From Halothermothrix sp. (lineage in GTDB: Bacteria > Bacillota > Halanaerobiia > DY22613), in the NCBI GenBank assembly GCA_016841825.1, contig JAENYK010000009.1:1-64000 (forward strand): a stretch of DNA of 64,000 bases, read 5' to 3'. Below, piece by piece: positions 1 to 64,000 of this stretch. A model generated the notes under the pieces. It was not told the origin of the DNA. It ran no database searches and saw only the letters and a list, made by a program, of their open reading frames with translations. A program made the translations under genes and the position numbers. Numbering within the stretch: position 1 is the stretch's first letter; every line of letters starts with the position of its first letter.

Positions 1-49
1 TATTATATCTTGATTTTAGGTCAGTTTAAATGTGGAAAGTATTTGACGC

Positions 50-367
50 TTACGTCATATCCAGTTCTACATATCCTAGTTTCCATATATTTGTATATTG
101 GAGTTTTTGAATTATTTCCTCCAGGTTGTTAAAATCAGTACCCAAAAGTTCTTCCTGTAAGTTCTTTGGTAATATATCTTTCATATTTCTCGATAACAAA
201 AATTCGATATACTGTTCCTCTTCATCTGTTAATATTTCTGGATCATAAGTATCTAAACTCATCGAATTTAAATATTCAAAAGATCCATCATGACTTGAGG
301 AAACAGGTGCAAAAAGAATAATTAAAATAGTCACAGCCAATGCCTTAATAAGAATACCTCGTGTCAC
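50..367 (-). CDS. Small exported protein following the Rhs metallopeptidase tip (candidate immunity protein)
   Basis: A 105-residue protein of unknown family. I place the start at the GTG at 367 because AAGGGGG lies just upstream of it; in-frame upstream starts lack a ribosome-binding site. The N terminus (about residues 1-28) is a basic stretch followed by a hydrophobic segment rich in Ile, Leu and Val and ending in Ala/Ser residues, so it looks like a Sec signal peptide. The mature part is acidic and helical-looking, with an EEEQYIEFL segment and a Leu-rich C terminus. The gene overlaps the 3' end of the Rhs fragment by about 23 nt, which is the usual position of an immunity gene behind a polymorphic toxin tip. 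The immunity role is inferred from position only. Confidence 0.6.
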   Translation of the reverse strand: MTRGILIKALAVTILIILFAPVSSSHDGSFEYLNSMSLDTYDPEILTDEEEQYIEFLLSRNMKDILPKNLQEELLGTDFNNLEEIIQKLQYTNIWKLGYVELDMT

Positions 368-1187
368 TATTATATCCCCCTTTCCATGGATTTTCATCAC
401 CATAAACCCGTTCTGCAAATTTATACTCCTCTGAATGTGCCAAAACTTCATAATCTAATTTCCTTTCTGCAGTTGGTTGTAGAGCATGTGTGCTTTCATG
501 TTCAAGAGTAGTTGCATAGTGTGCTGCTGTATATTCATCCAATCGTTTTGAATTTACTCTTATTTGCCTAGTATTGCCGTAACGACATGCTTCTGCCATT
601 TCTCTATCTCCTTCATATAAAATAAACATAAACACGTTATCAGGGTCTTGATCCATTATGTTATATTTATCACTATTATCAGCCCATTCTTTATAAGCTT
701 GCATTATTTTTTCATTACTTTGAAATTCATCCGTTAATTTTATCTTAAGACCATCTTTATCAACATACCTCAAAGGATTATTACGGCAATACACCCACCA
801 ATTCATACCATCCTTAGCCACATCCTCACTGATAAACCTACCCACAGCAGGATCATAATACCGTGCATTATAGTAATACAACCCAGTAGCACCATCATCC
901 TCTTTCCCGGTAAACTTATACCGCTCAGCATTAGCTGTGAGGAAGTCTTCACCAAAAGGTGCATACTCGTTATACGTACAGTTACCTGCTGAATCCATTA
1001 CAATCCGGGTACTTCCAAGATGATCAGTGAAGTAGTAAGATTTACCTCCAGTACCGTCACGGGCTATCCGTTTAGATCCCAAATTCAAGTAGCTTGTCTT
1101 CTCTATAGGTGCTGTCAAAGAACTGTAACTATTGTTATATATTTCTTCATCCAGTGACTTAGTTCCTTTGTACAAACGACCAAGAAA
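345..1187 (-). pseudogene. 5'-truncated Rhs (YD-repeat) fragment with HEXXH metallopeptidase-like tip
   Basis: C-terminal part of an Rhs/YD-repeat polymorphic toxin. The last Rhs core block is present, with motifs YYFTDHLGSTR, TGKEDDGATGLYYYNARYYDP and GRFISEDV, ending at NNPLRYVDKDGL. After this a unique tip of about 130 residues begins, containing HESTH. HEXXH is the zinc-binding motif of metallopeptidases, so the tip may be a protease toxin; its family was not identified. The reading frame stays open to 1223, but the only initiator there is a TTG inside a terminator hairpin and without a ribosome-binding site. The bulk of an Rhs protein is missing upstream. I therefore treat it as a truncated, probably silent cassette. 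The core is almost identical to the one at 3489-3899. Confidence 0.8.
760..1170. repeat. Rhs core repeat, copy 1
   Basis: About 410 bp nearly identical to 3489-3899 (offset 2729), differing at scattered positions. It encodes the last Rhs core block in both fragments. The similarity stops sharply at the tip junction (DKDGL versus DPSGL) and near the TCCTT at the upstream end. Such repeats allow homologous exchange of Rhs tips. Confidence 0.9.
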
Positions 1188-1220
1188 AAGCTGTTGCCAC
1201 AATAATGATGACAACAGCTT
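1188..1220 (-). terminator. Rho-independent terminator, minus strand
   Basis: Nine-base stem AAGCTGTTG / CAACAGCTT (1188-1196 with 1212-1220). On the minus strand it is followed by TTTTTCTT. It sits directly at the 5' end of the truncated Rhs fragment and would end transcripts from the gene at 1320-1627. Confidence 0.7.
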
Positions 1221-1319
1221 CAATATAACAACTATTAAACCCCACTGACCAAAGATTATCTTATCTGAATTCTCACTAACAACTTACCTATCAAACAATT
1301 AATTTTATTCTTACTATTT

Positions 1320-1627
1320 TTATTCCCACTTTCCATTTGATGAGCTATAGATCATAGATTCCCCTAATCGCAATCCAAACCATATTTTATATTCTCCATT
1401 ATTCAAGAGTTCATAGTAAATCGGACCCGATTCAGAAACTTCTTCTCCAACTTCCTCTAATGAGCTTGGTAGAGTACCGTTAATTTTTCTATATTCCTCA
1501 ATCTTGTGTATTAACCCATTGGCTTTTCGGAATTCACGCCAATAAAAAAGTCTTGGAGTTGTAAAATAAATATAACTCATAACTAATATACAAACCAAGA
1601 TGCTAATCAAAATAAGCTTTTTTTCAT
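1320..1627 (-). CDS. Small membrane-anchored protein, frameshifted in an A7 tract at its start
   Basis: A protein of about 100 residues with an N-terminal hydrophobic segment (ISILVCILVMSYIYF) and then a pilin-like helix motif IEEYRKINGTLPSSLEEVG. That motif is common in small secreted and membrane proteins, so the family is not certain. The best start is the ATG at 1625-1627 behind AAGGGGGATATGTCGTG, but it is followed by seven A residues and reads MKKSLF then stop. One extra A would give MKKKLILISILVC, a perfect signal-anchor joined to the long frame. Otherwise translation must begin at a TTG at 1610 with no ribosome-binding site. This is a recent frameshift, a slippery tract or a sequencing error. 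The gene may be an immunity or accessory gene of the Rhs locus. Confidence 0.55.
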
Positions 1628-1859
1628 CACGACATATCCCCCTTTTAGATAATTATTGGGTAAACATTGGATCAGTAGTTTTATTTGTTTCTGAAGGTGG
1701 GTTTTTGCTATCATTATCAGGTATCTCATTCCAATTAGGAACATTTTCTGGGACGGTTACCTCGAGTGTTTCAAGAAAGCCAGCAACCTGTTCTGCTAAT
1801 GATAATGAACTTGTCGAAGCAAAATCATTATCCAATTATGGGGGCAAAATTAATCAATA

Positions 1860-2969
1860 TTATGTCTGTAACATAACATAGGTAAAATCTCTACCATTTG
1901 CTAAAGCTTCATTGATATTATCAGATAATATCAGCAAGACAAATTCGTTTACTGCATCAATTGAATAGACCTCCTTTTTATTAAGTTTATAGATTTCTTT
2001 TATAGTTTTTTCTTCAATACTAAAGGAATAAACCATTTTAGCATCATGATAGATAACTTTACCGTTATTTAAAATTGAGCTATATCCCTTTTGGGGAATT
2101 TTTATTAATTTTGTTAATTCGTTACTTTTTGCATTATAGAGGAAAAAATAATCTCCAAATAACAATACATTCTCTTCGTCAAAATCAATGGTAGGATTAT
2201 TAACGTAATCTGTATAAGAAAACCACTCAGATTCCTTGGGCTGAATCCGATTAACGATGGTACCTGTTTGTATATCTACCTCCACAAGTCTATTTTTAAT
2301 TTCTTTCTGCAGATCAACGAAAAAAATTTTTTCATCAAAATCCGCTAGCTTTGTGGTACGTCCCCTACTATACATTTTCTTTTCCCATTTCAATTCTCCT
2401 GTGTTCTTATTTATACAGAAAATTTTACCCTCTCCAAAACTAATATCAGCAGAAAATGACAAAGTATCTTTGCCTATGATAATCTGTTTTCCAACATCAC
2501 CTTCAAATTGAAATAGTGATTCCATCACCCCAGTAAATAAATTTAACACTGTAAGAGTACTAATATAGTCTTTTTTAGAAACAAAGTACAACAAATTATC
2601 TACCCCTGCTTGCACTAAAGTAACACGTCCATCCACATTATAAGTATTCATACATTCTCCAGTATTGATATCAATACTAGTAATATTATTTTCCGTTGTT
2701 TTTGCAAAAAGTTTATTATTCAATACAGTTGGAGTATGAAACAACAAAATATTTTCTAAATTCCATTCTTTTTTCCCTGTTTGTAAATTGTAACAAACAT
2801 ATCCATCACTTTTAATAAAAATAACTTTGCTGTTTTCTTCAGAAAACAAAACAGAAAACGGTTCACCTTTCTCTTTAACCTTCCATAAAACATTCCTATC
2901 TGCTGAGTAGCAAACAAGACCTATCATAAATAATACAACCATACATATAAGCACTTTTTTCCCATTCAT
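1860..2969 (-). CDS. Exported PQQ-like beta-propeller protein, candidate immunity protein for the Rhs LDT tip
   Basis: A 369-residue protein. The start is the ATG at 2969, preceded by CAGGAGGA at good spacing and only 2 nt after the Rhs stop; an in-frame TTG lies two codons upstream. Residues 1-22 form a signal peptide (VLICMVVLFMIGLVCYS). The rest is a series of blades with the repeating pattern 'hydrophobic strand, D/N-x-x-T-G-x' (LQTGKKEWN, INTGECMN, KNTGELKWEKK, IQTGTIVNR), typical of PQQ-like or quinoprotein beta-propellers. It is tightly coupled to the upstream Rhs fragment with the L,D-transpeptidase-like tip. An extracytoplasmic immunity protein would suit a cell-wall-acting toxin; this role is inferred. 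Confidence 0.75.
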   Translation of the reverse strand: MNGKKVLICMVVLFMIGLVCYSADRNVLWKVKEKGEPFSVLFSEENSKVIFIKSDGYVCYNLQTGKKEWNLENILLFHTPTVLNNKLFAKTTENNITSIDINTGECMNTYNVDGRVTLVQAGVDNLLYFVSKKDYISTLTVLNLFTGVMESLFQFEGDVGKQIIIGKDTLSFSADISFGEGKIFCINKNTGELKWEKKMYSRGRTTKLADFDEKIFFVDLQKEIKNRLVEVDIQTGTIVNRIQPKESEWFSYTDYVNNPTIDFDEENVLLFGDYFFLYNAKSNELTKLIKIPQKGYSSILNNGKVIYHDAKMVYSFSIEEKTIKEIYKLNKKEVYSIDAVNEFVLLILSDNINEALANGRDFTYVMLQT

Positions 2970-2971
2970 AA

Positions 2972-4155
2972 TCAATCCTCCTGTATAGTTTTATCAATTA
3001 TTTGTAGCGTACCGTATTTTTTCTGTTCTTCTTTTTTCCACCAAAATATTTTTTGTTTAACCATAACTGTTGTAGTTGTAGTGTCATCTAATTCACTCAC
3101 GAATTTCGTGACCATATCGTCTGGAATAGAAATACATCCAAATGTTGAACCAGAACCAGTTCCATGTAATCTTATTAGACTCTTTTTTTCTTGCCCTTTA
3201 AAATTGACTTTATCATCCCCGTATTTACCATCTTGTGCTTCCAGTCTGTGGTACAAAATTTCATGCGTATTTGTTAAATTTAAGATATCATAAGTGCCAA
3301 ATGGTGCAGGAGTACTATTATGTGGTTCATTTCCTAATAAACCTCCAGATTTCACATTATTGATTCTAAAATTAACTCCAGTATCCAGATTAGTTACATC
3401 CATATAACCTTTTGCAGTTGTCCCACCTTTCTCGTAATGTTCAAGATTAGTTACATAAAATACAGCTTCTATCTCTAATCCAGAAGGATCAACATACCTC
3501 AAAGGATTATTACTACAATACACCCACCAATTCATACCATCCTTAGCCACATCCTCACTGATAAACCTACCCACAGCAGGATCATAATACCGTGCATTAT
3601 AGTAATACAACCCAGTAGCACCATCATCCTCTTTCCCGGTAAACTTATACCGCTCAGCATTAGCTGTGAGGAAGTCTTCACCAAAAGGTGCATACTCGTT
3701 ATACGTACAGTTACCTGCTGAATCCATCACAATTCGGGTACTTCCGAGATGATCAGTGAAGTAGTAAGCTTTACCTCCAGTACCGTCACGGGCTATCCGC
3801 TTTGATCCCAAATTCAAGTAGCTTATCTTCTCTATAGGTGCTGTCGAAGTACTGTAGCTATTGCTATATATTTCTTCATACAATGGCTCAGTTCCTTGTC
3901 CATACGCATAAATAGTCGTCTTACTTGATATATAATCAATCTTCTTATACCTCAAACCTGCATGATCATAGTAATATCTAGCGATAACTGAATCATTTTT
4001 CTTAACCTCAGTCAACTGATTCAATTCATTAAAGGTATAATCGAAGTACCAGTGGCCACCATTCTTACAATCAGTGACTTCCTGATGTGTTAGATTATTA
4101 TTCTCATCGTAAAAATCTATCCTAAATTCACAATATCTATTGATCCTACTGGATA
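2972..4155 (-). pseudogene. 5'-truncated Rhs fragment with L,D-transpeptidase-like (YkuD/DUF2778-type) tip
   Basis: Rhs C-terminal part: YD-repeats (YTFNELNQLTEV, YYYDHAGLRYKKI), then the core block up to NNPLRYVDPSGL, then a tip of about 175 residues. The tip contains LIRLHGTGSGSTFGCISIP, the H-G...S-x-G-C-I signature of L,D-transpeptidase (YkuD/Tlde1-like) catalytic sites, with His and Cys present. Such tips act on peptidoglycan. The Rhs frame reads open upstream to about 4190, with recognisable YD-repeat sequence from about 4140, but has no ATG, no ribosome-binding site and no N-terminal part. It ends at a perfect terminator hairpin, so it is a truncated cassette, intact at its 3' end and followed by a propeller gene. 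Confidence 0.8.
3489..3899. repeat. Rhs core repeat, copy 2
   Basis: Second copy of the Rhs core segment at 760-1170, same orientation. The sequence outside the repeat differs in both directions: this copy keeps a further YD-repeat upstream, while copy 1 is cut off shortly after the repeat. Confidence 0.9.
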
Positions 4156-4161
4156 AATAGC

Positions 4162-4191
4162 AAAGCGAGGGATCATCAAATCCCTCGCTTT
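4162..4191 (-). terminator. Strong hairpin terminator, minus strand, end of the uxaA operon
   Basis: A perfect 12-bp stem (AAAGCGAGGGAT / ATCCCTCGCTTT, 6-nt loop). It lies about 160 nt after uxaA and immediately upstream of the truncated Rhs fragment. It could work in either direction. Confidence 0.75.
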
Positions 4192-4274
4192 ATACAACAC
4201 AATATTCACTAATGCAGCCTATAAACCAGTATATAATTAGCGTTTATCAGGAGAAAAACATCAGACATTACTAT

Positions 4275-4353
4275 TTATTCTCCAGAATTCCTCTTGCCAG
4301 CCAGATCTTCACCTAATTTCCAATGTTCTGCTGGAATTCGCTCTAAATTCATC
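4275..4353 (-). CDS. 25-residue ORF right after uxaA (uncertain)
   Basis: An ATG directly behind the uxaA stop opens a 25-codon frame (begins MNLERIPAEHWKL, ends at TAA). The ribosome-binding site is weak. It may be a coupled small peptide or the head of a gene lost by deletion. No family was recognised. Confidence 0.2.
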
Positions 4354-5862
4354 CTATAAAGTAACACCTGTCTTGAGGATAGCTATCTCTCTAAAGCCCA
4401 TCCTTTCATTCTGAGTCTGTTTTTCCCCAGAAGCTATTTGTACAATCTCTTCCAGGAGATCAACAGCTACTTCACCTATTTCAATACCTTCCACAAGTTG
4501 TCCGGCATTATAATCCATCCAATTACTCTTATATTCAAATAATCGAGTATTAGTTGCAATCTTCATCGTAGGAACACACGTCCCCAGTGGAGTTCCTCTC
4601 CCTGTGGTGAATAACACTATCTGACACCCAGATGCTGCCAATGCTGTTGATGCCACCAGATCATTCGCGGGACTATATAGCAGGTTCAAACCAGATTTTT
4701 TCAGCCGTTCTCCATAATTCAGAACATCAACAATCTTACTAATTCCACCTTTTTGCGTACATCCAAGTGATTTATCTTCCAGGGTAGAGATTCCCCCAGC
4801 TTTATTACTGGGAGAGGGAATTTCATAGATAGGTTGGTCGTGAGAGATAAAATAGTCCTTAAAATTATTGATCAAATCAACGATCTTTTCAAAGACCTCC
4901 CGATTCTCTGCCCGATTCATTAAAATTTGTTCTGCACCAAACATTTCAGGTACCTCTGTAAGCACACTACTACCCCCCGAAGCAATAATCATATCAGAAA
5001 CTTTACCAACCAATGGATTGGCGGTTATTCCAGAAAAGCCATCCGAATCACCACATTTTAATCCCACTTTTAGATGATTTAATGGGAGCTCTTGCCTTTC
5101 ATCAAGGCTAACCCTTTCAGCCAATTCCATAATCAGATCAGCCCCAGCCAGTACCTCATCTTCAACTTCCTGAGCAATCAGAAATTTGACCCTATCTGTA
5201 TCATAATCAATCAGAATTTTTTTAAACTCATTTATATTATTATTCTCACAACCAAGACCTAAAACCAATACACCTGCAGCATTAGGATGATTAGCCAGAG
5301 AAGCCAGAAGTTTTTGAGTTGTCAGATGATCGTCACCTAACTGAGAACATCCATACGGGTGTTTGAATTCATAAATTCCATCCAATTTCTCAGCCCATTT
5401 TTTACTTTTCAGCCGAGTCTGAGCCTCTCTGGCAATTAAAGTAGCTATCTGATTCGTACAGCTTACTGTTGGAATAATCCAGATCTCATTTCTTATCCCC
5501 ACCTGACCATTTTTACGTAAATATCCTTGAAAAGTCTGGGGAAAATTCTTATATTCCATAGATTGATTTATCTCAATTGGATGATAGTTGTATTCCTGCA
5601 TACCCTCCAGTTTAGTTTTCAAATTATGGGTGTGTACCCATTGTCCGGGCTCAATATCTGTCTGTGCAGTTCCAATCGGAAAACCATATTTAATCACATC
5701 TTCATCTTTTTTTAAATTCTGCAAGGCAATTTTGTGACCCTGCAGAATCTCATTGTGGACAACAATCTCTAAATCTCCAAACCAAACTTTTTCACCACAA
5801 ACCAACTTTTTCAAAGCTATAAGTACATTATCTTTGGGATGAATCCTCATTACCTTAGTCAT
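4354..5862 (-). CDS. uxaA: Altronate dehydratase
   Basis: A 502-residue full-length UxaA-family enzyme. It converts D-altronate to 2-keto-3-deoxygluconate in galacturonate catabolism. Residues 1-90 form the SAF-like N-terminal domain (MRIHPKDNVLIALKKL, then the region with WVHTHNLKT). The rest is the GD_AH catalytic body with GYLRKNGQVGIRNEIWIIPTV, HPYGCSQLGDDH, LGLGCENNNI, LKCGDSDGFSGITANP and a C-terminal GRGTPLGTCVPTMKI. The metal-ligand cysteines and histidines expected in the family are visible. The ATG overlaps the stop of the upstream uxaB remnant by one base, with GGAGAG as ribosome-binding site. The upstream gene encodes a ROK regulator, so a sugar-acid-controlled operon is likely. 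Confidence 0.95.
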   Translation of the reverse strand: MTKVMRIHPKDNVLIALKKLVCGEKVWFGDLEIVVHNEILQGHKIALQNLKKDEDVIKYGFPIGTAQTDIEPGQWVHTHNLKTKLEGMQEYNYHPIEINQSMEYKNFPQTFQGYLRKNGQVGIRNEIWIIPTVSCTNQIATLIAREAQTRLKSKKWAEKLDGIYEFKHPYGCSQLGDDHLTTQKLLASLANHPNAAGVLVLGLGCENNNINEFKKILIDYDTDRVKFLIAQEVEDEVLAGADLIMELAERVSLDERQELPLNHLKVGLKCGDSDGFSGITANPLVGKVSDMIIASGGSSVLTEVPEMFGAEQILMNRAENREVFEKIVDLINNFKDYFISHDQPIYEIPSPSNKAGGISTLEDKSLGCTQKGGISKIVDVLNYGERLKKSGLNLLYSPANDLVASTALAASGCQIVLFTTGRGTPLGTCVPTMKIATNTRLFEYKSNWMDYNAGQLVEGIEIGEVAVDLLEEIVQIASGEKQTQNERMGFREIAILKTGVTL

Positions 5863-6248
5863 CAAAGTCTCTCCTTCTGTTTTGAGTTAAGAATTTCTTG
5901 TAAGATATTAACCATTCCGTCAGTCTGAATAGCTTTAAGATAATCACTGAGCTTTATCACCAGCTCTTTATTTTGGGACAGATCTTCACCCCAAAATTTA
6001 TAATACCCAGAGGTTAATTTCACTAGTGATTCCAAACTATAATTATCTTCTTTAACTAAATTAATGAAAAACTCCAAAACCTCTCAACCATCTCTGATCA
6101 AATATCTAACCAACGCAGATGTATAAAAAGATTTTCAAATCTTTCAATTACCTGATCTGCAAAAAGTTTGATCTTTCATTCTTTCCCTCTCAGGGATGAG
6201 TATACCTGGTCCAATTATTCTCACTACAGACCTGTTTAATTGTTTCAT
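5862..6248 (-). pseudogene. uxaB: Collapsed tagaturonate reductase (uxaB) pseudogene
   Basis: Three scraps in order match UxaB (NAD-dependent altronate oxidoreductase, mannitol dehydrogenase family). First, an ATG at 6248 behind GGGAAAGAGGTG starts MKQLNRSVVR and runs 35 codons to a stop. Second, in another frame, comes ADQVIERFENLFIHLRWLDI, like the family's 'ADQVIERFxNPFI...LLDI' motif. Third, the last ~70 residues contain KFWGEDLSQNKELV and DYLKAIQTDGMVNILQEIL, the typical C terminus. About 300 internal codons are missing. The 3' scrap could still be translated from an ATG at 6077 as 71 residues. It lies between the ROK regulator and intact uxaA, exactly where uxaB belongs. The identification rests on my memory of the family sequence. 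Confidence 0.75.
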
Positions 6249-6304
6249 ACTAACACCTCTTTCCCTGTTTTCACTGAAATTAAGTCCTGAGCTAAACCAC
6301 CAAC

Positions 6305-7510
6305 CTAACGATGAAATATATGGCGTAAGATTAAAGTGACCGCTCCCAGTGATACTGCCTCTGTTCCCAAATATACCGATTCAATTTGAACTCTTCTGGA
6401 AGGTAGTTCCATAGCACGCACATCAACCATCTCTCTGATCCGGGGAATGATAAATTCCAACCCTTCCCATACATCTCCTCCCAATAGGACTTTAGTTGGA
6501 TTCAACAGATTAACAAGATTAGCAATGGCTATCCCTAAATACCGCCCAGCATCATCTAAAACTCGCAAAGCCAACTCATCTCCCTCTCTGGCTGCAATAA
6601 TGATATGTTCTATCGAAATAGCATTAATCTGTCCATCAGTCAACTGCAAAATCTTGCTATGTATCCCTTCTTTGAGCCAACGCTTAACATTTCTAACCAT
6701 TGCCTTTACCGAAGCTAAACATTCCAGACATCCATAATTACCACATTCACATCTGGGGCCATCAATCATTACTGTTGTATGACCAATCTCACCTGCACTT
6801 TCATCAATTCCTTTAAAAATCTCCCCATTAAAAAACATTCCAGATCCAATTTCCTGACCGATCTTTAAACAGATAAAATTGTTTAGTCCAATCCCCAATC
6901 CAAACCAATTCTCCCCCAGAGCCATTGCTCTGGCATTATTCTCCAGTTTGACAGGTAATCCAGTTATTTCTGTCAATAATTCAGCCAATGGCAAATCTTT
7001 CCATCCAAATGCAGGTGGATACAGGACGATCCCCCGAACACTATCCACTAGACCATGCATAGCCACTCCAATTCCAATTAGATTAAAATTCTCTTCCGCA
7101 GCTCTTGTCTGTAATTCAATAGTTAAATCTTTGATCAAATTAAAGACCTCATCTTTATCGGTATGTTTAATCTCTTTTTCCAGCTTTAAAACTATCTTAC
7201 CAATTAGATTGGTTATAATTCCAATAACTTGACCGACTTCCACATCTATTCCCATTACATATGCTGCTTCTGCAACCAGATTAATCAAAATCGGTCTGCG
7301 TCCACCACTAGACTCTGCAAAACCAACTTCAGCTACATATCCCTCTGCAATTAACTCACCTACAATGCGGGTTACAGTAGAAGGGTTCAATCTGGTTTTC
7401 TCTGCAACTTCTGCTCTACTCAACGGCCCAAATTCTTTGATAACTCCCAGAATTAGAGCACGATTAATCTCTTTCATTAAGCCTAGATCGCCTTTAATAT
7501 TTTTCGGCAT
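6305..7510 (-). CDS. ROK-family transcriptional regulator (NagC/XylR type)
   Basis: A 401-residue ROK repressor. Residues about 10-75 are a winged helix-turn-helix (SRAEVAEKTRLNPSTVTRIVGELIAEG) followed by GGRRPILINL. The sugar-kinase-like body carries the zinc-binding ROK signature CECGNYGCLEC near residue 250 and a C-terminal nucleotide-binding fold (NPTKVLLGGDVWEGL). The start has a strong ribosome-binding site, GGAGGTGAGGCT-ATG. It is followed by the uxaB remnant and uxaA in the same direction and so probably controls hexuronate catabolism in response to a sugar acid or derivative (inferred). Two copies of a TTGCAATTAA motif upstream may be its operators. Confidence 0.9.
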   Translation of the reverse strand: MPKNIKGDLGLMKEINRALILGVIKEFGPLSRAEVAEKTRLNPSTVTRIVGELIAEGYVAEVGFAESSGGRRPILINLVAEAAYVMGIDVEVGQVIGIITNLIGKIVLKLEKEIKHTDKDEVFNLIKDLTIELQTRAAEENFNLIGIGVAMHGLVDSVRGIVLYPPAFGWKDLPLAELLTEITGLPVKLENNARAMALGENWFGLGIGLNNFICLKIGQEIGSGMFFNGEIFKGIDESAGEIGHTTVMIDGPRCECGNYGCLECLASVKAMVRNVKRWLKEGIHSKILQLTDGQINAISIEHIIIAAREGDELALRVLDDAGRYLGIAIANLVNLLNPTKVLLGGDVWEGLEFIIPRIREMVDVRAMELPSRRVQIESVYLGTEAVSLGAVTLILRHIFHR

Positions 7511-7532
7511 AGCCTCACCTCCAACTTTGTTG

Positions 7533-7550
7533 AAACTTGCAATTAAGTTT
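7533..7550. promoter_or_regulatory. Candidate ROK operator, inverted repeat
   Basis: AAACTT-N6-AAGTTT with core TTGCAATTAA, about 25 nt upstream of the ROK gene start. The same core recurs at 7620. Position and symmetry suggest autoregulation; not proven. Confidence 0.35.
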
Positions 7551-7619
7551 GAAAAAAAATAACCTCCACAAGAAAATTATCTACATTATTGGCGATTACA
7601 CTTGATACTTTTTTGCTTT

Positions 7620-7632
7620 TTGCAATTAATTG
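7620..7632. promoter_or_regulatory. Second TTGCAATTAA motif upstream of the ROK gene
   Basis: TTGCAATTAATTG repeats the core of the inverted repeat at 7533, about 85 nt further upstream. Two spaced copies would fit a repressor binding at two sites. Confidence 0.3.
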
Positions 7633-7665
7633 TACCATTTTTCACTTCATTCGTCAATAAAAAGA

Positions 7666-7681
7666 AGCACTCAAAAGTGCT
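7666..7681 (-). terminator. recQ terminator
   Basis: Short stem AGCACT / AGTGCT with a 4-nt loop, followed on the minus strand by TCTTTTT. It lies about 45 nt after the recQ stop. Confidence 0.65.
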
Positions 7682-7724
7682 CCATAATGTATGAATACAG
7701 ATATATTTTCCTCATTACACTAAT

Positions 7725-9854
7725 TTATTTTAAATCATATTTGCACAGTACAGCTTTAATAGCCATGTACTCAACCTCATCAGGTAAAGCCTCTTTAATT
7801 GGTTTTAACCTCTCACTTCCCACTTCTTGAACTACTTTCAAAATTAGATATTCATACTCCTCTGGAATTAAGTGATCCAGATTCACATTTAATCCCTCTT
7901 TCTTGCCTTTGATCAGATGATCTTGAATAGTAGTTATGGTTAATTCCCGTTCAGCAGCTATTTCCTGGAGAGTTTTCCCTGCAATAAACATCTCACTGGT
8001 GATCACATGACTCCTTTTCTTAGTCTCCTGTTTAGCTGTTTTAGCGACAAGATTTAACTCTTTTTTACGTGCACTGTTGCCATATTCAACAATATAATCC
8101 TGAATTACTGCCAGAAATTCTGTCCCATATCTTTGGAGTTTGGCTTCACCTACACCTTTCATCGCCAGAAAACTCTCCCCATCTACAGGACAGTATTCAT
8201 CCATCTCACGCAAGGTACCATCGGCAAAAACATGATATGGTGGGATATTCTCTCTTGTTGAGATCTCTTTACGCAAGGTGCGTAATCTTTCAAAAAGAGT
8301 ATCTTCTCTGATAACTTTTGTCTTCTTTTTCTGCATCCGCTGAAAGACCTGTTCGTCTCCACGCAAGACTGGTATCGCTTTCTCCTGTAACTGTATAATG
8401 GGATACTTGCCTTCACTTAGAGCCAGGTATTCATCAGCAATCAACATATTAATCATATCTCTGATAGCTTTAATCGTATATTCTGCCATAATGCCATAGG
8501 TTGACAATCTGTTAAAACCCATATCGAAAACTTTTTTTGTCGATGAACCTCTAAGAACCTGAGCTACCATTGAACTACCCCAACGCTGCTGCATCCGATA
8601 GATACAGGAGAAAATCTTCTGAGCTTCAATAGTTATATCAACCAATTCTGTCTCATCATTGCAATTACTACAATTGCCACAATATTCAACAGTTCCTTCT
8701 TCCCCAAAGTATTCAAGAATATATCTCCTGAGACACCTGGGTGTATGGCAATAATCCACCATGGATTGAAGCATTTTATACTGCTGAGTCTGTCTTTCGG
8801 GAGACCTGATAGTCTGTTCAATCAAATATTTCTGAATAAGTACATCCTGAGCACCAAAGAGTAGAATACATTCGCTGGCCTCTCCATCTCTTCCCGCCCG
8901 ACCAGCTTCCTGATAATAGGCTTCCATGTTTTTAGGTAGGTTATAGTGAATCACATACCTGACATTAGACTTGTCAATACCCATGCCAAAAGCATTAGTA
9001 GCTACGATAATATTAATATTATCGAATAGAAAGGCATCCTGGGTGTCTTTACGTTCCTGATCTGTTAAGCCAGCGTGATATTTGCCCGCATTATAACCTT
9101 TTCCTTGTAAAAATTCACAGATATTCTCCACCTCTTTACGGGTAGCAGCATAGATGATTCCTACCCGTTCAGGATCCGCTCCAATATAATTCAGGAGAAA
9201 ATCTCTCTTATTCTCACCCCGGACAACAGTAAAGGATAGATTAGGTCTATTAAAACCTGTAACGAAGATTTTTGGATCTTTCAAAGTTAGAAGATTAACA
9301 ATATCCCCTTTAACCTCATCAGTAGCAGTCGCCGTGAAAGCAGAAATAATCGGACGATTCGGTAACTGAGCAATCATTGGAGCAATAGAGCGATAACTAG
9401 GGCGAAAATCATGTCCCCACTGGGAAACACAATGAGCTTCATCGACTGCAATCATACTAATAGAGATAGCAGCTAGCAAACTCCAAAAATGATCAGATTC
9501 TAATCTCTCTGGTGCAGCATAGATTAATTTGAACTCTCCGGCAGCTGCCCTGCGTATCCTCTCTCTGGTTTCTCTAATTCCCAATGAACTATTGATAAAA
9601 GTAGCTGGTATTCCTATGTTCACCAGACCATCGACCTGATCTTTCATTAAGGAAATCAATGGTGAGATCACTAAAGTCACACCTGACAGTAGAAGTGCAG
9701 GAATCTGGTAGCAGATAGATTTACCAGCTCCGGTTGGCATTACTGCACAGGTATCTTTACCCTGCAGGATAGTTTCAATTACCTTCTCTTGTCCTCCTCT
9801 AAAATCTGAGTAGCCGTAATATCTATTTAATAGTTGCCTGGCTTGCTCAAGCAT
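7725..9854 (-). CDS. recQ: ATP-dependent DNA helicase RecQ
   Basis: A 709-residue RecQ, a 3'-5' DNA helicase for recombination and fork repair. The Superfamily 2 motifs are clear: Q-motif and motif I (MPTGAGKSICYQIP, ~res 41), motif II DEAH (SMIAVDEAHCVSQWGHDFR), motif III SAFTATATDEV, motifs V/VI NAFGMGIDKSNVRYVIHYNLP and YYQEAGRAGRDG. The RecQ zinc-binding region follows (CLRRYILEYFGEE, CGNCSNC), then the RQC winged helix, an HRDC domain (about residues 510-590) and a C-terminal helix-turn-helix extension (ITSEMFIAGKTLQEIAAEREL), as in many Bacillota RecQ proteins. The ATG has an AAGGGG ribosome-binding site. The gene stands alone with its own terminator. Confidence 0.96.
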   Translation of the reverse strand: MLEQARQLLNRYYGYSDFRGGQEKVIETILQGKDTCAVMPTGAGKSICYQIPALLLSGVTLVISPLISLMKDQVDGLVNIGIPATFINSSLGIRETRERIRRAAAGEFKLIYAAPERLESDHFWSLLAAISISMIAVDEAHCVSQWGHDFRPSYRSIAPMIAQLPNRPIISAFTATATDEVKGDIVNLLTLKDPKIFVTGFNRPNLSFTVVRGENKRDFLLNYIGADPERVGIIYAATRKEVENICEFLQGKGYNAGKYHAGLTDQERKDTQDAFLFDNINIIVATNAFGMGIDKSNVRYVIHYNLPKNMEAYYQEAGRAGRDGEASECILLFGAQDVLIQKYLIEQTIRSPERQTQQYKMLQSMVDYCHTPRCLRRYILEYFGEEGTVEYCGNCSNCNDETELVDITIEAQKIFSCIYRMQQRWGSSMVAQVLRGSSTKKVFDMGFNRLSTYGIMAEYTIKAIRDMINMLIADEYLALSEGKYPIIQLQEKAIPVLRGDEQVFQRMQKKKTKVIREDTLFERLRTLRKEISTRENIPPYHVFADGTLREMDEYCPVDGESFLAMKGVGEAKLQRYGTEFLAVIQDYIVEYGNSARKKELNLVAKTAKQETKKRSHVITSEMFIAGKTLQEIAAERELTITTIQDHLIKGKKEGLNVNLDHLIPEEYEYLILKVVQEVGSERLKPIKEALPDEVEYMAIKAVLCKYDLK

Positions 9855-9871
9855 CTTAAAACCCCTTTCTA

Positions 9872-10056
9872 TTACCTTCTAGCTAAAACTCTGGCCATCT
9901 TAATCAATCCTCCGACATAAACAAAGAAATCCTGATATGCAGCGTAGAAATAGTTGCCGCCCGTATGGTCATCAAAAATCAATTTCCGCTGTCGTCGTCA
10001 TCCTCTGCAGCAGAGTTGAAACCATTGACGATCCTGTCATCGAAAATCAGCAGCAT
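9872..10056 (-). pseudogene. Frameshifted remnant of an unidentified coding sequence with an internal duplication
   Basis: Between recQ and yedE, the minus strand reads MLLIFDDRIVNGFNSAAEDDD, then, after a one-base frame change, KLIFDDHTGGNYFYAAYQDF and a C-terminal VGGLIKMARVLARR before TAA at 9872. The two pieces resemble each other (LIFDD...NGFNSAAED versus LIFDD...GNYFYAAYQD), also at DNA level, so they are a diverged tandem duplication or two repeats of one domain. There is no ribosome-binding site. It looks like the 3' end of a lost gene; I do not recognise the family. Confidence 0.35.
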
Positions 10057-10327
10057 ATGGTAGCAGAATTAGTTCTTAACATTGAAGTGTTTGCCGTAAT
10101 TCAGCAAAGATGAGCATCCTAAAACTCTATTCTGGAAAACAATCTATTCTCCTCTTTTTTCCATAAGAACCGCTCAGAAAAATAGTCCAAATTCCCGATA
10201 AGACCAAATAATTTGCTAACAAAGGATATATTTACTTTTTTTATGATAAGAATAAAGGGATTTAATACTGTTATACCGAATATGTGAATAGAATAACAAT
10301 ATACAATTATGAGGAGGGTGTTTAAAA
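10057..10327. other. Non-coding stretch upstream of yedE
   Basis: AT-rich leader and presumed promoter region of the yedE operon. I see no convincing promoter hexamers or riboswitch fold. The yedE ribosome-binding site GAGGAGG is at its right end. Confidence 0.4.
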
Positions 10328-11422
10328 ATGGATAAGCGTCATAAGCTCATTATTATCACAGGAGTCGTTATCGGTTTCTTGGCAGCACTTTTGGTTAAGT
10401 TTGGTAATCCCGGAAATATGGGTTTCTGCATCGCCTGTTTTATTCGAGATATAACCGGTGCGCTAAAGTTACATAGTGCTGCCCCTGTTCAGTACATCCG
10501 CCCCGAAATTATTGGACTTGTCCTGGGTGGTATTATCGCCGCATTAAGATTTAAGGAATTTAAATCTATGGGAGGTGCACAAGTCGTTCTGCGACTGCTC
10601 TTTGGAGCATTTATGATGATTGGTGCTCTCGTCTTTTTGGGTTGTCCTTTACGGGCTATCCTCCGTCTGGGTGGTGGTGACCTGAATGCCATCTTTGGAA
10701 TCCTGGGTTTCGCAGGGGGGGTTGGTGTCGGTACAATCTATCTGAAGAAAGGTTACTCTATGGGTAAACCTGTACATACTGAAAGTCAAGTCGGCGGAGT
10801 AATCTTCCCGGTACTAATCTTTGGTCTGTTGGCACTCTTACTTATACAGCCAGGATTTATCGCTTTCAGTCAGTCTGGCCCAGGTGCTGCAGTGGCTCCA
10901 ATCTGGCTAGCTCTGATAGCAGGTCTAGTAGTCGGTTTCTTAAGTCAACGTTCTGGTTTCTGTTTGGGTGGCGGCTGGAGAGATATGTACCTTGGCAAGA
11001 ATACTCATCTGATGCAAGGCTATTTAGCTATTTTTGCTTCTGTTCTGGTTTTCAATCTAATTTTTGGACAATTCAAATGGGGATTTGCCGGTCAGCCCGC
11101 AGCTCATAGCGACCATCTCTGGTCATTTTTAGGAATGGCCCTGGTAGGTATCTGTGCGGTCTTCGCAGAAGGTTGTCCACTCCGTCAACTGATTAAATCT
11201 GCTGAAGGTAAAATGGATCACGTAATTGTAGTAATTGGGATGGTTCTCGGTGCTGCTCTTTCCCATAACTTCGGTCTCGCCAGTAGTGGTACAGGTACTA
11301 CTTCCAATGGTCGAGTATCTGTAGTTATCGGTCTGGTGAGTGTTATTGTGATTGGTTATTTCTTAACCGAAGCACATCGGGCTAAAAGCTCTCCGAAGGT
11401 ATCCCAGGGGGAAGCTATGTAA
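10328..11422 (+). CDS. yedE: YedE/YeeE-family membrane protein (putative selenium/sulfur transport)
   Basis: A 364-residue integral membrane protein made of two homologous halves with about ten hydrophobic helices. Each half has the conserved cysteine motifs of the YeeE/YedE family: MGFCIACFIRD and LGCPLRAILRLGGGD in the first, SGFCLGGGWRD and EGCPLRQLIKSAEG in the second. These cysteines line the thiosulfate path in characterised YeeE proteins. Family members next to a DUF3343 gene, as here, are generally annotated as selenium-metabolism YedE proteins. The stop TAA overlaps the next ATG by one base, so the two are translationally coupled. Substrate is inferred from context only. Confidence 0.88.
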   Translation: MDKRHKLIIITGVVIGFLAALLVKFGNPGNMGFCIACFIRDITGALKLHSAAPVQYIRPEIIGLVLGGIIAALRFKEFKSMGGAQVVLRLLFGAFMMIGALVFLGCPLRAILRLGGGDLNAIFGILGFAGGVGVGTIYLKKGYSMGKPVHTESQVGGVIFPVLIFGLLALLLIQPGFIAFSQSGPGAAVAPIWLALIAGLVVGFLSQRSGFCLGGGWRDMYLGKNTHLMQGYLAIFASVLVFNLIFGQFKWGFAGQPAAHSDHLWSFLGMALVGICAVFAEGCPLRQLIKSAEGKMDHVIVVIGMVLGAALSHNFGLASSGTGTTSNGRVSVVIGLVSVIVIGYFLTEAHRAKSSPKVSQGEAM

Positions 11423-11700
11423 TGCCTGATGTTTTGAAAGAATATCTGGTCTTTACTTTTCCTTCAACCTATTATGCACTTAAGGCAGAAAAAGCTCTCT
11501 TAGCCAGAGGGTATGATATCCCCTTATCTCCTCTACCTCGTCAGCTCTCTTCAAATTGTGGAGAAGTGATTCGAGTAGAACCAGAAATGAAAGTTGAGAT
11601 AAGAGATAACCTGTTAGCTGCCAATGTAGAGATTGAAGAGATCCATCTCGTTCAGGAGAAGAAAAAGACTAACTTAATGGACAAATTTTTCGGATATTAA
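11422..11700 (+). CDS. DUF3343 protein (putative Se/S carrier-like)
   Basis: A 92-residue soluble protein. The fold pattern is YLVFTFPSTYYALKAEKALLARGYDIPLSPLPRQLSSNCGEVIRV, the DUF3343 signature with one conserved cysteine in the NCG motif. Family members sit beside YedE/YedF-type genes and are proposed to carry reduced sulfur or selenium on that cysteine. The start overlaps the yedE stop. The two genes share a terminator at 11721-11758. Function is by family association. Confidence 0.85.
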   Translation: MPDVLKEYLVFTFPSTYYALKAEKALLARGYDIPLSPLPRQLSSNCGEVIRVEPEMKVEIRDNLLAANVEIEEIHLVQEKKKTNLMDKFFGY

Positions 11701-11720
11701 CTAAATCTTACGAATATGTT

Positions 11721-11758
11721 AGGCTGTGCTTTACAGCTCATCTTTTAAAGCACAGCCT
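11721..11758 (+). terminator. Terminator of the yedE-DUF3343 operon
   Basis: A 13-bp stem AGGCTGTGCTTTA / TAAAGCACAGCCT, followed by TAATTTTTTATCTTTTTT. Strong Rho-independent terminator on the plus strand. Confidence 0.9.
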
Positions 11759-11813
11759 TAATTTTTTATCTTTTTTGAATGTTTAGACAAATGAATTACC
11801 CCAAAAAAGCAAA

Positions 11814-11882
11814 TTAAATCACTTTCCCTCCAAGTTCTGTATCCATCTGTTTGGTAATAGTCAAAGCTTCTGGTAACGCAAT
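11814..11882 (-). pseudogene. N-terminal scrap of an Fpg/Nei-family DNA glycosylase
   Basis: Right after the stop of the gene at 11887, and behind GAGGAG, the minus strand reads IALPEALTITKQMDTELGGK then VI and stop. This matches the start of Fpg/Nei-like glycosylases ('ELPEA-x-TI-x-x-QM-x-x-x-L-x-GK-x-I'). The initiator ATG is absent and the gene is cut after about 23 codons. Remnant of a lost operon partner. Confidence 0.4.
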
Positions 11883-11886
11883 CTCC

Positions 11887-12261
11887 TCAAAAATACCGGG
11901 TTATCGCTTTGCTTAACATATCTCTAATTCTGGTCACTTCATTAGCGTCTTCTGCAAATATAAACCCCGAGCTCAACTTCAATCCTGACTTTTTCCAAAT
12001 AACTTTAAACACTTTTTGACCTACACCCCATCTTCCTGAATGCCATTTACCAAATTTGATCGCAGAGATTGAATCAAAAGCAATAAATAAAGGTTCACGG
12101 GTAAAAAATCTATGAAAGAAGATCCCTTCATCAGTAAACCAGTACTCACCTGAACCTCTGGCAAACATATTATTACTGGTGTACCTTTTCCACCATTTTC
12201 CATCTATCTCTGTACCAAAATAATAACCAGCACTTTTTTCTATCTCTTCAATATTTGTCAT
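11887..12261 (-). CDS. Hypothetical PH-like domain protein
   Basis: A 124-residue cytosolic protein with no signal peptide. The alternating strand pattern (GEYWFTDEGIFFHRFF, PLFIAFDSISAIKFGKW, GQKVFKVIWKKSGLKLSSGF), ending in a helix (EDANEVTRIRDMLSKAI), resembles small bacterial PH/GRAM-like beta-barrel proteins. No catalytic motif is visible. Ribosome-binding site GAGAGGAG before ATG. Monocistronic, or once followed by the glycosylase whose scrap lies downstream. Function unknown. Confidence 0.7.
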   Translation of the reverse strand: MTNIEEIEKSAGYYFGTEIDGKWWKRYTSNNMFARGSGEYWFTDEGIFFHRFFTREPLFIAFDSISAIKFGKWHSGRWGVGQKVFKVIWKKSGLKLSSGFIFAEDANEVTRIRDMLSKAITRYF

Positions 12262-12381
12262 CTGTTTTCACTCCTCTCCATTTTGCTGTTGTAAGCACTA
12301 ATTATTCAACCCAATCATCTTCACACACAGCATAAATTTATCATACAATTTCTACACTTCTCTAATTCATATAGTTATTAA

Positions 12382-13155
12382 TTATAACCTATTTATATAG
12401 TTAAGAGTAAATTTGATAAACTCTCTGGTAGCGGAGAATTTTTTTAAACCAAGACCATACTTCCAGTTTATAGCGTCCTCAATCAATTCTTTCCAGGGCT
12501 CAGCAAAAGATTTCTCTGCCCAATCAGCAGCAGCTTTTTTCGAAACCATCTTTCCATAGGTAAACAAATATAAAATTCTACACATGGTCAAAACAGCATA
12601 AGCCTGATATTCATCATCACTCTGTAAAGTAGTAGGTTCTGTCAGCATCGGAACCCACCATTCTTCTAAGACTTTTAAACTTGCTTCCTGCAATTCATCT
12701 GAAGAAATTGGAGCAATCAATTTTTGAGGTCCAGGTCCTATAACACAAAAACCATATTCCCGCAGAACATATAGTTCTAAAATCCATTCAAAACCATAAC
12801 GAGCTAACAAGAATTTATCCTTATTCACATATAGACGTACTTCCTCAGGTGGTTGTTTTCTGGATAATAATTTCCGGGGGAGATAAGAACCTTCCAATTT
12901 GTTTGTCCATATGTTTTCAGCAAATAAAAGCTGCTTATGCATTTTTTCCAGCGCTATATATAGATTATTAGAAATTTTGTCTTTGGTCACTACCATAAAA
13001 TCAATATCACTGCTAGTGGGATTAAAATCTCCTAAAGCCAATGATCCATGAATATATATACCTAGTAATAAATCTTGAAGAACATTTTGGACCTCCTGTG
13101 CAAATAGCTGAATTGCATCAGCTACATCTTTAAAGTTAGTTATCTGATGATTCAC
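12382..13155 (-). CDS. AadA-like nucleotidyltransferase with DUF4111 domain
   Basis: A 257-residue protein. The N-terminal nucleotidyltransferase core is at about residues 33-55: GIYIHGSLALGDFNPTSSDID, the G-S-x(7-9)-D-x-D pattern of Pol-beta superfamily transferases (GSLALGDFNPTSSDID). The C-terminal half is helical (DUF4111) with WWVPMLTEP and LTMCRILYLFTYGKMVSKKAAADWA, as in aminoglycoside 3''/9-adenylyltransferases (AadA, ANT(3'')). It could modify an aminoglycoside or another small hydroxylated substrate; chromosomal AadA-like proteins are not always resistance enzymes. Good GGAGG ribosome-binding site. Confidence 0.85.
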   Translation of the reverse strand: MNHQITNFKDVADAIQLFAQEVQNVLQDLLLGIYIHGSLALGDFNPTSSDIDFMVVTKDKISNNLYIALEKMHKQLLFAENIWTNKLEGSYLPRKLLSRKQPPEEVRLYVNKDKFLLARYGFEWILELYVLREYGFCVIGPGPQKLIAPISSDELQEASLKVLEEWWVPMLTEPTTLQSDDEYQAYAVLTMCRILYLFTYGKMVSKKAAADWAEKSFAEPWKELIEDAINWKYGLGLKKFSATREFIKFTLNYINRL

Positions 13156-13228
13156 CCTCCAACCTCCCGTATAAGATATCTTAATTGTACATTAGTATAG
13201 AAAATAATCGGATTCCACATGTTGATCT

Positions 13229-14827
13229 TTAAACCATACTTATCTTATCCCTCTGATTCTGGTGGTTAGAAAAGCCACAGCTATGTAAAAAGTTCATAAA
13301 AGCTTCTCTCCCCTGTTGATCCTTTTTAAAAACACTTGCATCCAGTATAGTAGCCAAATATTTGAAGCCAACTTCATCTTGAATTATCTTATCGGCTTTT
13401 TCCCTGGATAAAGGACTGCCGTATTTTGCAATTAATTCTTCAATCCAGATCAGATGTTTATTTAGCAAATGATCTCTCTTTTGAATCTCCTCAGTCAAGA
13501 AAGGAATCTCTCCAGTTAATATTTCTTTGATCTGCTGCAGCTCTAGATCTAATCTACCCGGAAGAATCGCCAAACCCATTACCTCAATTACGCCGATATT
13601 CTCTTTTTTTATATGGTGTAAGTCCTTATGTGGGTGAAAGATACCATCTGGATACTCCTCTGATGTTCGATTATTTCTCAGAACCAGATCTATCTCGAAG
13701 AACTCTCCTTTTTTTCTGACAATGGGTGTAACAGCATTATGAGGAACAACTTGCCCATCTTTTTGCGTATAGGCGAGAATGTTAACGCCAGGTTCAGAAT
13801 ACTCCTTCCATTTATCCATAATATGGGTTGCCAACTCTATGAGTTCGACTTTATCTGAACCCCTAAATCTAATACATGACATAGCCCATTTTGGAATACT
13901 TATCTCAATATCAGGATATTTACTACAAGATAATCTTAAATCAACTTTAGCAAATTCTATGGGAAAAGTCGCCCGACCACCCTGATAGTGATCGTGATTT
14001 AGGATCGAACCTCCCACTATCGGCAAACCCGCATTGGCACCGAGGAAATAATGGGGAAATTGCTCCACAAAATCTACCATTCTCAGCAATGCCTGGAGAT
14101 CTATATTCATAGGCTTATGTTTCTCACTAATTACTATACAATGTTCGTTGTAGTAGGAATAAGGTGAATACTGTAGAAACCACTGTTCCCCTTCCAGAGT
14201 AATCGGTATGACTCGATGATTCTGACGTCCAGGATGGTCCAGTCTTCCCGTATAACCGACATTCTCTAAACACAACATACATTTAGGGTACCCGGTTTTT
14301 TTGAGTGATTTTAATCTGGCAATCTCTTTTGGGTCTTTCTCAGGTTTTGATAAGTTAATACTTACTTTCAGATTACCATATTCAGTTTCTGTTACCCAGA
14401 CAATATCTTTCTTTATTCTTTCTTCCCGAATATAATTCGTAGCTTTGGAAAAAGCATAATAAAAATCGGTTGCTTCTTCGATAGCTGATGTTTCCCGAAT
14501 TGCCAGAAACCTTCTAACAACTTCAGATTGGCGTGGAGTTAATAGACCCATGATTTTAGAACCAAACCGATCTCTCTGAGTCACGGTATTTTTAGAGATA
14601 ATACCCCTTTCTGCCGCATAATCAATCAAATTATCCAAAATCACATGAAAATCATCAACATCTTCATATTGTACTTCTTCACCGTAAGGTTCATTTATAG
14701 CGAACAATTCCAGGAAGCTATTTCTAATCTGCACTACGTCCCAGCCTTCAATAAGTCCAGTCTGTACTCCATATTGTAGAAGTTTCTCAATATTGATCTG
14801 TAAAAGCTCAACTATAGATCTTGACAT
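13229..14827 (-). CDS. galT: UDP-glucose--hexose-1-phosphate uridylyltransferase (class II GalT)
   Basis: A 532-residue enzyme of the Leloir pathway, transferring UMP between glucose-1-P and galactose-1-P. Its length is that of the Bacillota-type GalT, much longer than the E. coli type. The helical N-terminal domain contains RQSEVVRRFLAIRE. The catalytic part contains LCLENVGYTGRLDHPGR and the substrate motif PIVGGSILNHDHYQGG. I choose the ATG at 14827, preceded by AAGGAAG with 8-nt spacing; a GTG three codons upstream lies on top of that site. No galK or galE is adjacent. The gene is preceded and followed by non-sugar genes. Confidence 0.92.
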   Translation of the reverse strand: MSRSIVELLQINIEKLLQYGVQTGLIEGWDVVQIRNSFLELFAINEPYGEEVQYEDVDDFHVILDNLIDYAAERGIISKNTVTQRDRFGSKIMGLLTPRQSEVVRRFLAIRETSAIEEATDFYYAFSKATNYIREERIKKDIVWVTETEYGNLKVSINLSKPEKDPKEIARLKSLKKTGYPKCMLCLENVGYTGRLDHPGRQNHRVIPITLEGEQWFLQYSPYSYYNEHCIVISEKHKPMNIDLQALLRMVDFVEQFPHYFLGANAGLPIVGGSILNHDHYQGGRATFPIEFAKVDLRLSCSKYPDIEISIPKWAMSCIRFRGSDKVELIELATHIMDKWKEYSEPGVNILAYTQKDGQVVPHNAVTPIVRKKGEFFEIDLVLRNNRTSEEYPDGIFHPHKDLHHIKKENIGVIEVMGLAILPGRLDLELQQIKEILTGEIPFLTEEIQKRDHLLNKHLIWIEELIAKYGSPLSREKADKIIQDEVGFKYLATILDASVFKKDQQGREAFMNFLHSCGFSNHQNQRDKISMV

Positions 14828-14997
14828 ATACGTCACTTCCTTATACTATTTCAGTAATTAATAAATTTCAGGTAAATCAAATTGATTTACCAAACACAGA
14901 TGAATATAAAACCAGCCTACATTCTTAGAACTTTAGAAAATCCCCGTCAAAACACCCATGCTAGTAATGAGTTTGTCTGGCCAAGTTAACCTAACAT

Positions 14998-15474
14998 TTA
15001 TCTTACCTGATGAAATATATGAATAGCATAATCTTTCTTTACAATCTTCAAATATTCTTCTTCACCCTTTGCAGTCAAAGATTCTGCAACTCTCTGAATT
15101 AACCTCTTCTCCATCTTCCAGGTTACCACAAACAAGATGTAACCTCCTTTACGCACCACTCTAACCATCTCCTGCAGAACATCATCCAAGTCCTCTTCCA
15201 GATGAGCTAATGCATTATAACAAGCTACTATGTCAAATCTATCGTCCGGTAGATTTAAATCTGCAGCATTCATTTCCTCAAAAGTTAGATTTGAGGGGAT
15301 GTCTTTTAGTCCCCTTTTGAGAAAACGCTTTAATGAAATGTCTGTAGCTAATACAGAAGAAGCATACTTAGATATCTCCAAACTAAAATCCGAATCACCA
15401 CAGGCTATCTCTAATATACTTTTATCTTCTACAATATTTTTTAATTCTCCAGATATTCGTTCAATAATTTTCAT
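14998..15474 (-). CDS. Class I SAM-dependent methyltransferase
   Basis: A 158-residue protein starting at the ATG behind GGGGGATGATATA. The SAM-binding signature ILEIACGDSDFSLEISKYA (motif I) is at residues ~22-40, followed by VLATDISLKRF, MNAADLNLPDDRFDIVACYNALAHLEED and the post-motif VRVVRKGGYILFVVTW. It is shorter than typical Methyltransf_11 proteins but the fold core is complete. Substrate unknown. It lies 42 nt downstream of the phosphotransferase gene and may be co-transcribed with it. Confidence 0.82.
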   Translation of the reverse strand: MKIIERISGELKNIVEDKSILEIACGDSDFSLEISKYASSVLATDISLKRFLKRGLKDIPSNLTFEEMNAADLNLPDDRFDIVACYNALAHLEEDLDDVLQEMVRVVRKGGYILFVVTWKMEKRLIQRVAESLTAKGEEEYLKIVKKDYAIHIFHQVR

Positions 15475-15516
15475 TATATCATCCCCCAAATCATTAAATA
15501 TATAGTTGAGGAGAAA

Positions 15517-16623
15517 TCAATCTTCTCGCAGCTGTTTGATTAATTCCCGTGCTTCTACCGCCTGATCTAGCATAAAACGCTGAATTTGCACATATCTCTG
15601 CTGAGTATGCTGATCTTCTGTTTTTTGATAACGACAGACGATCCGAAATGGCCAATGCAAAGCCAAACTGATGGTATAGCCTAAACGCAGCAATCTTTTG
15701 TCACCTTGCCAACCTGTTTCACGTAGTCCTTTAAGATAATTTTCGAAAATCACTTCTCTTAGCTCACTCGCCCCGGAAAGATCAAAATCATAGAAAACGA
15801 GAGTCTCACCCAGGAGGTCTGCAATGTCCTCACCGATCATCCCGATACCAGAACAGTCCCAGTCTATAGCTACAGTACATTCCTCACCCACAACATCTTT
15901 TTGAACGAAAATGTTTCCCGCAAAATAATCCCGATGACAGAGAGTTTGCGGTAATCTGTTCAATACATCTAGAAATTGATCCCGTTCACTCCAGAGCACT
16001 AATGTTTCTTTAAGCAAATCCGGTGTAAATAGGCTATCGCTCTCAGGATATTTTTGCATCTTTACCAACCAGGGAAGAGCGCCAGAACCCCAATCCAGAA
16101 CATTTTTTACCTGCCAATAATGGGTACTCAACCATGGATATGTGGGCAATTCCTTATCCACCAGATATAGTCCCTGAAAATGGGCCAAATGACGGGCAGC
16201 CAGTGCATATTCTTCCAACCTCATCTCCAAGTTGTGAACACCCTCAACTCTTTCCAACCAGATCCATGTCTCATTTTCGGATTTTTCTTCAACTTTTAAG
16301 CAGCGGGGTATCTTGAAGGTTGAAGATAATTCTGAAAAATGCTGAGATTGATAAATCAAAACCTCACGCTGCCAGCTTTCCGGGTCCCCAAATCGTACAT
16401 AAGGCCGTTGAATCTTGAGAACTATGGACCACGAACAATCACTGACATTCGCTTGTAAACTCCGTCCACTACCATCAATAAGATACACTTCACCAATAGT
16501 TCCTCCATCAATGCGTAAAGCCTTGTAGTCAGTCACCTGAAAAGTCTTGTCCTGTAGTAATTTCTGTACAATCGGTGTTAGAGTTGATTTATTAACACTT
16601 TCCAGTTCGGTATTAACCTGCAT
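15517..16623 (-). CDS. APH-family phosphotransferase (kinase-like)
   Basis: A 368-residue protein of the aminoglycoside phosphotransferase/choline kinase fold. The N-lobe has LKIQRPYVRFGDPESWQREVLIY. The catalytic loop is LCHRDYFAGNIFV (HxD-x4-N) and the metal-binding segment AIDWDCSGIGMIGEDIADLL (DWD). A long helical C terminus follows. It probably phosphorylates a small molecule; aminoglycosides, choline or a sugar are all possible. AGGAGG ribosome-binding site before ATG. Confidence 0.82.
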   Translation of the reverse strand: MQVNTELESVNKSTLTPIVQKLLQDKTFQVTDYKALRIDGGTIGEVYLIDGSGRSLQANVSDCSWSIVLKIQRPYVRFGDPESWQREVLIYQSQHFSELSSTFKIPRCLKVEEKSENETWIWLERVEGVHNLEMRLEEYALAARHLAHFQGLYLVDKELPTYPWLSTHYWQVKNVLDWGSGALPWLVKMQKYPESDSLFTPDLLKETLVLWSERDQFLDVLNRLPQTLCHRDYFAGNIFVQKDVVGEECTVAIDWDCSGIGMIGEDIADLLGETLVFYDFDLSGASELREVIFENYLKGLRETGWQGDKRLLRLGYTISLALHWPFRIVCRYQKTEDQHTQQRYVQIQRFMLDQAVEARELIKQLRED

Positions 16624-16940
16624 CTAAACGCCTCCTTATTACAGTCGTATTAACACAAACTGTCACTGCTTTAAGTTAACGACTTCAGAAGGTGATGAAA
16701 TAAAAAACATCATTTTAGTTATTATATCCTACCTATAGAGATCGGGAGATTTCTCTTCTGAAATGTCGTTAAAATAAAATGATATAAAGTCTGCCCAATT
16801 ATTGTCTACCTGCATAGTTATCTCTCACTAGCACAGTTTTCCTTTTAGTTATTCTTTGAACCTCCTAAAAGTCCTTTAGTTATTCACGAATTATTTAACT
16901 CATTTTTTTCTTTTCATTCATTTAAAGTAAACATTAATGG
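16624..16940. other. Intergenic region between divergent genes
   Basis: Holds the upstream region of the phosphotransferase gene (minus) and leads to the phosphatase promoter (plus). AT-rich; I see no gene or clear fold in it. Confidence 0.4.
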
Positions 16941-16969
16941 TGTACAATTAATATTGTAAATTTTAGAAT
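16941..16969 (+). promoter_or_regulatory. Sigma-A-like promoter of the alkaline phosphatase gene
   Basis: TGTACA (16941-16946), 17-nt spacer, TAGAAT (16964-16969), 23 nt before the start codon. TTAAAGTAAACATT just upstream is AT-rich and could hold a phosphate-response site, but I cannot identify a clear Pho box. Confidence 0.5.
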
Positions 16970-16992
16970 ACATATAAAGAGGAGGAATTTTC

Positions 16993-18387
16993 ATGTTCAA
17001 AAAGAACCTGAGGCTCACATTAGCAATGGTTGTAATCGCTTTAGTCGCTTTTAGTTCTCTAGCTGGTGCTGCTGCTCCTAAGTACGTGTTTTACTTCATT
17101 GGTGATGGTTTAGGTGCTGCTCAAAGACAGGCTGCTGAGTATTTTCTGCAAGAACAAACTGGAAATCCTGATGCTAAGTTAGTAATGAACCAATTTCCAA
17201 TTGCCGGGATCAACACTACTCATTCGTTAGATACTCTGGTAACCGACTCTGCTGCTGCAGCGACAGCTCTTGCTGCAGGTGTAAAAACCAACAATGGAAT
17301 AATCGCTCAGTTACCAGATGGCACTAATGTAAAAACTTTAATCGAAGCCTGTGAAGACCTGGGAATGGCTACTGGTATCGTTTCAACTACCCGTTTAACT
17401 CATGCGACCCCCGCTGCTTTCGCTTCTCATAATCAATCCAGAAATAATGAAGCCGAAATCGCTGCTGATTTTATTGACAGCGGTGTAGATTATTTCGCCG
17501 GTGGTGGTTACAGATATTTCGTTCCTAAGAGTTGGGAATGGGGTAAATCTAGTAGAAATGATGAACTCAATGTAGCTCAAGAGTTCTATAACAACAACTA
17601 TCACGTTTTTTTAACAGAGAACGATACAGCTAAGTTCAGAGAATTCCAACCTACTGCAAGAGAAAAAGTATTTGCAGTATTCACTTACTCTCACATGCCT
17701 TATGAAATTGAAAGAGCAGAAAATGTACCAAGTGTTGCTGAACTGACTGCAAAAGGTATTGATATTTTGGACAAATATAACAAAGGCTTCTTTATGATGG
17801 TAGAAGGTGGTCGGATCGACCATGCATGTCATGCGAACGACGCTCCAGGCAGTATTCATGATACTTTAGCCTTTGACGATGCTATTGCAGAAGCTTATGA
17901 ATTCTACAAAAAACATCCAGCTGAAACCCTGATTGTTATCGTCGGCGACCATGAGACTGGTGGTATGGGTTTAGGTTTTGGAAGTAATTATTACTTAAAC
18001 ATGAACGAATTAGTAAATGTGAGAGTATCTGTTGAAGACACTCTGCAGAGCGCTTATACAGGTGACAGAGCTGCATTTTATCAATACATTGCTGCAAACT
18101 GTGATTTAGGTGACCTGACTGCTGCTGAAAAAGCTACAATTGAAAAGGCTATGGATATTGTTGATAATGGAACCTCTGATAGTTCATATGGTGGCTATAA
18201 TCCAGTTGCTATCGCTGTAGCTCACATCACTTCTGAAAGAGCTAACCTATATTGGACCACTTATGCTCACTCTGGTACCGCAATTCCAATGTCTGCCATC
18301 GGTGTTGGTGCAGAAAGTTTTGGTGGTTTTAAAGATAACACCGAGATTGCTAAAGCTATGGCAAAACTACTTTCAATCAAGCTTTAA
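16993..18387 (+). CDS. phoA: Secreted alkaline phosphatase
   Basis: A 464-residue PhoA-superfamily enzyme hydrolysing phosphate monoesters outside the cytoplasm. Signal peptide at residues 1-26 (KKNLRLTLAMVVIALVAFSSLAGA). The metal/catalytic region has FYFIGDGLGAAQRQ and the nucleophile Ser in VTDSAAAATALAAGVKT. Later metal ligands are VEGGRIDHACHANDA and VIVGDHETGGMG. A terminal His motif is WTTYAHSGTAIPM. GAGGAGGAATTTTC provides the ribosome-binding site. It has its own promoter and terminator. The codon use and Ala-rich signal peptide suggest good expression. Confidence 0.95.
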   Translation: MFKKNLRLTLAMVVIALVAFSSLAGAAAPKYVFYFIGDGLGAAQRQAAEYFLQEQTGNPDAKLVMNQFPIAGINTTHSLDTLVTDSAAAATALAAGVKTNNGIIAQLPDGTNVKTLIEACEDLGMATGIVSTTRLTHATPAAFASHNQSRNNEAEIAADFIDSGVDYFAGGGYRYFVPKSWEWGKSSRNDELNVAQEFYNNNYHVFLTENDTAKFREFQPTAREKVFAVFTYSHMPYEIERAENVPSVAELTAKGIDILDKYNKGFFMMVEGGRIDHACHANDAPGSIHDTLAFDDAIAEAYEFYKKHPAETLIVIVGDHETGGMGLGFGSNYYLNMNELVNVRVSVEDTLQSAYTGDRAAFYQYIAANCDLGDLTAAEKATIEKAMDIVDNGTSDSSYGGYNPVAIAVAHITSERANLYWTTYAHSGTAIPMSAIGVGAESFGGFKDNTEIAKAMAKLLSIKL

Positions 18388-18430
18388 TATATCGTTTCAT
18401 GCTCCTCTAATTCCAATTAAACTGTTCTGG

Positions 18431-18460
18431 CAAATAGTCGGGTTTTATCCCGGCTATTTG
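18431..18460 (+). terminator. Terminator after the alkaline phosphatase gene
   Basis: Stem CAAATAGTCGGG / CCCGGCTATTTG with one G-T pair and loop TTTTAT, 43 nt after the stop codon. The U tract is weak. Confidence 0.65.
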
Positions 18461-18512
18461 GTATTTCGGATGAATCATACTACTTAATTTAATGCATGTG
18501 AGGTGTAATATC

Positions 18513-19679
18513 ATGAAAAAAGCTTTACCACAGATTGTTTTCCTGGGATTAATTGTATTAATACTTGGAGTAATGTTTTTTGATTCTAGTCCATCTACAA
18601 ATAATAATGTCCAGGAAGTTAAAGCACTGGTTCTAAAAACCGACAATAGTGAGATGGTCCAATCAGGTCTCTCCAAAATCGGTTCACAAACTTTAAAAGT
18701 TAAAGTTCTGGAAGGAATTCATCTCAATGAAGAATTGACGGCAAACAACCTACTGTTAGGTCAGCTAGAAATGGATAATTATTATAAGGTTGGAGATAAA
18801 ATCATCATTGGTATTACTACAAAAGATGGGCAGATTATTAACGTAAGAGCGGTCGATTTATATCGCCAGAATTCAGAACTCTTACTCTTTAGTTTATTTG
18901 TCTTAGCTCTATTACTCTATGCTGGCTTTACCGGTCTTAAAGCACTATTCTCTTTTGTAGCCAGTCTATTGGTCATCTGGAAATTTCTTATTCCCGGTCT
19001 TTTAGCAGGAGACAATCCCCTGATCTTATCTTTCAGTATCCTGATCATTCTATCTGGCATTATCATCTTCTCAGTAGCTGGTTTTACAAAAAAAGGTCTG
19101 GTAGCTTTTTGTGGAACCTGTTCCGGGTTATTTGTCACCATTTTGATAACAGTCTTTTTTGGGAATCAACTGGAACTACTCGGTATGACTGCTCCCTATG
19201 CTGCGACTTTAATTTATAGTGGTTATCTGCACCTGAATATGCGGCAGATACTCTATGCTGCGATTGTCATCGGGGCTTCCGGTGCAGCCATGGATATCTC
19301 GATGGATATCGCTGCATCCATGGAAGAAATCAAAATCAAACGCCCAGACATCCAGACCAAAGAATTGATTCAGTCGGGATTTAACATTGGACGAACTGTA
19401 ATTGGGACTATGACTACTACCCTTTTACTGGCTTATTCAGGGGGGTATCTAACTTTATTAATGCTCTTTATGAGTAAAAACACCAGCCTTGTACGAATTT
19501 TAAATCTCAAGATGGTAGCAGCAGAAATTCTCCGTACCCTCACCGGTAGTATCGGGTTGGTTCTGGTAGCACCAATTACAGCTATCTTTGCCGGATGGCT
19601 ATACTGTATAGAATTCGGCAAGAAAAAACACACTTTGGCTCAAACCCAGGAGAATGATCAGGAATATACCCGCCAGTGA
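18513..19679 (+). CDS. YibE/F-family membrane protein
   Basis: A 388-residue integral membrane protein. The ATG at 18513 follows GTGAGGTGTAATATC; an upstream in-frame ATG at 18492 lacks a ribosome-binding site. An N-terminal anchor (residues 5-24) precedes an extracytoplasmic domain of ~100 residues (LVLKTDNSEM...KVGDKIIIG). About eight helices follow, with the family hallmark ASGAAMDISMDIAASMEEI and a TMTTTLLLAYSGGYLTLLMLF segment. This family (COG5438) has no established biochemical role; it resembles a permease. The gene lies downstream of phoA, separated by a terminator. Confidence 0.88.
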   Translation: MKKALPQIVFLGLIVLILGVMFFDSSPSTNNNVQEVKALVLKTDNSEMVQSGLSKIGSQTLKVKVLEGIHLNEELTANNLLLGQLEMDNYYKVGDKIIIGITTKDGQIINVRAVDLYRQNSELLLFSLFVLALLLYAGFTGLKALFSFVASLLVIWKFLIPGLLAGDNPLILSFSILIILSGIIIFSVAGFTKKGLVAFCGTCSGLFVTILITVFFGNQLELLGMTAPYAATLIYSGYLHLNMRQILYAAIVIGASGAAMDISMDIAASMEEIKIKRPDIQTKELIQSGFNIGRTVIGTMTTTLLLAYSGGYLTLLMLFMSKNTSLVRILNLKMVAAEILRTLTGSIGLVLVAPITAIFAGWLYCIEFGKKKHTLAQTQENDQEYTRQ

Positions 19680-19773
19680 GACTCCAGTATACCTAAAAGT
19701 GGACTAGATTTTAGATTATATTCATAATAGACACGACTAGCAAAAGATAAGTTTAAGCTGAATGTGATAAAAT

Positions 19774-19808
19774 AAAAGGCATTCCTTTTTCTGAGGAGAA
19801 TGCCTTTT
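19774..19808 (+). terminator. Terminator after the YibE/F gene
   Basis: An 11-bp stem AAAAGGCATTC / GAATGCCTTTT with flanking A/T runs on both sides, so it can serve both strands (also the GNAT gene transcribed toward it). Confidence 0.8.
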
Positions 19809-19966
19809 ACTTTATCATTCCATTAATATCAGTGATTCAGTCCTGCACTACAAACACCACCATAAATAGCTGGCAGTTTCTTACATATCTTTTTTAAAGT
19901 CCGAAATACAGATATTCATATGTAACTCTCTTTGAGTCTGAATCTCAACAAATCTAATATTTAAAT

Positions 19967-20398
19967 CTAATTCTCGGTCAGTACCATAAACTTTTCTGGA
20001 TTGCTCAAATTACTAAATCCAAATTTTTTATAAAATTCATGAGCATCTTTTGTTGCAAGAATCCACCTCCGGAGGTTTTTTAAATCAGGGTACTGGAACA
20101 CACATTCCATACACCATGTCCCCAATCCTCTCTGTCGATATTCTTCATCAATTACAATATCACATAAATAAGCAAAGGTAGCACAGTCTGTTATTACCCG
20201 TAGCAAACCAATCTGCTTATCTTGATAAAATAGAGAAAAGCATAAAGAGTTGTCCAATGACTTAATAATTACTTCCCTTGAACGGGTATTTGCCCAATAA
20301 GATTTTGTAAGAAGTGAGCAGACCGCATCAACGTCTATCTTACTATGATCTGTGGTCACGGTATAATCTTCTTTTGTATAATTCATTATTGGATACAT
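19967..20398 (-). CDS. GNAT-family N-acetyltransferase
   Basis: A 143-residue acetyltransferase. The acetyl-CoA binding region is CDIVIDEEYRQRGLGTWCMECVF (R-x-x-G-x-G as RQRGLG), followed by a C-terminal FYKKFGFSNLSNPEKFM. It resembles the small YjaB/YjgM-like GNATs with unknown acceptor. Ribosome-binding site AAGGAAGG. Monocistronic. Confidence 0.88.
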   Translation of the reverse strand: MYPIMNYTKEDYTVTTDHSKIDVDAVCSLLTKSYWANTRSREVIIKSLDNSLCFSLFYQDKQIGLLRVITDCATFAYLCDIVIDEEYRQRGLGTWCMECVFQYPDLKNLRRWILATKDAHEFYKKFGFSNLSNPEKFMVLTEN

Positions 20399-20453
20399 AA
20401 CCAGATACCTTCCTTTCTGTTTTCTATATCATATTCGATCTGCATTATATTAA

Positions 20454-21296
20454 TTAATTAATTAGATCTTTTAGTTCAATATAAGAAACCCCTTTTGAAT
20501 CCATCAGATAAATAATATCACCATCTATTTGCATACTCCAACTGGCTTTAGGTATTGTTGTATGCAAAGATTGGTCAGATATATTCCATAATTTCATTTC
20601 ACGACAAGGTGGGCTAACAGTGATCAAATAACCATTCCACAGACCCAGAAGATAAAACATCATTTTGTGACTTCGTTTATTCTGAGTAATAATCCGCAAT
20701 GACTCTTTATCGATTACATTGAAAGACAGGTCTTGAGATGCTGTGTATATGGTATTATCAGTTACTAATAAACTTCTCAGATTTTTCTTATGAACATGTT
20801 CACAGTTAAGTAATTCAAAATTAGTCTTATCAATTTTAAGTAACTCACCATTAACATTCCCGGCATAGATATATTCTTCTACTACCATATGCCAGATACT
20901 ACTATCTGTCAAATGATGATATGCCACTTCTTTTGATACTTTATCAATGACTGCAATAGGGCCATTTCTTATGCCAGCATAGACATTTTTCTCATCAAAA
21001 TCAATCCCACAAATATCTGAACTCAAATCTGTTCCCAGTTCCCATTGATGAACTATCGAAAAAGATTCTGTATCTATTTTATAAAATGTACAGAATTCCC
21101 GACAATACAGATATTGTCCATCCACGAAGAACTCTCTTGATCTTCTGTTTTTAGGAAATACAATCTGGGATTGCAGTAATTCACCGGTATTTTTGTCAAC
21201 TTTCAGTATTGATTTTTCTGAACAGATATAAATAAGCTCACCAACTACTTTCATTATGGAATTCGTACTTTCTAAATCGAACTTACTTTTAAACAT
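20454..21296 (-). CDS. Cytoplasmic PQQ/WD40-like beta-propeller protein
   Basis: A 280-residue protein without signal peptide. Repeating blades have the 'I-D-K-x-T/S-x-E' ending: KVDKNTGELLQS, KIDTESFSIVH, VIDKVSKEVAYH, KIDKTNFELLN, VIDKESLRIIT. This is a PQQ-like propeller with about six blades. No catalytic motif. It may be a scaffold or sensor; function unknown. AGGGAGG ribosome-binding site. Propeller proteins are unusually common in this window (also 1860-2969 and 22075-23142). Confidence 0.7.
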   Translation of the reverse strand: MFKSKFDLESTNSIMKVVGELIYICSEKSILKVDKNTGELLQSQIVFPKNRRSREFFVDGQYLYCREFCTFYKIDTESFSIVHQWELGTDLSSDICGIDFDEKNVYAGIRNGPIAVIDKVSKEVAYHHLTDSSIWHMVVEEYIYAGNVNGELLKIDKTNFELLNCEHVHKKNLRSLLVTDNTIYTASQDLSFNVIDKESLRIITQNKRSHKMMFYLLGLWNGYLITVSPPCREMKLWNISDQSLHTTIPKASWSMQIDGDIIYLMDSKGVSYIELKDLIN

Positions 21297-21437
21297 AATA
21301 ACCTCCCTTTCCTAATTATTTTCATAAAGATTCCATAGTCTAAGTTTACACTAGATTAACAATTTATGCAACATTTTAACAATTTTATTGCTTCCAGGTT
21401 ATAATATGCTATATATTTTATTTCCCAGAAATAAAAT

Positions 21438-21465
21438 AGAGCCAACCTTTCTAACTGCTGGCTCT
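21438..21465 (-). terminator. Terminator of the flavodoxin gene
   Basis: Seven-bp stem AGAGCCA / TGGCTCT, followed on the minus strand by ATTTTATTT, about 70 nt after the flavodoxin stop. Confidence 0.6.
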
Positions 21466-21535
21466 CTATGATTTATAACACCCTGGTTTCAGTATCTGTA
21501 GAGATAAAATATTTTCTAAAATTTTCCGGAAAAGT

Positions 21536-22003
21536 TCAAAACAATCTGCTAAACTTGTCAACCAGTTCATTAATTATATTTTCCCGATCTTTCTTTGACC
21601 AATTGATAACTCCTGTTCCAATAATGTCAGCACCCTTGTTTTCACAAAATTCTTTCATCTGTCCAATAGCACGGTTTCCTCCCATCCAGGGATAAGGGAA
21701 ATATTGGGTAACGAAACCAGCTACTTTTTTTCCTTGTAAAGAGGCAACTTGAGATAGATAAACTACCATAACTGATGAGAGAGAAAAACCATTTACTGGA
21801 CCACCAAAAATAATGACATCATAACCACTAATATCCGGGAGATTCTTTAATTGAATTTGTGAAACCTTTGTCTGTTTGGCGTCCACCGGAACCAATCTCT
21901 CTATAGTTGTTGAATGTCCACCCGCTTCCAACTTATCCTTTATTTTTTGGGCAACAGAATACGTGTTACCTGTGTGTGAATGAATAACAAGACAAATTTT
22001 CAT
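21536..22003 (-). CDS. Flavodoxin family protein
   Basis: A 155-residue flavodoxin, an FMN-binding electron carrier. Residues 1-25 carry the FMN phosphate loop HSHTGNTYSVAQKI, the T/S-x-T-G-x-T pattern of flavodoxins (here SHTGNT). VIIFGGPVNGFSLSS provides the second FMN loop. I start at the ATG three codons after a GTG, as AGAGGTG lies just ahead of it. Possible partner reductase not seen nearby. Confidence 0.88.
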   Translation of the reverse strand: MKICLVIHSHTGNTYSVAQKIKDKLEAGGHSTTIERLVPVDAKQTKVSQIQLKNLPDISGYDVIIFGGPVNGFSLSSVMVVYLSQVASLQGKKVAGFVTQYFPYPWMGGNRAIGQMKEFCENKGADIIGTGVINWSKKDRENIINELVDKFSRLF

Positions 22004-22074
22004 ACTAAACACCTCTTTCTTTTATTTTGTTTTCAACTGAATAATCGGTTCATTCAAATTTTGAACAAAAACAA

Positions 22075-23142
22075 CTATTTCAGTTGAAGATTAAACTTCT
22101 TTATCAACTGCCCGGTCTGATAATCATATACTCCAACATATTCTCCATCCTCGATCCATAGATGATTGTGAAAAACATACTTGAGCATAAAGAAACGCAA
22201 GTTGTAGTCACCAGCCAGGTCAACCTCCTGAATAAAGTCATAGCTGTATCGATCAAAACACAAAACCTTCTGAAACTGAACACCTGGCAAGTTATCAACC
22301 AATAAAAAGACCAGATTGTCACCAATAATCCTGGGTTCTGAAAACCAATAATCCAATGGAGCAGCAGTAACGGGAATGTCCACAAAATCAGTAATCTTTA
22401 TAGTCTTAGTCAGTTGATCTGTTAACAGATCATACACCTGAACTTCCTGTGACTCATTAAACGCAATAATTAATTGGCTATCAACAAGCAAAATATCATA
22501 CCTCTCATATGGGTGTTCAGCAGTATAACGATAAATTGTATCTACAGTTAAAGTAGCTAGGTCAACTTTGAGGATATAGCTCTTACGATCAATTTCTCCA
22601 GCATTATAGGCAGGAACAGCAATATAAGCAAAATTACCATCCTGTTGAATATTACGTTTAGAGATGATATTACCGATCTCTCTGGATTCAAACAAAAGTT
22701 GATAGCTATTCAGGTCGAAAATCTGCAATCCAGTATAAGCTTCCTGAGTATAAGAAGAATTAGCTACAAACAACCTGTCACCTAGAACTTTAACTGTTCT
22801 GGAATTTGGAAAAACCGGAAGTGTACACACTAATTTTTCATCTTTACTTATCACAAAAAGCTGTTCACCCCATACTCCCAGTTTCTCTCCATCATCTGCA
22901 ACAAAAATTCTCTGATCATCTGCAATATCTCCATAAGTAACATATGTATTGAATTCAAAATCTATCATAATCTCATAACTATCCGGATCAATTCCGACGA
23001 TGTGATGACCACTCTCCAAAAATACAACTTCAGAGAATTCAGCATCTTTTTTTAGAACTTTTAGTTCATTCGAGAAAGCGGTACATCCTGTAATATATCC
23101 AATGCTGAATATAATGATCGATAAAACGATTACCTTTCTCAT
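22075..23142 (-). CDS. Lipoprotein with beta-propeller-like repeats
   Basis: A 355-residue exported lipoprotein. The signal peptide ends in a lipobox (IGYITGC, Cys about residue 20). The body is made of alternating strands with recurring 'IFDLNSYQLLFES', 'KVDLATLTVDTI', 'VYDLLTDQLTKTI', 'CFDRYSYDFIQEV', 'VYDYQTGQLIKKF' segments, blade ends of a propeller. No enzyme motif. Location: outer face of the membrane. Function unknown; could bind a ligand or protein partner. Confidence 0.75.
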   Translation of the reverse strand: MRKVIVLSIIIFSIGYITGCTAFSNELKVLKKDAEFSEVVFLESGHHIVGIDPDSYEIMIDFEFNTYVTYGDIADDQRIFVADDGEKLGVWGEQLFVISKDEKLVCTLPVFPNSRTVKVLGDRLFVANSSYTQEAYTGLQIFDLNSYQLLFESREIGNIISKRNIQQDGNFAYIAVPAYNAGEIDRKSYILKVDLATLTVDTIYRYTAEHPYERYDILLVDSQLIIAFNESQEVQVYDLLTDQLTKTIKITDFVDIPVTAAPLDYWFSEPRIIGDNLVFLLVDNLPGVQFQKVLCFDRYSYDFIQEVDLAGDYNLRFFMLKYVFHNHLWIEDGEYVGVYDYQTGQLIKKFNLQLK

Positions 23143-23184
23143 CCAATCACTCCTATTTTGCCAGGTTAAACAGATTAAAAAAGT

Positions 23185-23218
23185 AAAGCCTGTTGACTAA
23201 GCAGCTTCAACAGGCTTT
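23185..23218 (-). terminator. Terminator of the YiiX-like lipoprotein gene
   Basis: An 11-bp stem AAAGCCTGTTG / CAACAGGCTTT, followed on the minus strand by ACTTTTTT. It separates the gene at 23256 from the lipoprotein at 22075. Confidence 0.85.
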
Positions 23219-23255
23219 CTATGCATAGTACTTCTGCCTCAAAAATGTATATTCA

Positions 23256-24197
23256 CTATGATTGATCTCCACCAATCCAATAAGTATCACTATCATCAGC
23301 CAGATCTGTAGGTGTTACCCATGGATCAGTAATCCAGGGAGTTGGTTCGATATTAATTCCTTGAGAAAGCCATGCTCTGTAAACAACTTTGGAACAATAC
23401 CAGCCCGTATCAGATGATCTGGAAGCAAGAATATTATATGGTTGACCGACGAATTGTTTAGCATAATCAACACCATTTCTAGCTTTAGAGTCTGTTCTAC
23501 CATTAACCCGATAAGCAGAAACGGAAGCTTCATTAGCCCACTTATTTTTAGTCTCATAGCCTACACAAAAACCTGAAGTGGTAGCATTAGAAGCACTTAA
23601 AACTGGTGCATTGCGGTCTGGAGCCTGAGTATCCATTATACCGGCATGTTTCCAGATACCTGGAATCAACATACCAAAACTCTTACCAAGAGAAGAATCT
23701 GTAGATTTGTCCCCATAACATAGGAAAAAATCTCCGGTCAGATAATTGTCAAAGAAAGATTCGGTAACACTTTGCATACCAAGATTACCAGTAACCGGTT
23801 TAGCGGTCAAAATCTGTTCCTGTTTGTCCAGGTCATATTTCCTGGAAATTGCCTGGTACCTCTCATATAAATTCTGTTCTTTCAGATAGTTGACCAATTT
23901 AGAAGTGTCTCCAGTATTATATGCCTCAAAAGCATATGCAATAATAAACTCTTTGACTCCCCAGGCTTCTACGGACAATTCTTTACCGACAACTGTAGGA
24001 TGAACATCTCCCATGGAAGGTACATCCCGGAAAAACTCTTCATGGGCCATAGCCATAACTTCATGAGCATTCTGTTTGGCCTGTTGAATATCTTGATACT
24101 CCTGTACACCTTGTTCTACTGTAGCAACATTATTTTGTACAGTACAACCTCCAAGCAGTACTACCCCAACCAAGATCACCAACAACTTTTTCAACAT
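23256..24197 (-). CDS. YiiX/YebB-like NlpC/P60 family lipoprotein
   Basis: A 313-residue lipoprotein; lipobox VVLLGGC with Cys at residue 18. The C-terminal half has the permuted papain-like layout: GDFFLCYGDKSTDSSLGKSF, then IPGIWKHAGIMD (His), and after ~80 residues DTGWYCSKVVYRAWLSQGI, where the Cys is the likely nucleophile, preceded by KQFVGQPYN. These proteins cleave amide bonds of cell-wall peptides or lipids; substrate unknown. The N-terminal ~100 residues are helical and family-specific. Own ribosome-binding site and terminator. Confidence 0.8.
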   Translation of the reverse strand: MLKKLLVILVGVVLLGGCTVQNNVATVEQGVQEYQDIQQAKQNAHEVMAMAHEEFFRDVPSMGDVHPTVVGKELSVEAWGVKEFIIAYAFEAYNTGDTSKLVNYLKEQNLYERYQAISRKYDLDKQEQILTAKPVTGNLGMQSVTESFFDNYLTGDFFLCYGDKSTDSSLGKSFGMLIPGIWKHAGIMDTQAPDRNAPVLSASNATTSGFCVGYETKNKWANEASVSAYRVNGRTDSKARNGVDYAKQFVGQPYNILASRSSDTGWYCSKVVYRAWLSQGINIEPTPWITDPWVTPTDLADDSDTYWIGGDQS

Positions 24198-24496
24198 CTA
24201 AATATCCCCCTTTTTTGTCACTGTGGCAATAAGGTGAAATATCTATTATAAGTTATCCTACTCTAAAAAAAATACAGGTCTTCTGTAAAGCACTAGTACT
24301 AACCTCAATCACTGCATCTGTCAACTAATTATCTGTTATTGTGTTTTTTTATGTAAATTTTTCTATCTAAATATTATCAAAATAAGTCTGCAATGTCAAT
24401 ATTCTCAGAGATTCTTAAGACAATTTTTACTGAATCTTAATGCTACAACAGATCCTATTTTCTACTTTTCAGACCTTTATTATAATACATAAAAAT
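24198..24496. other. Non-coding AT-rich stretch
   Basis: Upstream region of the YiiX-like gene. No gene, repeat or fold seen apart from the hairpin at 24497. Confidence 0.4.
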
Positions 24497-24525
24497 GACC
24501 GTGAACTAGTCTAGTTTCCACGGTC
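24497..24525 (-). terminator. Hairpin/terminator after the DUF5677 gene
   Basis: Outer stem GACCGTG / CACGGTC with an inner AACTAG / CTAGTT extension. On the minus strand it is followed by ATTTTTATG. It lies 116 nt after the DUF5677 stop. Confidence 0.65.
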
Positions 24526-24640
24526 TTAGTAATAGAGGCCTTGTACTACCCTTCTATAGGTCTTTTTCTGATAGCAACATTATCTGCTATTAAATGAAGG
24601 CATATCCAGTTCAAAATTATCTTTGAACGACCGATTCGTA

Positions 24641-25516
24641 TTAAATACTTTGAAAGAGAATTGTATAATCTGCAAAACATGATTCATTAAAGTTTTTAAA
24701 TTCACTTATCTTATCAGGAAGATACTTAGTGATCATCTGCAGCGTAGCCTCACTAACAAAATTCAAAGCACATATCGAATAGGTATACAAATTCTTTTGG
24801 TCTCGCAAATAACAGAGATAGATATCACCATCTTCTCCTTCTCGTATATAGTCCAATGCTGCTAAACCATGAATATCATTTGACCAATGGCGATATAAAA
24901 GTTCATAAGCACTCACAAAATTAAAATGTTCAGCAAGCTCAAAAATATTCTCAGGCCCACCAAATAAAGAAAACCATTTTTTCTTCTTCTTTTGCCATTC
25001 TTCTTCGATTGGTTGAAATTTGGGATGTTTTAATATATTTTCTATACGATCAAGTCGAATTCGGTAATCGAAATTTTCAACTTCTTCTATGCCTTCTTCC
25101 TTCAGCAAACTCCTGAGTTTTTTTCCTTCAACGGTATTAGAATCAATCTTTCTAAAATTAGCTATTTCTTTATGATAATGAGCCACCTGGTAAGATAACG
25201 CCCTTAATTCTGTCTCCTCTTCTAATATGTACAACAGAGCCAATAGTCCTTCAAAGATACTTCGCAAAAGAATTCCCGTAGTATCAATACTTCCATTTTT
25301 AAATAATATTGATACTCCATCCAGATTATCTAAGATAAATCTATAAATAGTAAGCACCACTAAATCAGATTGGTCTCCCTTTGGATTATTTTCAGATTCA
25401 ACCAATACATTAGATCCATAACAGATATTTGTATCCAAAATATCCCCAATTTTCTGCAGAATTGCACTATATTCTGGTGAAAAATGCGGTATCAAAAGAT
25501 TATTATCAGTTTTCAT
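24641..25516 (-). CDS. DUF5677-like hypothetical protein
   Basis: A 291-residue helical, soluble protein. The pattern TTGILLRSIFEGLLALLYILEEE, then a helical linker, then LLYRHWSNDIHGLAAL (R-x-x-S-x-x-x-H) matches the DUF5677/HEPN-like architecture. A conserved Arg and His in that helix are seen in HEPN-type proteins, some of which are RNases or defence-linked. I cannot say which. A strongly basic stretch (KKKKKW) lies near residue 175. Ribosome-binding site GGAGTG. Monocistronic. Confidence 0.65.
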   Translation of the reverse strand: MKTDNNLLIPHFSPEYSAILQKIGDILDTNICYGSNVLVESENNPKGDQSDLVVLTIYRFILDNLDGVSILFKNGSIDTTGILLRSIFEGLLALLYILEEETELRALSYQVAHYHKEIANFRKIDSNTVEGKKLRSLLKEEGIEEVENFDYRIRLDRIENILKHPKFQPIEEEWQKKKKKWFSLFGGPENIFELAEHFNFVSAYELLYRHWSNDIHGLAALDYIREGEDGDIYLCYLRDQKNLYTYSICALNFVSEATLQMITKYLPDKISEFKNFNESCFADYTILFQSI

Positions 25517-25583
25517 TCATAACACTCCTTCAAAAATTAGTATAAATTTTAAAATTATTTAAAATTTAATTTATTTAATAAAA

Positions 25584-25606
25584 AAATCCCACTTATAGCG
25601 GGATTT
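25584..25606 (-). terminator. Terminator after the CvfB-like gene
   Basis: Seven-bp stem AAATCCC / GGGATTT followed on the minus strand by a run of T's. It lies 15 nt after the stop at 25621. Confidence 0.9.
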
Positions 25607-25620
25607 ATCATGTTTTAAAC

Positions 25621-26448
25621 TTATTGTAAGCGAATTCCCTCATCAGTCAATTGAATAAGCCTTGCTTTATACAGACCTCCAATAGACATTTTAAACTTCT
25701 TTTTACTCATTTGAAGATGTTTCCTGATCATTTCGGGTGAACTATTATCATTTAAAGGCAGAAAACCACCATTTTCCTTTAGTTTAGCTAAAATTTTATC
25801 TTTCCCATCTTCTACAGCTGCCCGACCGGTTTTCCGTAAAGTAACATCAATCTTCTTATCAGGTCTAACCTTGCTTATATACCCTATTGTCTGCTCTCCA
25901 ATCTGTAGATTTCGATACAGATCAGTGTTATAAATTACTCCCAGATATAGATTATTTATAATGACCGTTACGCCTAAATCAGTGAACTCATATACTAAAA
26001 GATTAACCTTTTCACCAGTATAGAATGGAATTACATCCGTTTCGATGAATTTTTGTATTTTCTCAGTAGCTGTAATTCGTTTAGTGATCTTATCCAGATA
26101 AATTCGTACTATGTACTTCTCGTTCTGTTTCATTCCATTCCGCCGCTGTTCATTAAAGGGAACAAACAGGTCTTTGTCTAATCCCCAATTTAAAAACGCC
26201 CCATATCTAGTCACATCTTTAACCTTCAGATAAGCGAACTCACCCACTTTAGCTTTGGGAGTTTGTGTAGTTGCCAACAACTCATCCCTGGTTGTATAAA
26301 TAAATACATTTAAACGATCACCAGGTTGAATCCCTTCTGGAACGTCTTTTTTAGGTAATAATATATCACCCTGTTCAGATTTTAAGAAAACTCCTGTCAG
26401 AGTAGTCTGACTTACTTCTAATTCATTAAAATTGCCAACTTCTAACAT
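25621..26448 (-). CDS. cvfB: CvfB/YitL-like S1-domain RNA-binding protein
   Basis: A 275-residue protein with three S1-like/OB domains and a C-terminal winged helix. Markers: VSQTTLTGVFLKSEQGDILLP (start of the first domain), GEFAYLKVKDVTRYGAFLNWGLDKDLFVP, VIINNLYLGVIYNTDLYRNLQIGEQTIGYISKVRPDKKIDVTL, and a C-terminal HTH (LNDNSSPEMIRKHLQMSKKKFKMSIGGLYK). CvfB binds RNA and affects virulence-gene expression in Staphylococcus; target here unknown. Own terminator. Confidence 0.92.
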   Translation of the reverse strand: MLEVGNFNELEVSQTTLTGVFLKSEQGDILLPKKDVPEGIQPGDRLNVFIYTTRDELLATTQTPKAKVGEFAYLKVKDVTRYGAFLNWGLDKDLFVPFNEQRRNGMKQNEKYIVRIYLDKITKRITATEKIQKFIETDVIPFYTGEKVNLLVYEFTDLGVTVIINNLYLGVIYNTDLYRNLQIGEQTIGYISKVRPDKKIDVTLRKTGRAAVEDGKDKILAKLKENGGFLPLNDNSSPEMIRKHLQMSKKKFKMSIGGLYKARLIQLTDEGIRLQ

Positions 26449-26607
26449 TATTTACCACTTCCAGATTATATTTTGAGGAATCCTGGAGTAAAAATTTTTC
26501 CCCAATTATCATATTTATTATATCCTGATATCTTTCTTTGACTCATAATCTTCAAGTCAACTGTTTTAGATAAATAGTATGCTTTCATCAAGATATAGTA
26601 TTTATAA

Positions 26608-27012
26608 CTATTTCTCAGAATCAAGCAGTGCATTTTCTATTGCTTTCAATATCACCTTACTGCTATAAGTAGCACCAGCAATCGAATCGATTTGTAACGT
26701 CTGAGATTCTACAACTTTCCCTATAATCGCTTCTGCTGGTTTACCCTGACCATTCTGATGCTTTATCAAATTTATTGCTATAATTTGATGCTCTTCAACA
26801 GTCACTTGAACTTCGACAGTTATTGGAAATACTCGATAATTACCAGTATATGCTCCATCTTCTATCTGCTCTAGATCAATATCTGACACTTTCATATCTA
26901 CCAACTGGTTAAGATTTGCCTCAACGTGGGACATAAAATAGGATATTCCAAAATAACCACCGATGACCAGGACAGCAATGACGCCTATAATAATCTTTAA
27001 CTTTTTACTCAT
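26608..27012 (-). CDS. Membrane-anchored FMN-binding domain protein
   Basis: A 134-residue protein. The start is the ATG behind GGGAAGTGCTATC. An N-terminal anchor (KLKIIIGVIAVLVIGGYFGISYF) precedes an extracytoplasmic FMN-binding domain: DGAYTGNYRVFPITVEVQVTV and the covalent flavin-attachment type motif DSIAGATYSSK, where the second Thr is the usual FMN-phosphothreonine site (S/T-G-A-T). Related domains occur in RnfG/NqrC and in extracellular electron-transfer flavoproteins; attachment would need an ApbE flavin transferase, not seen here. Confidence 0.88.
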   Translation of the reverse strand: MSKKLKIIIGVIAVLVIGGYFGISYFMSHVEANLNQLVDMKVSDIDLEQIEDGAYTGNYRVFPITVEVQVTVEEHQIIAINLIKHQNGQGKPAEAIIGKVVESQTLQIDSIAGATYSSKVILKAIENALLDSEK

Positions 27013-27367
27013 GATAGCACTTCCCTTCAATTTAATCATTAGGCAAATGATTATTCCAAGCCTATTACAACTATACCACCTTTCTGGATATAGTTCTCAG
27101 CTATTCGTATATCGATTTCCATTCGCTATGTTTACGATATCAATAAATATTCTACATTTTTAGTCATCACCCTTTTTTTATGAGAAAAATTTACAAGAAA
27201 ATTACCCAGATTATCAGCAGTCTTTTGATTTAAGACATTAACATTTTTTTCAACAAATAATTTACATAATAATTCCTTCCAATAGCATAATCATCTTAGT
27301 ATCTTGATAAACATTCCAAAATATGTTATGCTATGTCCAAATCGAACTTTTGAAGGGAGGAATCTTA
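27013..27367. other. Intergenic region between divergent genes
   Basis: AT-rich region between the FMN-binding gene (minus) and the small membrane-protein gene (plus). It must hold both promoters, but I cannot pick clear hexamers. GAAGGGAGG at its right end is the ribosome-binding site of the next gene. Confidence 0.4.
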
Positions 27368-27634
27368 ATGTTACCATCCTTTTTAATCTACATGCTCTTT
27401 GGAGTGCTAGGATACCTGGTATCAATAAAATTAAATATACATCAAAAAAAAGGGACGCTAATCCTGACCATATTAGCCTGCTTACTTTCGGGTTTTGTTG
27501 GGGTAAACAGTGGTTTTACATTTTTTGACTATTCTATTTACATAAATAATATCCTTCTTGCCACTTCTTTTGGTATTCTGGTGCACTTAGTTATAAGAAG
27601 ATTGATGAAAGACAATACAAAATATCTTAATTAA
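27368..27634 (+). CDS. Small three-helix membrane protein
   Basis: An 88-residue protein starting at the ATG behind GAAGGGAGGAATCTTA. Three hydrophobic segments (about residues 3-18, 27-50, 58-76) with a basic tail (RRLMKDNTKYLN) and a FGVLGYLVSIKLN loop. It recalls GlsB/YeaQ/YmgE-type or holin-sized proteins, but no signature is decisive. It is the only plus-strand gene next to the tiny-peptide locus and converges on it, sharing a terminator. Function unknown. Confidence 0.6.
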   Translation: MLPSFLIYMLFGVLGYLVSIKLNIHQKKGTLILTILACLLSGFVGVNSGFTFFDYSIYINNILLATSFGILVHLVIRRLMKDNTKYLN

Positions 27635-27701
27635 AAAAATATTGGTATTAACAGAACTGTCCATCAAGAGAAGCAATGTAACTAACAATACATTAAAATC
27701 A

Positions 27702-27735
27702 AAAGAGTTGCCTTTTATTCTAATGGCAACTCTTT
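27702..27735. terminator. Bidirectional terminator between the membrane-protein gene and the peptide locus
   Basis: A perfect 11-bp stem AAAGAGTTGCC / GGCAACTCTTT, with loop TTTTATTCTAAT. It ends both the plus-strand gene at 27634 and the minus-strand peptide gene at 27756. Confidence 0.85.
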
Positions 27736-27755
27736 CTCTGCCTACAAATTATCTA

Positions 27756-27857
27756 TTACCAGCTACCACTGGCTCCTCCACCACCAAAAGAGCCACCACC
27801 GAATTCAACATCTTCTACTTCATTAATTGGCACAGACAATTTTAAAAGATTTAGCAT
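27756..27857 (-). CDS. 33-residue Gly-tail peptide B
   Basis: A 33-codon gene with AGGTGAAGAA directly before ATG. The sequence starts MLNLLKLSVPINEVEDVE and ends FGGGSFGGGGASGSW. The N-terminal half is short, hydrophobic then acidic; the C-terminal 15 residues are Gly/Ser with two Phe and a terminal Trp. It is a clear paralogue of the peptide at 28081-28182 (same length, same MLNL-K start, same tail), with codon differences throughout, so the protein is conserved rather than the DNA. The tail matches the C-terminal end of many TPM-domain (YgcG-like) and DUF2207 membrane proteins as I remember them. The peptide could be a modified-peptide precursor, signal or small structural peptide. Function unknown. 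Confidence 0.75.
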   Translation of the reverse strand: MLNLLKLSVPINEVEDVEFGGGSFGGGGASGSW

Positions 27858-27894
27858 TTCTTCACCTCACTAATTGATTCTATTTCATATCAGA

Positions 27895-27918
27895 TGAAAA
27901 AATACCCAAATGGGTATT
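27895..27918 (-). terminator. Terminator/attenuator between the cysteine peptide and peptide B genes
   Basis: Stem AATACCCA / TGGGTATT with 2-nt loop (27901-27918). On the minus strand it is followed by TTTTTT (into 27895). It lies 26 nt after the stop of the Cys-rich peptide and 37 nt before the peptide B start, so expression of B needs its own promoter or read-through. Confidence 0.75.
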
Positions 27919-27944
27919 CAAAGATACTTTTTCGAATTAGGCTA

Positions 27945-28040
27945 TCATACGTTAGGATTATTAGGACAATACTGACAGGGAAGCGGATAAATCCCATTAT
28001 TAATACATAGTTCTTTAGTATAGAAACAAATTGTATCCAT
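27945..28040 (-). CDS. 31-residue four-cysteine peptide
   Basis: A 31-codon gene with a strong ribosome-binding site (GAGGAGGGAATCTG-ATG). It begins MDTICFYTKELC and ends PLPCQYCPNNPNV. Cys at positions 5, 12, 22 and 25 form a C-x6-C-x9-C-x2-C pattern that could bind zinc or form disulfides/thioethers. A longer in-frame version without its own ribosome-binding site would overlap peptide A and is unlikely. It lies 40 nt downstream of peptide A and upstream of a terminator, so it is probably co-transcribed with A. No family recognised. Confidence 0.65.
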   Translation of the reverse strand: MDTICFYTKELCINNGIYPLPCQYCPNNPNV

Positions 28041-28080
28041 CAGATTCCCTCCTCTCAATTTAATTTGTCGATAATCCTCA

Positions 28081-28182
28081 CTACCAACTACCACCAGCAC
28101 CGCCGCCGCCAAATGAACCTCCTCCAAATTCAATCTCTTCAGCTTCTTCAATTGCAACAAGCACTTTGAATAAATTTAACAT
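28081..28182 (-). CDS. 33-residue Gly-tail peptide A
   Basis: A 33-codon gene behind AAGGGGGTGAAAAG. It starts MLNLFKVLVAIEEAEEIE and ends FGGGSFGGGGAGGSW. Compared with peptide B: same length, same MLNL-K start, same acidic middle, nearly identical tail. It is first in the small minus-strand cluster, followed by the cysteine peptide. An ATAGAATC element occurs upstream of both A (about 45 nt before ATG) and B (about 20 nt before ATG) and may be a shared promoter element. No modification enzyme or transporter lies next to it: the neighbours are the MFS remnant and Wadjet genes. See the findings. Confidence 0.75.
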   Translation of the reverse strand: MLNLFKVLVAIEEAEEIEFGGGSFGGGGAGGSW

Positions 28183-28353
28183 CTTTTCACCCCCTTTCTT
28201 CTGTAACATTTTCCTTAACCGATTCTATACTATCATTTTTATACATATTTTTCAGTTATTATAATTACATTTTTACCGATTACATAGACAATAATTAACT
28301 AGTTTTTGAAGTTAGGAGCATCGAACAAGTTCTGTAAAATATCAAAAGTATAA

Positions 28354-28590
28354 CTAAATAGCCTCATAATCAGGTAGGATCTTATCTGCTTTACGAATAG
28401 CATTGGCCATATATCCCAGTATACTAGTTATTACAGCGAACGCACCAATAAGTAAAAATAGCAAAGCCATTCCCGAGCCAGGTTCTGTACCGACGATCCA
28501 GCCAAAGATTTTTGTCAAACTTCCCCCATTGACCATAGCGGGTTCAAAAACAAAATCGCTAATGGACCACAGAGAAATAGTTTTTTTTAA
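28354..28590 (-). pseudogene. 3' remnant of an MFS (macrolide-efflux-like) transporter
   Basis: The minus-strand frame reads SLWSISDFVFEPAMVNGGSL, then IFGWIVGTEPGSGMALLFLL, then a last helix and KADKILPDYEAI. This matches the C-terminal end of MefA-like MFS efflux proteins ('FEPAM...GG-L...IFG...G-GPG-GMAL-F...A-I...D-LPD'). About 65-75 codons remain. The upstream end runs into the 3' end of the SMC gene of the Wadjet operon (stop at 28604), so the rest of the transporter was replaced. No start signal. Confidence 0.65.
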
Positions 28591-28603
28591 GGTTTTGAAA
28601 TAC

Positions 28604-31600
28604 CTATACCTCCATACGATAAAAACCAGACTCTAACCTCTCAGCCTGCATTATCTCTTTTCCGTAAGCACTTCTGAGTTGTAGACTGTACACTACCGGG
28701 AAGCTATATAGAATATTCTCGTCCTGATGAGCTGTAAAACAGATAAATTGAATCTGGTTAGCCTTAGCTACGTTAAATACTACTTCCAGGATGTGTGACG
28801 ATGAAGCGATTCCGAAGGGGTTGTCGGCCATGATTACTTTCCAGACATTCTGCCTACCCTCAGTCTGTTGGCGAATGTGATTGATGATGGTCATGAACAT
28901 TGTTATATAGATACTATATCCCTCTCCGCCAGACCAATTAGATACTTCATCCCAGGGGGAACGGTCATTTCGAGATTGACGTACCAGAGATTCTTTTCGG
29001 GGTTTGAAAACTGATACTAGACAATCCTCAATGGGAGCTATTACCTGAATTAAGTTCCTCGTCCTCAGCATCTCTGCCATCTTGCTATCAATCTCATCAT
29101 CCAGTTTACCTTCTTGCTTCCATTTGTTGAGATCCGTTAGCACCTGATCTAAATATCCATAAATTTTTTGTCGATTCTCTTCTTCTGATTGGGTCGGCCA
29201 GTTCATCTTAATGATCTGAACCTCCTGATCAAATAGTATAACCCGGGAGTTTTTCGGTATCTCAACAATATTGTCATAGACAGTCTTAGCTCTCCGCAGA
29301 CAAAGATCTGTCAGATGACTCATGTTCTTCTCTGTCTCCTGTAAGTTAAACTCATATTGCTGCTGATATTGGTCTAAAGCTTCAAAGATGCGGATAAACT
29401 GGGTTTCAATATAATCATAGTCGTATAACTTATTATTCTCCATGATTACTTTGACATTGCGGATAAAGTCCGCTACTTTGGCGTTCTGAGTTTTCTCTAA
29501 CTTCTGCAGGTAGATATTAAATTGTAGATCCGCTTGCTTTTTGTGTGAAGTTACTTTATCTTGCTTTACTCGTAACATTTGCTCTGATTGCAGTACAGCA
29601 TCTTTGGGCTTAACTCCTAACTTGTCCCATTCATACGAGGTTAGAGGAAATACCTTTTGTGAGATAGTTTGAACCTCTAGATTATAAGCTAATAATTCTA
29701 GAGCATCTTCATTTTCTTTCACCCAGGATCTGACTTTGCTCTGATCAAGCTCAATCGTCTGTTTATTACAATGTAAATCTCCAAGCTTATTTTTGATAAC
29801 CTTATACTGCTGTTGGTGGGTATAAGGATCAAACTCATTGAATGGTAACAGATCTGTTTGTTTAGTTACTGAATTTACTACATTATCCCATACTTCTTTC
29901 TTAGCCTGAACATTGGCTTTTGCTTGATGCCACTCCTTTTCCTTACCGATTACATCTTTCCGTTTCTTGTTAACTTCAAACTCTATTTTCGTTAACTCTT
30001 CTTTAAATACTTCTCGGCGATGCTCCTGCAGCCAATTCCACTCGATCTCACTATGCTCAATCTGTTCTTTAGCAATATCTAATTCACTCTGACACTTTTT
30101 TATAAGATTTTCAATGTTCTCCCGTTGGTTTTGCTTGGACTTCAGTTGTTCTAAAATTGAGTCAATCTCTCCCTCAAGTTCGTCATAATTCAAACTTTCC
30201 GACTCAATCTCTTCAATCACATCAACCAGTTCAAGCCTGTAGTGGGTGAATTCATGCTTATGCTGAGTCAAATTACTATTCAATCCATTCAGTTCTAATC
30301 TAGCCTTCCCTCTTTTTTCACCAAATTCCTCTTTCTCTTCGTCCCAATTGTTAATCTGACGTTTTATTTGATCACGCTCGTTGCTCAAACGATCTCTTTC
30401 ATTATGCTTATCATCAATTTGAACGAATAAGGGCAGATATCTACCTAACATTTCAATGAGCTTCTGCCTCTGATGCGAAGTCTCCTGTAACTCAACGATC
30501 TTCATTCTATGTTGTTCAATAGTTTCCTTAAGTTGTGCTGACCGATCTTTCTTTAGTTGAATCTCTTTTTCAATCTCTTGAATACGTTGAATTTTCTCAT
30601 CTTCCCATTTTTTCCATTCACTAGTTTGTTCAGCAGTGTACTCACGATAAAAGCTCAGAATCTGCTCACGTAAGTATTCAATATCAGTTTCACGAGCAAT
30701 GATTGCCGCTAGTTGTCCTTCAATAGAAGCAATTTTATCGTTAATCTGGCTTTTAAAATTCTGAAAAGCTTCTGTAGAGGTGTAAATACTCAAAGAATCA
30801 GGTTGATACATATAAACATCATTCTCAAAAAGTGAGATAAAACTCTCAATCTCTGTACTGCCATTGAGATTGCGTTCATTTTTAACCAGAAACAATAATG
30901 GGATATCTGGTGTTAGATTTCGCAACTGTTTGATGATATTTTTAACTGCATTGGTCTGAGAAGATTCGATAATTATGGAATAAGGCAATAAAGGCTGATT
31001 CTTCAATATTGCCTGGCATTCATCAGGAGATAAACTCTGTTCAGCAAGCCATTCGCTACCAGTAATGGCAAATAGATTAGCTTTCTCCAGTCTGGTCTTA
31101 ATATCTACTAAATCTTGATGAGGAATGTAATACTGGTAATCTTTTAACAGAAGCCATTTTTGCTCCAGATCAGCCTTCTCTACCTCTAAATGTAATCTTG
31201 AAGATCTCACACTGTCCTTCTGCTCTTTAATCCAAAACAGCATTTTATCTTCAGCTTCAAACAGATCCTTAACATAGCACTCGTGTCCAGCTAACAACTC
31301 TTTAAGGGTTTCATAAGCAGTATGAAAAGCCTCAAAACTCTGCTGTAAATATTGGAGTTCTTTTTCGGTGCCTGCTTTTTCCCCATTTAAAGTTGAAATT
31401 TCCTCACTGATGTGATCTTTCTCGTTTTCCCAGCTATTTATTTTAGCAGTACAATCTTTAATTTTCTCTATTACTTCCTGTAACTCTTGCTGATAAACCT
31501 CCAAAAATTCTTCAGGTTCTTGTAAAGCTTCTTCTGTAACCTCGTTTGCCAGCAGCATTTTTTGCTCGTTTTTATACTGCTCAAACCATGAATTCAAAGC

Positions 31601-32986
31601 CGCAATCTGCTCGCCACACTCAGATTCAAGTTCTCTAGCTTCTTCAATCTTGCCTTTGAGGGATGCTATCTGCTTATCAAATCCCTCGATCTCTACGTCC
31701 TTTCTCTCAATCAGCGTCAGTAGATTATTCTGTTTAATCTCCCAGGCCCAACGTAATTGAGTTCTGATCTGATTTAATTTTTTTAAAAGTTCTGGTTCAG
31801 ATTTATCCATATTCTCCAGCAGACTCTCATAATTCATTTTTTCCAATTCAGCTTGTACGTATTTGTTATAAGAGTTAAGCGCTTCTAATTCTCGCTGCTC
31901 CTGTTCATATTTCCCCAAAACTAACTTTTGAGCGTCATAATCCTGATTAACTTTAACTTCCTGCTCACAGGCTTCACGATGGTCTAATTCTTTTATGAAA
32001 GCCTCATAACTTAATTCTTGCCACACCAACTCTTTCTCTTCACCTTTTAATTGCTCAAGATCTTCCTCTAACTGTTGAAGCTGCTCTGTAGCTTGGCCTT
32101 TATGAACCTGAAAAGTCTCTCCTAATCTAGCAAGATGTAATATAGAATTCTCAACTTCTTTTTGAACCTGATCCAACTTCTGAACAACATCTACCACCTG
32201 CTGCGCATTTTCGCGAATCACCTCAAAATCTTGCAAATTCTTCTTGATAATTGGAATATCTAATAATAGTTTACGATAGTTCGAAAAGGCATTAATCAAT
32301 TCTTTCTTCTTGAGTTCATCATGAAACATCATCTCTTCAATACCAGGAATGAGGATGTTCTCAATTAATTGACTAGTTGTTTTGCCCCGCTCAAAGAATT
32401 TAGCAACACCACCTTCAGAGGCATTGGTTTCACGAATATTGCGCCATTCTTCGGGAAGGATTCGAAAGCTCCTCAACACCTGATGGTAGGTATTAATCTG
32501 ATCAAAAAGCTGAATATGCACGTCTTTACTATTATTGATCCAATCTCGTAGCTCCTGATAAGCGATCACATTATCAGCAAAGAGAGTACTGTCCACTAAA
32601 GGTAATGAACTGATATTATACTTAGAAACATCATCATATTCAAATAAATAGTTAAAATACTTGAACTCTTTACGACTATCTTCTGTAAAACAAAAGCCTG
32701 TACATAGATAATTATCACCATCACCTTCATTATCCAATAACCATTCCACTATCACATGTCCAGTGTATCTATGGTGACGAAGCAGTTGTTTGATACTTCT
32801 TTTACCCATCTTCTCATTAGGTAAAATCACCTGCAAAGCTAATTGAATCAGTAGCGACTTACCACCACCGTTAGCAAGCAGCATGATGGCATCTAAACCT
32901 TGTGTTTCAAATACTAGATCTGGCAATAATTTTCTATCCTCATCATAAAAAATGTTAACAACCCTAATTCTATTAATCCGCGGCAA
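28604..32986 (-). CDS. jetC: Wadjet SMC-like ATPase JetC (MukB/MksB-like)
   Basis: A 1460-residue SMC-type ATPase, the motor of the Wadjet/JetABCD system that extrudes and recognises small circular DNA. N-terminal Walker A is ANGGGKSLLIQLALQ (about residue 36). Two long coiled-coil arms with a central hinge region make up most of the protein (Gln/Glu/Lys-rich heptads from ~270 to 1300). The C-terminal ABC signature is NWSGGEGYSIY (~1345), with Walker B-like WKVIMADNPFGIASSSH, where Asn follows the Asp. The start overlaps jetB by 14 nt. It is the last gene of the operon, and its stop abuts an MFS remnant. Confidence 0.93.
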   Translation of the reverse strand: MPRINRIRVVNIFYDEDRKLLPDLVFETQGLDAIMLLANGGGKSLLIQLALQVILPNEKMGKRSIKQLLRHHRYTGHVIVEWLLDNEGDGDNYLCTGFCFTEDSRKEFKYFNYLFEYDDVSKYNISSLPLVDSTLFADNVIAYQELRDWINNSKDVHIQLFDQINTYHQVLRSFRILPEEWRNIRETNASEGGVAKFFERGKTTSQLIENILIPGIEEMMFHDELKKKELINAFSNYRKLLLDIPIIKKNLQDFEVIRENAQQVVDVVQKLDQVQKEVENSILHLARLGETFQVHKGQATEQLQQLEEDLEQLKGEEKELVWQELSYEAFIKELDHREACEQEVKVNQDYDAQKLVLGKYEQEQRELEALNSYNKYVQAELEKMNYESLLENMDKSEPELLKKLNQIRTQLRWAWEIKQNNLLTLIERKDVEIEGFDKQIASLKGKIEEARELESECGEQIAALNSWFEQYKNEQKMLLANEVTEEALQEPEEFLEVYQQELQEVIEKIKDCTAKINSWENEKDHISEEISTLNGEKAGTEKELQYLQQSFEAFHTAYETLKELLAGHECYVKDLFEAEDKMLFWIKEQKDSVRSSRLHLEVEKADLEQKWLLLKDYQYYIPHQDLVDIKTRLEKANLFAITGSEWLAEQSLSPDECQAILKNQPLLPYSIIIESSQTNAVKNIIKQLRNLTPDIPLLFLVKNERNLNGSTEIESFISLFENDVYMYQPDSLSIYTSTEAFQNFKSQINDKIASIEGQLAAIIARETDIEYLREQILSFYREYTAEQTSEWKKWEDEKIQRIQEIEKEIQLKKDRSAQLKETIEQHRMKIVELQETSHQRQKLIEMLGRYLPLFVQIDDKHNERDRLSNERDQIKRQINNWDEEKEEFGEKRGKARLELNGLNSNLTQHKHEFTHYRLELVDVIEEIESESLNYDELEGEIDSILEQLKSKQNQRENIENLIKKCQSELDIAKEQIEHSEIEWNWLQEHRREVFKEELTKIEFEVNKKRKDVIGKEKEWHQAKANVQAKKEVWDNVVNSVTKQTDLLPFNEFDPYTHQQQYKVIKNKLGDLHCNKQTIELDQSKVRSWVKENEDALELLAYNLEVQTISQKVFPLTSYEWDKLGVKPKDAVLQSEQMLRVKQDKVTSHKKQADLQFNIYLQKLEKTQNAKVADFIRNVKVIMENNKLYDYDYIETQFIRIFEALDQYQQQYEFNLQETEKNMSHLTDLCLRRAKTVYDNIVEIPKNSRVILFDQEVQIIKMNWPTQSEEENRQKIYGYLDQVLTDLNKWKQEGKLDDEIDSKMAEMLRTRNLIQVIAPIEDCLVSVFKPRKESLVRQSRNDRSPWDEVSNWSGGEGYSIYITMFMTIINHIRQQTEGRQNVWKVIMADNPFGIASSSHILEVVFNVAKANQIQFICFTAHQDENILYSFPVVYSLQLRSAYGKEIMQAERLESGFYRMEV

Positions 32987-33731
32987 GTATTATCACTCCT
33001 TTGTTCTCTTCAAAATCCAAAGGTTTTGACAGGATATTTAACAACATCTCTTTTCGCTCACTATTAAAATAATACTTGAGAACCAGGTGTTCGATCTTCG
33101 GCAACAAACGAATCTCCTGCTCTTCAAAGATTTGAACCAACCCTTCTTTTTCCAAAAAACTCATTACACGTAAAATGAAACCAATCCTATTCTTTCCCCG
33201 TTTTAGCTGAACAAGTTGATCATCGAAAGCTGCTTGTTCCTGCCAGGATTCAGCAACACTGCTGAGATTGATCTGATAAAGTTCTTCAAAGCTCTCAACC
33301 GCTTCCTCTGAACTTAGAGTCACTGCTTCTACATAATCTGTTACGGTCTCTTCGAGGTCTCTGACCAGAACAAACTGTCGGGAAGCAAAGTTTTGATCTT
33401 CGCTATTATAGAATTTGGCGAGTAAACAGAGAATCAAAAAATATGCCAGATATAGCTCACTGTTATTTTTTAATTTCATCTCGTTGCGTAATTCTTCATT
33501 GGTATAGCCCAAATAACGGTTATTGATCCCGGGTGTAAGATAAATGTTATTTCCAAAGGCAAAGATCTTGACATCAGCTTCTTCTTCAATAATTTCTTCA
33601 ATGATCTGCCTAACTTCATTGCGGTTATAGGCAAAGTGTAGGTCACGATCATTTTCATCAATCACTCCTCGCTGGAGAAGTTGCATATATAGTTTAAAGG
33701 CCCAACGTACATCTTCTTTATGCCATTCCAT
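32973..33731 (-). CDS. jetB: Wadjet JetB (MukE/MksE-like)
   Basis: A 252-residue, winged-helix-rich acidic protein corresponding to the MukE-like kite subunit. Features: WHKEDVRWAFKLYMQLLQRGVID at the N terminus, EVRQIIEEIIEEEADVKIFAFGNNIYLTPG, and a C-terminal FILRVMSFLEKEGLVQIFEEQEIRLLPKIEHLVLKYY. This resembles the DUF6063-type JetB (family name from memory). It overlaps jetA and jetC by 14 nt each, so the three are translationally coupled. It should link the JetA kleisin to the JetC heads. Confidence 0.88.
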   Translation of the reverse strand: MEWHKEDVRWAFKLYMQLLQRGVIDENDRDLHFAYNRNEVRQIIEEIIEEEADVKIFAFGNNIYLTPGINNRYLGYTNEELRNEMKLKNNSELYLAYFLILCLLAKFYNSEDQNFASRQFVLVRDLEETVTDYVEAVTLSSEEAVESFEELYQINLSSVAESWQEQAAFDDQLVQLKRGKNRIGFILRVMSFLEKEGLVQIFEEQEIRLLPKIEHLVLKYYFNSERKEMLLNILSKPLDFEENKGVIILAAD

Positions 33732-35265
33732 CAGGTATCCCCCTTTTAATAATAAAATCGGATATTACATAGCCATTAGGTAATCTGATAACTTTATCCG
33801 TAGCAATCAACTCAAATCCCTTCAGTGCGAAAATTTCTGGATTCTCTTCCACAATCTTTACAAGAATCCTGGGGAATTCCAGAAGAATTGGCCCCTGGAA
33901 AGATGCCCGGGTTAGTAATGGAATAACGCCCATCTGGTGTAATTGGATAATAAAGGGATAAAAGTCTAAACGGTTAATTAACTCATAGTACTGTTCGGGA
34001 TCATCCGATTTAAGTTGATTCAAAATCTGTCGTAATGTCAGTTCATCCTGAACAACCAGCGATTTTAAGATCATTGTCAGGTAGTACTCTAAATGTTTTT
34101 CCTTCTGTGCTTTTAACTCCCTTTCCCGTTCTTCTTCCTGGCGAATCATCTCCTCATCTAGACGCTGCATCTCTTCATAGTCTAATTCTGCAGTTCTTTT
34201 CAAAGGTTGTTCTAAAAAGACTTTCCCGGGATGGAAATGGGGGTTACGTTTGGGAGAGAATAAAGGATCGATAATGAGTTTTAGATTATTTAAATCCAGA
34301 TTTTTCTTGACAACCTGTTGTAAGATTTCTGTTTGGAAATTAATCTTAGTATTAAAGGTATTCAAGATCATGGATTCAATGGAGTTATACATTAACTGTT
34401 GCAAACGTAACTTATCTGTAAACAAAGATTCATGATCATGGATGATATCAATCAATTTGCGATAAACTTTTCGAATCTTTTCTACAGCCTGTTCTTCTCT
34501 GGCTGTTAGCTTACCTGTATGATATTCATCAAGAGTAAATTCGATCAATTCTTTCAATTCAGCAAAGACTCTCTTCTCCCTCTCTAACTGGTCATTAACT
34601 CGCTCTATCTGTTTTTCAAACTCACTCTCCCGGGTTACATTTAACACATCTCTGATAATCTGTTCTTCCAGATGTCGAATTCTGGCTTTTTCATTCTTCA
34701 CAGCAAGAGCCAGTTCATCCACAGAGCGGAGAGCACCATCAAATATCCCACGCTGAATCTGTTGACGAAGATATAGTTGAGATATAGATATCTGTAGTTC
34801 ATTGTAAAACTCTTTAGTCTTGAAAAGAAGTTCTAAACCTACTAAGGATAGCTTTAACCTAACAACTTTCTCTTTAATCTCATAATCTGCCAATTCAAGG
34901 AGATAGAATTGGTATTCTTCCGCTTCACCAGTTGTGTAGTTCATATATGAGAATGTGTGAAATTGCCCTCTGTTTAATAGGTTTTCCCGTACAAGGTAAT
35001 AAGATATCTCCAGGGCAGTGTCATAGGTAATAGTCTCCTTATATTGACGATGAATTAACTCTCGCAAAAAATTGGCGATATCTTCATAGGTACAACCTTT
35101 TTCACCTTTGAGCATGTATTCGAGGATGAAAAGGAGGACACTTAAACCTAGTTCCAGCATGGAGTATTTGTATTTTGTTCTTTGACGTAAGTCAATAAGG
35201 GGGGCAAAAACTGCGATATTTTTGATTCTATCTGCAAAACCATTAATAATCTGTTCGTCTATCAT
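33718..35265 (-). CDS. jetA: Wadjet JetA (MukF/MksF-like kleisin)
   Basis: A 515-residue kleisin-type subunit. The N-terminal winged helix includes KYKYSMLELGLSVLLFILEYML and YEDIANFLRELIHRQY. A central helical/coiled-coil part follows (LEEQIIRDVLNVTRESEFEKQIERVNDQLEREK) and a C-terminal region has many Glu/Gln (DEEMIRQEEERERELKAQ). It resembles DUF5716-type JetA proteins (family name from memory). It begins 17 nt after jetD and ends overlapping jetB. Its job is to bridge the SMC heads. Confidence 0.88.
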   Translation of the reverse strand: MIDEQIINGFADRIKNIAVFAPLIDLRQRTKYKYSMLELGLSVLLFILEYMLKGEKGCTYEDIANFLRELIHRQYKETITYDTALEISYYLVRENLLNRGQFHTFSYMNYTTGEAEEYQFYLLELADYEIKEKVVRLKLSLVGLELLFKTKEFYNELQISISQLYLRQQIQRGIFDGALRSVDELALAVKNEKARIRHLEEQIIRDVLNVTRESEFEKQIERVNDQLEREKRVFAELKELIEFTLDEYHTGKLTAREEQAVEKIRKVYRKLIDIIHDHESLFTDKLRLQQLMYNSIESMILNTFNTKINFQTEILQQVVKKNLDLNNLKLIIDPLFSPKRNPHFHPGKVFLEQPLKRTAELDYEEMQRLDEEMIRQEEERERELKAQKEKHLEYYLTMILKSLVVQDELTLRQILNQLKSDDPEQYYELINRLDFYPFIIQLHQMGVIPLLTRASFQGPILLEFPRILVKIVEENPEIFALKGFELIATDKVIRLPNGYVISDFIIKRGIPDGMA

Positions 35266-35282
35266 TAGTAATCACCGTCACT

Positions 35283-36347
35283 TTATCTAGTAGCAAGCAT
35301 TTCCATAAAGTTGTAATTTAAGCCTTCCTGGGGAATATAACAGTTATTTACCCACAGGTTTTCAATAATTTTAGACTGAGGCTGTGCAAAGAAAGTCACA
35401 AAGGATTGCAAAGCCTGAAAGTCACCACTTTGGTCTTTCCGTATCTTTAATGGTAAAGATCCCCATTTGTCGAGTAGAAAATTATAGAAGAATACGAAAG
35501 GTTTAATATCTATATCCTCTGCAGTGCGTAATTGGTGCCAGATAGTTATACCCACAGGATCAAGGTCACCGAAGTAATAAAAATTGGGCGAGCTAGACGA
35601 ACTGAAGTCTAATTCGTAAAAAAATTTGAAACTTTTCAGTATTTTCCACCCTTCTCCGTAAACCAGTAAGCTAAAGTTAAGTGAATTCCAGGTGGTTATT
35701 CCTCTTTGAAAAAGCTTCTTTAATGAAATGAATGTATCTTTATTCTCCACAATCAATACATTTAATGATTGTTGGTTATTGTAGCAACGATAATAGAAGA
35801 ATGGTTCATGTGTCTGATAGCAGTTTAAGTCAGCAATAGATAGAGCTACTCGTTGCAATAAAGTCTGGCCATGTGTAGAATTAAGGAATTTTTCATCAGT
35901 GAAGATCTGAAAGGAGCGTTCATTTACAGAGATTGGTTCCAACTGTCGATACTCCTGTTTGTATTTTAAAAATACATTAAGTGCATTTAGGTAATGTTCA
36001 TCTTTCTGATATTCTGCGGGGTGAGTAAGATAATAAGCCACATTAATGACTGGGTGGAACTGAGTCATTAATTTTTTCCTGACCTCCTGGTCTAACTGGG
36101 GACTCTTTTCGATATATTGATAGCCATTATATAAGATTGGTGATTTACCGTTGGTTTTCCAGGCTTTGATTGGACGGATAACCTCTTCAATCTCAAGTTG
36201 CTTAAGCGTGTTGGCAAGAGCAGAGTAACCTCCAAGTTGTAGGAATTGTTTTTGACCGAGTTTTTGGTATAGGTAATTCTGGATATCTATCGTCTTTACA
36301 CGTTTTTGAGTTAGTGATTTTAAATAGCTGTAGACCAACTCTTTCAA
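35283..36347 (-). CDS. jetD: Wadjet JetD, Toprim nuclease (topoisomerase VI A-like)
   Basis: A 354-residue JetD. The N-terminal winged helix (about 1-80) has VKTIDIQNYLYQKLGQKQFLQLGGYSAL. The C-terminal Toprim domain has the catalytic Glu in NVLIVENKDTFISLKKL and the D-x-D in FYYFGDLDPVGITIWHQL. JetD cleaves plasmid DNA held by the JetABC complex. I read the start as TTG at 36347, behind GAGGTGAGTAATCA; no ATG is suitable. It is first in the operon (order D-A-B-C), the arrangement I recall for type III Wadjet systems. Confidence 0.9.
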   Translation of the reverse strand: MKELVYSYLKSLTQKRVKTIDIQNYLYQKLGQKQFLQLGGYSALANTLKQLEIEEVIRPIKAWKTNGKSPILYNGYQYIEKSPQLDQEVRKKLMTQFHPVINVAYYLTHPAEYQKDEHYLNALNVFLKYKQEYRQLEPISVNERSFQIFTDEKFLNSTHGQTLLQRVALSIADLNCYQTHEPFFYYRCYNNQQSLNVLIVENKDTFISLKKLFQRGITTWNSLNFSLLVYGEGWKILKSFKFFYELDFSSSSSPNFYYFGDLDPVGITIWHQLRTAEDIDIKPFVFFYNFLLDKWGSLPLKIRKDQSGDFQALQSFVTFFAQPQSKIIENLWVNNCYIPQEGLNYNFMEMLATR

Positions 36348-36430
36348 TGATTACTCACCTCACTTTAATTATATTTCAGTTTAAGATAAGAAAATCCTGT
36401 TGTCATTTATTAAGTTCATCTTAATGATCT

Positions 36431-36452
36431 GCTATAATAAAAACATTATAGC
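36431..36452. promoter_or_regulatory. Inverted repeat upstream of the Wadjet operon
   Basis: GCTATAAT / ATTATAGC with a 6-nt AAAAAC loop, about 85 nt upstream of the jetD start. The minus-strand arm contains TATAAT, so it could combine a -10 element with an operator. The -35 is not clear. Confidence 0.35.
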
Positions 36453-36585
36453 TTGAACCACCATCGAGAACAAGATTAGCAATATTCAGGTATGCGAAAT
36501 CTGTATTTTACATCTCTGCATATGCTAACTATCTGCCTCATTTATTACAGAGTTACAAAAGCAAAAAATAGAGGTAAAGATCATC

Positions 36586-37476
36586 TTATCTAATAAATGG
36601 TTGCTTCACTTCTGCAGTAAGTAAATCAGAGTATGCCTGAATCTTGCGAAATGTATTGCCCATCATCTCTCGACTACGATATTCTCTTAACTTATCAATA
36701 TCAAATTCTGCTATAAAAATATCTTCTGTTGTATTATCAGCAAGAACAATGGTATTATTGATTGGAGTTCCTGATCTATCCCAGATAATTGGACTAAATG
36801 CACAGGAACAACCAGCATCCTCCCCTGGAATATTAGCCATAACGACTCCAGTCATGTTCTCATATGCTCTGGTAGATAATGCCTGAATTCGTGGTGGCAT
36901 CGCCCCACAATCATTTGGGACTAAAATTATCTCTGCACCTTTTAACATCAGAATTCTGGCACTTTCGGGATATTCTCTATCATAGCAGATCATAACTCCC
37001 AGTTTAATTCCGTCAAATTCACATACCTTAAACTCATCTCCGCTCTGAAGCATTCTCTCATTGTCAAAATCACAAGTATGTACTTTATCATATTTCAGAA
37101 TAACATTTCCATTCCTGTCAATCACAAAAGCTGTATTTCGGGGTTTTATTTTGCCTTTTGTGTAACCTGTTATCACAATACCAATACTTAGCTCCTCAGC
37201 AATCTGACAGAACGATTCAAGATATTTACTGTTAGCTTCTAATGCCTGACTGCTCCACTCCCTATATGTAGGCAGTTGGACTATTTCTTCAATAGGCAGA
37301 GATTGATCAATATCTGGAAATTCATAACCGGTTATCCAACATTCCGGAAACAAAACGATGTCTGCTCCACGCTTTTTGGCTTCTCGAATAATCTTCAACC
37401 CCTTTTCAGTATTAATTTGACGATTATCAGGATCTCGTTTCTCCTGCACTACTGCTATTTTAAATAAGTGTCCCAT
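36586..37476 (-). CDS. Carbon-nitrogen hydrolase (nitrilase superfamily)
   Basis: A 296-residue nitrilase-fold amidase. The catalytic triad motifs are visible: Glu in DIVLFPECWITGYEFPD, Lys in NVILKYDKVHTCDFDNER, Cys in IKLGVMICYDREYPESARIL. Length and motifs fit the N-carbamoylase/omega-amidase branch, which hydrolyses C-N bonds of amides or carbamoyl compounds; substrate unknown. I start at the ATG behind GAGGAGGG; a TTG lies two codons upstream. Possibly related in function to the phosphorylase gene upstream (nucleoside/pyrimidine salvage), but that is speculative. Confidence 0.9.
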   Translation of the reverse strand: MGHLFKIAVVQEKRDPDNRQINTEKGLKIIREAKKRGADIVLFPECWITGYEFPDIDQSLPIEEIVQLPTYREWSSQALEANSKYLESFCQIAEELSIGIVITGYTKGKIKPRNTAFVIDRNGNVILKYDKVHTCDFDNERMLQSGDEFKVCEFDGIKLGVMICYDREYPESARILMLKGAEIILVPNDCGAMPPRIQALSTRAYENMTGVVMANIPGEDAGCSCAFSPIIWDRSGTPINNTIVLADNTTEDIFIAEFDIDKLREYRSREMMGNTFRKIQAYSDLLTAEVKQPFIR

Positions 37477-37786
37477 CCCCAAACCCTCCTCAATTTTCTC
37501 AAAATATGCTTGTCTAATTTATTCGACCATACCAAAACAGCCCGGAAACGAAGTAAATTTTCTGTAAAATTACAAAAAGTCCTACAAACTACAGCTGAGT
37601 CGAAAGATTTTGTACTATTATATTACATAAAAATAAATTGTTATTTGATTGAAGGAGTTAGAATAGATTGATAAGAATCGAACATCTCAATGACAACAAG
37701 ACTTTTCTCAAAATCTCTTATTAACCAGCTTACCATCTAACGAATCCATCCTTCACTTCCCCTGCAGTTAATAATTTTCTAGAAGA

Positions 37787-38554
37787 TCACAACTTACTAC
37801 AAATTCTTAGAGAAATCTTAACTAAATTATCCCTAATCTCTGTTCTGCTACTCCATTTCCGATCATCCCATTCCACACCGCTCAAATCATCACCACCATA
37901 CAATATTTGTCCTAAGCTCACATCTCTAAACTGTGATACGGCAAAAAAAGCTGCCGCTTCCATCTCCACTGTTACACAACCTTCCGATTTACGCAAAGCA
38001 ACCTTTTCCCTGGTCTCCCGAAAAAGTGCATCAGTTGTCCAGGTTTTAGCTTTGATATAGTTTATATTATGCTGGATAAAATCATCTTCAATAATTTCTA
38101 GTATCTTTTTATTACACTCCACTTCCCTGGAAGGTTCAAGATAATGATAAGACACGCCTTCATCCCGAACCGCAGAAATTGGAATGATAAGATTACCAAC
38201 TGCAATATTTTTCTGTAAGACTCCTGCACCACCACATACGATAAATTTATTAAATCCAAATGCTATCAATTCTTCAAGAAATCCTGCTGATCCAGCAGCT
38301 CCTAAAAATCCCAAAGTAATATGAAGTTTTTTACCTTCATATACTGTTTCATATATCGGTACATCCATTGTCTCACTATGCAGACAGGCGACTTCTTTCA
38401 ACTGACCTTTTTCTTTCATTCTATCAATAACATCTCTAAAAAAAGTAATGACACAATATTCAAATTCTTCTACTGGGCTTATGTAATTTGAAGCTTCAAT
38501 CATGGCTAATTTTGATTCATCAAATTCAAGAATAGGGTAATCTTTTTTCTCCAT
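37787..38554 (-). CDS. Nucleoside phosphorylase (uridine phosphorylase-like)
   Basis: A 255-residue phosphorylase-superfamily protein. Motifs: FIVCGGAGVLQKNIAVGNLIIP (phosphate/base site region), AVRDEGVSYHYL, TWTTDALFRETREK and the sugar-binding GCVTVEMEAAAFFAVS (V-E-M-E-A). These are hallmarks of uridine/purine nucleoside phosphorylases (UP/PNP family 1), which cleave nucleosides to base and ribose-1-phosphate. The exact nucleoside is not clear. Ribosome-binding site TGGAGGTG before ATG. Confidence 0.88.
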   Translation of the reverse strand: MEKKDYPILEFDESKLAMIEASNYISPVEEFEYCVITFFRDVIDRMKEKGQLKEVACLHSETMDVPIYETVYEGKKLHITLGFLGAAGSAGFLEELIAFGFNKFIVCGGAGVLQKNIAVGNLIIPISAVRDEGVSYHYLEPSREVECNKKILEIIEDDFIQHNINYIKAKTWTTDALFRETREKVALRKSEGCVTVEMEAAAFFAVSQFRDVSLGQILYGGDDLSGVEWDDRKWSSRTEIRDNLVKISLRICSKL

Positions 38555-39001
38555 AACTACACCTCCAGGTATTCATGCTGTTTTATCCAGAACTATCAAC
38601 CCAACTAATCGCTTAAACCCTATTACTGCTTATTCCCCTTACTCACTGTCTTTAAAAACAGGAACCGTGACTCCTTCAAATCTCAAAACGTCAGGTGATC
38701 GTCGTCTATTGCTCCGAAAGGTTCGAAGTTAACACCTTGTCCGGGAAATATTATCTGTAGTAATTCTCTATATTTACTCTATTACCTTCTATAAAGAAAA
38801 AAATACTAAAATTATCACCTCTATTTATTTCATCTTTGCACAGTCAATGTAACGGTATCAATCATCTGACTCTTTACAGATATTCAAGGTATATTTTTCG
38901 CATCAGGTTATTAAAGATCAACTACCCAATTGTCAGTCAAAACCTAAATTAGATTCCACCCTACCCACAATACTTCATTACTGTTTATTAATAATAATTT
39001 T
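38555..39001. other. Mostly non-coding stretch with a possible coding scrap
   Basis: Upstream region of the phosphorylase gene. On the minus strand from about 38780 to a TGA at 38683 one frame reads YRELLQIIFPGQGVNFEPFG then AIDDDHLTF. It has a protein-like composition but no start or ribosome-binding site, and I do not recognise it. The rest shows nothing clear. Confidence 0.25.
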
Positions 39002-39026
39002 GGGGCTGCCCATTTGAGACAGCCCC
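39002..39026 (-). terminator. Terminator of the small lipoprotein gene
   Basis: Seven-bp GC-rich stem GGGGCTG / CAGCCCC; minus strand continues AAAATTATTATT. It lies 37 nt after the stop at 39063. Confidence 0.75.
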
Positions 39027-39062
39027 ATAAAATTACTCCGATCTTAAAGTATGTTGTTGGTA

Positions 39063-39383
39063 TCATTGATCATCTTGGATGAAATTAGCAATAACATTTA
39101 AATCCTTTCTAATAATAATGGATTTTTGATCATTGGTCCCGATTATATCACCAGACCAGAAATCAAATGCCCAACCATCTTCGGGTTCTGCCGTTAAACT
39201 AATTGGACTTCCCTGGATAAACTTATCTTGAGGTGGATCTACAAAAACTTTTCCTTCTCCATTTACAGAAGTAGTAAGTGTACAAGTGTTCTCTAACTCA
39301 TCCTTAATACCTAGACAACCTGATAATAGGAACATTAAAACTACTACAATAACTATAAACCTGCGCCGATCATGGTTCACCAT
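39063..39383 (-). CDS. Small lipoprotein with one InlB-like B-repeat
   Basis: A 106-residue lipoprotein. Lipobox FLLSGC with Cys near residue 23. The mature part is essentially one InlB/Flg_new-like beta repeat: LTTSVNGEGKVFVDPPQDKF, SPISLTAEPEDGWAFDFWSGD, then a closing IIIRKDLNVIANF. The same domain type occurs twice at the N terminus of the large clostripain-like lipoprotein at 41898. Such repeats serve as surface stalks or adhesive modules. The gene is divergent from the protease genes, 670 bp away. Confidence 0.8.
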   Translation of the reverse strand: MVNHDRRRFIVIVVVLMFLLSGCLGIKDELENTCTLTTSVNGEGKVFVDPPQDKFIQGSPISLTAEPEDGWAFDFWSGDIIGTNDQKSIIIRKDLNVIANFIQDDQ

Positions 39384-39838
39384 TTTAAAACCTCCTCATC
39401 TTAATAAGTTATAGTAAGTTACGATTAAAAAAATTTCCAAAAAAGACTACTCAGCTAGCACAACGTTAGATCTAATTTCAAAAGCCTTTTTGATAAAACT
39501 ACCCTTCAAACAACATGTGCTTTTCAGATCAAAATCATCGTTAATAGTCTGACAAAAGTCTTATTTTTTATATTCTTTCTAACAATTATTTTTCCTTCTA
39601 TTATGTTATCTTTTTTGCAAAAATTTCTTTATTTTTATTTTAATTCAACATAGCGGCCACCCTTTCTAATCAAAAGTTTAATGCTTCATTATTCAGGTAA
39701 TCACCCTTATTAAAATGAAGCTATCCGATTACTCACTATACTGTCTTCCTATGATAAATGTTTCTACATATCTATTGGTAATAAATAAAAAAATCCTTTT
39801 TTTAGAATAAAAAATTTATTTTGTATTTAGTAAAAAAA
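39384..39838. other. Long AT-rich non-coding stretch
   Basis: Region between the divergent lipoprotein (minus) and clostripain (plus) genes. I see no gene with a ribosome-binding site. It holds long A and T runs and ends in the clostripain promoter. Confidence 0.4.
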
Positions 39839-39867
39839 TTGTAAACAGAAATAATATGTGGTATAAT
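39839..39867 (+). promoter_or_regulatory. Strong sigma-A-type promoter of the clostripain gene
   Basis: TTGTAA (39839-39844), 17-nt spacer ending TGTGG, TATAAT (39862-39867). It predicts a start of transcription near 39874 and a leader of about 175 nt. Confidence 0.8.
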
Positions 39868-39883
39868 CTAATTGTAAGAATAT

Positions 39884-39924
39884 TTACTAATCACTTTCCT
39901 ATCGTGTAGGGAAGCAGTTGGTAA
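39884..39924 (+). promoter_or_regulatory. Stem-loop near the 5' end of the clostripain leader
   Basis: Two stacked helices: TTACTAA with TTGGTAA outside, and CTTTCCTA with TAGGGAAG inside around loop TCGTG, each with one G-U pair. It lies about 10 nt from the predicted transcript start. It could stabilise the mRNA or be a regulatory fold. It does not match a riboswitch I know. Confidence 0.5.
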
Positions 39925-40051
39925 GTGTTTAGAAATATAATCGTATCACACAACAAGATGTAGAATAAGCATAAATCGAAAAAAAACAAAAAAGGAGGTG
40001 CGATTAAACTAGTAAGCTAGTCTTGCAAAAAAAAATTAAGGAGGAGTTAAA

Positions 40052-41296
40052 ATGTCTAAACGTTTATTGTTTTCCCTGTTAATTTTAACTGTTGGTGTAG
40101 TACTTCTGTCTGGTTGTTTTTCTGATTCTATTGTAGATAAAGTCAAAAATGATGTAGCTTTACCTAATGATGTAGCTGATTGGAACTTTATCGTTTATCT
40201 CGATGCTGACAACAACTTAGAATCATATGCAATTGCCGACATGAATGAGATGGAAGTAATTGGTTCAGATTCGAATATCAACATATTAGTACTAATTGAC
40301 CGGATTTCAGGTTATGATTCTAGTAATGGTAACTGGACTGGCGCCCGGTTATATAGGGTTACCAAAGATCCTAACAATTCTTCAACTATCGTCTCTCAAT
40401 TGATAACTAATTATGGTGAACTGGATATGTCTGATCCCCAGACATTAACAGATTTCATCATTGATTGCCAAACTCTTTATCCATCTAACAAAACTGCTCT
40501 GACTATGTGGAACCATGGTGATGGAATTTATCCAAGAAATGATAAAGGTATCTGCTGGGATGATACAACCGGCGGAAGTGCATGGGATTGTCTGACTGGT
40601 GATGAAGTTGCTTCTGCTCTTGCAGATGCCCGGGCAGTTACCGGTAAGAAAATTGACGTTCTTAACATGGATGCTTGCCTGATGCAATTTTTGGAAATAG
40701 CTTATGAGTGGCGCAGTGAAGTTGATTATCTGGTTGGTTCTCAAGAGACTGTTCCTGGTAATGGGAACTACTATACTGGCCCACTTGACATTTTACAAGA
40801 TAACCCATCTATCTCCGCATGGAATTTTGCTAAAGCATTAGTTGACGAATATGCCGATTATTATACTAATACTTCAACAACATATTCTGCAATGAGTTTA
40901 GGAACAAGCTTCAATACCCTGATGACTTCCTTTAGTAATTTCGCTACAGCAATGTACAATACCAGCGATTTAAACGCAGTTGATAGAGCTAGAAGATATA
41001 CCACCTCATTTACTTACAACGAATATTTAGACCTCTACATGTTCGCAGGAAATATTGCCAGTAGAAGTAGTGACTCTAATGCTGTGAACAAAGCTAATGC
41101 TTTAAGGACAGCTATCTCCAATGCTAACATTTACCATAGAGAAACACGTAGTTACATCAATAACGCATACGGTCTATCAATCTTCTTACCTAACAGTAGT
41201 GAATGGTCATATTATTCTGGTCAAGACCAATATGTTACCTTCCCACTCTCAGTTGACACTGATTGGGATGATTTCGTTATTCGCTATGCAGATTAA
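40052..41296 (+). CDS. Clostripain-family (C11) cysteine protease, lipoprotein
   Basis: A 414-residue surface lipoprotein. Signal peptide with lipobox VVLLSGC (Cys about residue 22). The C11 peptidase domain spans about residues 45-410: WNFIVYLDADNNLESYAIADM (domain start), MWNHGDGIYP (catalytic His in HGDG), LTGDEVASALADARAVTGKK, and LNMDACLMQFLEIAYEWRSEV (catalytic Cys in DACLM). C11 proteases cleave after basic residues (clostripain after Arg). It is a paralogue of the protease domain at 41898-43994. GGAGGAG ribosome-binding site. Strong promoter and structured leader suggest high expression. Confidence 0.9.
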   Translation: MSKRLLFSLLILTVGVVLLSGCFSDSIVDKVKNDVALPNDVADWNFIVYLDADNNLESYAIADMNEMEVIGSDSNINILVLIDRISGYDSSNGNWTGARLYRVTKDPNNSSTIVSQLITNYGELDMSDPQTLTDFIIDCQTLYPSNKTALTMWNHGDGIYPRNDKGICWDDTTGGSAWDCLTGDEVASALADARAVTGKKIDVLNMDACLMQFLEIAYEWRSEVDYLVGSQETVPGNGNYYTGPLDILQDNPSISAWNFAKALVDEYADYYTNTSTTYSAMSLGTSFNTLMTSFSNFATAMYNTSDLNAVDRARRYTTSFTYNEYLDLYMFAGNIASRSSDSNAVNKANALRTAISNANIYHRETRSYINNAYGLSIFLPNSSEWSYYSGQDQYVTFPLSVDTDWDDFVIRYAD

Positions 41297-41307
41297 TTAA
41301 CTTTAGA

Positions 41308-41345
41308 CAGGGCTTTCTCTGCTCACACTGCCAGGGAAAGCCCTG
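41308..41345 (+). terminator. Hairpin after the first clostripain gene
   Basis: A 10-bp stem CAGGGCTTTC / GAAAGCCCTG with an 18-nt loop, 12 nt after the stop. No strong U tract follows, so it may reduce rather than stop read-through into the downstream genes. Confidence 0.55.
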
Positions 41346-41401
41346 GTTCTATATTGATTTGGAAAATTGTTTAAGAATATATAATTTAGGGGGATTGAAA
41401 G

Positions 41402-41875
41402 ATGCCTGTTAGAATAATACTTGTTAGTACTATTCTCATACTGTTATTTACAGTTTCATTCCAGGTTTTGAGCGAAAAAGATATATCTATTTATCAAGCT
41501 CTAAAGATGGCTGAAGAGGTGGACATGGGTGATTTTACCAGTGTGATAAAAATAGTAGACTGCTGGGCAATCAAAGGTACTAATCTTCATAATACACTAC
41601 CTTGCGAATTATTGATAAATTCTGAGACGGGTTTAATAATATCAGCTAAGAACATTACTCCTGAAGCTATTATAATAGACAAAAATACCTATGAATTTTC
41701 CGGAATGACTTATACCTTTAACAAAAATTTTTATAAAACAGATCAGATATACAACGGACTTGAAATCTATCGAAATGATTCACACTATTTTAAGATGAAG
41801 CAAGCAATTTTTATAAAAAATGAGAAAGACTTAGTGGCATACTTTATGACTAAAGGACCTGGAATGACTAAATAA
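41402..41875 (+). CDS. Hypothetical exported protein between the protease genes
   Basis: A 157-residue protein with a signal peptide (VRIILVSTILILLFTVSFQVLS). The mature part is a single alpha/beta domain with two Cys (VDCWAIKG and LPCELLIN) and strand-rich segments (TYEFSGMTYTFNKNFY, LEIYRNDSHYFKMKQAIF). No family recognised. It sits between two clostripain-like genes, 23 nt upstream of the second, so probably co-transcribed. A role as protease propeptide, inhibitor or chaperone is possible but unsupported. Ribosome-binding site GGGGGATTGAAAG. Confidence 0.65.
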   Translation: MPVRIILVSTILILLFTVSFQVLSEKDISIYQALKMAEEVDMGDFTSVIKIVDCWAIKGTNLHNTLPCELLINSETGLIISAKNITPEAIIIDKNTYEFSGMTYTFNKNFYKTDQIYNGLEIYRNDSHYFKMKQAIFIKNEKDLVAYFMTKGPGMTK

Positions 41876-41897
41876 CTGGTCTCAAGGAGGATTATCT

Positions 41898-43994
41898 ATG
41901 TCAAAACGTCAAGCAATCTGTATGTTAATTCTGACCATCATGGTAGTACTTACTGTGGGATGTGGCCTGTTTACTAAAAAATATACTTTGATTGTCTCTA
42001 CCAATGGAGAAGGGATAGTTTCCATCTCACCTACAGGTGGCCAATATAAGTCAGGCACAAAAGTTCATCTCACAGCCACTCCAAAAACTAATTGGATATT
42101 TGACCATTGGAGTGGTGATACCACTGATAGTAATCCTACTATTACTGTAGTTATGGATACCAGTAAACACTTTACTGCGCATTTTGTGCCTCTGGAATAC
42201 GAAGTGAACGTTACTATGGAAGGGATGGGGACAGTTTTTCAAACTCTTGTAACAACTCCACAGGAGGCCTATACTTCAGATCAGCTGGTACAACTAACAG
42301 CAGTTGCCGATAATGGATGGAGTTTTATTGAGTGGCAAGGTGACATTACTGGAAGCATTAATCCTCAGACTATCACAGTAAATAAGGAATACAATATCAA
42401 AGCTGTATTTAGTAAGAATTCAGATATTGAATGGAATTTCCTCGTATATCTTAATGGTGACAATAACCTGGAAATGTGTGCAATTTCAGATTTTAATGAA
42501 ATGGAAGAGGTTGGCTCCACCCAGGATGTAAATATATTGGTATTGTTTGACCGCAATCCAAGCTATGACAGCTCCAATGATGACTGGTCAGGAACCCGTT
42601 TATATCGGGTCACCAGAGATGAAGATAAATCTAATGATATTATATCCGAATTGGTCTATGATTACGGTGAACTGGATATGTCTGACCCTCAAGTATTGGA
42701 AAATTTCCTACTGACCTGTCAAATGATTTATCCAGCGGAACGAACTATTTTGACTTTGTGGGACCATGGTGATGGAATCTATCCGAAAACAATCAATCGG
42801 GATAACAATGAGAGCATTACTGATCTCCAACCGATAACTCCCGAAGGAATTTGCTGGGATGATACAACTGGTATTGATCCATGGTGTTGTTTGACAACAG
42901 ATGAGATCGCCTCTGCTTTACTGAATGTTCGCCAGATCACAGGCAAGAAAATTGAGATCATCAATATGGATGCCTGCTTAATGCAAACTCTGGAAGTGGC
43001 TTATGAATGGCGCAATGAAGTGAGTTATCTGGTTGGCTCGCAGGGAAAAGTCCCCGGTGATGGCAACGATTATACAACACTTTTGACAGGATTGAAAAAC
43101 AATCCGGTTAGCACTGCATTAGAGTTAGCCCAAACATTAGTTGATGACTATTACAATTACTATAGTGTTTATGGTCCGGGCTGGGAAACTTATTCAGCAG
43201 TGAACCTGGGAGTGGAATTTGATGACCTGATTACCACTTTCAAATCATTTGCTACAGCTATGTACCAGACGACGGATATGGATGGAGTGTACAGTTCGTG
43301 GAATAATGTAACAAGTTTTACTGAACGACAATATGTTGATCTCTATGATTTAGCCGGGAAGCTGATAACAAATTCTCAGGATACTCATGTTGTAAACGAA
43401 GCAATAACTTTACAACATGCTATAGAAAATGTGATAGCAAATCACAATGAGACAAGTGAATACCAGGGAAAAGCTTTTGGTCTTTCAATCTTTCTTCCTT
43501 CCTGCAGTGAATGGCCAGACTATTCAGGAGCAAACCAATATATCAGCTTTTTGCTTTCACAAGATACAGATTGGGATGAGTTCATTCTACGTTTTATAGA
43601 TTATACAGATTCGGCTACTGCAGAAACACTGTTAAACATAGAAATGATCTGGCCAAGTGAAGACTGTGATTTAGGAATTTGGGAACCAGACAATAATTAT
43701 TACTGGATAGATGAAGGATCATCACCAAACGGAATTTTTTCAGAAAATATGATTAATGGAGGTACAGAAAGCTGGACTATAAAAGCTTGCTACAACGCTG
43801 GTTTTTATTCTCCTCTTGTCTATAGCTCTGACTATACCGGTAATGTACAGTTTAATCTAACCTTTGAGGACGAAACTTTTGATCTTTCCATCAATGTGGA
43901 ACCAGGTGTTATATATATTGTGTATGATTTTGAGATAATTTATGTTCAGGGTATACCACAGCTTACTTTTAAAATTAGAGAAGATTTATTCTAA
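41898..43994 (+). CDS. Multidomain clostripain-like (C11) lipoprotein protease with InlB-like repeats
   Basis: A 698-residue surface lipoprotein. Lipobox VVLTVGC. Two InlB-like repeats occupy about residues 28-165 (STNGEGIVSISPTGGQYKSG, FDHWSGD; TMEGMGTVFQTL, FIEWQGDITG). The C11 peptidase domain (about 175-570) mirrors the upstream gene: WNFLVYLNGDNNLEMCAISDF, LWDHGDGIYP (His), INMDACLMQTLEVAYEWRNEV (Cys). It has an insertion of ~18 residues after GIYP. A C-terminal ~120-residue beta-rich domain follows (PDNNYYWIDEGSSPNGIF, SWTIKACYNAGFYSP). The repeats probably act as a stalk that displays the protease. AAGGAGG ribosome-binding site. Confidence 0.9.
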   Translation: MSKRQAICMLILTIMVVLTVGCGLFTKKYTLIVSTNGEGIVSISPTGGQYKSGTKVHLTATPKTNWIFDHWSGDTTDSNPTITVVMDTSKHFTAHFVPLEYEVNVTMEGMGTVFQTLVTTPQEAYTSDQLVQLTAVADNGWSFIEWQGDITGSINPQTITVNKEYNIKAVFSKNSDIEWNFLVYLNGDNNLEMCAISDFNEMEEVGSTQDVNILVLFDRNPSYDSSNDDWSGTRLYRVTRDEDKSNDIISELVYDYGELDMSDPQVLENFLLTCQMIYPAERTILTLWDHGDGIYPKTINRDNNESITDLQPITPEGICWDDTTGIDPWCCLTTDEIASALLNVRQITGKKIEIINMDACLMQTLEVAYEWRNEVSYLVGSQGKVPGDGNDYTTLLTGLKNNPVSTALELAQTLVDDYYNYYSVYGPGWETYSAVNLGVEFDDLITTFKSFATAMYQTTDMDGVYSSWNNVTSFTERQYVDLYDLAGKLITNSQDTHVVNEAITLQHAIENVIANHNETSEYQGKAFGLSIFLPSCSEWPDYSGANQYISFLLSQDTDWDEFILRFIDYTDSATAETLLNIEMIWPSEDCDLGIWEPDNNYYWIDEGSSPNGIFSENMINGGTESWTIKACYNAGFYSPLVYSSDYTGNVQFNLTFEDETFDLSINVEPGVIYIVYDFEIIYVQGIPQLTFKIREDLF

Positions 43995-44019
43995 AGTTAA
44001 AACAAGTTATGCAAAATCA

Positions 44020-44050
44020 AACCTCCGTTAATAGACTGCTGACGGAGGTT
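44020..44050. terminator. Terminator after the protease operon
   Basis: A 9-bp stem AACCTCCGT / ACGGAGGTT, followed by TTTTTT on the plus strand, 26 nt after the stop. Confidence 0.9.
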
Positions 44051-44076
44051 TTTTAAGCACCAAATAGTTAAAATCT

Positions 44077-44706
44077 TTAGAAATGACTATTTAGAAGTCC
44101 CCTGATCACTTTTTTTGCATTACTATTTGCTGCTTCATACTCTCGCTGTAAATAAGCTTTGATTATCTCATCAAATTTATTACCAGATTTATTTTGATTG
44201 CTTTTAATTTTCTCAAGAACATTAATGATATCTAATAATAAGAGATTACGCTGCGTATCTTTCCGTTTATCTAATTCAATGTTTACAAGTTTCATAACTA
44301 TTTTTTCTTGATATTCCAATGAATACTCCAATATTTTATTCAAACCCTGAATACACTGGCGGGCAGTGATAAATTTTTGATCATCACAATGCTCTAAATA
44401 CTCATCACAAATTAAGGCAAATCTGTTTTCCTTATCCCAAATTATGTTATCAGAGATCAACATCAATCCAAGACTCCTCTGATAAGAGTTACTGTTATTA
44501 ATCATACTAACAAATATATCCCAATACCTATATACGTCATTACTTTTGGCAGATAATAATTGAAGTAATAAAAAAGCGGCATAGCGAATAGTATTGTCCT
44601 TTTCTTTAAGCCAATCTACCAAGAGTCCAATCTGATGGTCATCTACATTTTCCGCTAAACTCGTTAAATTATCCTTCTTTTCAACAAGTAATTCTTTTGA
44701 TAGCAT
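44077..44706 (-). CDS. HEAT-like helical repeat protein
   Basis: A 209-residue all-helical protein, starting at the ATG behind GAGGAGGGAAATT. Pairs of helices (IGLLVDWLKEKDNTIRYAAF, YQRSLGLMLISDN, ITARQCIQGLNKILEYS) with the spacing of HEAT/armadillo repeats. No catalytic residues are visible. It begins 11 nt after the radical SAM gene stop, so the two form an operon; it may bind the radical SAM enzyme or its substrate. Function unknown. Confidence 0.65.
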   Translation of the reverse strand: MLSKELLVEKKDNLTSLAENVDDHQIGLLVDWLKEKDNTIRYAAFLLLQLLSAKSNDVYRYWDIFVSMINNSNSYQRSLGLMLISDNIIWDKENRFALICDEYLEHCDDQKFITARQCIQGLNKILEYSLEYQEKIVMKLVNIELDKRKDTQRNLLLLDIINVLEKIKSNQNKSGNKFDEIIKAYLQREYEAANSNAKKVIRGLLNSHF

Positions 44707-44717
44707 AATTTCCCTCC

Positions 44718-46055
44718 TCATTCTTTTACTTTTTCCATACTAAGAGCAACATTACGATAATTAAAATTAGAGCTGCAGGCCCATATACTTGTAGTTAAAC
44801 TCTTTGTTGAAAATAATGTTTTTAAAAATTTGGAGAAAATAATTTTTTTAGTGTAAAGACAACGATTACTATAACTCATTATTTGTGATAGTTGTTTGTG
44901 TGTCATATGTAATGGTTTAAAGGTAACTTCAGTCATATCAAAATGTACCCAATCATCTGGAAATTTATCATAAAGTAATCGATCTTCACTTTTAAACTTT
45001 TCAAATAATCTGGTTCCCGGAAGTGGAGTCAATATAGTCGTCTGCATAACGTCTACCGGGCTGTTAATTATATATTCTATTCTTTTTTGAAGTGAGTTTG
45101 ATGTGTCATTATCTAGACCATAAATAAAAGAGCCCAAAACAGCAATTTTATAGCTATTAATCCTATCTATTACATCTCTATATTTACCGGAACCTATTTT
45201 AATATTCATTTTTTTGTTTACAGTCCCTAAATATTTTTCATCCTCAGCTTCCAGGCCGATAAAAACAATTTTACAACCACTTTTGGCTGCATATTCAAGT
45301 ACTTCTTCATCTTCAGCAAAATTAATTGAAGCCTGACAAAACCAATCTTTTTTGATCCCACGATCTATCATACCTTTGAACAATTTTATCGCACGTTCAT
45401 TAGCATTTTTTCCGTATCCGAGAATATTGTCATCAACGAAAAAGATCATTTTTTGCGGAATACTCTCTAATTCATCTAATACATCATTAATCGGTCTCTG
45501 TCGATATTTATGTCCATTAAATTGTGTAACTGAACAAAATTCGCAATCCATGGGGCAACCTCGAGCTGTCTGAATCGCTCCAAACATATATCCAGGATGA
45601 AATAATTCGTGTCTAGCTTTTGGAACCATGTCTGCATTAATTAATTCTCCCTGATAAACACTTTCAAGTTTCCCATTTTCAAAATCTGATATAACTTTAG
45701 GCCATATACCCTCAGCTTCACCTATTACAACTGTATCTACATATTGTTTAGCTTCATCAGGTAACATAGAAGCGTGTATGCCACCTATTATTGTTGGAAT
45801 GCCTTTTTCACGATACTCTGTTGCAATATCATAAGCTCTTTTGGCTGAAGAAGTAAAAGCCGTTATACCTACTAAATCTGCTTCCTCATATTTAAAACTA
45901 TCAAAATTTTCATCAACAATCTTTATCCTCCAATCATCAGGCGTAAGAGCTGCAATTATCCCTAAACCTAAAGGTGGAAATCGGGAGCTCTTATTAATTG
46001 TTAAACCTGTTTTGCATGGATTTGAGGGGTTAATCAATAATAACCTTTTTTTCAT
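44718..46055 (-). CDS. B12-fold radical SAM enzyme (family unassigned)
   Basis: A 445-residue radical SAM protein. The N-terminal ~140 residues have a cobalamin-type Rossmann fold (LLLINPSNPCKTGL, PPLGLGIIAALTP, VGITAFTSSAKRAYDIA, IIGGIHASMLPDEA) without the D-x-H-x-x-G cobalamin ligand. The [4Fe-4S] cluster motif is TARGCPMDCEFCSVTQFNG (C-x3-C-x2-C), followed by FVDDNILGYGKNANERAI. Related proteins act on lipids, hopanoids and peptides; the product is not predictable here. Downstream partner: HEAT-like protein. Confidence 0.88.
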   Translation of the reverse strand: MKKRLLLINPSNPCKTGLTINKSSRFPPLGLGIIAALTPDDWRIKIVDENFDSFKYEEADLVGITAFTSSAKRAYDIATEYREKGIPTIIGGIHASMLPDEAKQYVDTVVIGEAEGIWPKVISDFENGKLESVYQGELINADMVPKARHELFHPGYMFGAIQTARGCPMDCEFCSVTQFNGHKYRQRPINDVLDELESIPQKMIFFVDDNILGYGKNANERAIKLFKGMIDRGIKKDWFCQASINFAEDEEVLEYAAKSGCKIVFIGLEAEDEKYLGTVNKKMNIKIGSGKYRDVIDRINSYKIAVLGSFIYGLDNDTSNSLQKRIEYIINSPVDVMQTTILTPLPGTRLFEKFKSEDRLLYDKFPDDWVHFDMTEVTFKPLHMTHKQLSQIMSYSNRCLYTKKIIFSKFLKTLFSTKSLTTSIWACSSNFNYRNVALSMEKVKE

Positions 46056-46229
46056 ATTTGCTTCATTCCTTTCACATATTTTATCAGACTACCCAAACGA
46101 TTTGACAAATCAGTATATGTTTATTGTTTTCTAATTCACCTCAAAGGAATCTATACCATATAAGCATTATACCAATTATCCTGATTATTCCCATTTTCTT
46201 AACATCTAAAGTAAAAGTCATAAGGAATT

Positions 46230-47420
46230 TTATTGATTAATAGTAATTTTACTATTTACTATCTCTGTAGACGCTAACATAATAAAAGCCAATATCAATA
46301 AAAATATCGGAAATAATGCGACTCCAACATACCCGGCAATTAACCCAAAAAAAGGCGGCATGAGAGTAGAACCAATATAGGCAAAGGCCATCTGAACACC
46401 CATCATTGCCTGTGAGAGTCCCTTGCCGAATAAACGGGGGGTTTGATGAAGCATACTGGGATAAATAGGTGCACATCCGATACCTATTAGGGATAACCCA
46501 AGGGGAATTTTCCATAAAGCCAAAGGTAATATAAAGAGTAGTATTCCAACAAAGATACTACCCTGTCCAACTCGAATTAGTTGTTTATTTGAGAACCTAA
46601 TAGATACAAAGCCGGATACAAAACGTCCAAGTGTTATTCCCAGATAATATACTGAGGTCCAGACTGCCGCTACTTCTGATAATACACCAAAATTGTTGAC
46701 AGCATAGCTACTACTCCAGAGTCCTACAGTCAGTTCCAGTGCACAGTAACAAAAAAAACCCAGTAAAACCACCTTTGATTTAGGAATTTTGATGATTTCA
46801 TTCAATGATAGGGTTTGAATAACATCCGGGTGATTAATACCGTGATCACTAGCGTTATCATTATTTTTATTTAATGTAACTTTGTTCCACAACGGAAGTG
46901 ATTTTATCAGAACTATAACCAGAATACTCTGGATGACACCTATTGATATATAACCCATCTGCCAGTTGTTATTCTGCACCAACCATAGCGACATAATTGC
47001 TGGCCCTACTGTTGCCCCGACTCCCCAAAAACAATGTAACCAATTCATATGCTTTACTTCATAATGTAATGCGACAAAATTATTCAGTGCAGCATCAACT
47101 GACCCAGCACCCACCCCAAGTGGAATTGCACATAACAATAAACAAATGAAAGAATGTGATAGTCCAAACCCAATCAAAGCGAGAGCGGTCATTACTACAC
47201 TGATTATTATCACCATACCAGTTCCCAATCTTTTTATAAATCTCGTACTCATAACACTCGATATAACTGTACCAGATGAGACGGTCATTGAAATTATTCC
47301 AGCATATGAAACAGGGACAGCTAGATCTTTATTCATTACTGGCCAGGCAGAACCAAGTAACGAATCGGGTAAACCCAGACTTATAAAAGAAACATAAATA
47401 ATTATAAGTAAAGTAAACAA
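46230..47420 (-). CDS. MFS transporter
   Basis: A 396-residue major facilitator with 12 predicted helices. Motif A-like TRFIKRLGTGMVIII lies between helices 2 and 3; the N terminus (YVSFISLGLPDSLLGSAWP) is typical of the FucP-like/YfkF-type Bacillota MFS with G-L-P-D. The central cytoplasmic loop is polar (NKNNDNASDHGINHPDV). The start is TTG behind GGGAGGAG; no ATG fits. Substrate unknown, possibly sugars or drugs. Confidence 0.88.
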   Translation of the reverse strand: MFTLLIIIYVSFISLGLPDSLLGSAWPVMNKDLAVPVSYAGIISMTVSSGTVISSVMSTRFIKRLGTGMVIIISVVMTALALIGFGLSHSFICLLLCAIPLGVGAGSVDAALNNFVALHYEVKHMNWLHCFWGVGATVGPAIMSLWLVQNNNWQMGYISIGVIQSILVIVLIKSLPLWNKVTLNKNNDNASDHGINHPDVIQTLSLNEIIKIPKSKVVLLGFFCYCALELTVGLWSSSYAVNNFGVLSEVAAVWTSVYYLGITLGRFVSGFVSIRFSNKQLIRVGQGSIFVGILLFILPLALWKIPLGLSLIGIGCAPIYPSMLHQTPRLFGKGLSQAMMGVQMAFAYIGSTLMPPFFGLIAGYVGVALFPIFLLILAFIMLASTEIVNSKITINQ

Positions 47421-47524
47421 GCAGACTCCTCCCGGTGTAATAAATTATAGTCGTTGATTGCTAAAAAAATCCATTAAAAAAAATAGAAATAGCATAATCT
47501 CTCAATGATAAACCACCCCTGTAG

Positions 47525-48307
47525 TTAAAATTGTAGCTTAAAATCTTCGCAATCATGTAAGCCACTACCATGATATAATAAATCGTTTTTCTTTAAACTC
47601 TGACAAAAACAATTAGCTTTATCAAGTAAGTCTCTGGATACTTCCAGGTCATTATGCCCTGGTAAAATTCTAGAAACATGATCTAGTTGTGATAATTTTT
47701 GAACAGAATCAGCCAATTTTACTGGATCAGTAGAAGGATAAAAAGCATAAACAGTACCTTTATACAGTATATCACCAGTATATAGGTATCCCTTGTCTTC
47801 TTCATAAATGCAAATATGTCCAGGTGAATGACCGGGAGTATGAATAATAGTAAAATTTCTATCTCCTAATTCTATCTGTTCACCATCTACTAACTCTCCA
47901 CTTGGTTCACCAGTAAATGGATAGTAATTATAAATATCAAAACCTTCAGGTAATGGTTTGGATATAGGTTCTTTGATAACGTTTTTGCGAACATCCTCTA
48001 GAGAGATAGGAATTCCATTTCTTAACCACTCAGCTTCTGCTGAATGAACGTAAATCTGATCAAAAAATCTATGTCCCCCAATATGATCCCAATGCACATG
48101 AGTAGTGATAACCATAATAGGTAAATCTGTTAGTCTGTCTACAATTTTTGTAATATCTCCAATGCCTAAACCACTATCAATTAAACAGGCACATTTCTTT
48201 CCAATCAGTAAATATGAATGGACGTTCTCCCAGTGACCATATTCACTTATAGCATATGTAAGATCGTCAATTTTTTCAACGGTAAACCAGTTTGATTGAA
48301 TCGACAT
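47525..48307 (-). CDS. Metallo-beta-lactamase fold hydrolase
   Basis: A 260-residue MBL-fold protein. The metal site motif is TTHVHWDHIGGHRFF (H-x-H-x-D-H), with further ligands in IIHTPGHSPGHICIYEED (His), YTGDILYKGT (Asp) and a C-terminal ILPGHNDLEVSRDLL (His). Family: glyoxalase II/Ycbl-like hydrolases acting on thioesters or lactones. Substrate unknown. GAGGGGAG ribosome-binding site. Confidence 0.9.
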   Translation of the reverse strand: MSIQSNWFTVEKIDDLTYAISEYGHWENVHSYLLIGKKCACLIDSGLGIGDITKIVDRLTDLPIMVITTHVHWDHIGGHRFFDQIYVHSAEAEWLRNGIPISLEDVRKNVIKEPISKPLPEGFDIYNYYPFTGEPSGELVDGEQIELGDRNFTIIHTPGHSPGHICIYEEDKGYLYTGDILYKGTVYAFYPSTDPVKLADSVQKLSQLDHVSRILPGHNDLEVSRDLLDKANCFCQSLKKNDLLYHGSGLHDCEDFKLQF

Positions 48308-48550
48308 AATGAACTCCCCTCAAAATTTCTTTTTTTGTTTTCTGAAATGGTTACATTTCCAATATCGGCAAAACTATAACTACTTTTTCCATTAACCCTT
48401 CTTCTTCAATTTATATACTAAGTATCATCGTTAGATGCTATCTATGCCAGCTCAAGAGATCCCCCAACGATGTGTTAAAACCAAGATGTTTATACACATA
48501 CATACCCACATTACGAAATTACTATCAGCATATCAATATCAAATAATATA

Positions 48551-49309
48551 TTAATACTCTGAAAGTCGTGCCTTTCTTGCTTTAAAGATAAAAGATAAGG
48601 GAAGTTTTTGAGCTTTCCTTGACCTATCATCAATTTCCTCTGTCATTTGTAAAGTACTTTCATTGGTTTGTTCTATCATATTTTCAATAATAAATCCGGC
48701 ATTTGACATAGCATTGATATAGGTTGAGATTTTCCTATTAGGCAATATTATTTCCATATCATCTACTATTTGAGTATAGCGTTCTTCATCAAAATAGCTT
48801 TTTGTAAAAATAAGTTGCTTATCATTGACAGCAACACAACCATGCAAAGGATGTTTCCAACTAAAAATGAAAATACCATCTGGCTTTAAATATGAAGCAA
48901 TGCGTTGAAACACATTTTCCAAATCGGTTGCCCACCCTATTGCATATATTGAATAAACTATATCAAAATACTGTTCAGGTATACCACACTCATCCTCCAT
49001 AGCTGCACATATGAGCTTTGGAAAATAATTATATTCTGCTAAAAGTTTTCTAGCATTATTGAGTTGTTTTTCTGAAATATCAAGCCCCCATAATTCTCCA
49101 GCATCTCTATCTGCGTGAAATTTTAGTGAATGCCCACTTCCGCAACCAATCTCAAGCATTGTTTTCGCGGTTACATCACCAAATAAATGCAAATCATTTT
49201 CTGTAACAAATTGAACACCATATTCCGGTAAAGCAGTAACTCCAAACCACTTGTCTGCATTCGAATTCCAATAATTTTTATTAACTTGAAGTATGGTTCT
49301 GTGCTCCAT
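48551..49309 (-). CDS. Class I SAM-dependent methyltransferase
   Basis: A 252-residue protein. I start at the ATG with GGAAGGGCGAATATAT ahead (in-frame upstream starts are weaker). SAM-binding motif I is TMLEIGCGSGHSLKFHADR (about residue 60), followed by LWGLDISEKQLNNARKLL, DIVYSIYAIGWATDLENVFQRI and a late PDGIFIFSWKHPLHG. It resembles Methyltransf_11/UbiE-type small-molecule methyltransferases. Substrate unknown; monocistronic. Confidence 0.88.
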   Translation of the reverse strand: MEHRTILQVNKNYWNSNADKWFGVTALPEYGVQFVTENDLHLFGDVTAKTMLEIGCGSGHSLKFHADRDAGELWGLDISEKQLNNARKLLAEYNYFPKLICAAMEDECGIPEQYFDIVYSIYAIGWATDLENVFQRIASYLKPDGIFIFSWKHPLHGCVAVNDKQLIFTKSYFDEERYTQIVDDMEIILPNRKISTYINAMSNAGFIIENMIEQTNESTLQMTEEIDDRSRKAQKLPLSFIFKARKARLSEY

Positions 49310-49408
49310 ATATATTCGCCCTTCCATAATAATGTAAATCATTTTCATTCAAAAACAACTTATCAAAGTATCATCAATATCGAATCAGGATCGTCTCGTT
49401 CCCAGTTA

Positions 49409-50590
49409 TTATTCATTTTTCATTCTATTATATATCATCCTTATTTTGATCAACTCATCTATACTTTTTTCCATGAAATCAAGAGATCCGAAATTGGCAA
49501 TGAAGTAAGTATCCTTTTCCTTGTCATAAAACATGTATGTCCCAGTAGTTCCCATACCTCCATAGATATCCGTCATTGAACCTAACAGAAATGACAACTC
49601 ACTGAAATCAAAATACATCATGCCCATACCATAATAAATGCCTTTATCGAAACTCTCACTAAAGTTGGTCATCTGTTGATAAATTTCATCCGATACCAAG
49701 TCACCATTTTCCAGAGCCATCATAAAAGTCAACAAATCATCCATCGTCGTAACAATACTGCCACCGGACCAGTCGATGGATAATGCATTTTTTCCACTTA
49801 AGTTAATACCGTTCACATATATTCCTAAAATGTCTGCCGACTCCTCATAATATAACATTAGATAACTGTCCTCCATATCCAGAGGTTCAAAGATTCTCTC
49901 ATCCAATATGTCAGAATAAGGTTTACCCTCAATAACTTCCAGAATCAACCCTAGAAGAATATAACCTGTATCCGAATAATAGAATTGTTGCTGCGGTTTT
50001 CCAACAGGCTCCTGACGCTCTCGGGTAAAAGCTATTAGCTCTTCTGGAGTAAATAAAAGATCTGGATTATCGGTAATCATCTCTAGCATCGTCTTACCAC
50101 TTTTTACAGGACCTTCAAAATAATCCCCAACACCCGACGTGTGCTTCAGTAAATGCCTAATGGTTACTTGATCGCAATAATCCGTATCACCTGACACAAA
50201 CAATCCTTTAAGGATATCGTCGTCCAACCAGGTACTGATTTTGTCGTCAAAATTGATCTTCCCTTCATCGACCAACATGCCAAAAACTGTCGCACACATA
50301 GTTTTCCCAACACTGGCCGAATGGTACTGACTGTCTATTTGAACCGGCTGATCTGATTGCAAACTTTTCGTGCCTATTGCAAATTGTTGGCAGTAACCTG
50401 TTCTATCAGAGTAGATTGTAAACAAAACACTTGATAATGATTCGTTTTCATCAACCAATTTTTCCAAGTGTTTCTGAATCTCTACTCTAACCACCTCTTC
50501 AGAAATCGGTCTATTTATGTATACCAACATACCAAATCCGATGATGCCAATAAGAATGATGCCAATCAATATTTTCCATTTTAAACTCAT
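49409..50590 (-). CDS. Membrane-anchored serine hydrolase (class C beta-lactamase/DD-peptidase fold)
   Basis: A 393-residue protein. N-terminal anchor (WKILIGIILIGIIGFGMLVYI). The catalytic S-x-x-K is SVGKTMCATVF (about residue 93), the second motif Y-x-N is replaced by FYYSDTGYILLG (Y-S-D), and the third region is GGMGTTGTYMF. Such proteins are usually esterases, D-aminopeptidases or penicillin-binding-like enzymes, with the active domain outside the cytoplasm. Substrate unknown. Confidence 0.88.
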   Translation of the reverse strand: MSLKWKILIGIILIGIIGFGMLVYINRPISEEVVRVEIQKHLEKLVDENESLSSVLFTIYSDRTGYCQQFAIGTKSLQSDQPVQIDSQYHSASVGKTMCATVFGMLVDEGKINFDDKISTWLDDDILKGLFVSGDTDYCDQVTIRHLLKHTSGVGDYFEGPVKSGKTMLEMITDNPDLLFTPEELIAFTRERQEPVGKPQQQFYYSDTGYILLGLILEVIEGKPYSDILDERIFEPLDMEDSYLMLYYEESADILGIYVNGINLSGKNALSIDWSGGSIVTTMDDLLTFMMALENGDLVSDEIYQQMTNFSESFDKGIYYGMGMMYFDFSELSFLLGSMTDIYGGMGTTGTYMFYDKEKDTYFIANFGSLDFMEKSIDELIKIRMIYNRMKNE

Positions 50591-50606
50591 TATTATCCAC
50601 CTTTCT

Positions 50607-50770
50607 TTAGCTTTCTACTAAATAATTAGTAACCTTCTTATCAAATCCTAACCTTCGATAATAATCCAAAGCTTCTTGATTTGATGGAGTTACTTCTAAT
50701 TGATATCCACTTACTTTATTATTGTAATGATCAAATAAATAGTCAAAAAAGCTGATGCAATTGAAGAATA
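50607..50770 (-). pseudogene. C-terminal scrap of a GNAT acetyltransferase
   Basis: Right after the next gene, the minus strand reads ISFFDYLFDHYNNKVSGYQL then EVTPSNQEALDYYRRLGFD and a last VTNYLVES before TAA. The V-x-x-x-N-x-x-A-x-x-x-Y-x-x-x-G-F pattern is the C-terminal end of GNAT acetyltransferases. No start or N-terminal part. It is downstream of an intact GNAT gene but not part of it. Confidence 0.5.
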
Positions 50771-50775
50771 TTTGT

Positions 50776-51333
50776 TCAACAAAACAAGTTATATTCTAAT
50801 TGACAATCATAAGGTTCTTTAACAACTAATGATTCATTATACTCTTTCGCTTCCACACAGCCCATAGCTTTATAAAAAGCCTGTGTTTCTTGTGAAGAAT
50901 GTGCAGAAATATATAGTTTTTTTGCACCCATCTTTTTTGCTCTTTTACAGATGAGATCAAATAATGTTTTTCCTATTCCTTTCCCGCGATTATCATAAGA
51001 GATATGAATACTTGAAAGTTGTAAATATTCTTTGGTAGAACCAAAAAAGTGATTTTCCAGAGATGCAAATCCTACAAGTGTCTTATTTTTTAGTGCACCT
51101 AACACTGTCCCTCCAGTTTCGATAGTATTTTTTAGACAGTCTACCAGATACTCATATTCATCAGAACCCCATTGTTCAGTAAATGAGATATCCCTCAATA
51201 CCCACTCTTCATTTTCTTTACGCCAACATTTCGTAACTTCTTGATAACGGTCAAAACATGAAAATAAGGATAATTCTATTTCGTTCTTGCTCAACTTTTG
51301 ATAATTAATTGTCTCCAATGTTAGATCCTCCAA
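50776..51333 (-). CDS. GNAT-family N-acetyltransferase
   Basis: A 185-residue acetyltransferase. The acetyl-CoA loop is ISYDNRGKGIGKTLFDLICKR (R-G-K-G-I-G) and the C-terminal end ISAHSSQETQAFYKAMGCVEA is the typical GNAT beta-5/helix-4 segment. The N-terminal ~60 residues are variable. Acceptor unknown. A scrap of another GNAT lies directly downstream. The start lies in TTGGAGACAATTAAT context with GGAGGATC ahead. Confidence 0.9.
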   Translation of the reverse strand: MEDLTLETINYQKLSKNEIELSLFSCFDRYQEVTKCWRKENEEWVLRDISFTEQWGSDEYEYLVDCLKNTIETGGTVLGALKNKTLVGFASLENHFFGSTKEYLQLSSIHISYDNRGKGIGKTLFDLICKRAKKMGAKKLYISAHSSQETQAFYKAMGCVEAKEYNESLVVKEPYDCQLEYNLFC

Positions 51334-51540
51334 TATGTTTTATTTAGTCTAATACTGCTGAAAATCCCACACAAATCATCAATGTTATCCAACATTTCTA
51401 GAGTATACTGAGAGAAGTTGATTACTCACAGCATAAAGTCGTTCCGTTTTTTGGGAAATATATCTTAATTTAATATTCACCAATAGCAAACAAATACCTG
51501 CAATTTTAACTTACCTTGATCAGTTTACTTTATGCTAATC

Positions 51541-52344
51541 TTAACTGGATGCACTTGAGTATTTTTGAATACTTCTGCGAAAAAACATCAGAGAGATAAG
51601 ATAACAAAATACAGCTAATAAGATGCCTCCACTTATCTCAAAAAGATTAACTTTTCCGATTAGCGATTCTGCCGGAATAGTAATCATAAACCCTACTGGT
51701 ATTACCCAGGTCAATATAAATTTAAAAGTCGTGGGATAGATTTTGACTGGATAACGCCCCATCTGGATTACAGAATCAAAAATCCAGAGTAAGGGTGTAC
51801 CTAAATACCAAAAAGCTGCGGAAGTAAGAGCTAACATTATGGAATAAAGCAGGGTCAGGGAGATGAAGATTGAGATGATAAAAGCAACGATATTTATAAT
51901 AGTTACCGTAGTACTTATTTGAATGAGGGCATAGGCTATTACTGCCATGCTGATTACTAAATCAATTATTACAAGCGGAGACCATTTTTGAATACTTATG
52001 TAGAATTGAGTTGGGACAGGTTTTAAAAGAGTAAAATCAAACCTACCTGTCCAGAGCTCACCATCAAGTCCAGATATTCCATTAAGACTAGGTCCAATAA
52101 AGAGGTTTTTTAGATTCTGAATCAATAAAAACATCCCTGTAACTACCAACGTCTCATGAAAATGCCACCCATTTATAGTCTCAACTTTTGAAAAGATTAT
52201 TAAAATACCACCGACACTTCCTGCCAGTTCCAACAATGTAAATAGTATCTTAACAAAAAAATCAAAGCGAAATGCAATCTCCTGTTGAAGTGCCTTTTTA
52301 AAATAGATGACGACTAAGCGTTTTAACAACTTGAATTGGTTCAT
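51541..52344 (-). CDS. ABC-2 type permease (third gene of the exporter)
   Basis: A 267-residue membrane protein with six hydrophobic segments, of the COG3694/DUF990-like family of permeases. Typical features: an N-terminal amphipathic stretch (LLKRLVVIYFKKALQQEIAFR), GISGLDGELWTGRFDFTLLKPVPTQFYI in the first loop and a late SLMFFRRSIQKYSSASS. It starts 4 nt after the upstream permease stop. With it and the ATPase it should form a full exporter of unknown substrate. Confidence 0.88.
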   Translation of the reverse strand: MNQFKLLKRLVVIYFKKALQQEIAFRFDFFVKILFTLLELAGSVGGILIIFSKVETINGWHFHETLVVTGMFLLIQNLKNLFIGPSLNGISGLDGELWTGRFDFTLLKPVPTQFYISIQKWSPLVIIDLVISMAVIAYALIQISTTVTIINIVAFIISIFISLTLLYSIMLALTSAAFWYLGTPLLWIFDSVIQMGRYPVKIYPTTFKFILTWVIPVGFMITIPAESLIGKVNLFEISGGILLAVFCYLISLMFFRRSIQKYSSASS

Positions 52345-52348
52345 ATTG

Positions 52349-53140
52349 TTAACCTCCCACTGCAGTATATGATTTTATGCCTTTTTTCCAGATCACTCTG
52401 TTGATAAGAATTACAACAACAATCCAGATACACTGTAGTGCTAGTCCCGTTATTATTTGGTTAGAGTTCAATTTGCCCAGGATTAGTTCAATAGGAAAAC
52501 CAAGCATATACCTATAGGGCAAAAAATTTGAGACTCCTTTTATTAGATCTGGCAATAATACTGTAGGTATTACCTGTCCGGCTAATAAAAAGATTAAAGT
52601 ATCGTTAGTCCGCAAAAGAGCGTGAATTTTCTCTACAAACAAGGCAAAAATTGCCAATGTATAGGCTACCATAAATCGCAATACCTGAGCCATGATTAAT
52701 GACAGGATAAAGAGCCACACTAAAGTAGCATCTATTGTTAGTTTAAACTTGAAAAACAAACTAACTACGATCAAAAATAGGAAAACAAAAGGTAAACAGA
52801 CAACTTTTACAGCAATATCGGTTGAAATAGCCTCATAGATAGGGGGTAATGGACGTAAAAGCCAGACTGAAAAAGTTCCAGCATTGATCTGATCACCTAC
52901 AGTCCAGTGAGAAGTTGGGTATGTTAACTGATTTATAAATATCAAGAATACATAATAGGTTATAAAATCTTGTTTCGTAAATCCAGAAATAGCCCCTTCT
53001 CCAGCCGCAACTATCCAGACAAACATATAAATCAAAGGCAACATCATCCAACCAAATGTTAATGTCCAGAAAAATCCTCTCGAAGCCATGTAACTGAACA
53101 TCGATTTTTTGATTAATGCAATACCCCCTCTTAGATGCAT
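52349..53140 (-). CDS. ABC-2 type permease (second gene of the exporter)
   Basis: A 263-residue integral membrane protein with about six helices, of the COG4587-like family that pairs with COG3694 and COG4586 proteins. Loop motif SHWTVGDQINAGTFSVWLLRPLPP corresponds to the 'G-x-L/F-x-x-x-L-L-R-P' signature of this family, also seen in the partner. The start overlaps the ATPase gene by 10 nt. Substrate unknown. Confidence 0.88.
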   Translation of the reverse strand: MHLRGGIALIKKSMFSYMASRGFFWTLTFGWMMLPLIYMFVWIVAAGEGAISGFTKQDFITYYVFLIFINQLTYPTSHWTVGDQINAGTFSVWLLRPLPPIYEAISTDIAVKVVCLPFVFLFLIVVSLFFKFKLTIDATLVWLFILSLIMAQVLRFMVAYTLAIFALFVEKIHALLRTNDTLIFLLAGQVIPTVLLPDLIKGVSNFLPYRYMLGFPIELILGKLNSNQIITGLALQCIWIVVVILINRVIWKKGIKSYTAVGG

Positions 53141-54144
53141 TGTTTCACCCCTTCACGATAGATTTGATCTATCACAGCCTCAATCGGAGCGTCAACTACT
53201 GTTAAATCAACCAATGGAATACTTTCAATAAGTGAAGCAGTGAATTTGGCAATATCTTTTTTATGCACTCTTATCGAATAGTTGTTCTCTCTTTGATTTA
53301 TAATTGATCTCTCTCCATCAATACAGTTTAATATTTTGGCATAATTATCAGGATTACTATCTTCAGCAGCAGCTATCTTGATAATCTTAAAAGGAGAGAT
53401 CTGACTCGCTAACTCTTCTAAAGCTCCATCATAGACTAGATTACCTTTATTAATCAGAATTACCCGCGAACATAATGATTCAATATCAGCCATATAGTGG
53501 CTGGTTATGATAATAGTTGTATTGTATTTTTGATTGTATTCCTTGAAAAAATTACGTAACTTTAATTGTACCGAAACGTCCATGCCTAAAGTAGGCTCAT
53601 CTAAAAATAAGATTTGAGGCTGATACAGTAATGCTGCTGTAATCTCACATTTGGCTCTCTCTCCGAGAGAAAGATTTCTGGCCATTTTCGGGAGCAGTTC
53701 TTCGATCTCCAGTAAACCTACCAGTTCATCTAACCTTTGTTTAAAGTCTTCATCTGAAACCTGATAGATCTCTTTTATCACGTAAAGGGAATCGAGAACA
53801 GTTATATCCCAACTGAGTTGTGTTTTATTCCCCATGATCATACTGATCTTCTTTAGATACTCTACCTTTCTCTCAAAAGGGGTAAAACCTGCCACTTCAA
53901 CACGTCCTGAAGTAGGGTGCAATAACCCCGAAAGCATTTTTAATGTTGTAGTCTTACCGGCTCCATTTGGTCCGATAAAACCAACCACTTCACCTTTACC
54001 AATTTGAAAACTGATTTTGCTCACTGCCACCGTATCGCTATAAATTGGCTTAAAAAGACTTTTTAAAGAAGCAATCAATCCTGAGTCACGAACTGGCACC
54101 CGATAAATTTTCTCCAGGTTTTCAACTATAATTTCCGAATTCAA
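53131..54144 (-). CDS. ABC transporter ATP-binding protein (COG4586-like)
   Basis: A 337-residue ATPase. Walker A VGFIGPNGAGKTTTLKMLSG (about residue 53), Q-loop near NKTQLSWDITV, signature NLSLGERAKCEITAALL, Walker B PQILFLDEPTLGMDVSVQL, H-loop TIIITSHYMADIESLC. The N terminus (IYRVPVRDSGLIASLKSLF) and a C-terminal ~90-residue domain are typical of the COG4586 subfamily. It is first of three coupled genes. Ribosome-binding site GGAGGTG. Confidence 0.93.
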   Translation of the reverse strand: MNSEIIVENLEKIYRVPVRDSGLIASLKSLFKPIYSDTVAVSKISFQIGKGEVVGFIGPNGAGKTTTLKMLSGLLHPTSGRVEVAGFTPFERKVEYLKKISMIMGNKTQLSWDITVLDSLYVIKEIYQVSDEDFKQRLDELVGLLEIEELLPKMARNLSLGERAKCEITAALLYQPQILFLDEPTLGMDVSVQLKLRNFFKEYNQKYNTTIIITSHYMADIESLCSRVILINKGNLVYDGALEELASQISPFKIIKIAAAEDSNPDNYAKILNCIDGERSIINQRENNYSIRVHKKDIAKFTASLIESIPLVDLTVVDAPIEAVIDQIYREGVKQCI

Positions 54145-54622
54145 TCCTAAACACCTCCAAAATATTGTCTTATAATATTATTACTTATCCCCTTATATGA
54201 TAGTGTCAAGTGTATCAGATCATCCGAAGAACCGTGTGCAAAACGGTTAGATATTCATTTATATAAAATATCTGTTCTTTTGCCACTAGAACTGATACAT
54301 TCGTCGGTTATCACAAAAACCCTTCCTTAAATATGTAATTTATTAAATTACTTCTGGAGTTATTTCTTCTGGTCACTAACTATTTTATATGCAGCCACAA
54401 ACATTACACACATGATTTATTATCAATAGTCAAAGAATCAATCTGCTATGAAAATTCAAAGCAAAACTCCTTATCATAGAGTTAGAATAATTCTCCTATA
54501 ATCTCTAAAATAAGGAGTCATCATAGGTGGATGTAAATAATGGACCCCACAATCACATTTTCAACTGTGTAAACCACTTAAAACACGTATATAATTCGGT
54601 AAAATACAGGCTATTCATTAGC
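54145..54622. other. Non-coding region upstream of the ABC operon, with a large imperfect hairpin
   Basis: Holds the ABC promoter region (a TTGACA lies at about 54205-54210 on the minus strand; a -10 at proper spacing is not clear). At about 54466-54518, ACTCCTTAT and ATAAGGAGT flank an inner TAGAG/CTCTA pair, followed on the minus strand by TTTTGCTTTG: a likely terminator for the DinB-domain gene. No gene seen. Confidence 0.45.
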
Positions 54623-55369
54623 TCAGCTCATGAATATTCCCTGAAATAAATTGGTGATTTCGTGATCAGAAATAAATTCTATGCTATTTAAATGTTTAAG
54701 AATTTTAATGATTTGACCTGTATGTTCTCGTTCATGTTCAAGAAATCTCCGAAAAACTTTACGTGCAGTCCAATATTCATCACCGCTTAACACCTTTTTC
54801 GAAATCTGTTCAGGTGATAGCTGTGAGAGGATTTTGACACAATTTTCTCGCATATTTCCAATACGTTGATAAATATTTCTTGCTGGTTTGCTGGCCGGTA
54901 ATTCACCCTTTGCAAACAAACGGGTGATATAAAACCTTTCAGCACTGGCAATGTGGCGGAGTATCTGCATTATTGACCAGTTGGGTGATGTAAGATACAG
55001 ATTTAGTTGTTCTGCGGTAAGACTAGTGATAATTTGCAAAAGATCCTGTCGTGAAGCCTGCATCAGTTCTAACCAGAGTTTTCGCTCTACCTCCGATACT
55101 GGTAGTTGGTCTGGTTGAAAGAAACCTGCTTTGTCACCAGGATTAAATGGGCCACCTTTGACTTCCTCTTTGATAACGAATGTATATGGTTCTTCGACAA
55201 AGCTAAATCCATGTCTTTCACGCCAGCACATATAGCTAAAAACTCCTTCCTGTACATGAGCTAGAGCGTCATCTCTGGTTATTCCTTTAACTATACACCC
55301 AGGAAAATCCAGTAGATGAATCATAGTTTTACCTCGTGGTGCAGTTTCCAGATACAGATTAATCTCCAT
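54623..55369 (-). CDS. HicB-like / DinB domain fusion protein
   Basis: A 248-residue protein with two parts. Residues ~1-65 resemble the HicB antitoxin fold (TAPRGKTMIHLLDFPGCIVKG, then ITRDDALAHVQEGVFSYM). Residues ~90-245 are a DinB/YfiT-like four-helix bundle with candidate metal ligands in MQILRHIASAERFYITRLF and LEHEREHTGQIIKIL (His...His-x-x-x-His pattern). DinB-family proteins are thiol-dependent transferases or hydrolases. There is no HicA toxin gene beside it, so the HicB-like part probably has another use, such as substrate binding. GGAGGAATT ribosome-binding site. Confidence 0.75.
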   Translation of the reverse strand: MEINLYLETAPRGKTMIHLLDFPGCIVKGITRDDALAHVQEGVFSYMCWRERHGFSFVEEPYTFVIKEEVKGGPFNPGDKAGFFQPDQLPVSEVERKLWLELMQASRQDLLQIITSLTAEQLNLYLTSPNWSIMQILRHIASAERFYITRLFAKGELPASKPARNIYQRIGNMRENCVKILSQLSPEQISKKVLSGDEYWTARKVFRRFLEHEREHTGQIIKILKHLNSIEFISDHEITNLFQGIFMS

Positions 55370-55489
55370 GAAAAATTCCTCCTTTTAACCTTCAAACTGG
55401 CTATATATTACATCATATATTATTTAATTGCATAATTATGTAAATTTTGCTTCTTACTAGAATATATTTTATAGACATTTGACTCCTCT

Positions 55490-55570
55490 TTACCTTGATA
55501 ATGTATAAATTTCCCCGATTGTTAATTTTCCAGCACTTACTGGACCAATGAGAATTATGTACTTCTTCAT
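55490..55570 (-). pseudogene. 5' scrap of a P-loop NTPase/kinase gene
   Basis: An ATG behind GAAAGGATGAGCGGG opens a 26-codon frame: MKKYIILIGPVSAGKLTIGE, then IYTLSR and stop. GPVSAGKLT is a Walker A-like loop with Leu in place of Ser/Thr. It looks like the head of a small kinase gene truncated right after the P-loop. A genuine micropeptide is less likely. Confidence 0.35.
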
Positions 55571-55600
55571 CCCGCTCATCCTTTCAATAAGATAAAATAC

Positions 55601-56161
55601 TTATTTACGTAGTTTTAATCTGTACATTTTTTTATCAGCAATTTCATCAAATATCTTATGAAGAATTTTCGATTTACTCTTAACATCTAAGCCATTAGAA
55701 TCTTTTTTTGCTTTCAGTACCGCCTCTTCTAACTCTTCAATCTCCATAACCGTTGCTGCGATGCAATAATAGCTTTTTGAACGACCCTCATTAAAATTAA
55801 CTAACATATCTTTAAGAATCTCTTCCCGCAGGTTTTGCTTTCTCATAAAATGTTCGCTTCCATTATTTTGCATAAAAAGAATGTCATCTTCAAGCTTTTG
55901 GTAACACTTAAATGAATCAGCTTTTTTGCCTGCTTCTCTATGTTTCTTCCATTTTTCGCAATTAACGCTTTCATTGCATTCCCAACAGAATTCAATTCTC
56001 TTTTTCTTTATAGCACAGGTTATGAACTTACAACCTAAACTCATTCTTGCTTCAGACTTACATCCTTCACATTTGCTTTTACCATCGGTATGATACATCG
56101 GACATAGCTGACAAGAGAGACCACATATACCTATTTGGGGATATTTAATTTCCATAGTCAT
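55601..56161 (-). CDS. DUF3795 cysteine-rich protein
   Basis: A 186-residue protein. The N terminus has the DUF3795 pattern: IGICGLSCQLCPMYH, then KCEGCKS, LGCKFITCAIKKKRIEFCWEC, about ten Cys in the first 75 residues, likely metal-binding. The C-terminal half is helical and charged. Function unknown for the family. I start at the ATG at 56161, behind AAGGTGGAGTAC; a GTG three codons upstream overlaps the ribosome-binding site and a second ATG follows two codons later. Confidence 0.85.
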   Translation of the reverse strand: MTMEIKYPQIGICGLSCQLCPMYHTDGKSKCEGCKSEARMSLGCKFITCAIKKKRIEFCWECNESVNCEKWKKHREAGKKADSFKCYQKLEDDILFMQNNGSEHFMRKQNLREEILKDMLVNFNEGRSKSYYCIAATVMEIEELEEAVLKAKKDSNGLDVKSKSKILHKIFDEIADKKMYRLKLRK

Positions 56162-56199
56162 GTACTCCACCTTCCTTGTTTTAAATTTCTAGAAAACAT

Positions 56200-56386
56200 G
56201 TGCTATCATTCAATAAAAGGAAGCTTGATTACATATCGTGTAGAAATGTCTCATTATCTGTTGGATAGCATTTATAACATCCTGGCCATTATTAGCCTCT
56301 ATAATTTTAACCCTTCGTCCTCAAGTGTGTCACTTATTAACATATTTTTCATCATCAGCAACTAACATAGTGCTTCCATTTTTCAT
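56200..56386 (-). pseudogene. Frameshifted response-regulator remnant
   Basis: An ATG at 56386 behind GGAGGGTGATAAA starts MKNGSTMLVADDEKYVNK and stops. A second frame continues LISDTLEDEGLK, and a third IIEANNGQDVINAIQQIM. Joined, they give the first half of a CheY-like receiver domain ('LVADDE...LI-D-LEDEG-K-IEANNGQDAINAI'), including the acidic pair DDE. At least two frameshifts and loss of the rest. No histidine kinase is nearby. Confidence 0.6.
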
Positions 56387-56476
56387 TTTATCACCCTCCA
56401 CTTAACACAATATAAGCATATAATAGTTTCAAATTGTTATTTCTCCATTTAATATTTTAATCCTTTAAATATAAAA

Positions 56477-56511
56477 ATAAGCCTTTCAGTTTCCACAACT
56501 AAAAGGCTTAT
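56477..56511 (-). terminator. Terminator of the NRPS/PhpK-like operon
   Basis: A 10-bp stem ATAAGCCTTT / AAAGGCTTAT; on the minus strand it is followed by TTTTATATTT. It lies about 60 nt after the radical SAM stop. Confidence 0.85.
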
Positions 56512-56573
56512 CTCCAGACGATATGTCTTTATTTTCAATGAAAGATATTTCACTTCAATGTTCACGCATCCCC

Positions 56574-58184
56574 TCACGCCTCCTGCAAAAACATTTTCTG
56601 CAAACGCTCAGCAGTCTCCAGGCTAATCTCTCGCTGACCACGGCGGAGTAATCTCTCCCTGATACCCTGGTTGAAAGCCAGCAAAAACTCCTTGATCTCT
56701 GTCAAATTCATTCCCCGATGCAAAAGACTAAAGATTCCACCGAACTCAAAATTATACTGGGGAATCCAGACAGAATTTTTCAGATTCACAAAAATATCTT
56801 CAATCAGATCACAGGTCATAAATGCATCCATACTCCTATGTGCCCATTCAAACTGTGAGCCTTTGATCTGAAAATGATCCTTCTGAGTCCAGATGGGAGT
56901 GATAGGATCACAGTACCACAGCTGAGTGCGGCAAAAATCCGGTTGAGTCTCTTCAATGAACTCAACTGTATCTCTGACCGTCTCATAGGTCTCTCCTGGA
57001 AAACCGATAATAAAAGAAGCATAGGTAATGATCCCGTATTTTTTCAACAGACGAAGTCCTTCCCGGTATTTTTCCACCGAAGCTGCTTTATTCATGTTCT
57101 GGAGAATCTGTTGATTACCTGACTCAATCCCCAAGAAGACTCCCTCACAACCACTCTCCTTCATCAAAGCAACCGTCTCTTCATCAGCAAATTGACATCG
57201 ATAATGAGAGTTCCAACCAAAACTGTAGTCATTTTTAATCATCATCTGTAAGATCTCTTTAAAACGCTCAGGGGGTACGTTAAAAGTATCGTCAATAAAG
57301 TTCAAACTCTCTACCACTCCCAGCTTTTCAATGGCATTAAGCTCCTCTGCAATCTTCGCTACCTCCACAGTCTGGTACTTTCCCGCATGCTCCGGAAATC
57401 CACAGAATGAACAGTGGAATGGACAGGAGATAGATGTGCGAATTGAGAGAAACTGATTAATCTTATCCTTAAATAAGCTCCAATCAACCATATTCTCCGC
57501 TAATCTATTATCCTCAATCTGAACTGGATTGATCACCCATTCATTCCCATCGAAGTAAGCTGTATTGGGAATGCCCCACAATGAATCACCATTCCTGATC
57601 GCCTGCAAGACATTCACCAGGGTCGCTTCTCCCTGAGAACTATTAACATAGATATCTCCACCCGTGGATTTAAAAAAGTAGGCCAGGGTATCTGGATCTG
57701 CCGCTGTGCGGAACTGAGTGGCAACAAAAGGTCCGCCAATAATTATCTTCGCCTGCGGGTTATATTTTTTTATAAAGGAAACGATCTCTAACACCGGAAA
57801 CACCGAAACATACAATGTAGTAATGATTCCAATAGTTCGAATCTTTTCGGTTTGGAGTTTGCGAGCCAATTCAGCTTTTCCCTCCTGAAATGAATTAACA
57901 AAGTCAAAGGAAAATCCCCGTCGATGCAAGTAAGTACCTAAGTACGTAATCGCTGGACTTAACTCCTCTCCTAAACTAATCGGCGAAAGATCATCCTTTT
58001 CCGGCTGCCGAAAATAATTGAATGCCTCTGCCGCTGTAAAAGTCTGATCACTATAGCGGATAAAGCTAAGACTCAAATCTCTATAGGCGGGTGATCGCTT
58101 TCCCATTGAATAGACCATCTCTTCATATTTCTCGAACTGCATCTCATTATGTCCAATAAATAGACAGTCGATTATATCTCCCAT
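56574..58184 (-). CDS. PhpK-like cobalamin-fold radical SAM enzyme
   Basis: A 536-residue radical SAM protein. It begins IIDCLFIGHNEMQFEKYEEM and SPAYRDLSLSFIRYSD, which I recognise as the start of the PhpK family (radical SAM P-methyltransferase-like, found in natural-product clusters). An N-terminal cobalamin-type Rossmann fold (IGIITTLYVSVFPVLEIVSF, IIIGGPFVATQF) precedes the cluster motif SISCPFHCSFCGFPEHAGKY (C-x3-C-x2-C) and LNFIDDTFNVPPERFKEIL. It lies 99 nt after the NRPS stop, in the same direction, and shares its terminator, so it probably modifies the NRPS product or a precursor (inferred). AGAGGTGATAAT ribosome-binding site. Confidence 0.85.
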   Translation of the reverse strand: MGDIIDCLFIGHNEMQFEKYEEMVYSMGKRSPAYRDLSLSFIRYSDQTFTAAEAFNYFRQPEKDDLSPISLGEELSPAITYLGTYLHRRGFSFDFVNSFQEGKAELARKLQTEKIRTIGIITTLYVSVFPVLEIVSFIKKYNPQAKIIIGGPFVATQFRTAADPDTLAYFFKSTGGDIYVNSSQGEATLVNVLQAIRNGDSLWGIPNTAYFDGNEWVINPVQIEDNRLAENMVDWSLFKDKINQFLSIRTSISCPFHCSFCGFPEHAGKYQTVEVAKIAEELNAIEKLGVVESLNFIDDTFNVPPERFKEILQMMIKNDYSFGWNSHYRCQFADEETVALMKESGCEGVFLGIESGNQQILQNMNKAASVEKYREGLRLLKKYGIITYASFIIGFPGETYETVRDTVEFIEETQPDFCRTQLWYCDPITPIWTQKDHFQIKGSQFEWAHRSMDAFMTCDLIEDIFVNLKNSVWIPQYNFEFGGIFSLLHRGMNLTEIKEFLLAFNQGIRERLLRRGQREISLETAERLQKMFLQEA

Positions 58185-58214
58185 ATTATCACCTCTCCAA
58201 CTTTTTGGGTCAGG

Positions 58215-58251
58215 AAGTGACGGGAGCTGTTAAAGACATCTACCGTCACTT
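58215..58251. other. Hairpin between the NRPS and radical SAM genes
   Basis: A 9-bp stem AAGTGACGG / CCGTCACTT with a 19-nt loop and no U tract. It may set relative expression of the two genes or mark an mRNA processing point. Confidence 0.5.
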
Positions 58252-58283
58252 CTTATCCCGGAATTAACCAAATAATATTCTGA

Positions 58284-61200
58284 TCACTTTAAAATATCCA
58301 GGATCAGTCGGGCATTAACCTGTAAATTCTCACCACTTAAGAGTTCACGATGAGACCCCTGGCCCTGATAGACATAATATCCACCATGAGTTGCTTCCTG
58401 CCAGCTATCAGTATTGATCGCCTCACCTTCTTCTTGAGCCTTGATTAGATGGATCGGTGTCTGAACCGTTCCATTATTGATCATCCGATTACAGTAATCC
58501 TGATAACCTGTCACTCGTTGGATTAGTTCTCTACGAATGGAATCAATCTCCAGATAACCGGCCAGATCGGGATTGGTTCTGGCAAATTGTAACCATTCTG
58601 TCTCCAGATCTTTCTTCGATTTGGTGACAGGTGCATCTTTTTTCAATGAATCCAGCATGATTAAACCTGCTACCTCTAATCCCTGTGCTTCCATTACTCG
58701 AGCTACTTCAAAAGCAAGGTTACCACCTGCAGAATAACCGATCAGAGTATAGGAACCTTGTGGCTGCAGTTTTTGCATCTCCGCAATATATTCTGCTATC
58801 GGTTCATCCCGTTCGATAAAATCAAAACTATAAACAGTGTATTCCGCTAAAGCATTAGCTAACTGCTGATAAGTGATACCATACCCTAAAATCGACGGGA
58901 AGCAGAATAGCTTCTCCTCCTGACCTGCGTTGAAGATCAGATATGGATCAACCTGCTGAGCCTTAAGCGTTCCAAAACGAATTAGATTGGCCAGCTCCCG
59001 AATCGTCGGATGCTTGAAGATCTCCTGCAGTGGTAACTGCAGGGCAAACTCCTGATAGACTTTAGAGATTAGTGATGCTGCCTTTAAAGAATGACCACCT
59101 AATGCGAAGAAATTATCCAAAATCCCCACTCTCTTTATCTGCAAAATCTCTGACCAGATATGAACTAAGGTCTCTTCCAGCTCAGTAGTTGGAGCTACAT
59201 ATTCAATCCCTGTATCTGTTCGCTCCGGTTCTGGTAAGAGATGACGATTGATCTTTCCACTGGTGGTCAATGGGAAAGCATTCAGCTTCACAAAATAGCT
59301 GGGAACCATATATCCAGGCAACTGCTCTTCCAAATAAGCCCGCAAAACAGCATCAGTCAACTCCTCTTCCCCTGTATAGTAAGCACAGAGATACTGATCT
59401 CGCATGTTGTCACCTTTTAACAATACCGCAGCAGCTGTCACCTGCTGATGATTAACGATTCGATTCTCAATCTCACCCAGTTCGATCCTAAATCCGCGCA
59501 GCTTCACCTGATGATCAATTCGACCGACAAACTCCAGTTGACCATCGGGTAACCAGCGGGCCAGATCACCGGTCCGATAAATTCTCTCCGCCGGATTCAG
59601 AGGACTGGGAATGAACTTCTCTGCCGTCAGTTCCGGACGATTTAAATAACCCCTGGCAAGTCCCGCGCCTCCAATACATAGTTCCCCAATTACTCCAATG
59701 GGCTGCAACTGCTGATTCTGATTCAGGATATATACCCGGGTATTTAAGATAGGTCTACCGATGGGTGGTACTTTATAGTCGAACTTATCCCTGGCTTTCC
59801 AGATCGAAGTACAGACTGTGTACTCTGTTGGCCCATAAGCATTGATATATTGGACATGGTCTTTCCATGTGTTTACAATCTCCCAGTTACTGGCTGAACC
59901 CGCAGTGATCACCATACGCAATGTTGGCATACTCTCTGGTCTCAAATTTTGAATATAAACCGGTGGTAAAACCACATTGGTAATCTGATACTGATTGATA
60001 TATTCTGCAAAGCGAAGATAGTTATTACGGATTTCTTTCGGAAGCATACATAATGTATTACCAAACAGAATCGATCTAGTTATTTCAGAAACTGAAGAGT
60101 CAAATGAACAGGAAGCAAATTGTAAAACCCGATCTTCAGGTGAAACACCCCAATTAACTCCATATGCTGTATTCAGATTCAACAGACCACGGTGTTCTAA
60201 CATAACTCCTTTGGGTTTACCTGTTGAACCGGAAGTATAGATGATATATACCAGATCAGTTGGTTGATTGACTAACTCCGGATTATCTGGACTATACTGC
60301 CCTAGAAGAGGATCTTTCAGATCAATTATCGTCCCTGTAAAGCTCTTTGCCCGCTCAAAATACTGAGGATGGGTCAAGAGAATCTGTGCCCGACTATCTG
60401 CTAACATATACTCCACTCGATCTGGCGGATACTCTGGATCGATGGGCAGATACGCTCCACCAGCCTTAATAATCCCCAGAATGCCGATAATCATCTCTAA
60501 GTTACGTTCCGGGATAATCGCCACAATCTGTTCGGGATAGACACCCCTTTCTCTTAACAATCTAGCCAGCTGATTGATTCTGGCATTTAATTCATGATAA
60601 GTCAATTGAGCTGTTTGACTGATCACTGCTATCTTCTCAGGGGTTCTGGTCACATGTTCTTCAAATACCTCACCAATGGTCTTATTCCGCGGAAACTCAC
60701 CTGCAGTCTGATTAAAGACTGAATTGATCAGAAATTTCTCTTCAGGTAAGATTAGTTCGAGCTCTCCGATACTGATTTCAGGATCTGAAATCAGTCGGTC
60801 GATGACCTGTTTAATCTGTCCAGCCATTCTCTCGACTGTTTCCCGTCGAAATAGCATTGTATTATAGGCTAGTTTAAATTCCAGACCACTTCTATCCTCC
60901 CGGGCGATCAGAGTCAGATCAAACTTGGCTGCTTTATTTTTGTAAGGAATGGACTGCAGCTTAAAATCATTGACAGTTCCCTCTGTTACCTCCGGATTAT
61001 ATAGATTGTGATAGACGAACATGGTATCGAATAATGGGTTTCGGCTGAGGTCTCTTTCCAGGTTTAGCTGATCAACCAACAATTCAAATTGATAATCCTG
61101 ATGCTGAAAATCGTTAAGAGTATTCTCCTTAAGCTGTTTAAGGAATTGAGTAAACGTTAAGGAGAAGATTGGCTGATTACGCAAAGCAAGGGTATTGACA

Positions 61201-64000
61201 AACATTCCGATGATCTGCTCCAAATCTGCATGGTCTCTGCCGGCTATTGGTGAGCCGATAATCAGATCCTCCTGCCCTGTGTACCTGGCAAGAAAGATGT
61301 TATAAACAGCGAGTAAGACCATATAAAGAGTAACCCCCTGTCTCTTAGCCAGGAGCTTTAGATGTGCTGTCATCTCAGCAGTCAACTCAAAATCAACTTC
61401 ATCTCCAACAAATTGCATGACCTTTGGACGTAGATAATCTGTCGGAAGATCAAGAGTTGGAATCTGATCGGCAAAGCGCTCTAACCAATAATTCTTCTGA
61501 TCTTCCATCAGACCGTCCTCCATAAGCTGATTCTGCCAGACAGCAAAATCTCTATACTGGATACGTGATTCTGGTAGAGTTTCACCTGCATATAGTCTAA
61601 AGAGATCCCCAATCAGGAGATTCAGCGAAATCCCATCAGCGATGATATGGTGGATGTCATAGGTCAGGATATATCCATCTACTGTCCGGGCTAGTCCCAC
61701 CCTAAACAGTGGTGCTCTCCCCAGGTCAAATGGTCGGACAAAATCAGCCATCAAATCCTCGATTCCCATCTCTGACATCTTAAGCTCCTCAATCCTGAAG
61801 TTGACCGCTGGCTGAATCTGCTGCACCGGTTCACCTACCGCAAAACTAAAGGAGGTTCGCAGTGATTGATGACGATCGATCAGTGCGAGTAACGCCTCTT
61901 CTAACCGCTGTGGATCTAACTTCCTGTCCAAAAGTAATACTCCCGGCAGATTATACCCAGTGTTGTCGACCCCCATCTGGTTTAAGATAAAAAGTCGCTT
62001 TTGAGCAGAAGAGAGAGGATAAGATTCACGTAACTCAACTGGCTCAATTCCCCGGTAAACCTCCTTTTGAGCAGTAGCAATATAATTGGCTAAGCCCAGT
62101 ACCGTAGGATGCTCAAAAATCTCCCGCAAAGGTACTTTGACATTCATTTGCTTAAATACCTGACCAATTAGTGAAACAGCTTTTAGCGAGTTACCCCCCA
62201 ATTCAAAGAAGTGATCACTGACTCCAATCCTCTCCACTCCCAGAATTTGTGACCAGATCTGCACCAGCTTCTCTTCCTGCAGAGTGGTTGGCGGCAGATA
62301 GTCTCGCCCACTGTCCAACAGACTATCTGCTGTCAGTAGTGCACTTCTATCCAGCTTACCACTGGCAGTTAAGGGAAGCTCCGGAAGACGAATAAAGTAA
62401 CCGGGGATCATGTAATCGGGCAGAGTGCGAGCCAGATGTGCTCTTAACTCAGTGGCCGAAATCTCTTCAACAGTGACCAGATAGGCAGCCAGCTCATTTT
62501 GACCGGCAGCATCTTCTCTAACCAGCACTGCTGTCTCTGCGATCTGGGGATGGGTTAATATCTGACTCTCAATCTCTGCCGGTTCGATTCTAAACCCACG
62601 AATCTTCACCTGTTGATCGATCCGCCCCAGATACTCTAATTCTCCCGTCTCTAACAGGCGAACTTTATCTCCGGAACGATACAACCGTTCACCGGGAAGA
62701 TAAGGATGCTGAATGAATTTCTCTGCAGTTAGTTCTGGCCTGTTGAGATATCCCCGGGCCAGCCCTGCACCGCCTACGCAGAGTTCCCCGGCGACTCCTC
62801 CGGGAACAAGCCGCAGATTATGATCCAAAATCCAGCAGGTTAATGTCGGAATGGGCCTACCAATATTGCTGATCTCCCGCTGAATATCCTCCGCACTCAA
62901 CTCCTTAAAGGTCACATGAACGGTGGTCTCAGTGATCCCATACATATTAATTAAGCGGGTCTCAGGGTATCTGACAGCCCACTCCTTCAGCCGACCTGGC
63001 TGTAAAGCCTCACCGCCAAAGATCACATACCGGAGTGCCAAATCCCCTGCACCAAATTGCAGTTCTTCTGTGATCAGATTATAGAAAGCTGTCGGTGTCT
63101 GATTGAGAACTGTTACCCTTTCCCTGACTAACAACTGCCGATATTCTGCTGGACTCTGGGCGATCTGTCTGGGAACAATGATTAGCTTACCACCAAACAG
63201 CAGAGCTCCATACATCTCCCAGACTGAGAAGTCGAAACAGTAGGAGTGGAATAGTGTCCAGATATCCTGCTGACTAAAGTCGAACTGGAACTGATCATTA
63301 AAGAATAATCTAACCAGATTCCGCTGTTCAATCATCACTCCTTTAGGTCTGCCAGTGGTACCTGATGTATAGATAATATATAACAGATCTGTCGGTTGAT
63401 TAAGTTCCGGTAATTCTCCACACTTCTCTGCAACAGCCAAATCGGTTAGCACAATCCACTCACCCGGGAAATTAAGTTCTCTAAATTCATCACTAACCAA
63501 TAGCCCAGTCTTAGAATCGGTTAACATATACTCGATCCTCTCCCGGGGATACTCTGGATCAATTGGCAGATACGCTCCTCCGGCTTTGACGACCGCGATA
63601 ATCCCAATGACCATCTCCAACGAACGCTCAGTCAGAAGACCGACGATCTGGTTTGGACGAACACCTTTTTTGCGTAGAAGCCAGGCCAACTGCTTAGATC
63701 GTTGATTTAACTCAGCATAGGTCAGCTGCTCATCGTTCAAGACCAGAGCGATTCCATCGGGGTTCTGTTCCATCTGTATCTTAAACAGTTGATTGACTGT
63801 TGCTGTTGTCGGATAATTTACTGGCTCTCCAATTAGTCCCTTTAAGAGAAACTCTCGCTCCATCGGGGAGATCATCTCAATCTCTGCCAGTCGTAGATCA
63901 ACATCCTGCACAACTTCTCTGACAATATTCGTAAAATGAACAGCCAATCGACGGATCGTCTCTGGTTTAAATAAATCTGTCCGATACTCAAATCCCAGAC
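58284..64000 (-). CDS. Non-ribosomal peptide synthetase, terminal subunit (partial, 5' end outside window)
   Basis: At least 1904 residues; the frame continues past 64000, reading the end of a condensation domain (LFKPETIRRLAVHF). Order, with residue numbers counted from about 63947: C (tail), A1 (~45-530, YIIYTSGTTGRPKG at ~190), T1 (FFELGGNSLKAVSL ~570), C2 (HHIIADGISLNLL ~770), A2 (~1100-1580, YIIYTSGSTGKPKG ~1245), T2 (FFALGGHSLKAASL ~1620), TE (IGYSAGGNLAFEVARVM ~1735, G-x-S-x-G). The A1 pocket code reads D-F-W-N-I-G-M-V-H-K, the published threonine code. A2 reads D-S-S-V-I-A-A-V-C-K, close to Phe/Tyr/Trp-type codes. No epimerisation domain is seen. The TE marks the end of the assembly line, so the peptide should end Thr-aromatic. 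It is followed by the PhpK-like gene. Confidence 0.93.
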   Translation of the reverse strand, partial: LGFEYRTDLFKPETIRRLAVHFTNIVREVVQDVDLRLAEIEMISPMEREFLLKGLIGEPVNYPTTATVNQLFKIQMEQNPDGIALVLNDEQLTYAELNQRSKQLAWLLRKKGVRPNQIVGLLTERSLEMVIGIIAVVKAGGAYLPIDPEYPRERIEYMLTDSKTGLLVSDEFRELNFPGEWIVLTDLAVAEKCGELPELNQPTDLLYIIYTSGTTGRPKGVMIEQRNLVRLFFNDQFQFDFSQQDIWTLFHSYCFDFSVWEMYGALLFGGKLIIVPRQIAQSPAEYRQLLVRERVTVLNQTPTAFYNLITEELQFGAGDLALRYVIFGGEALQPGRLKEWAVRYPETRLINMYGITETTVHVTFKELSAEDIQREISNIGRPIPTLTCWILDHNLRLVPGGVAGELCVGGAGLARGYLNRPELTAEKFIQHPYLPGERLYRSGDKVRLLETGELEYLGRIDQQVKIRGFRIEPAEIESQILTHPQIAETAVLVREDAAGQNELAAYLVTVEEISATELRAHLARTLPDYMIPGYFIRLPELPLTASGKLDRSALLTADSLLDSGRDYLPPTTLQEEKLVQIWSQILGVERIGVSDHFFELGGNSLKAVSLIGQVFKQMNVKVPLREIFEHPTVLGLANYIATAQKEVYRGIEPVELRESYPLSSAQKRLFILNQMGVDNTGYNLPGVLLLDRKLDPQRLEEALLALIDRHQSLRTSFSFAVGEPVQQIQPAVNFRIEELKMSEMGIEDLMADFVRPFDLGRAPLFRVGLARTVDGYILTYDIHHIIADGISLNLLIGDLFRLYAGETLPESRIQYRDFAVWQNQLMEDGLMEDQKNYWLERFADQIPTLDLPTDYLRPKVMQFVGDEVDFELTAEMTAHLKLLAKRQGVTLYMVLLAVYNIFLARYTGQEDLIIGSPIAGRDHADLEQIIGMFVNTLALRNQPIFSLTFTQFLKQLKENTLNDFQHQDYQFELLVDQLNLERDLSRNPLFDTMFVYHNLYNPEVTEGTVNDFKLQSIPYKNKAAKFDLTLIAREDRSGLEFKLAYNTMLFRRETVERMAGQIKQVIDRLISDPEISIGELELILPEEKFLINSVFNQTAGEFPRNKTIGEVFEEHVTRTPEKIAVISQTAQLTYHELNARINQLARLLRERGVYPEQIVAIIPERNLEMIIGILGIIKAGGAYLPIDPEYPPDRVEYMLADSRAQILLTHPQYFERAKSFTGTIIDLKDPLLGQYSPDNPELVNQPTDLVYIIYTSGSTGKPKGVMLEHRGLLNLNTAYGVNWGVSPEDRVLQFASCSFDSSVSEITRSILFGNTLCMLPKEIRNNYLRFAEYINQYQITNVVLPPVYIQNLRPESMPTLRMVITAGSASNWEIVNTWKDHVQYINAYGPTEYTVCTSIWKARDKFDYKVPPIGRPILNTRVYILNQNQQLQPIGVIGELCIGGAGLARGYLNRPELTAEKFIPSPLNPAERIYRTGDLARWLPDGQLEFVGRIDHQVKLRGFRIELGEIENRIVNHQQVTAAAVLLKGDNMRDQYLCAYYTGEEELTDAVLRAYLEEQLPGYMVPSYFVKLNAFPLTTSGKINRHLLPEPERTDTGIEYVAPTTELEETLVHIWSEILQIKRVGILDNFFALGGHSLKAASLISKVYQEFALQLPLQEIFKHPTIRELANLIRFGTLKAQQVDPYLIFNAGQEEKLFCFPSILGYGITYQQLANALAEYTVYSFDFIERDEPIAEYIAEMQKLQPQGSYTLIGYSAGGNLAFEVARVMEAQGLEVAGLIMLDSLKKDAPVTKSKKDLETEWLQFARTNPDLAGYLEIDSIRRELIQRVTGYQDYCNRMINNGTVQTPIHLIKAQEEGEAINTDSWQEATHGGYYVYQGQGSHRELLSGENLQVNARLILDILK

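Follow-up and report, generated by a model that had tools for sequence, protein, structure and literature searches.

The three small genes described here lie on the minus strand of the window, by which we mean the whole stretch of 64,000 nucleotides from Halothermothrix sp. that was analysed. pepA (28182..28081) encodes a peptide of 33 residues (MLNLFKVLVAIEEAEEIEFGGGSFGGGGAGGSW), cysP (28040..27945) a peptide of 31 residues (MDTICFYTKELCINNGIYPLPCQYCPNNPNV) with cysteines at positions 5, 12, 22 and 25, i.e. C-x6-C-x9-C-x2-C, and pepB (27857..27756) a 33-residue paralogue of pepA (MLNLLKLSVPINEVEDVEFGGGSFGGGGASGSW). Each of the reading frames is preceded by a strong ribosome-binding site (RBS), which is GGGGGTGA for pepA, GAGGAGGGA for cysP and GAGGTGA for pepB. 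A first-pass annotation had described two glycine-tailed paralogues flanking a four-cysteine peptide, all with strong RBS; we recovered the genes, their lengths, the cysteine spacing and the binding sites.

Coding evidence and surroundings of the three genes

The peptides PepA and PepB are 73% identical, and the FGGGSFGGGGA stretch is fully conserved between them. The two genes differ at 27 nucleotides, 17 of which are third-position changes (P = 0.0002); within the tail, FGGGSFGGGGA(S/G)GSW, this holds for 11 of the 12 differences. When 27 changes were placed at random, 24 of the 33 residues were kept in none of 20000 trials. We obtained a dN of 0.18 and a dS of 1.6 by the NG86 method, while dS was 2.2 by LWL85 and 0.88 by YN00, so that the three methods span about 0.9-2.2. 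The proposed selection on the peptides is supported by these values and by the third-position bias, and dN/dS is not near 1. pepA and pepB are real genes under purifying selection, and both are short ribosomal peptide genes of constrained sequence, as is expected of precursors of ribosomally synthesized, modified peptides (RiPPs). Since cysP has no paralogue, its coding status is judged from its RBS and position only.

Two terminator-like hairpins were found on the minus strand, one between cysP and pepB (27919-27900; -9.3 kcal/mol, z -3.1) and one after pepB (about 27736-27701; -16.4 kcal/mol on folding, z -4.0), the latter also being convergent with a plus-strand gene (27359-27634). Hence, contrary to what had been stated, they do not bracket the trio. 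Less than 45 bp is left for a promoter of pepB, so the hairpin in front of it is probably leaky, and pepB is probably expressed by read-through or from an unrecognised promoter.

The trio lies downstream of a complete type III Wadjet operon, jetDABC, on the same strand (28604..36347, minus strand), which was recognised by PADLOC matches to JetA3, JetB3, JetC3 and JetD3. It consists of jetD (36347-35283), jetA (35265-33718), jetB (33731-32973) and jetC (32986-28604), all on the minus strand. The operon is a neighbour of the tiny peptide genes and stands outside the peptide system. Directly upstream of pepA, and separated from jetC by only about 40 bp, sits what is left of an MFS transporter of the DHA3/efflux type, a C-terminal piece of about 67 residues (28354..28563, minus strand). 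It matches residues 386-452 of an intact 461-residue paralogue on contig C38 with 55% identity, and the remainder of the truncated gene is absent from the window. The remnant abuts jetC and lies upstream of pepA; therefore the locus was rearranged. As no MFS of this family was found in the SPASM loci examined (see below), we do not claim the remnant as an exporter of the peptides.

The remaining flanking genes encode an FMN-binding protein, CvfB and a small membrane ORF. No maturase, protease or intact exporter adjoins the tiny genes, and radical-SAM-like genes come no closer than about 17 and 28 kb, which bears out the earlier statement that no modification enzyme is adjacent. Scanning the window for tRNAs and Rfam families returned nothing. 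At the end of the window, a large NRPS reading frame (56574-63998, minus strand) runs off the analysed stretch; it is followed by a protein of 536 residues that by sequence appears to be a B12-type radical SAM enzyme, and a similar protein of 445 residues is encoded at 44718-46055.

Distribution of the peptides and of the glycine tail

Within its own genome the glycine-tail peptide is present in two copies, pepA and pepB only. Using HMM searches of 398 phylum genomes (E 0.1) and protein searches of 101 relatives (E 1), we found no homologue in the 397 other sampled genomes of the phylum, the nearest family member (G001) included. Other weak matches were judged to be chance or low-complexity, and a match in G269 (L057) was rejected as a peptide homologue, being a TPM-like tail. 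A pattern scan of viral contigs that made use of the leader found no relative. The tblastn search against plasmids and phages was also empty, which is weak evidence because the low-complexity filter masks the tail. For cysP, the 398 phylum genomes gave only matches at E 0.01-0.1 and no convincing homologue; the one match inspected (L064) was rejected, its gene context not corresponding. At the available sampling, the peptide family thus seems confined to this lineage. The first-pass annotation had held that a lack of homologues in relatives would speak against its reading, and in the sampled genomes none was found.

The tail itself is met elsewhere. The pattern GGG-x-F-x-GGG-x2-G-x-(W/C/S)-stop has matches in ten other phylum genomes; nine of these are in proteins of about 250-280 residues that are TPM-like by sequence, and L073, the tenth, is truncated at a contig end. 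The tail-bearing TPM-like proteins of relatives end in ...GGGGSFGGGGASG(D/G/K)W, and close variants of GGG-x-FGGGGA-x-G-x-W end the TPM-like proteins at L074-L082 in phylum genomes. Tails of TPM_phosphatase proteins (PF04536, YgcG-like) share the C-terminal GGGSFGGGGASG-x-W with PepA and PepB, so the likeness to TPM C termini that had been pointed out is real. However, TPM proteins of about 250-280 residues carry a signal, a TPM domain and a membrane segment, whereas PepA and PepB correspond to the tail only.

In viral contigs, GGG-x-FGGGGA-x-G-x-W has 81 in-frame matches, in proteins of many kinds and lengths. Of these, 40 are directly before the stop codon, where 3/64 would be expected by chance, but several are copies of one gene and the matches are therefore not independent events. 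The other 41 lie within the protein, so the motif cannot be regarded as a strictly C-terminal signal. As judged from these sequences, the motif is real and recurrent, but no function follows from it alone. In the viral contigs, the motif lies at the very end of unrelated phage proteins at L084-L123; at L117 (3080-3223) the frame is broken by a TAG shortly before the tail, and this phage possibly reads amber codons through. A search of the available literature on TPM tails, the tail string and Clo7bot yielded nothing useful.

Tiny peptides beside SPASM radical SAM genes of the host

The genome of the host has 24 SPASM matches above the curated cut-off. In 14-19 kb around the SPASM genes we collected ORFs of 22-60 residues that start with ATG, have an RBS and do not overlap long ORFs. 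About twelve SPASM loci have adjacent peptides of 27-47 residues, often in tandem and with the same AAGGAGGTGA-type RBS as in the window. Strong-RBS ORFs of 22-60 residues numbered 30 in 286 kb around SPASM genes; 331 kb of control sequence held 9, which makes them 3.9 times rarer there per kb (P 0.00015). Five loci harbour tandem paralogous arrays of 3-5 peptides with 28-46 residues: four MLDKLWNL...-like peptides at L179, three tandem peptides at L187, four MLNTWNL... peptides at L188, four MLNFNDLNPTI... peptides or close variants at L189, and five MLTIKSNVLIND...-like peptides at L190. Single peptides are found at L182-L185, while L193 combines a cysteine peptide with an acidic-then-glycine peptide (MIIFNSQSRDLVIEEPGSGGGGNTCCC), a mix that resembles the trio of the window. 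No tiny peptide was found near the SPASM genes of L178 (a trio), L186 (6690-7955), L191 (6883-8307), L192 (7059-8156) and L196 (7389-8486). At least ten peptide loci beside SPASM genes (L179, L182-L185, L187-L190 and L193) are distributed over contigs C30, C14, C10, C22, C6, C43, C24 and C40, and many of their peptides start with M(I/L)(N/D)..W(N/D/E)L.

M[LI][ND] begins the peptides of 7 of the 12 loci, compared with 5 among 274 longer ORFs that have an RBS (P 2e-8), with both the twelve loci and this criterion having been chosen after looking at the data. PepA and PepB both start with MLN, and they fit the SPASM-associated peptides of the host in size, AAGGAGGTGA-type RBS, tandem state and start. 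The closest counterparts are the arrays at L179 and L187-L190, which share with them the size range of 28-46 residues, tandem paralogues, the RBS and the frequent M[LI][ND] start. In contrast to those peptides, the ones of the window have no maturase alongside, no significant leader similarity, and a core that is a glycine run lacking cysteine. In local scores, similarity to the leaders of the SPASM-locus peptides was not above that of shuffled sequences (P 0.11 for PepA, 0.35 for PepB and 0.76 for CysP). Because the start motif was chosen post hoc and leader similarity is not significant, the likeness is support by build and not proof of descent.

The nearest NCBIfam models of the L179, L187 and L188 enzymes are TIGR03913, TIGR04103 and TIGR04334 (Clo7bot maturase), all below cut-offs. 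When NCBIfam models were run against nine SPASM-locus peptides, no match was obtained except one at chance level. The genome contains no YcaO, control searches being positive, and azole chemistry is therefore counted against. A single C39 domain is present, in a 231-residue frame on another contig, and the residues before GG in the window peptides are by eye unlike the usual double-glycine leader pattern. Elsewhere, L206 (3297-5068) and L214 (10584-10658) encode small peptides like MGLFGENGACLLLLLVVIIICCCEF, several of them in tandem, that resemble YjcZ-like tiny membrane peptides, and at L209 (9415-13005) a unit of about 1.1-1.2 kb is repeated four times in tandem, every copy containing the same pair of tiny ORFs.

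Possible orphan precursors and competing explanations

With a probability of roughly 0.45, we favour the explanation that pepA and pepB, possibly together with cysP, encode orphan RiPP-type precursors. Because a maturase is missing from the locus, the peptides would be either modified in trans or the remainder of a cluster. The N-terminal half of about 19 residues, which is hydrophobic and acidic, would serve as the recognition leader and the tail as the core, and by their build the peptides may belong to the host's set of tiny tandem SPASM-adjacent precursors. A putative maturase could be another SPASM enzyme of the host, for example one of those that have no peptide nearby; alternatively, pepA and pepB may remain from a cluster whose enzyme was lost. 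Consistent with orphan precursors are the purifying selection, the enrichment of tiny strong-RBS ORFs around the SPASM genes, the tandem arrays with their shared RBS type and frequent start, and the peptide mix at L193. On the other hand, some tiny ORFs occur in control regions as well, the comparison was framed after seeing the data, and neither a leader relationship nor an adjacent maturase, protease or intact exporter supports the assignment. The earlier proposal of a modified-peptide precursor is thus backed indirectly by the many similar-sized tandem SPASM-adjacent peptides of the host, but no sequence relation to them emerged and no enzyme lies next to the genes. The core has neither cysteine nor an acidic residue; given what these established classes require, lanthionine, sactionine, lasso and graspetide chemistry is ruled out. 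PepA and PepB are new in sequence, unusual and, at this sampling, lineage-restricted, and they are likely to represent a further version of a kind already known, with a putative modification.

GrrA/GrrM systems produce glycine-rich-repeat cyclophane peptides by means of a SPASM enzyme. PepA and PepB resemble them in a glycine-rich core with aromatic residues and in the presence of SPASM enzymes in the host, one of which has a weak match, below cut-off, to the GrrM enzyme model TIGR04261. However, no GrrM-like gene lies by pepA and pepB, and their last tryptophan has no downstream residue for a crosslink. A model for modification in trans may be offered by prochlorosin-type systems, where many precursors share one promiscuous enzyme (PMC10783134). 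Prochlorosins are lanthipeptides with ProcM-type enzymes and Nif11-family precursors, and nothing of that kind was seen at the window.

A serious rival, which we consider possible although rather unlikely, is that PepA and PepB are unmodified small proteins, whose sticky glycine/aromatic tail would mediate interaction or self-association and whose N-terminal half would be an amphipathic anchor to the membrane or a partner. The full conservation of FGGGSFGGGGA would suit a binding tail, as would the position of the motif at the very end of TPM-like and unrelated phage proteins, where the excess before stop codons has to be read with the dependence among matches in mind. Yet the motif is internal in half of the viral matches, the predicted peptide structure is uninformative (pLDDT 56), and no partner or other tail-bearing protein was found in the genome.

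It appears doubtful that the genes are a relic, i.e. that the Wadjet operon or other DNA took the place of the upstream part of a peptide cluster, whose maturase and exporter were thereby lost. The 67-residue MFS piece between jetC and pepA, on the same strand, fits such a history, but the link to an exporter is weak, with no homologous MFS in the SPASM loci examined. The strong codon-level constraint also argues against a relic, although it reflects selection at some past time after the duplication, which may have preceded decay. Quite improbable, in our view, is a portable tag, in which GGG-x-FGGGGA-x-G-x-W, common to TPM and phage proteins, would be read by a cellular factor and PepA and PepB would be free copies titrating it or signalling through it.

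We give hardly any credence to the tiny genes being accessory to Wadjet: they are on the same strand immediately downstream and the terminator scan found no terminator-like site between jetC and pepA, but the MFS remnant intervenes, and among the 28 phylum genomes that have jetC no glycine-tail peptide follows any other jetC gene whose downstream sequence could be read, so the peptides are not a conserved accessory of the operon. Just as improbable is the earlier idea of a free TPM/YgcG tail competing for the receptor of a TPM protein, for although the tails are near-identical, the host genome has neither a TPM domain (PF04536) nor a second protein with the tail pattern, which makes a decoy in this cell unlikely; for the DUF2207 proteins that had been named along with TPM, the lack of a second tail-pattern match in the genome answers the question only partly.

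Overall, a so far unexplained motif recurs in the tails of TPM and phage proteins, and it lends itself to testing. The host's arrays of tiny precursor-like peptides, having no NCBIfam match among the models tried, are a larger resource than the finding of pepA and pepB, which fit a host-wide habit of tiny, apparently precursor-like peptides. If PepA and PepB are precursors, they would add a cysteine-free glycine/aromatic core to the possible substrates of SPASM enzymes and would suggest that such enzymes and their precursors need not be neighbours.
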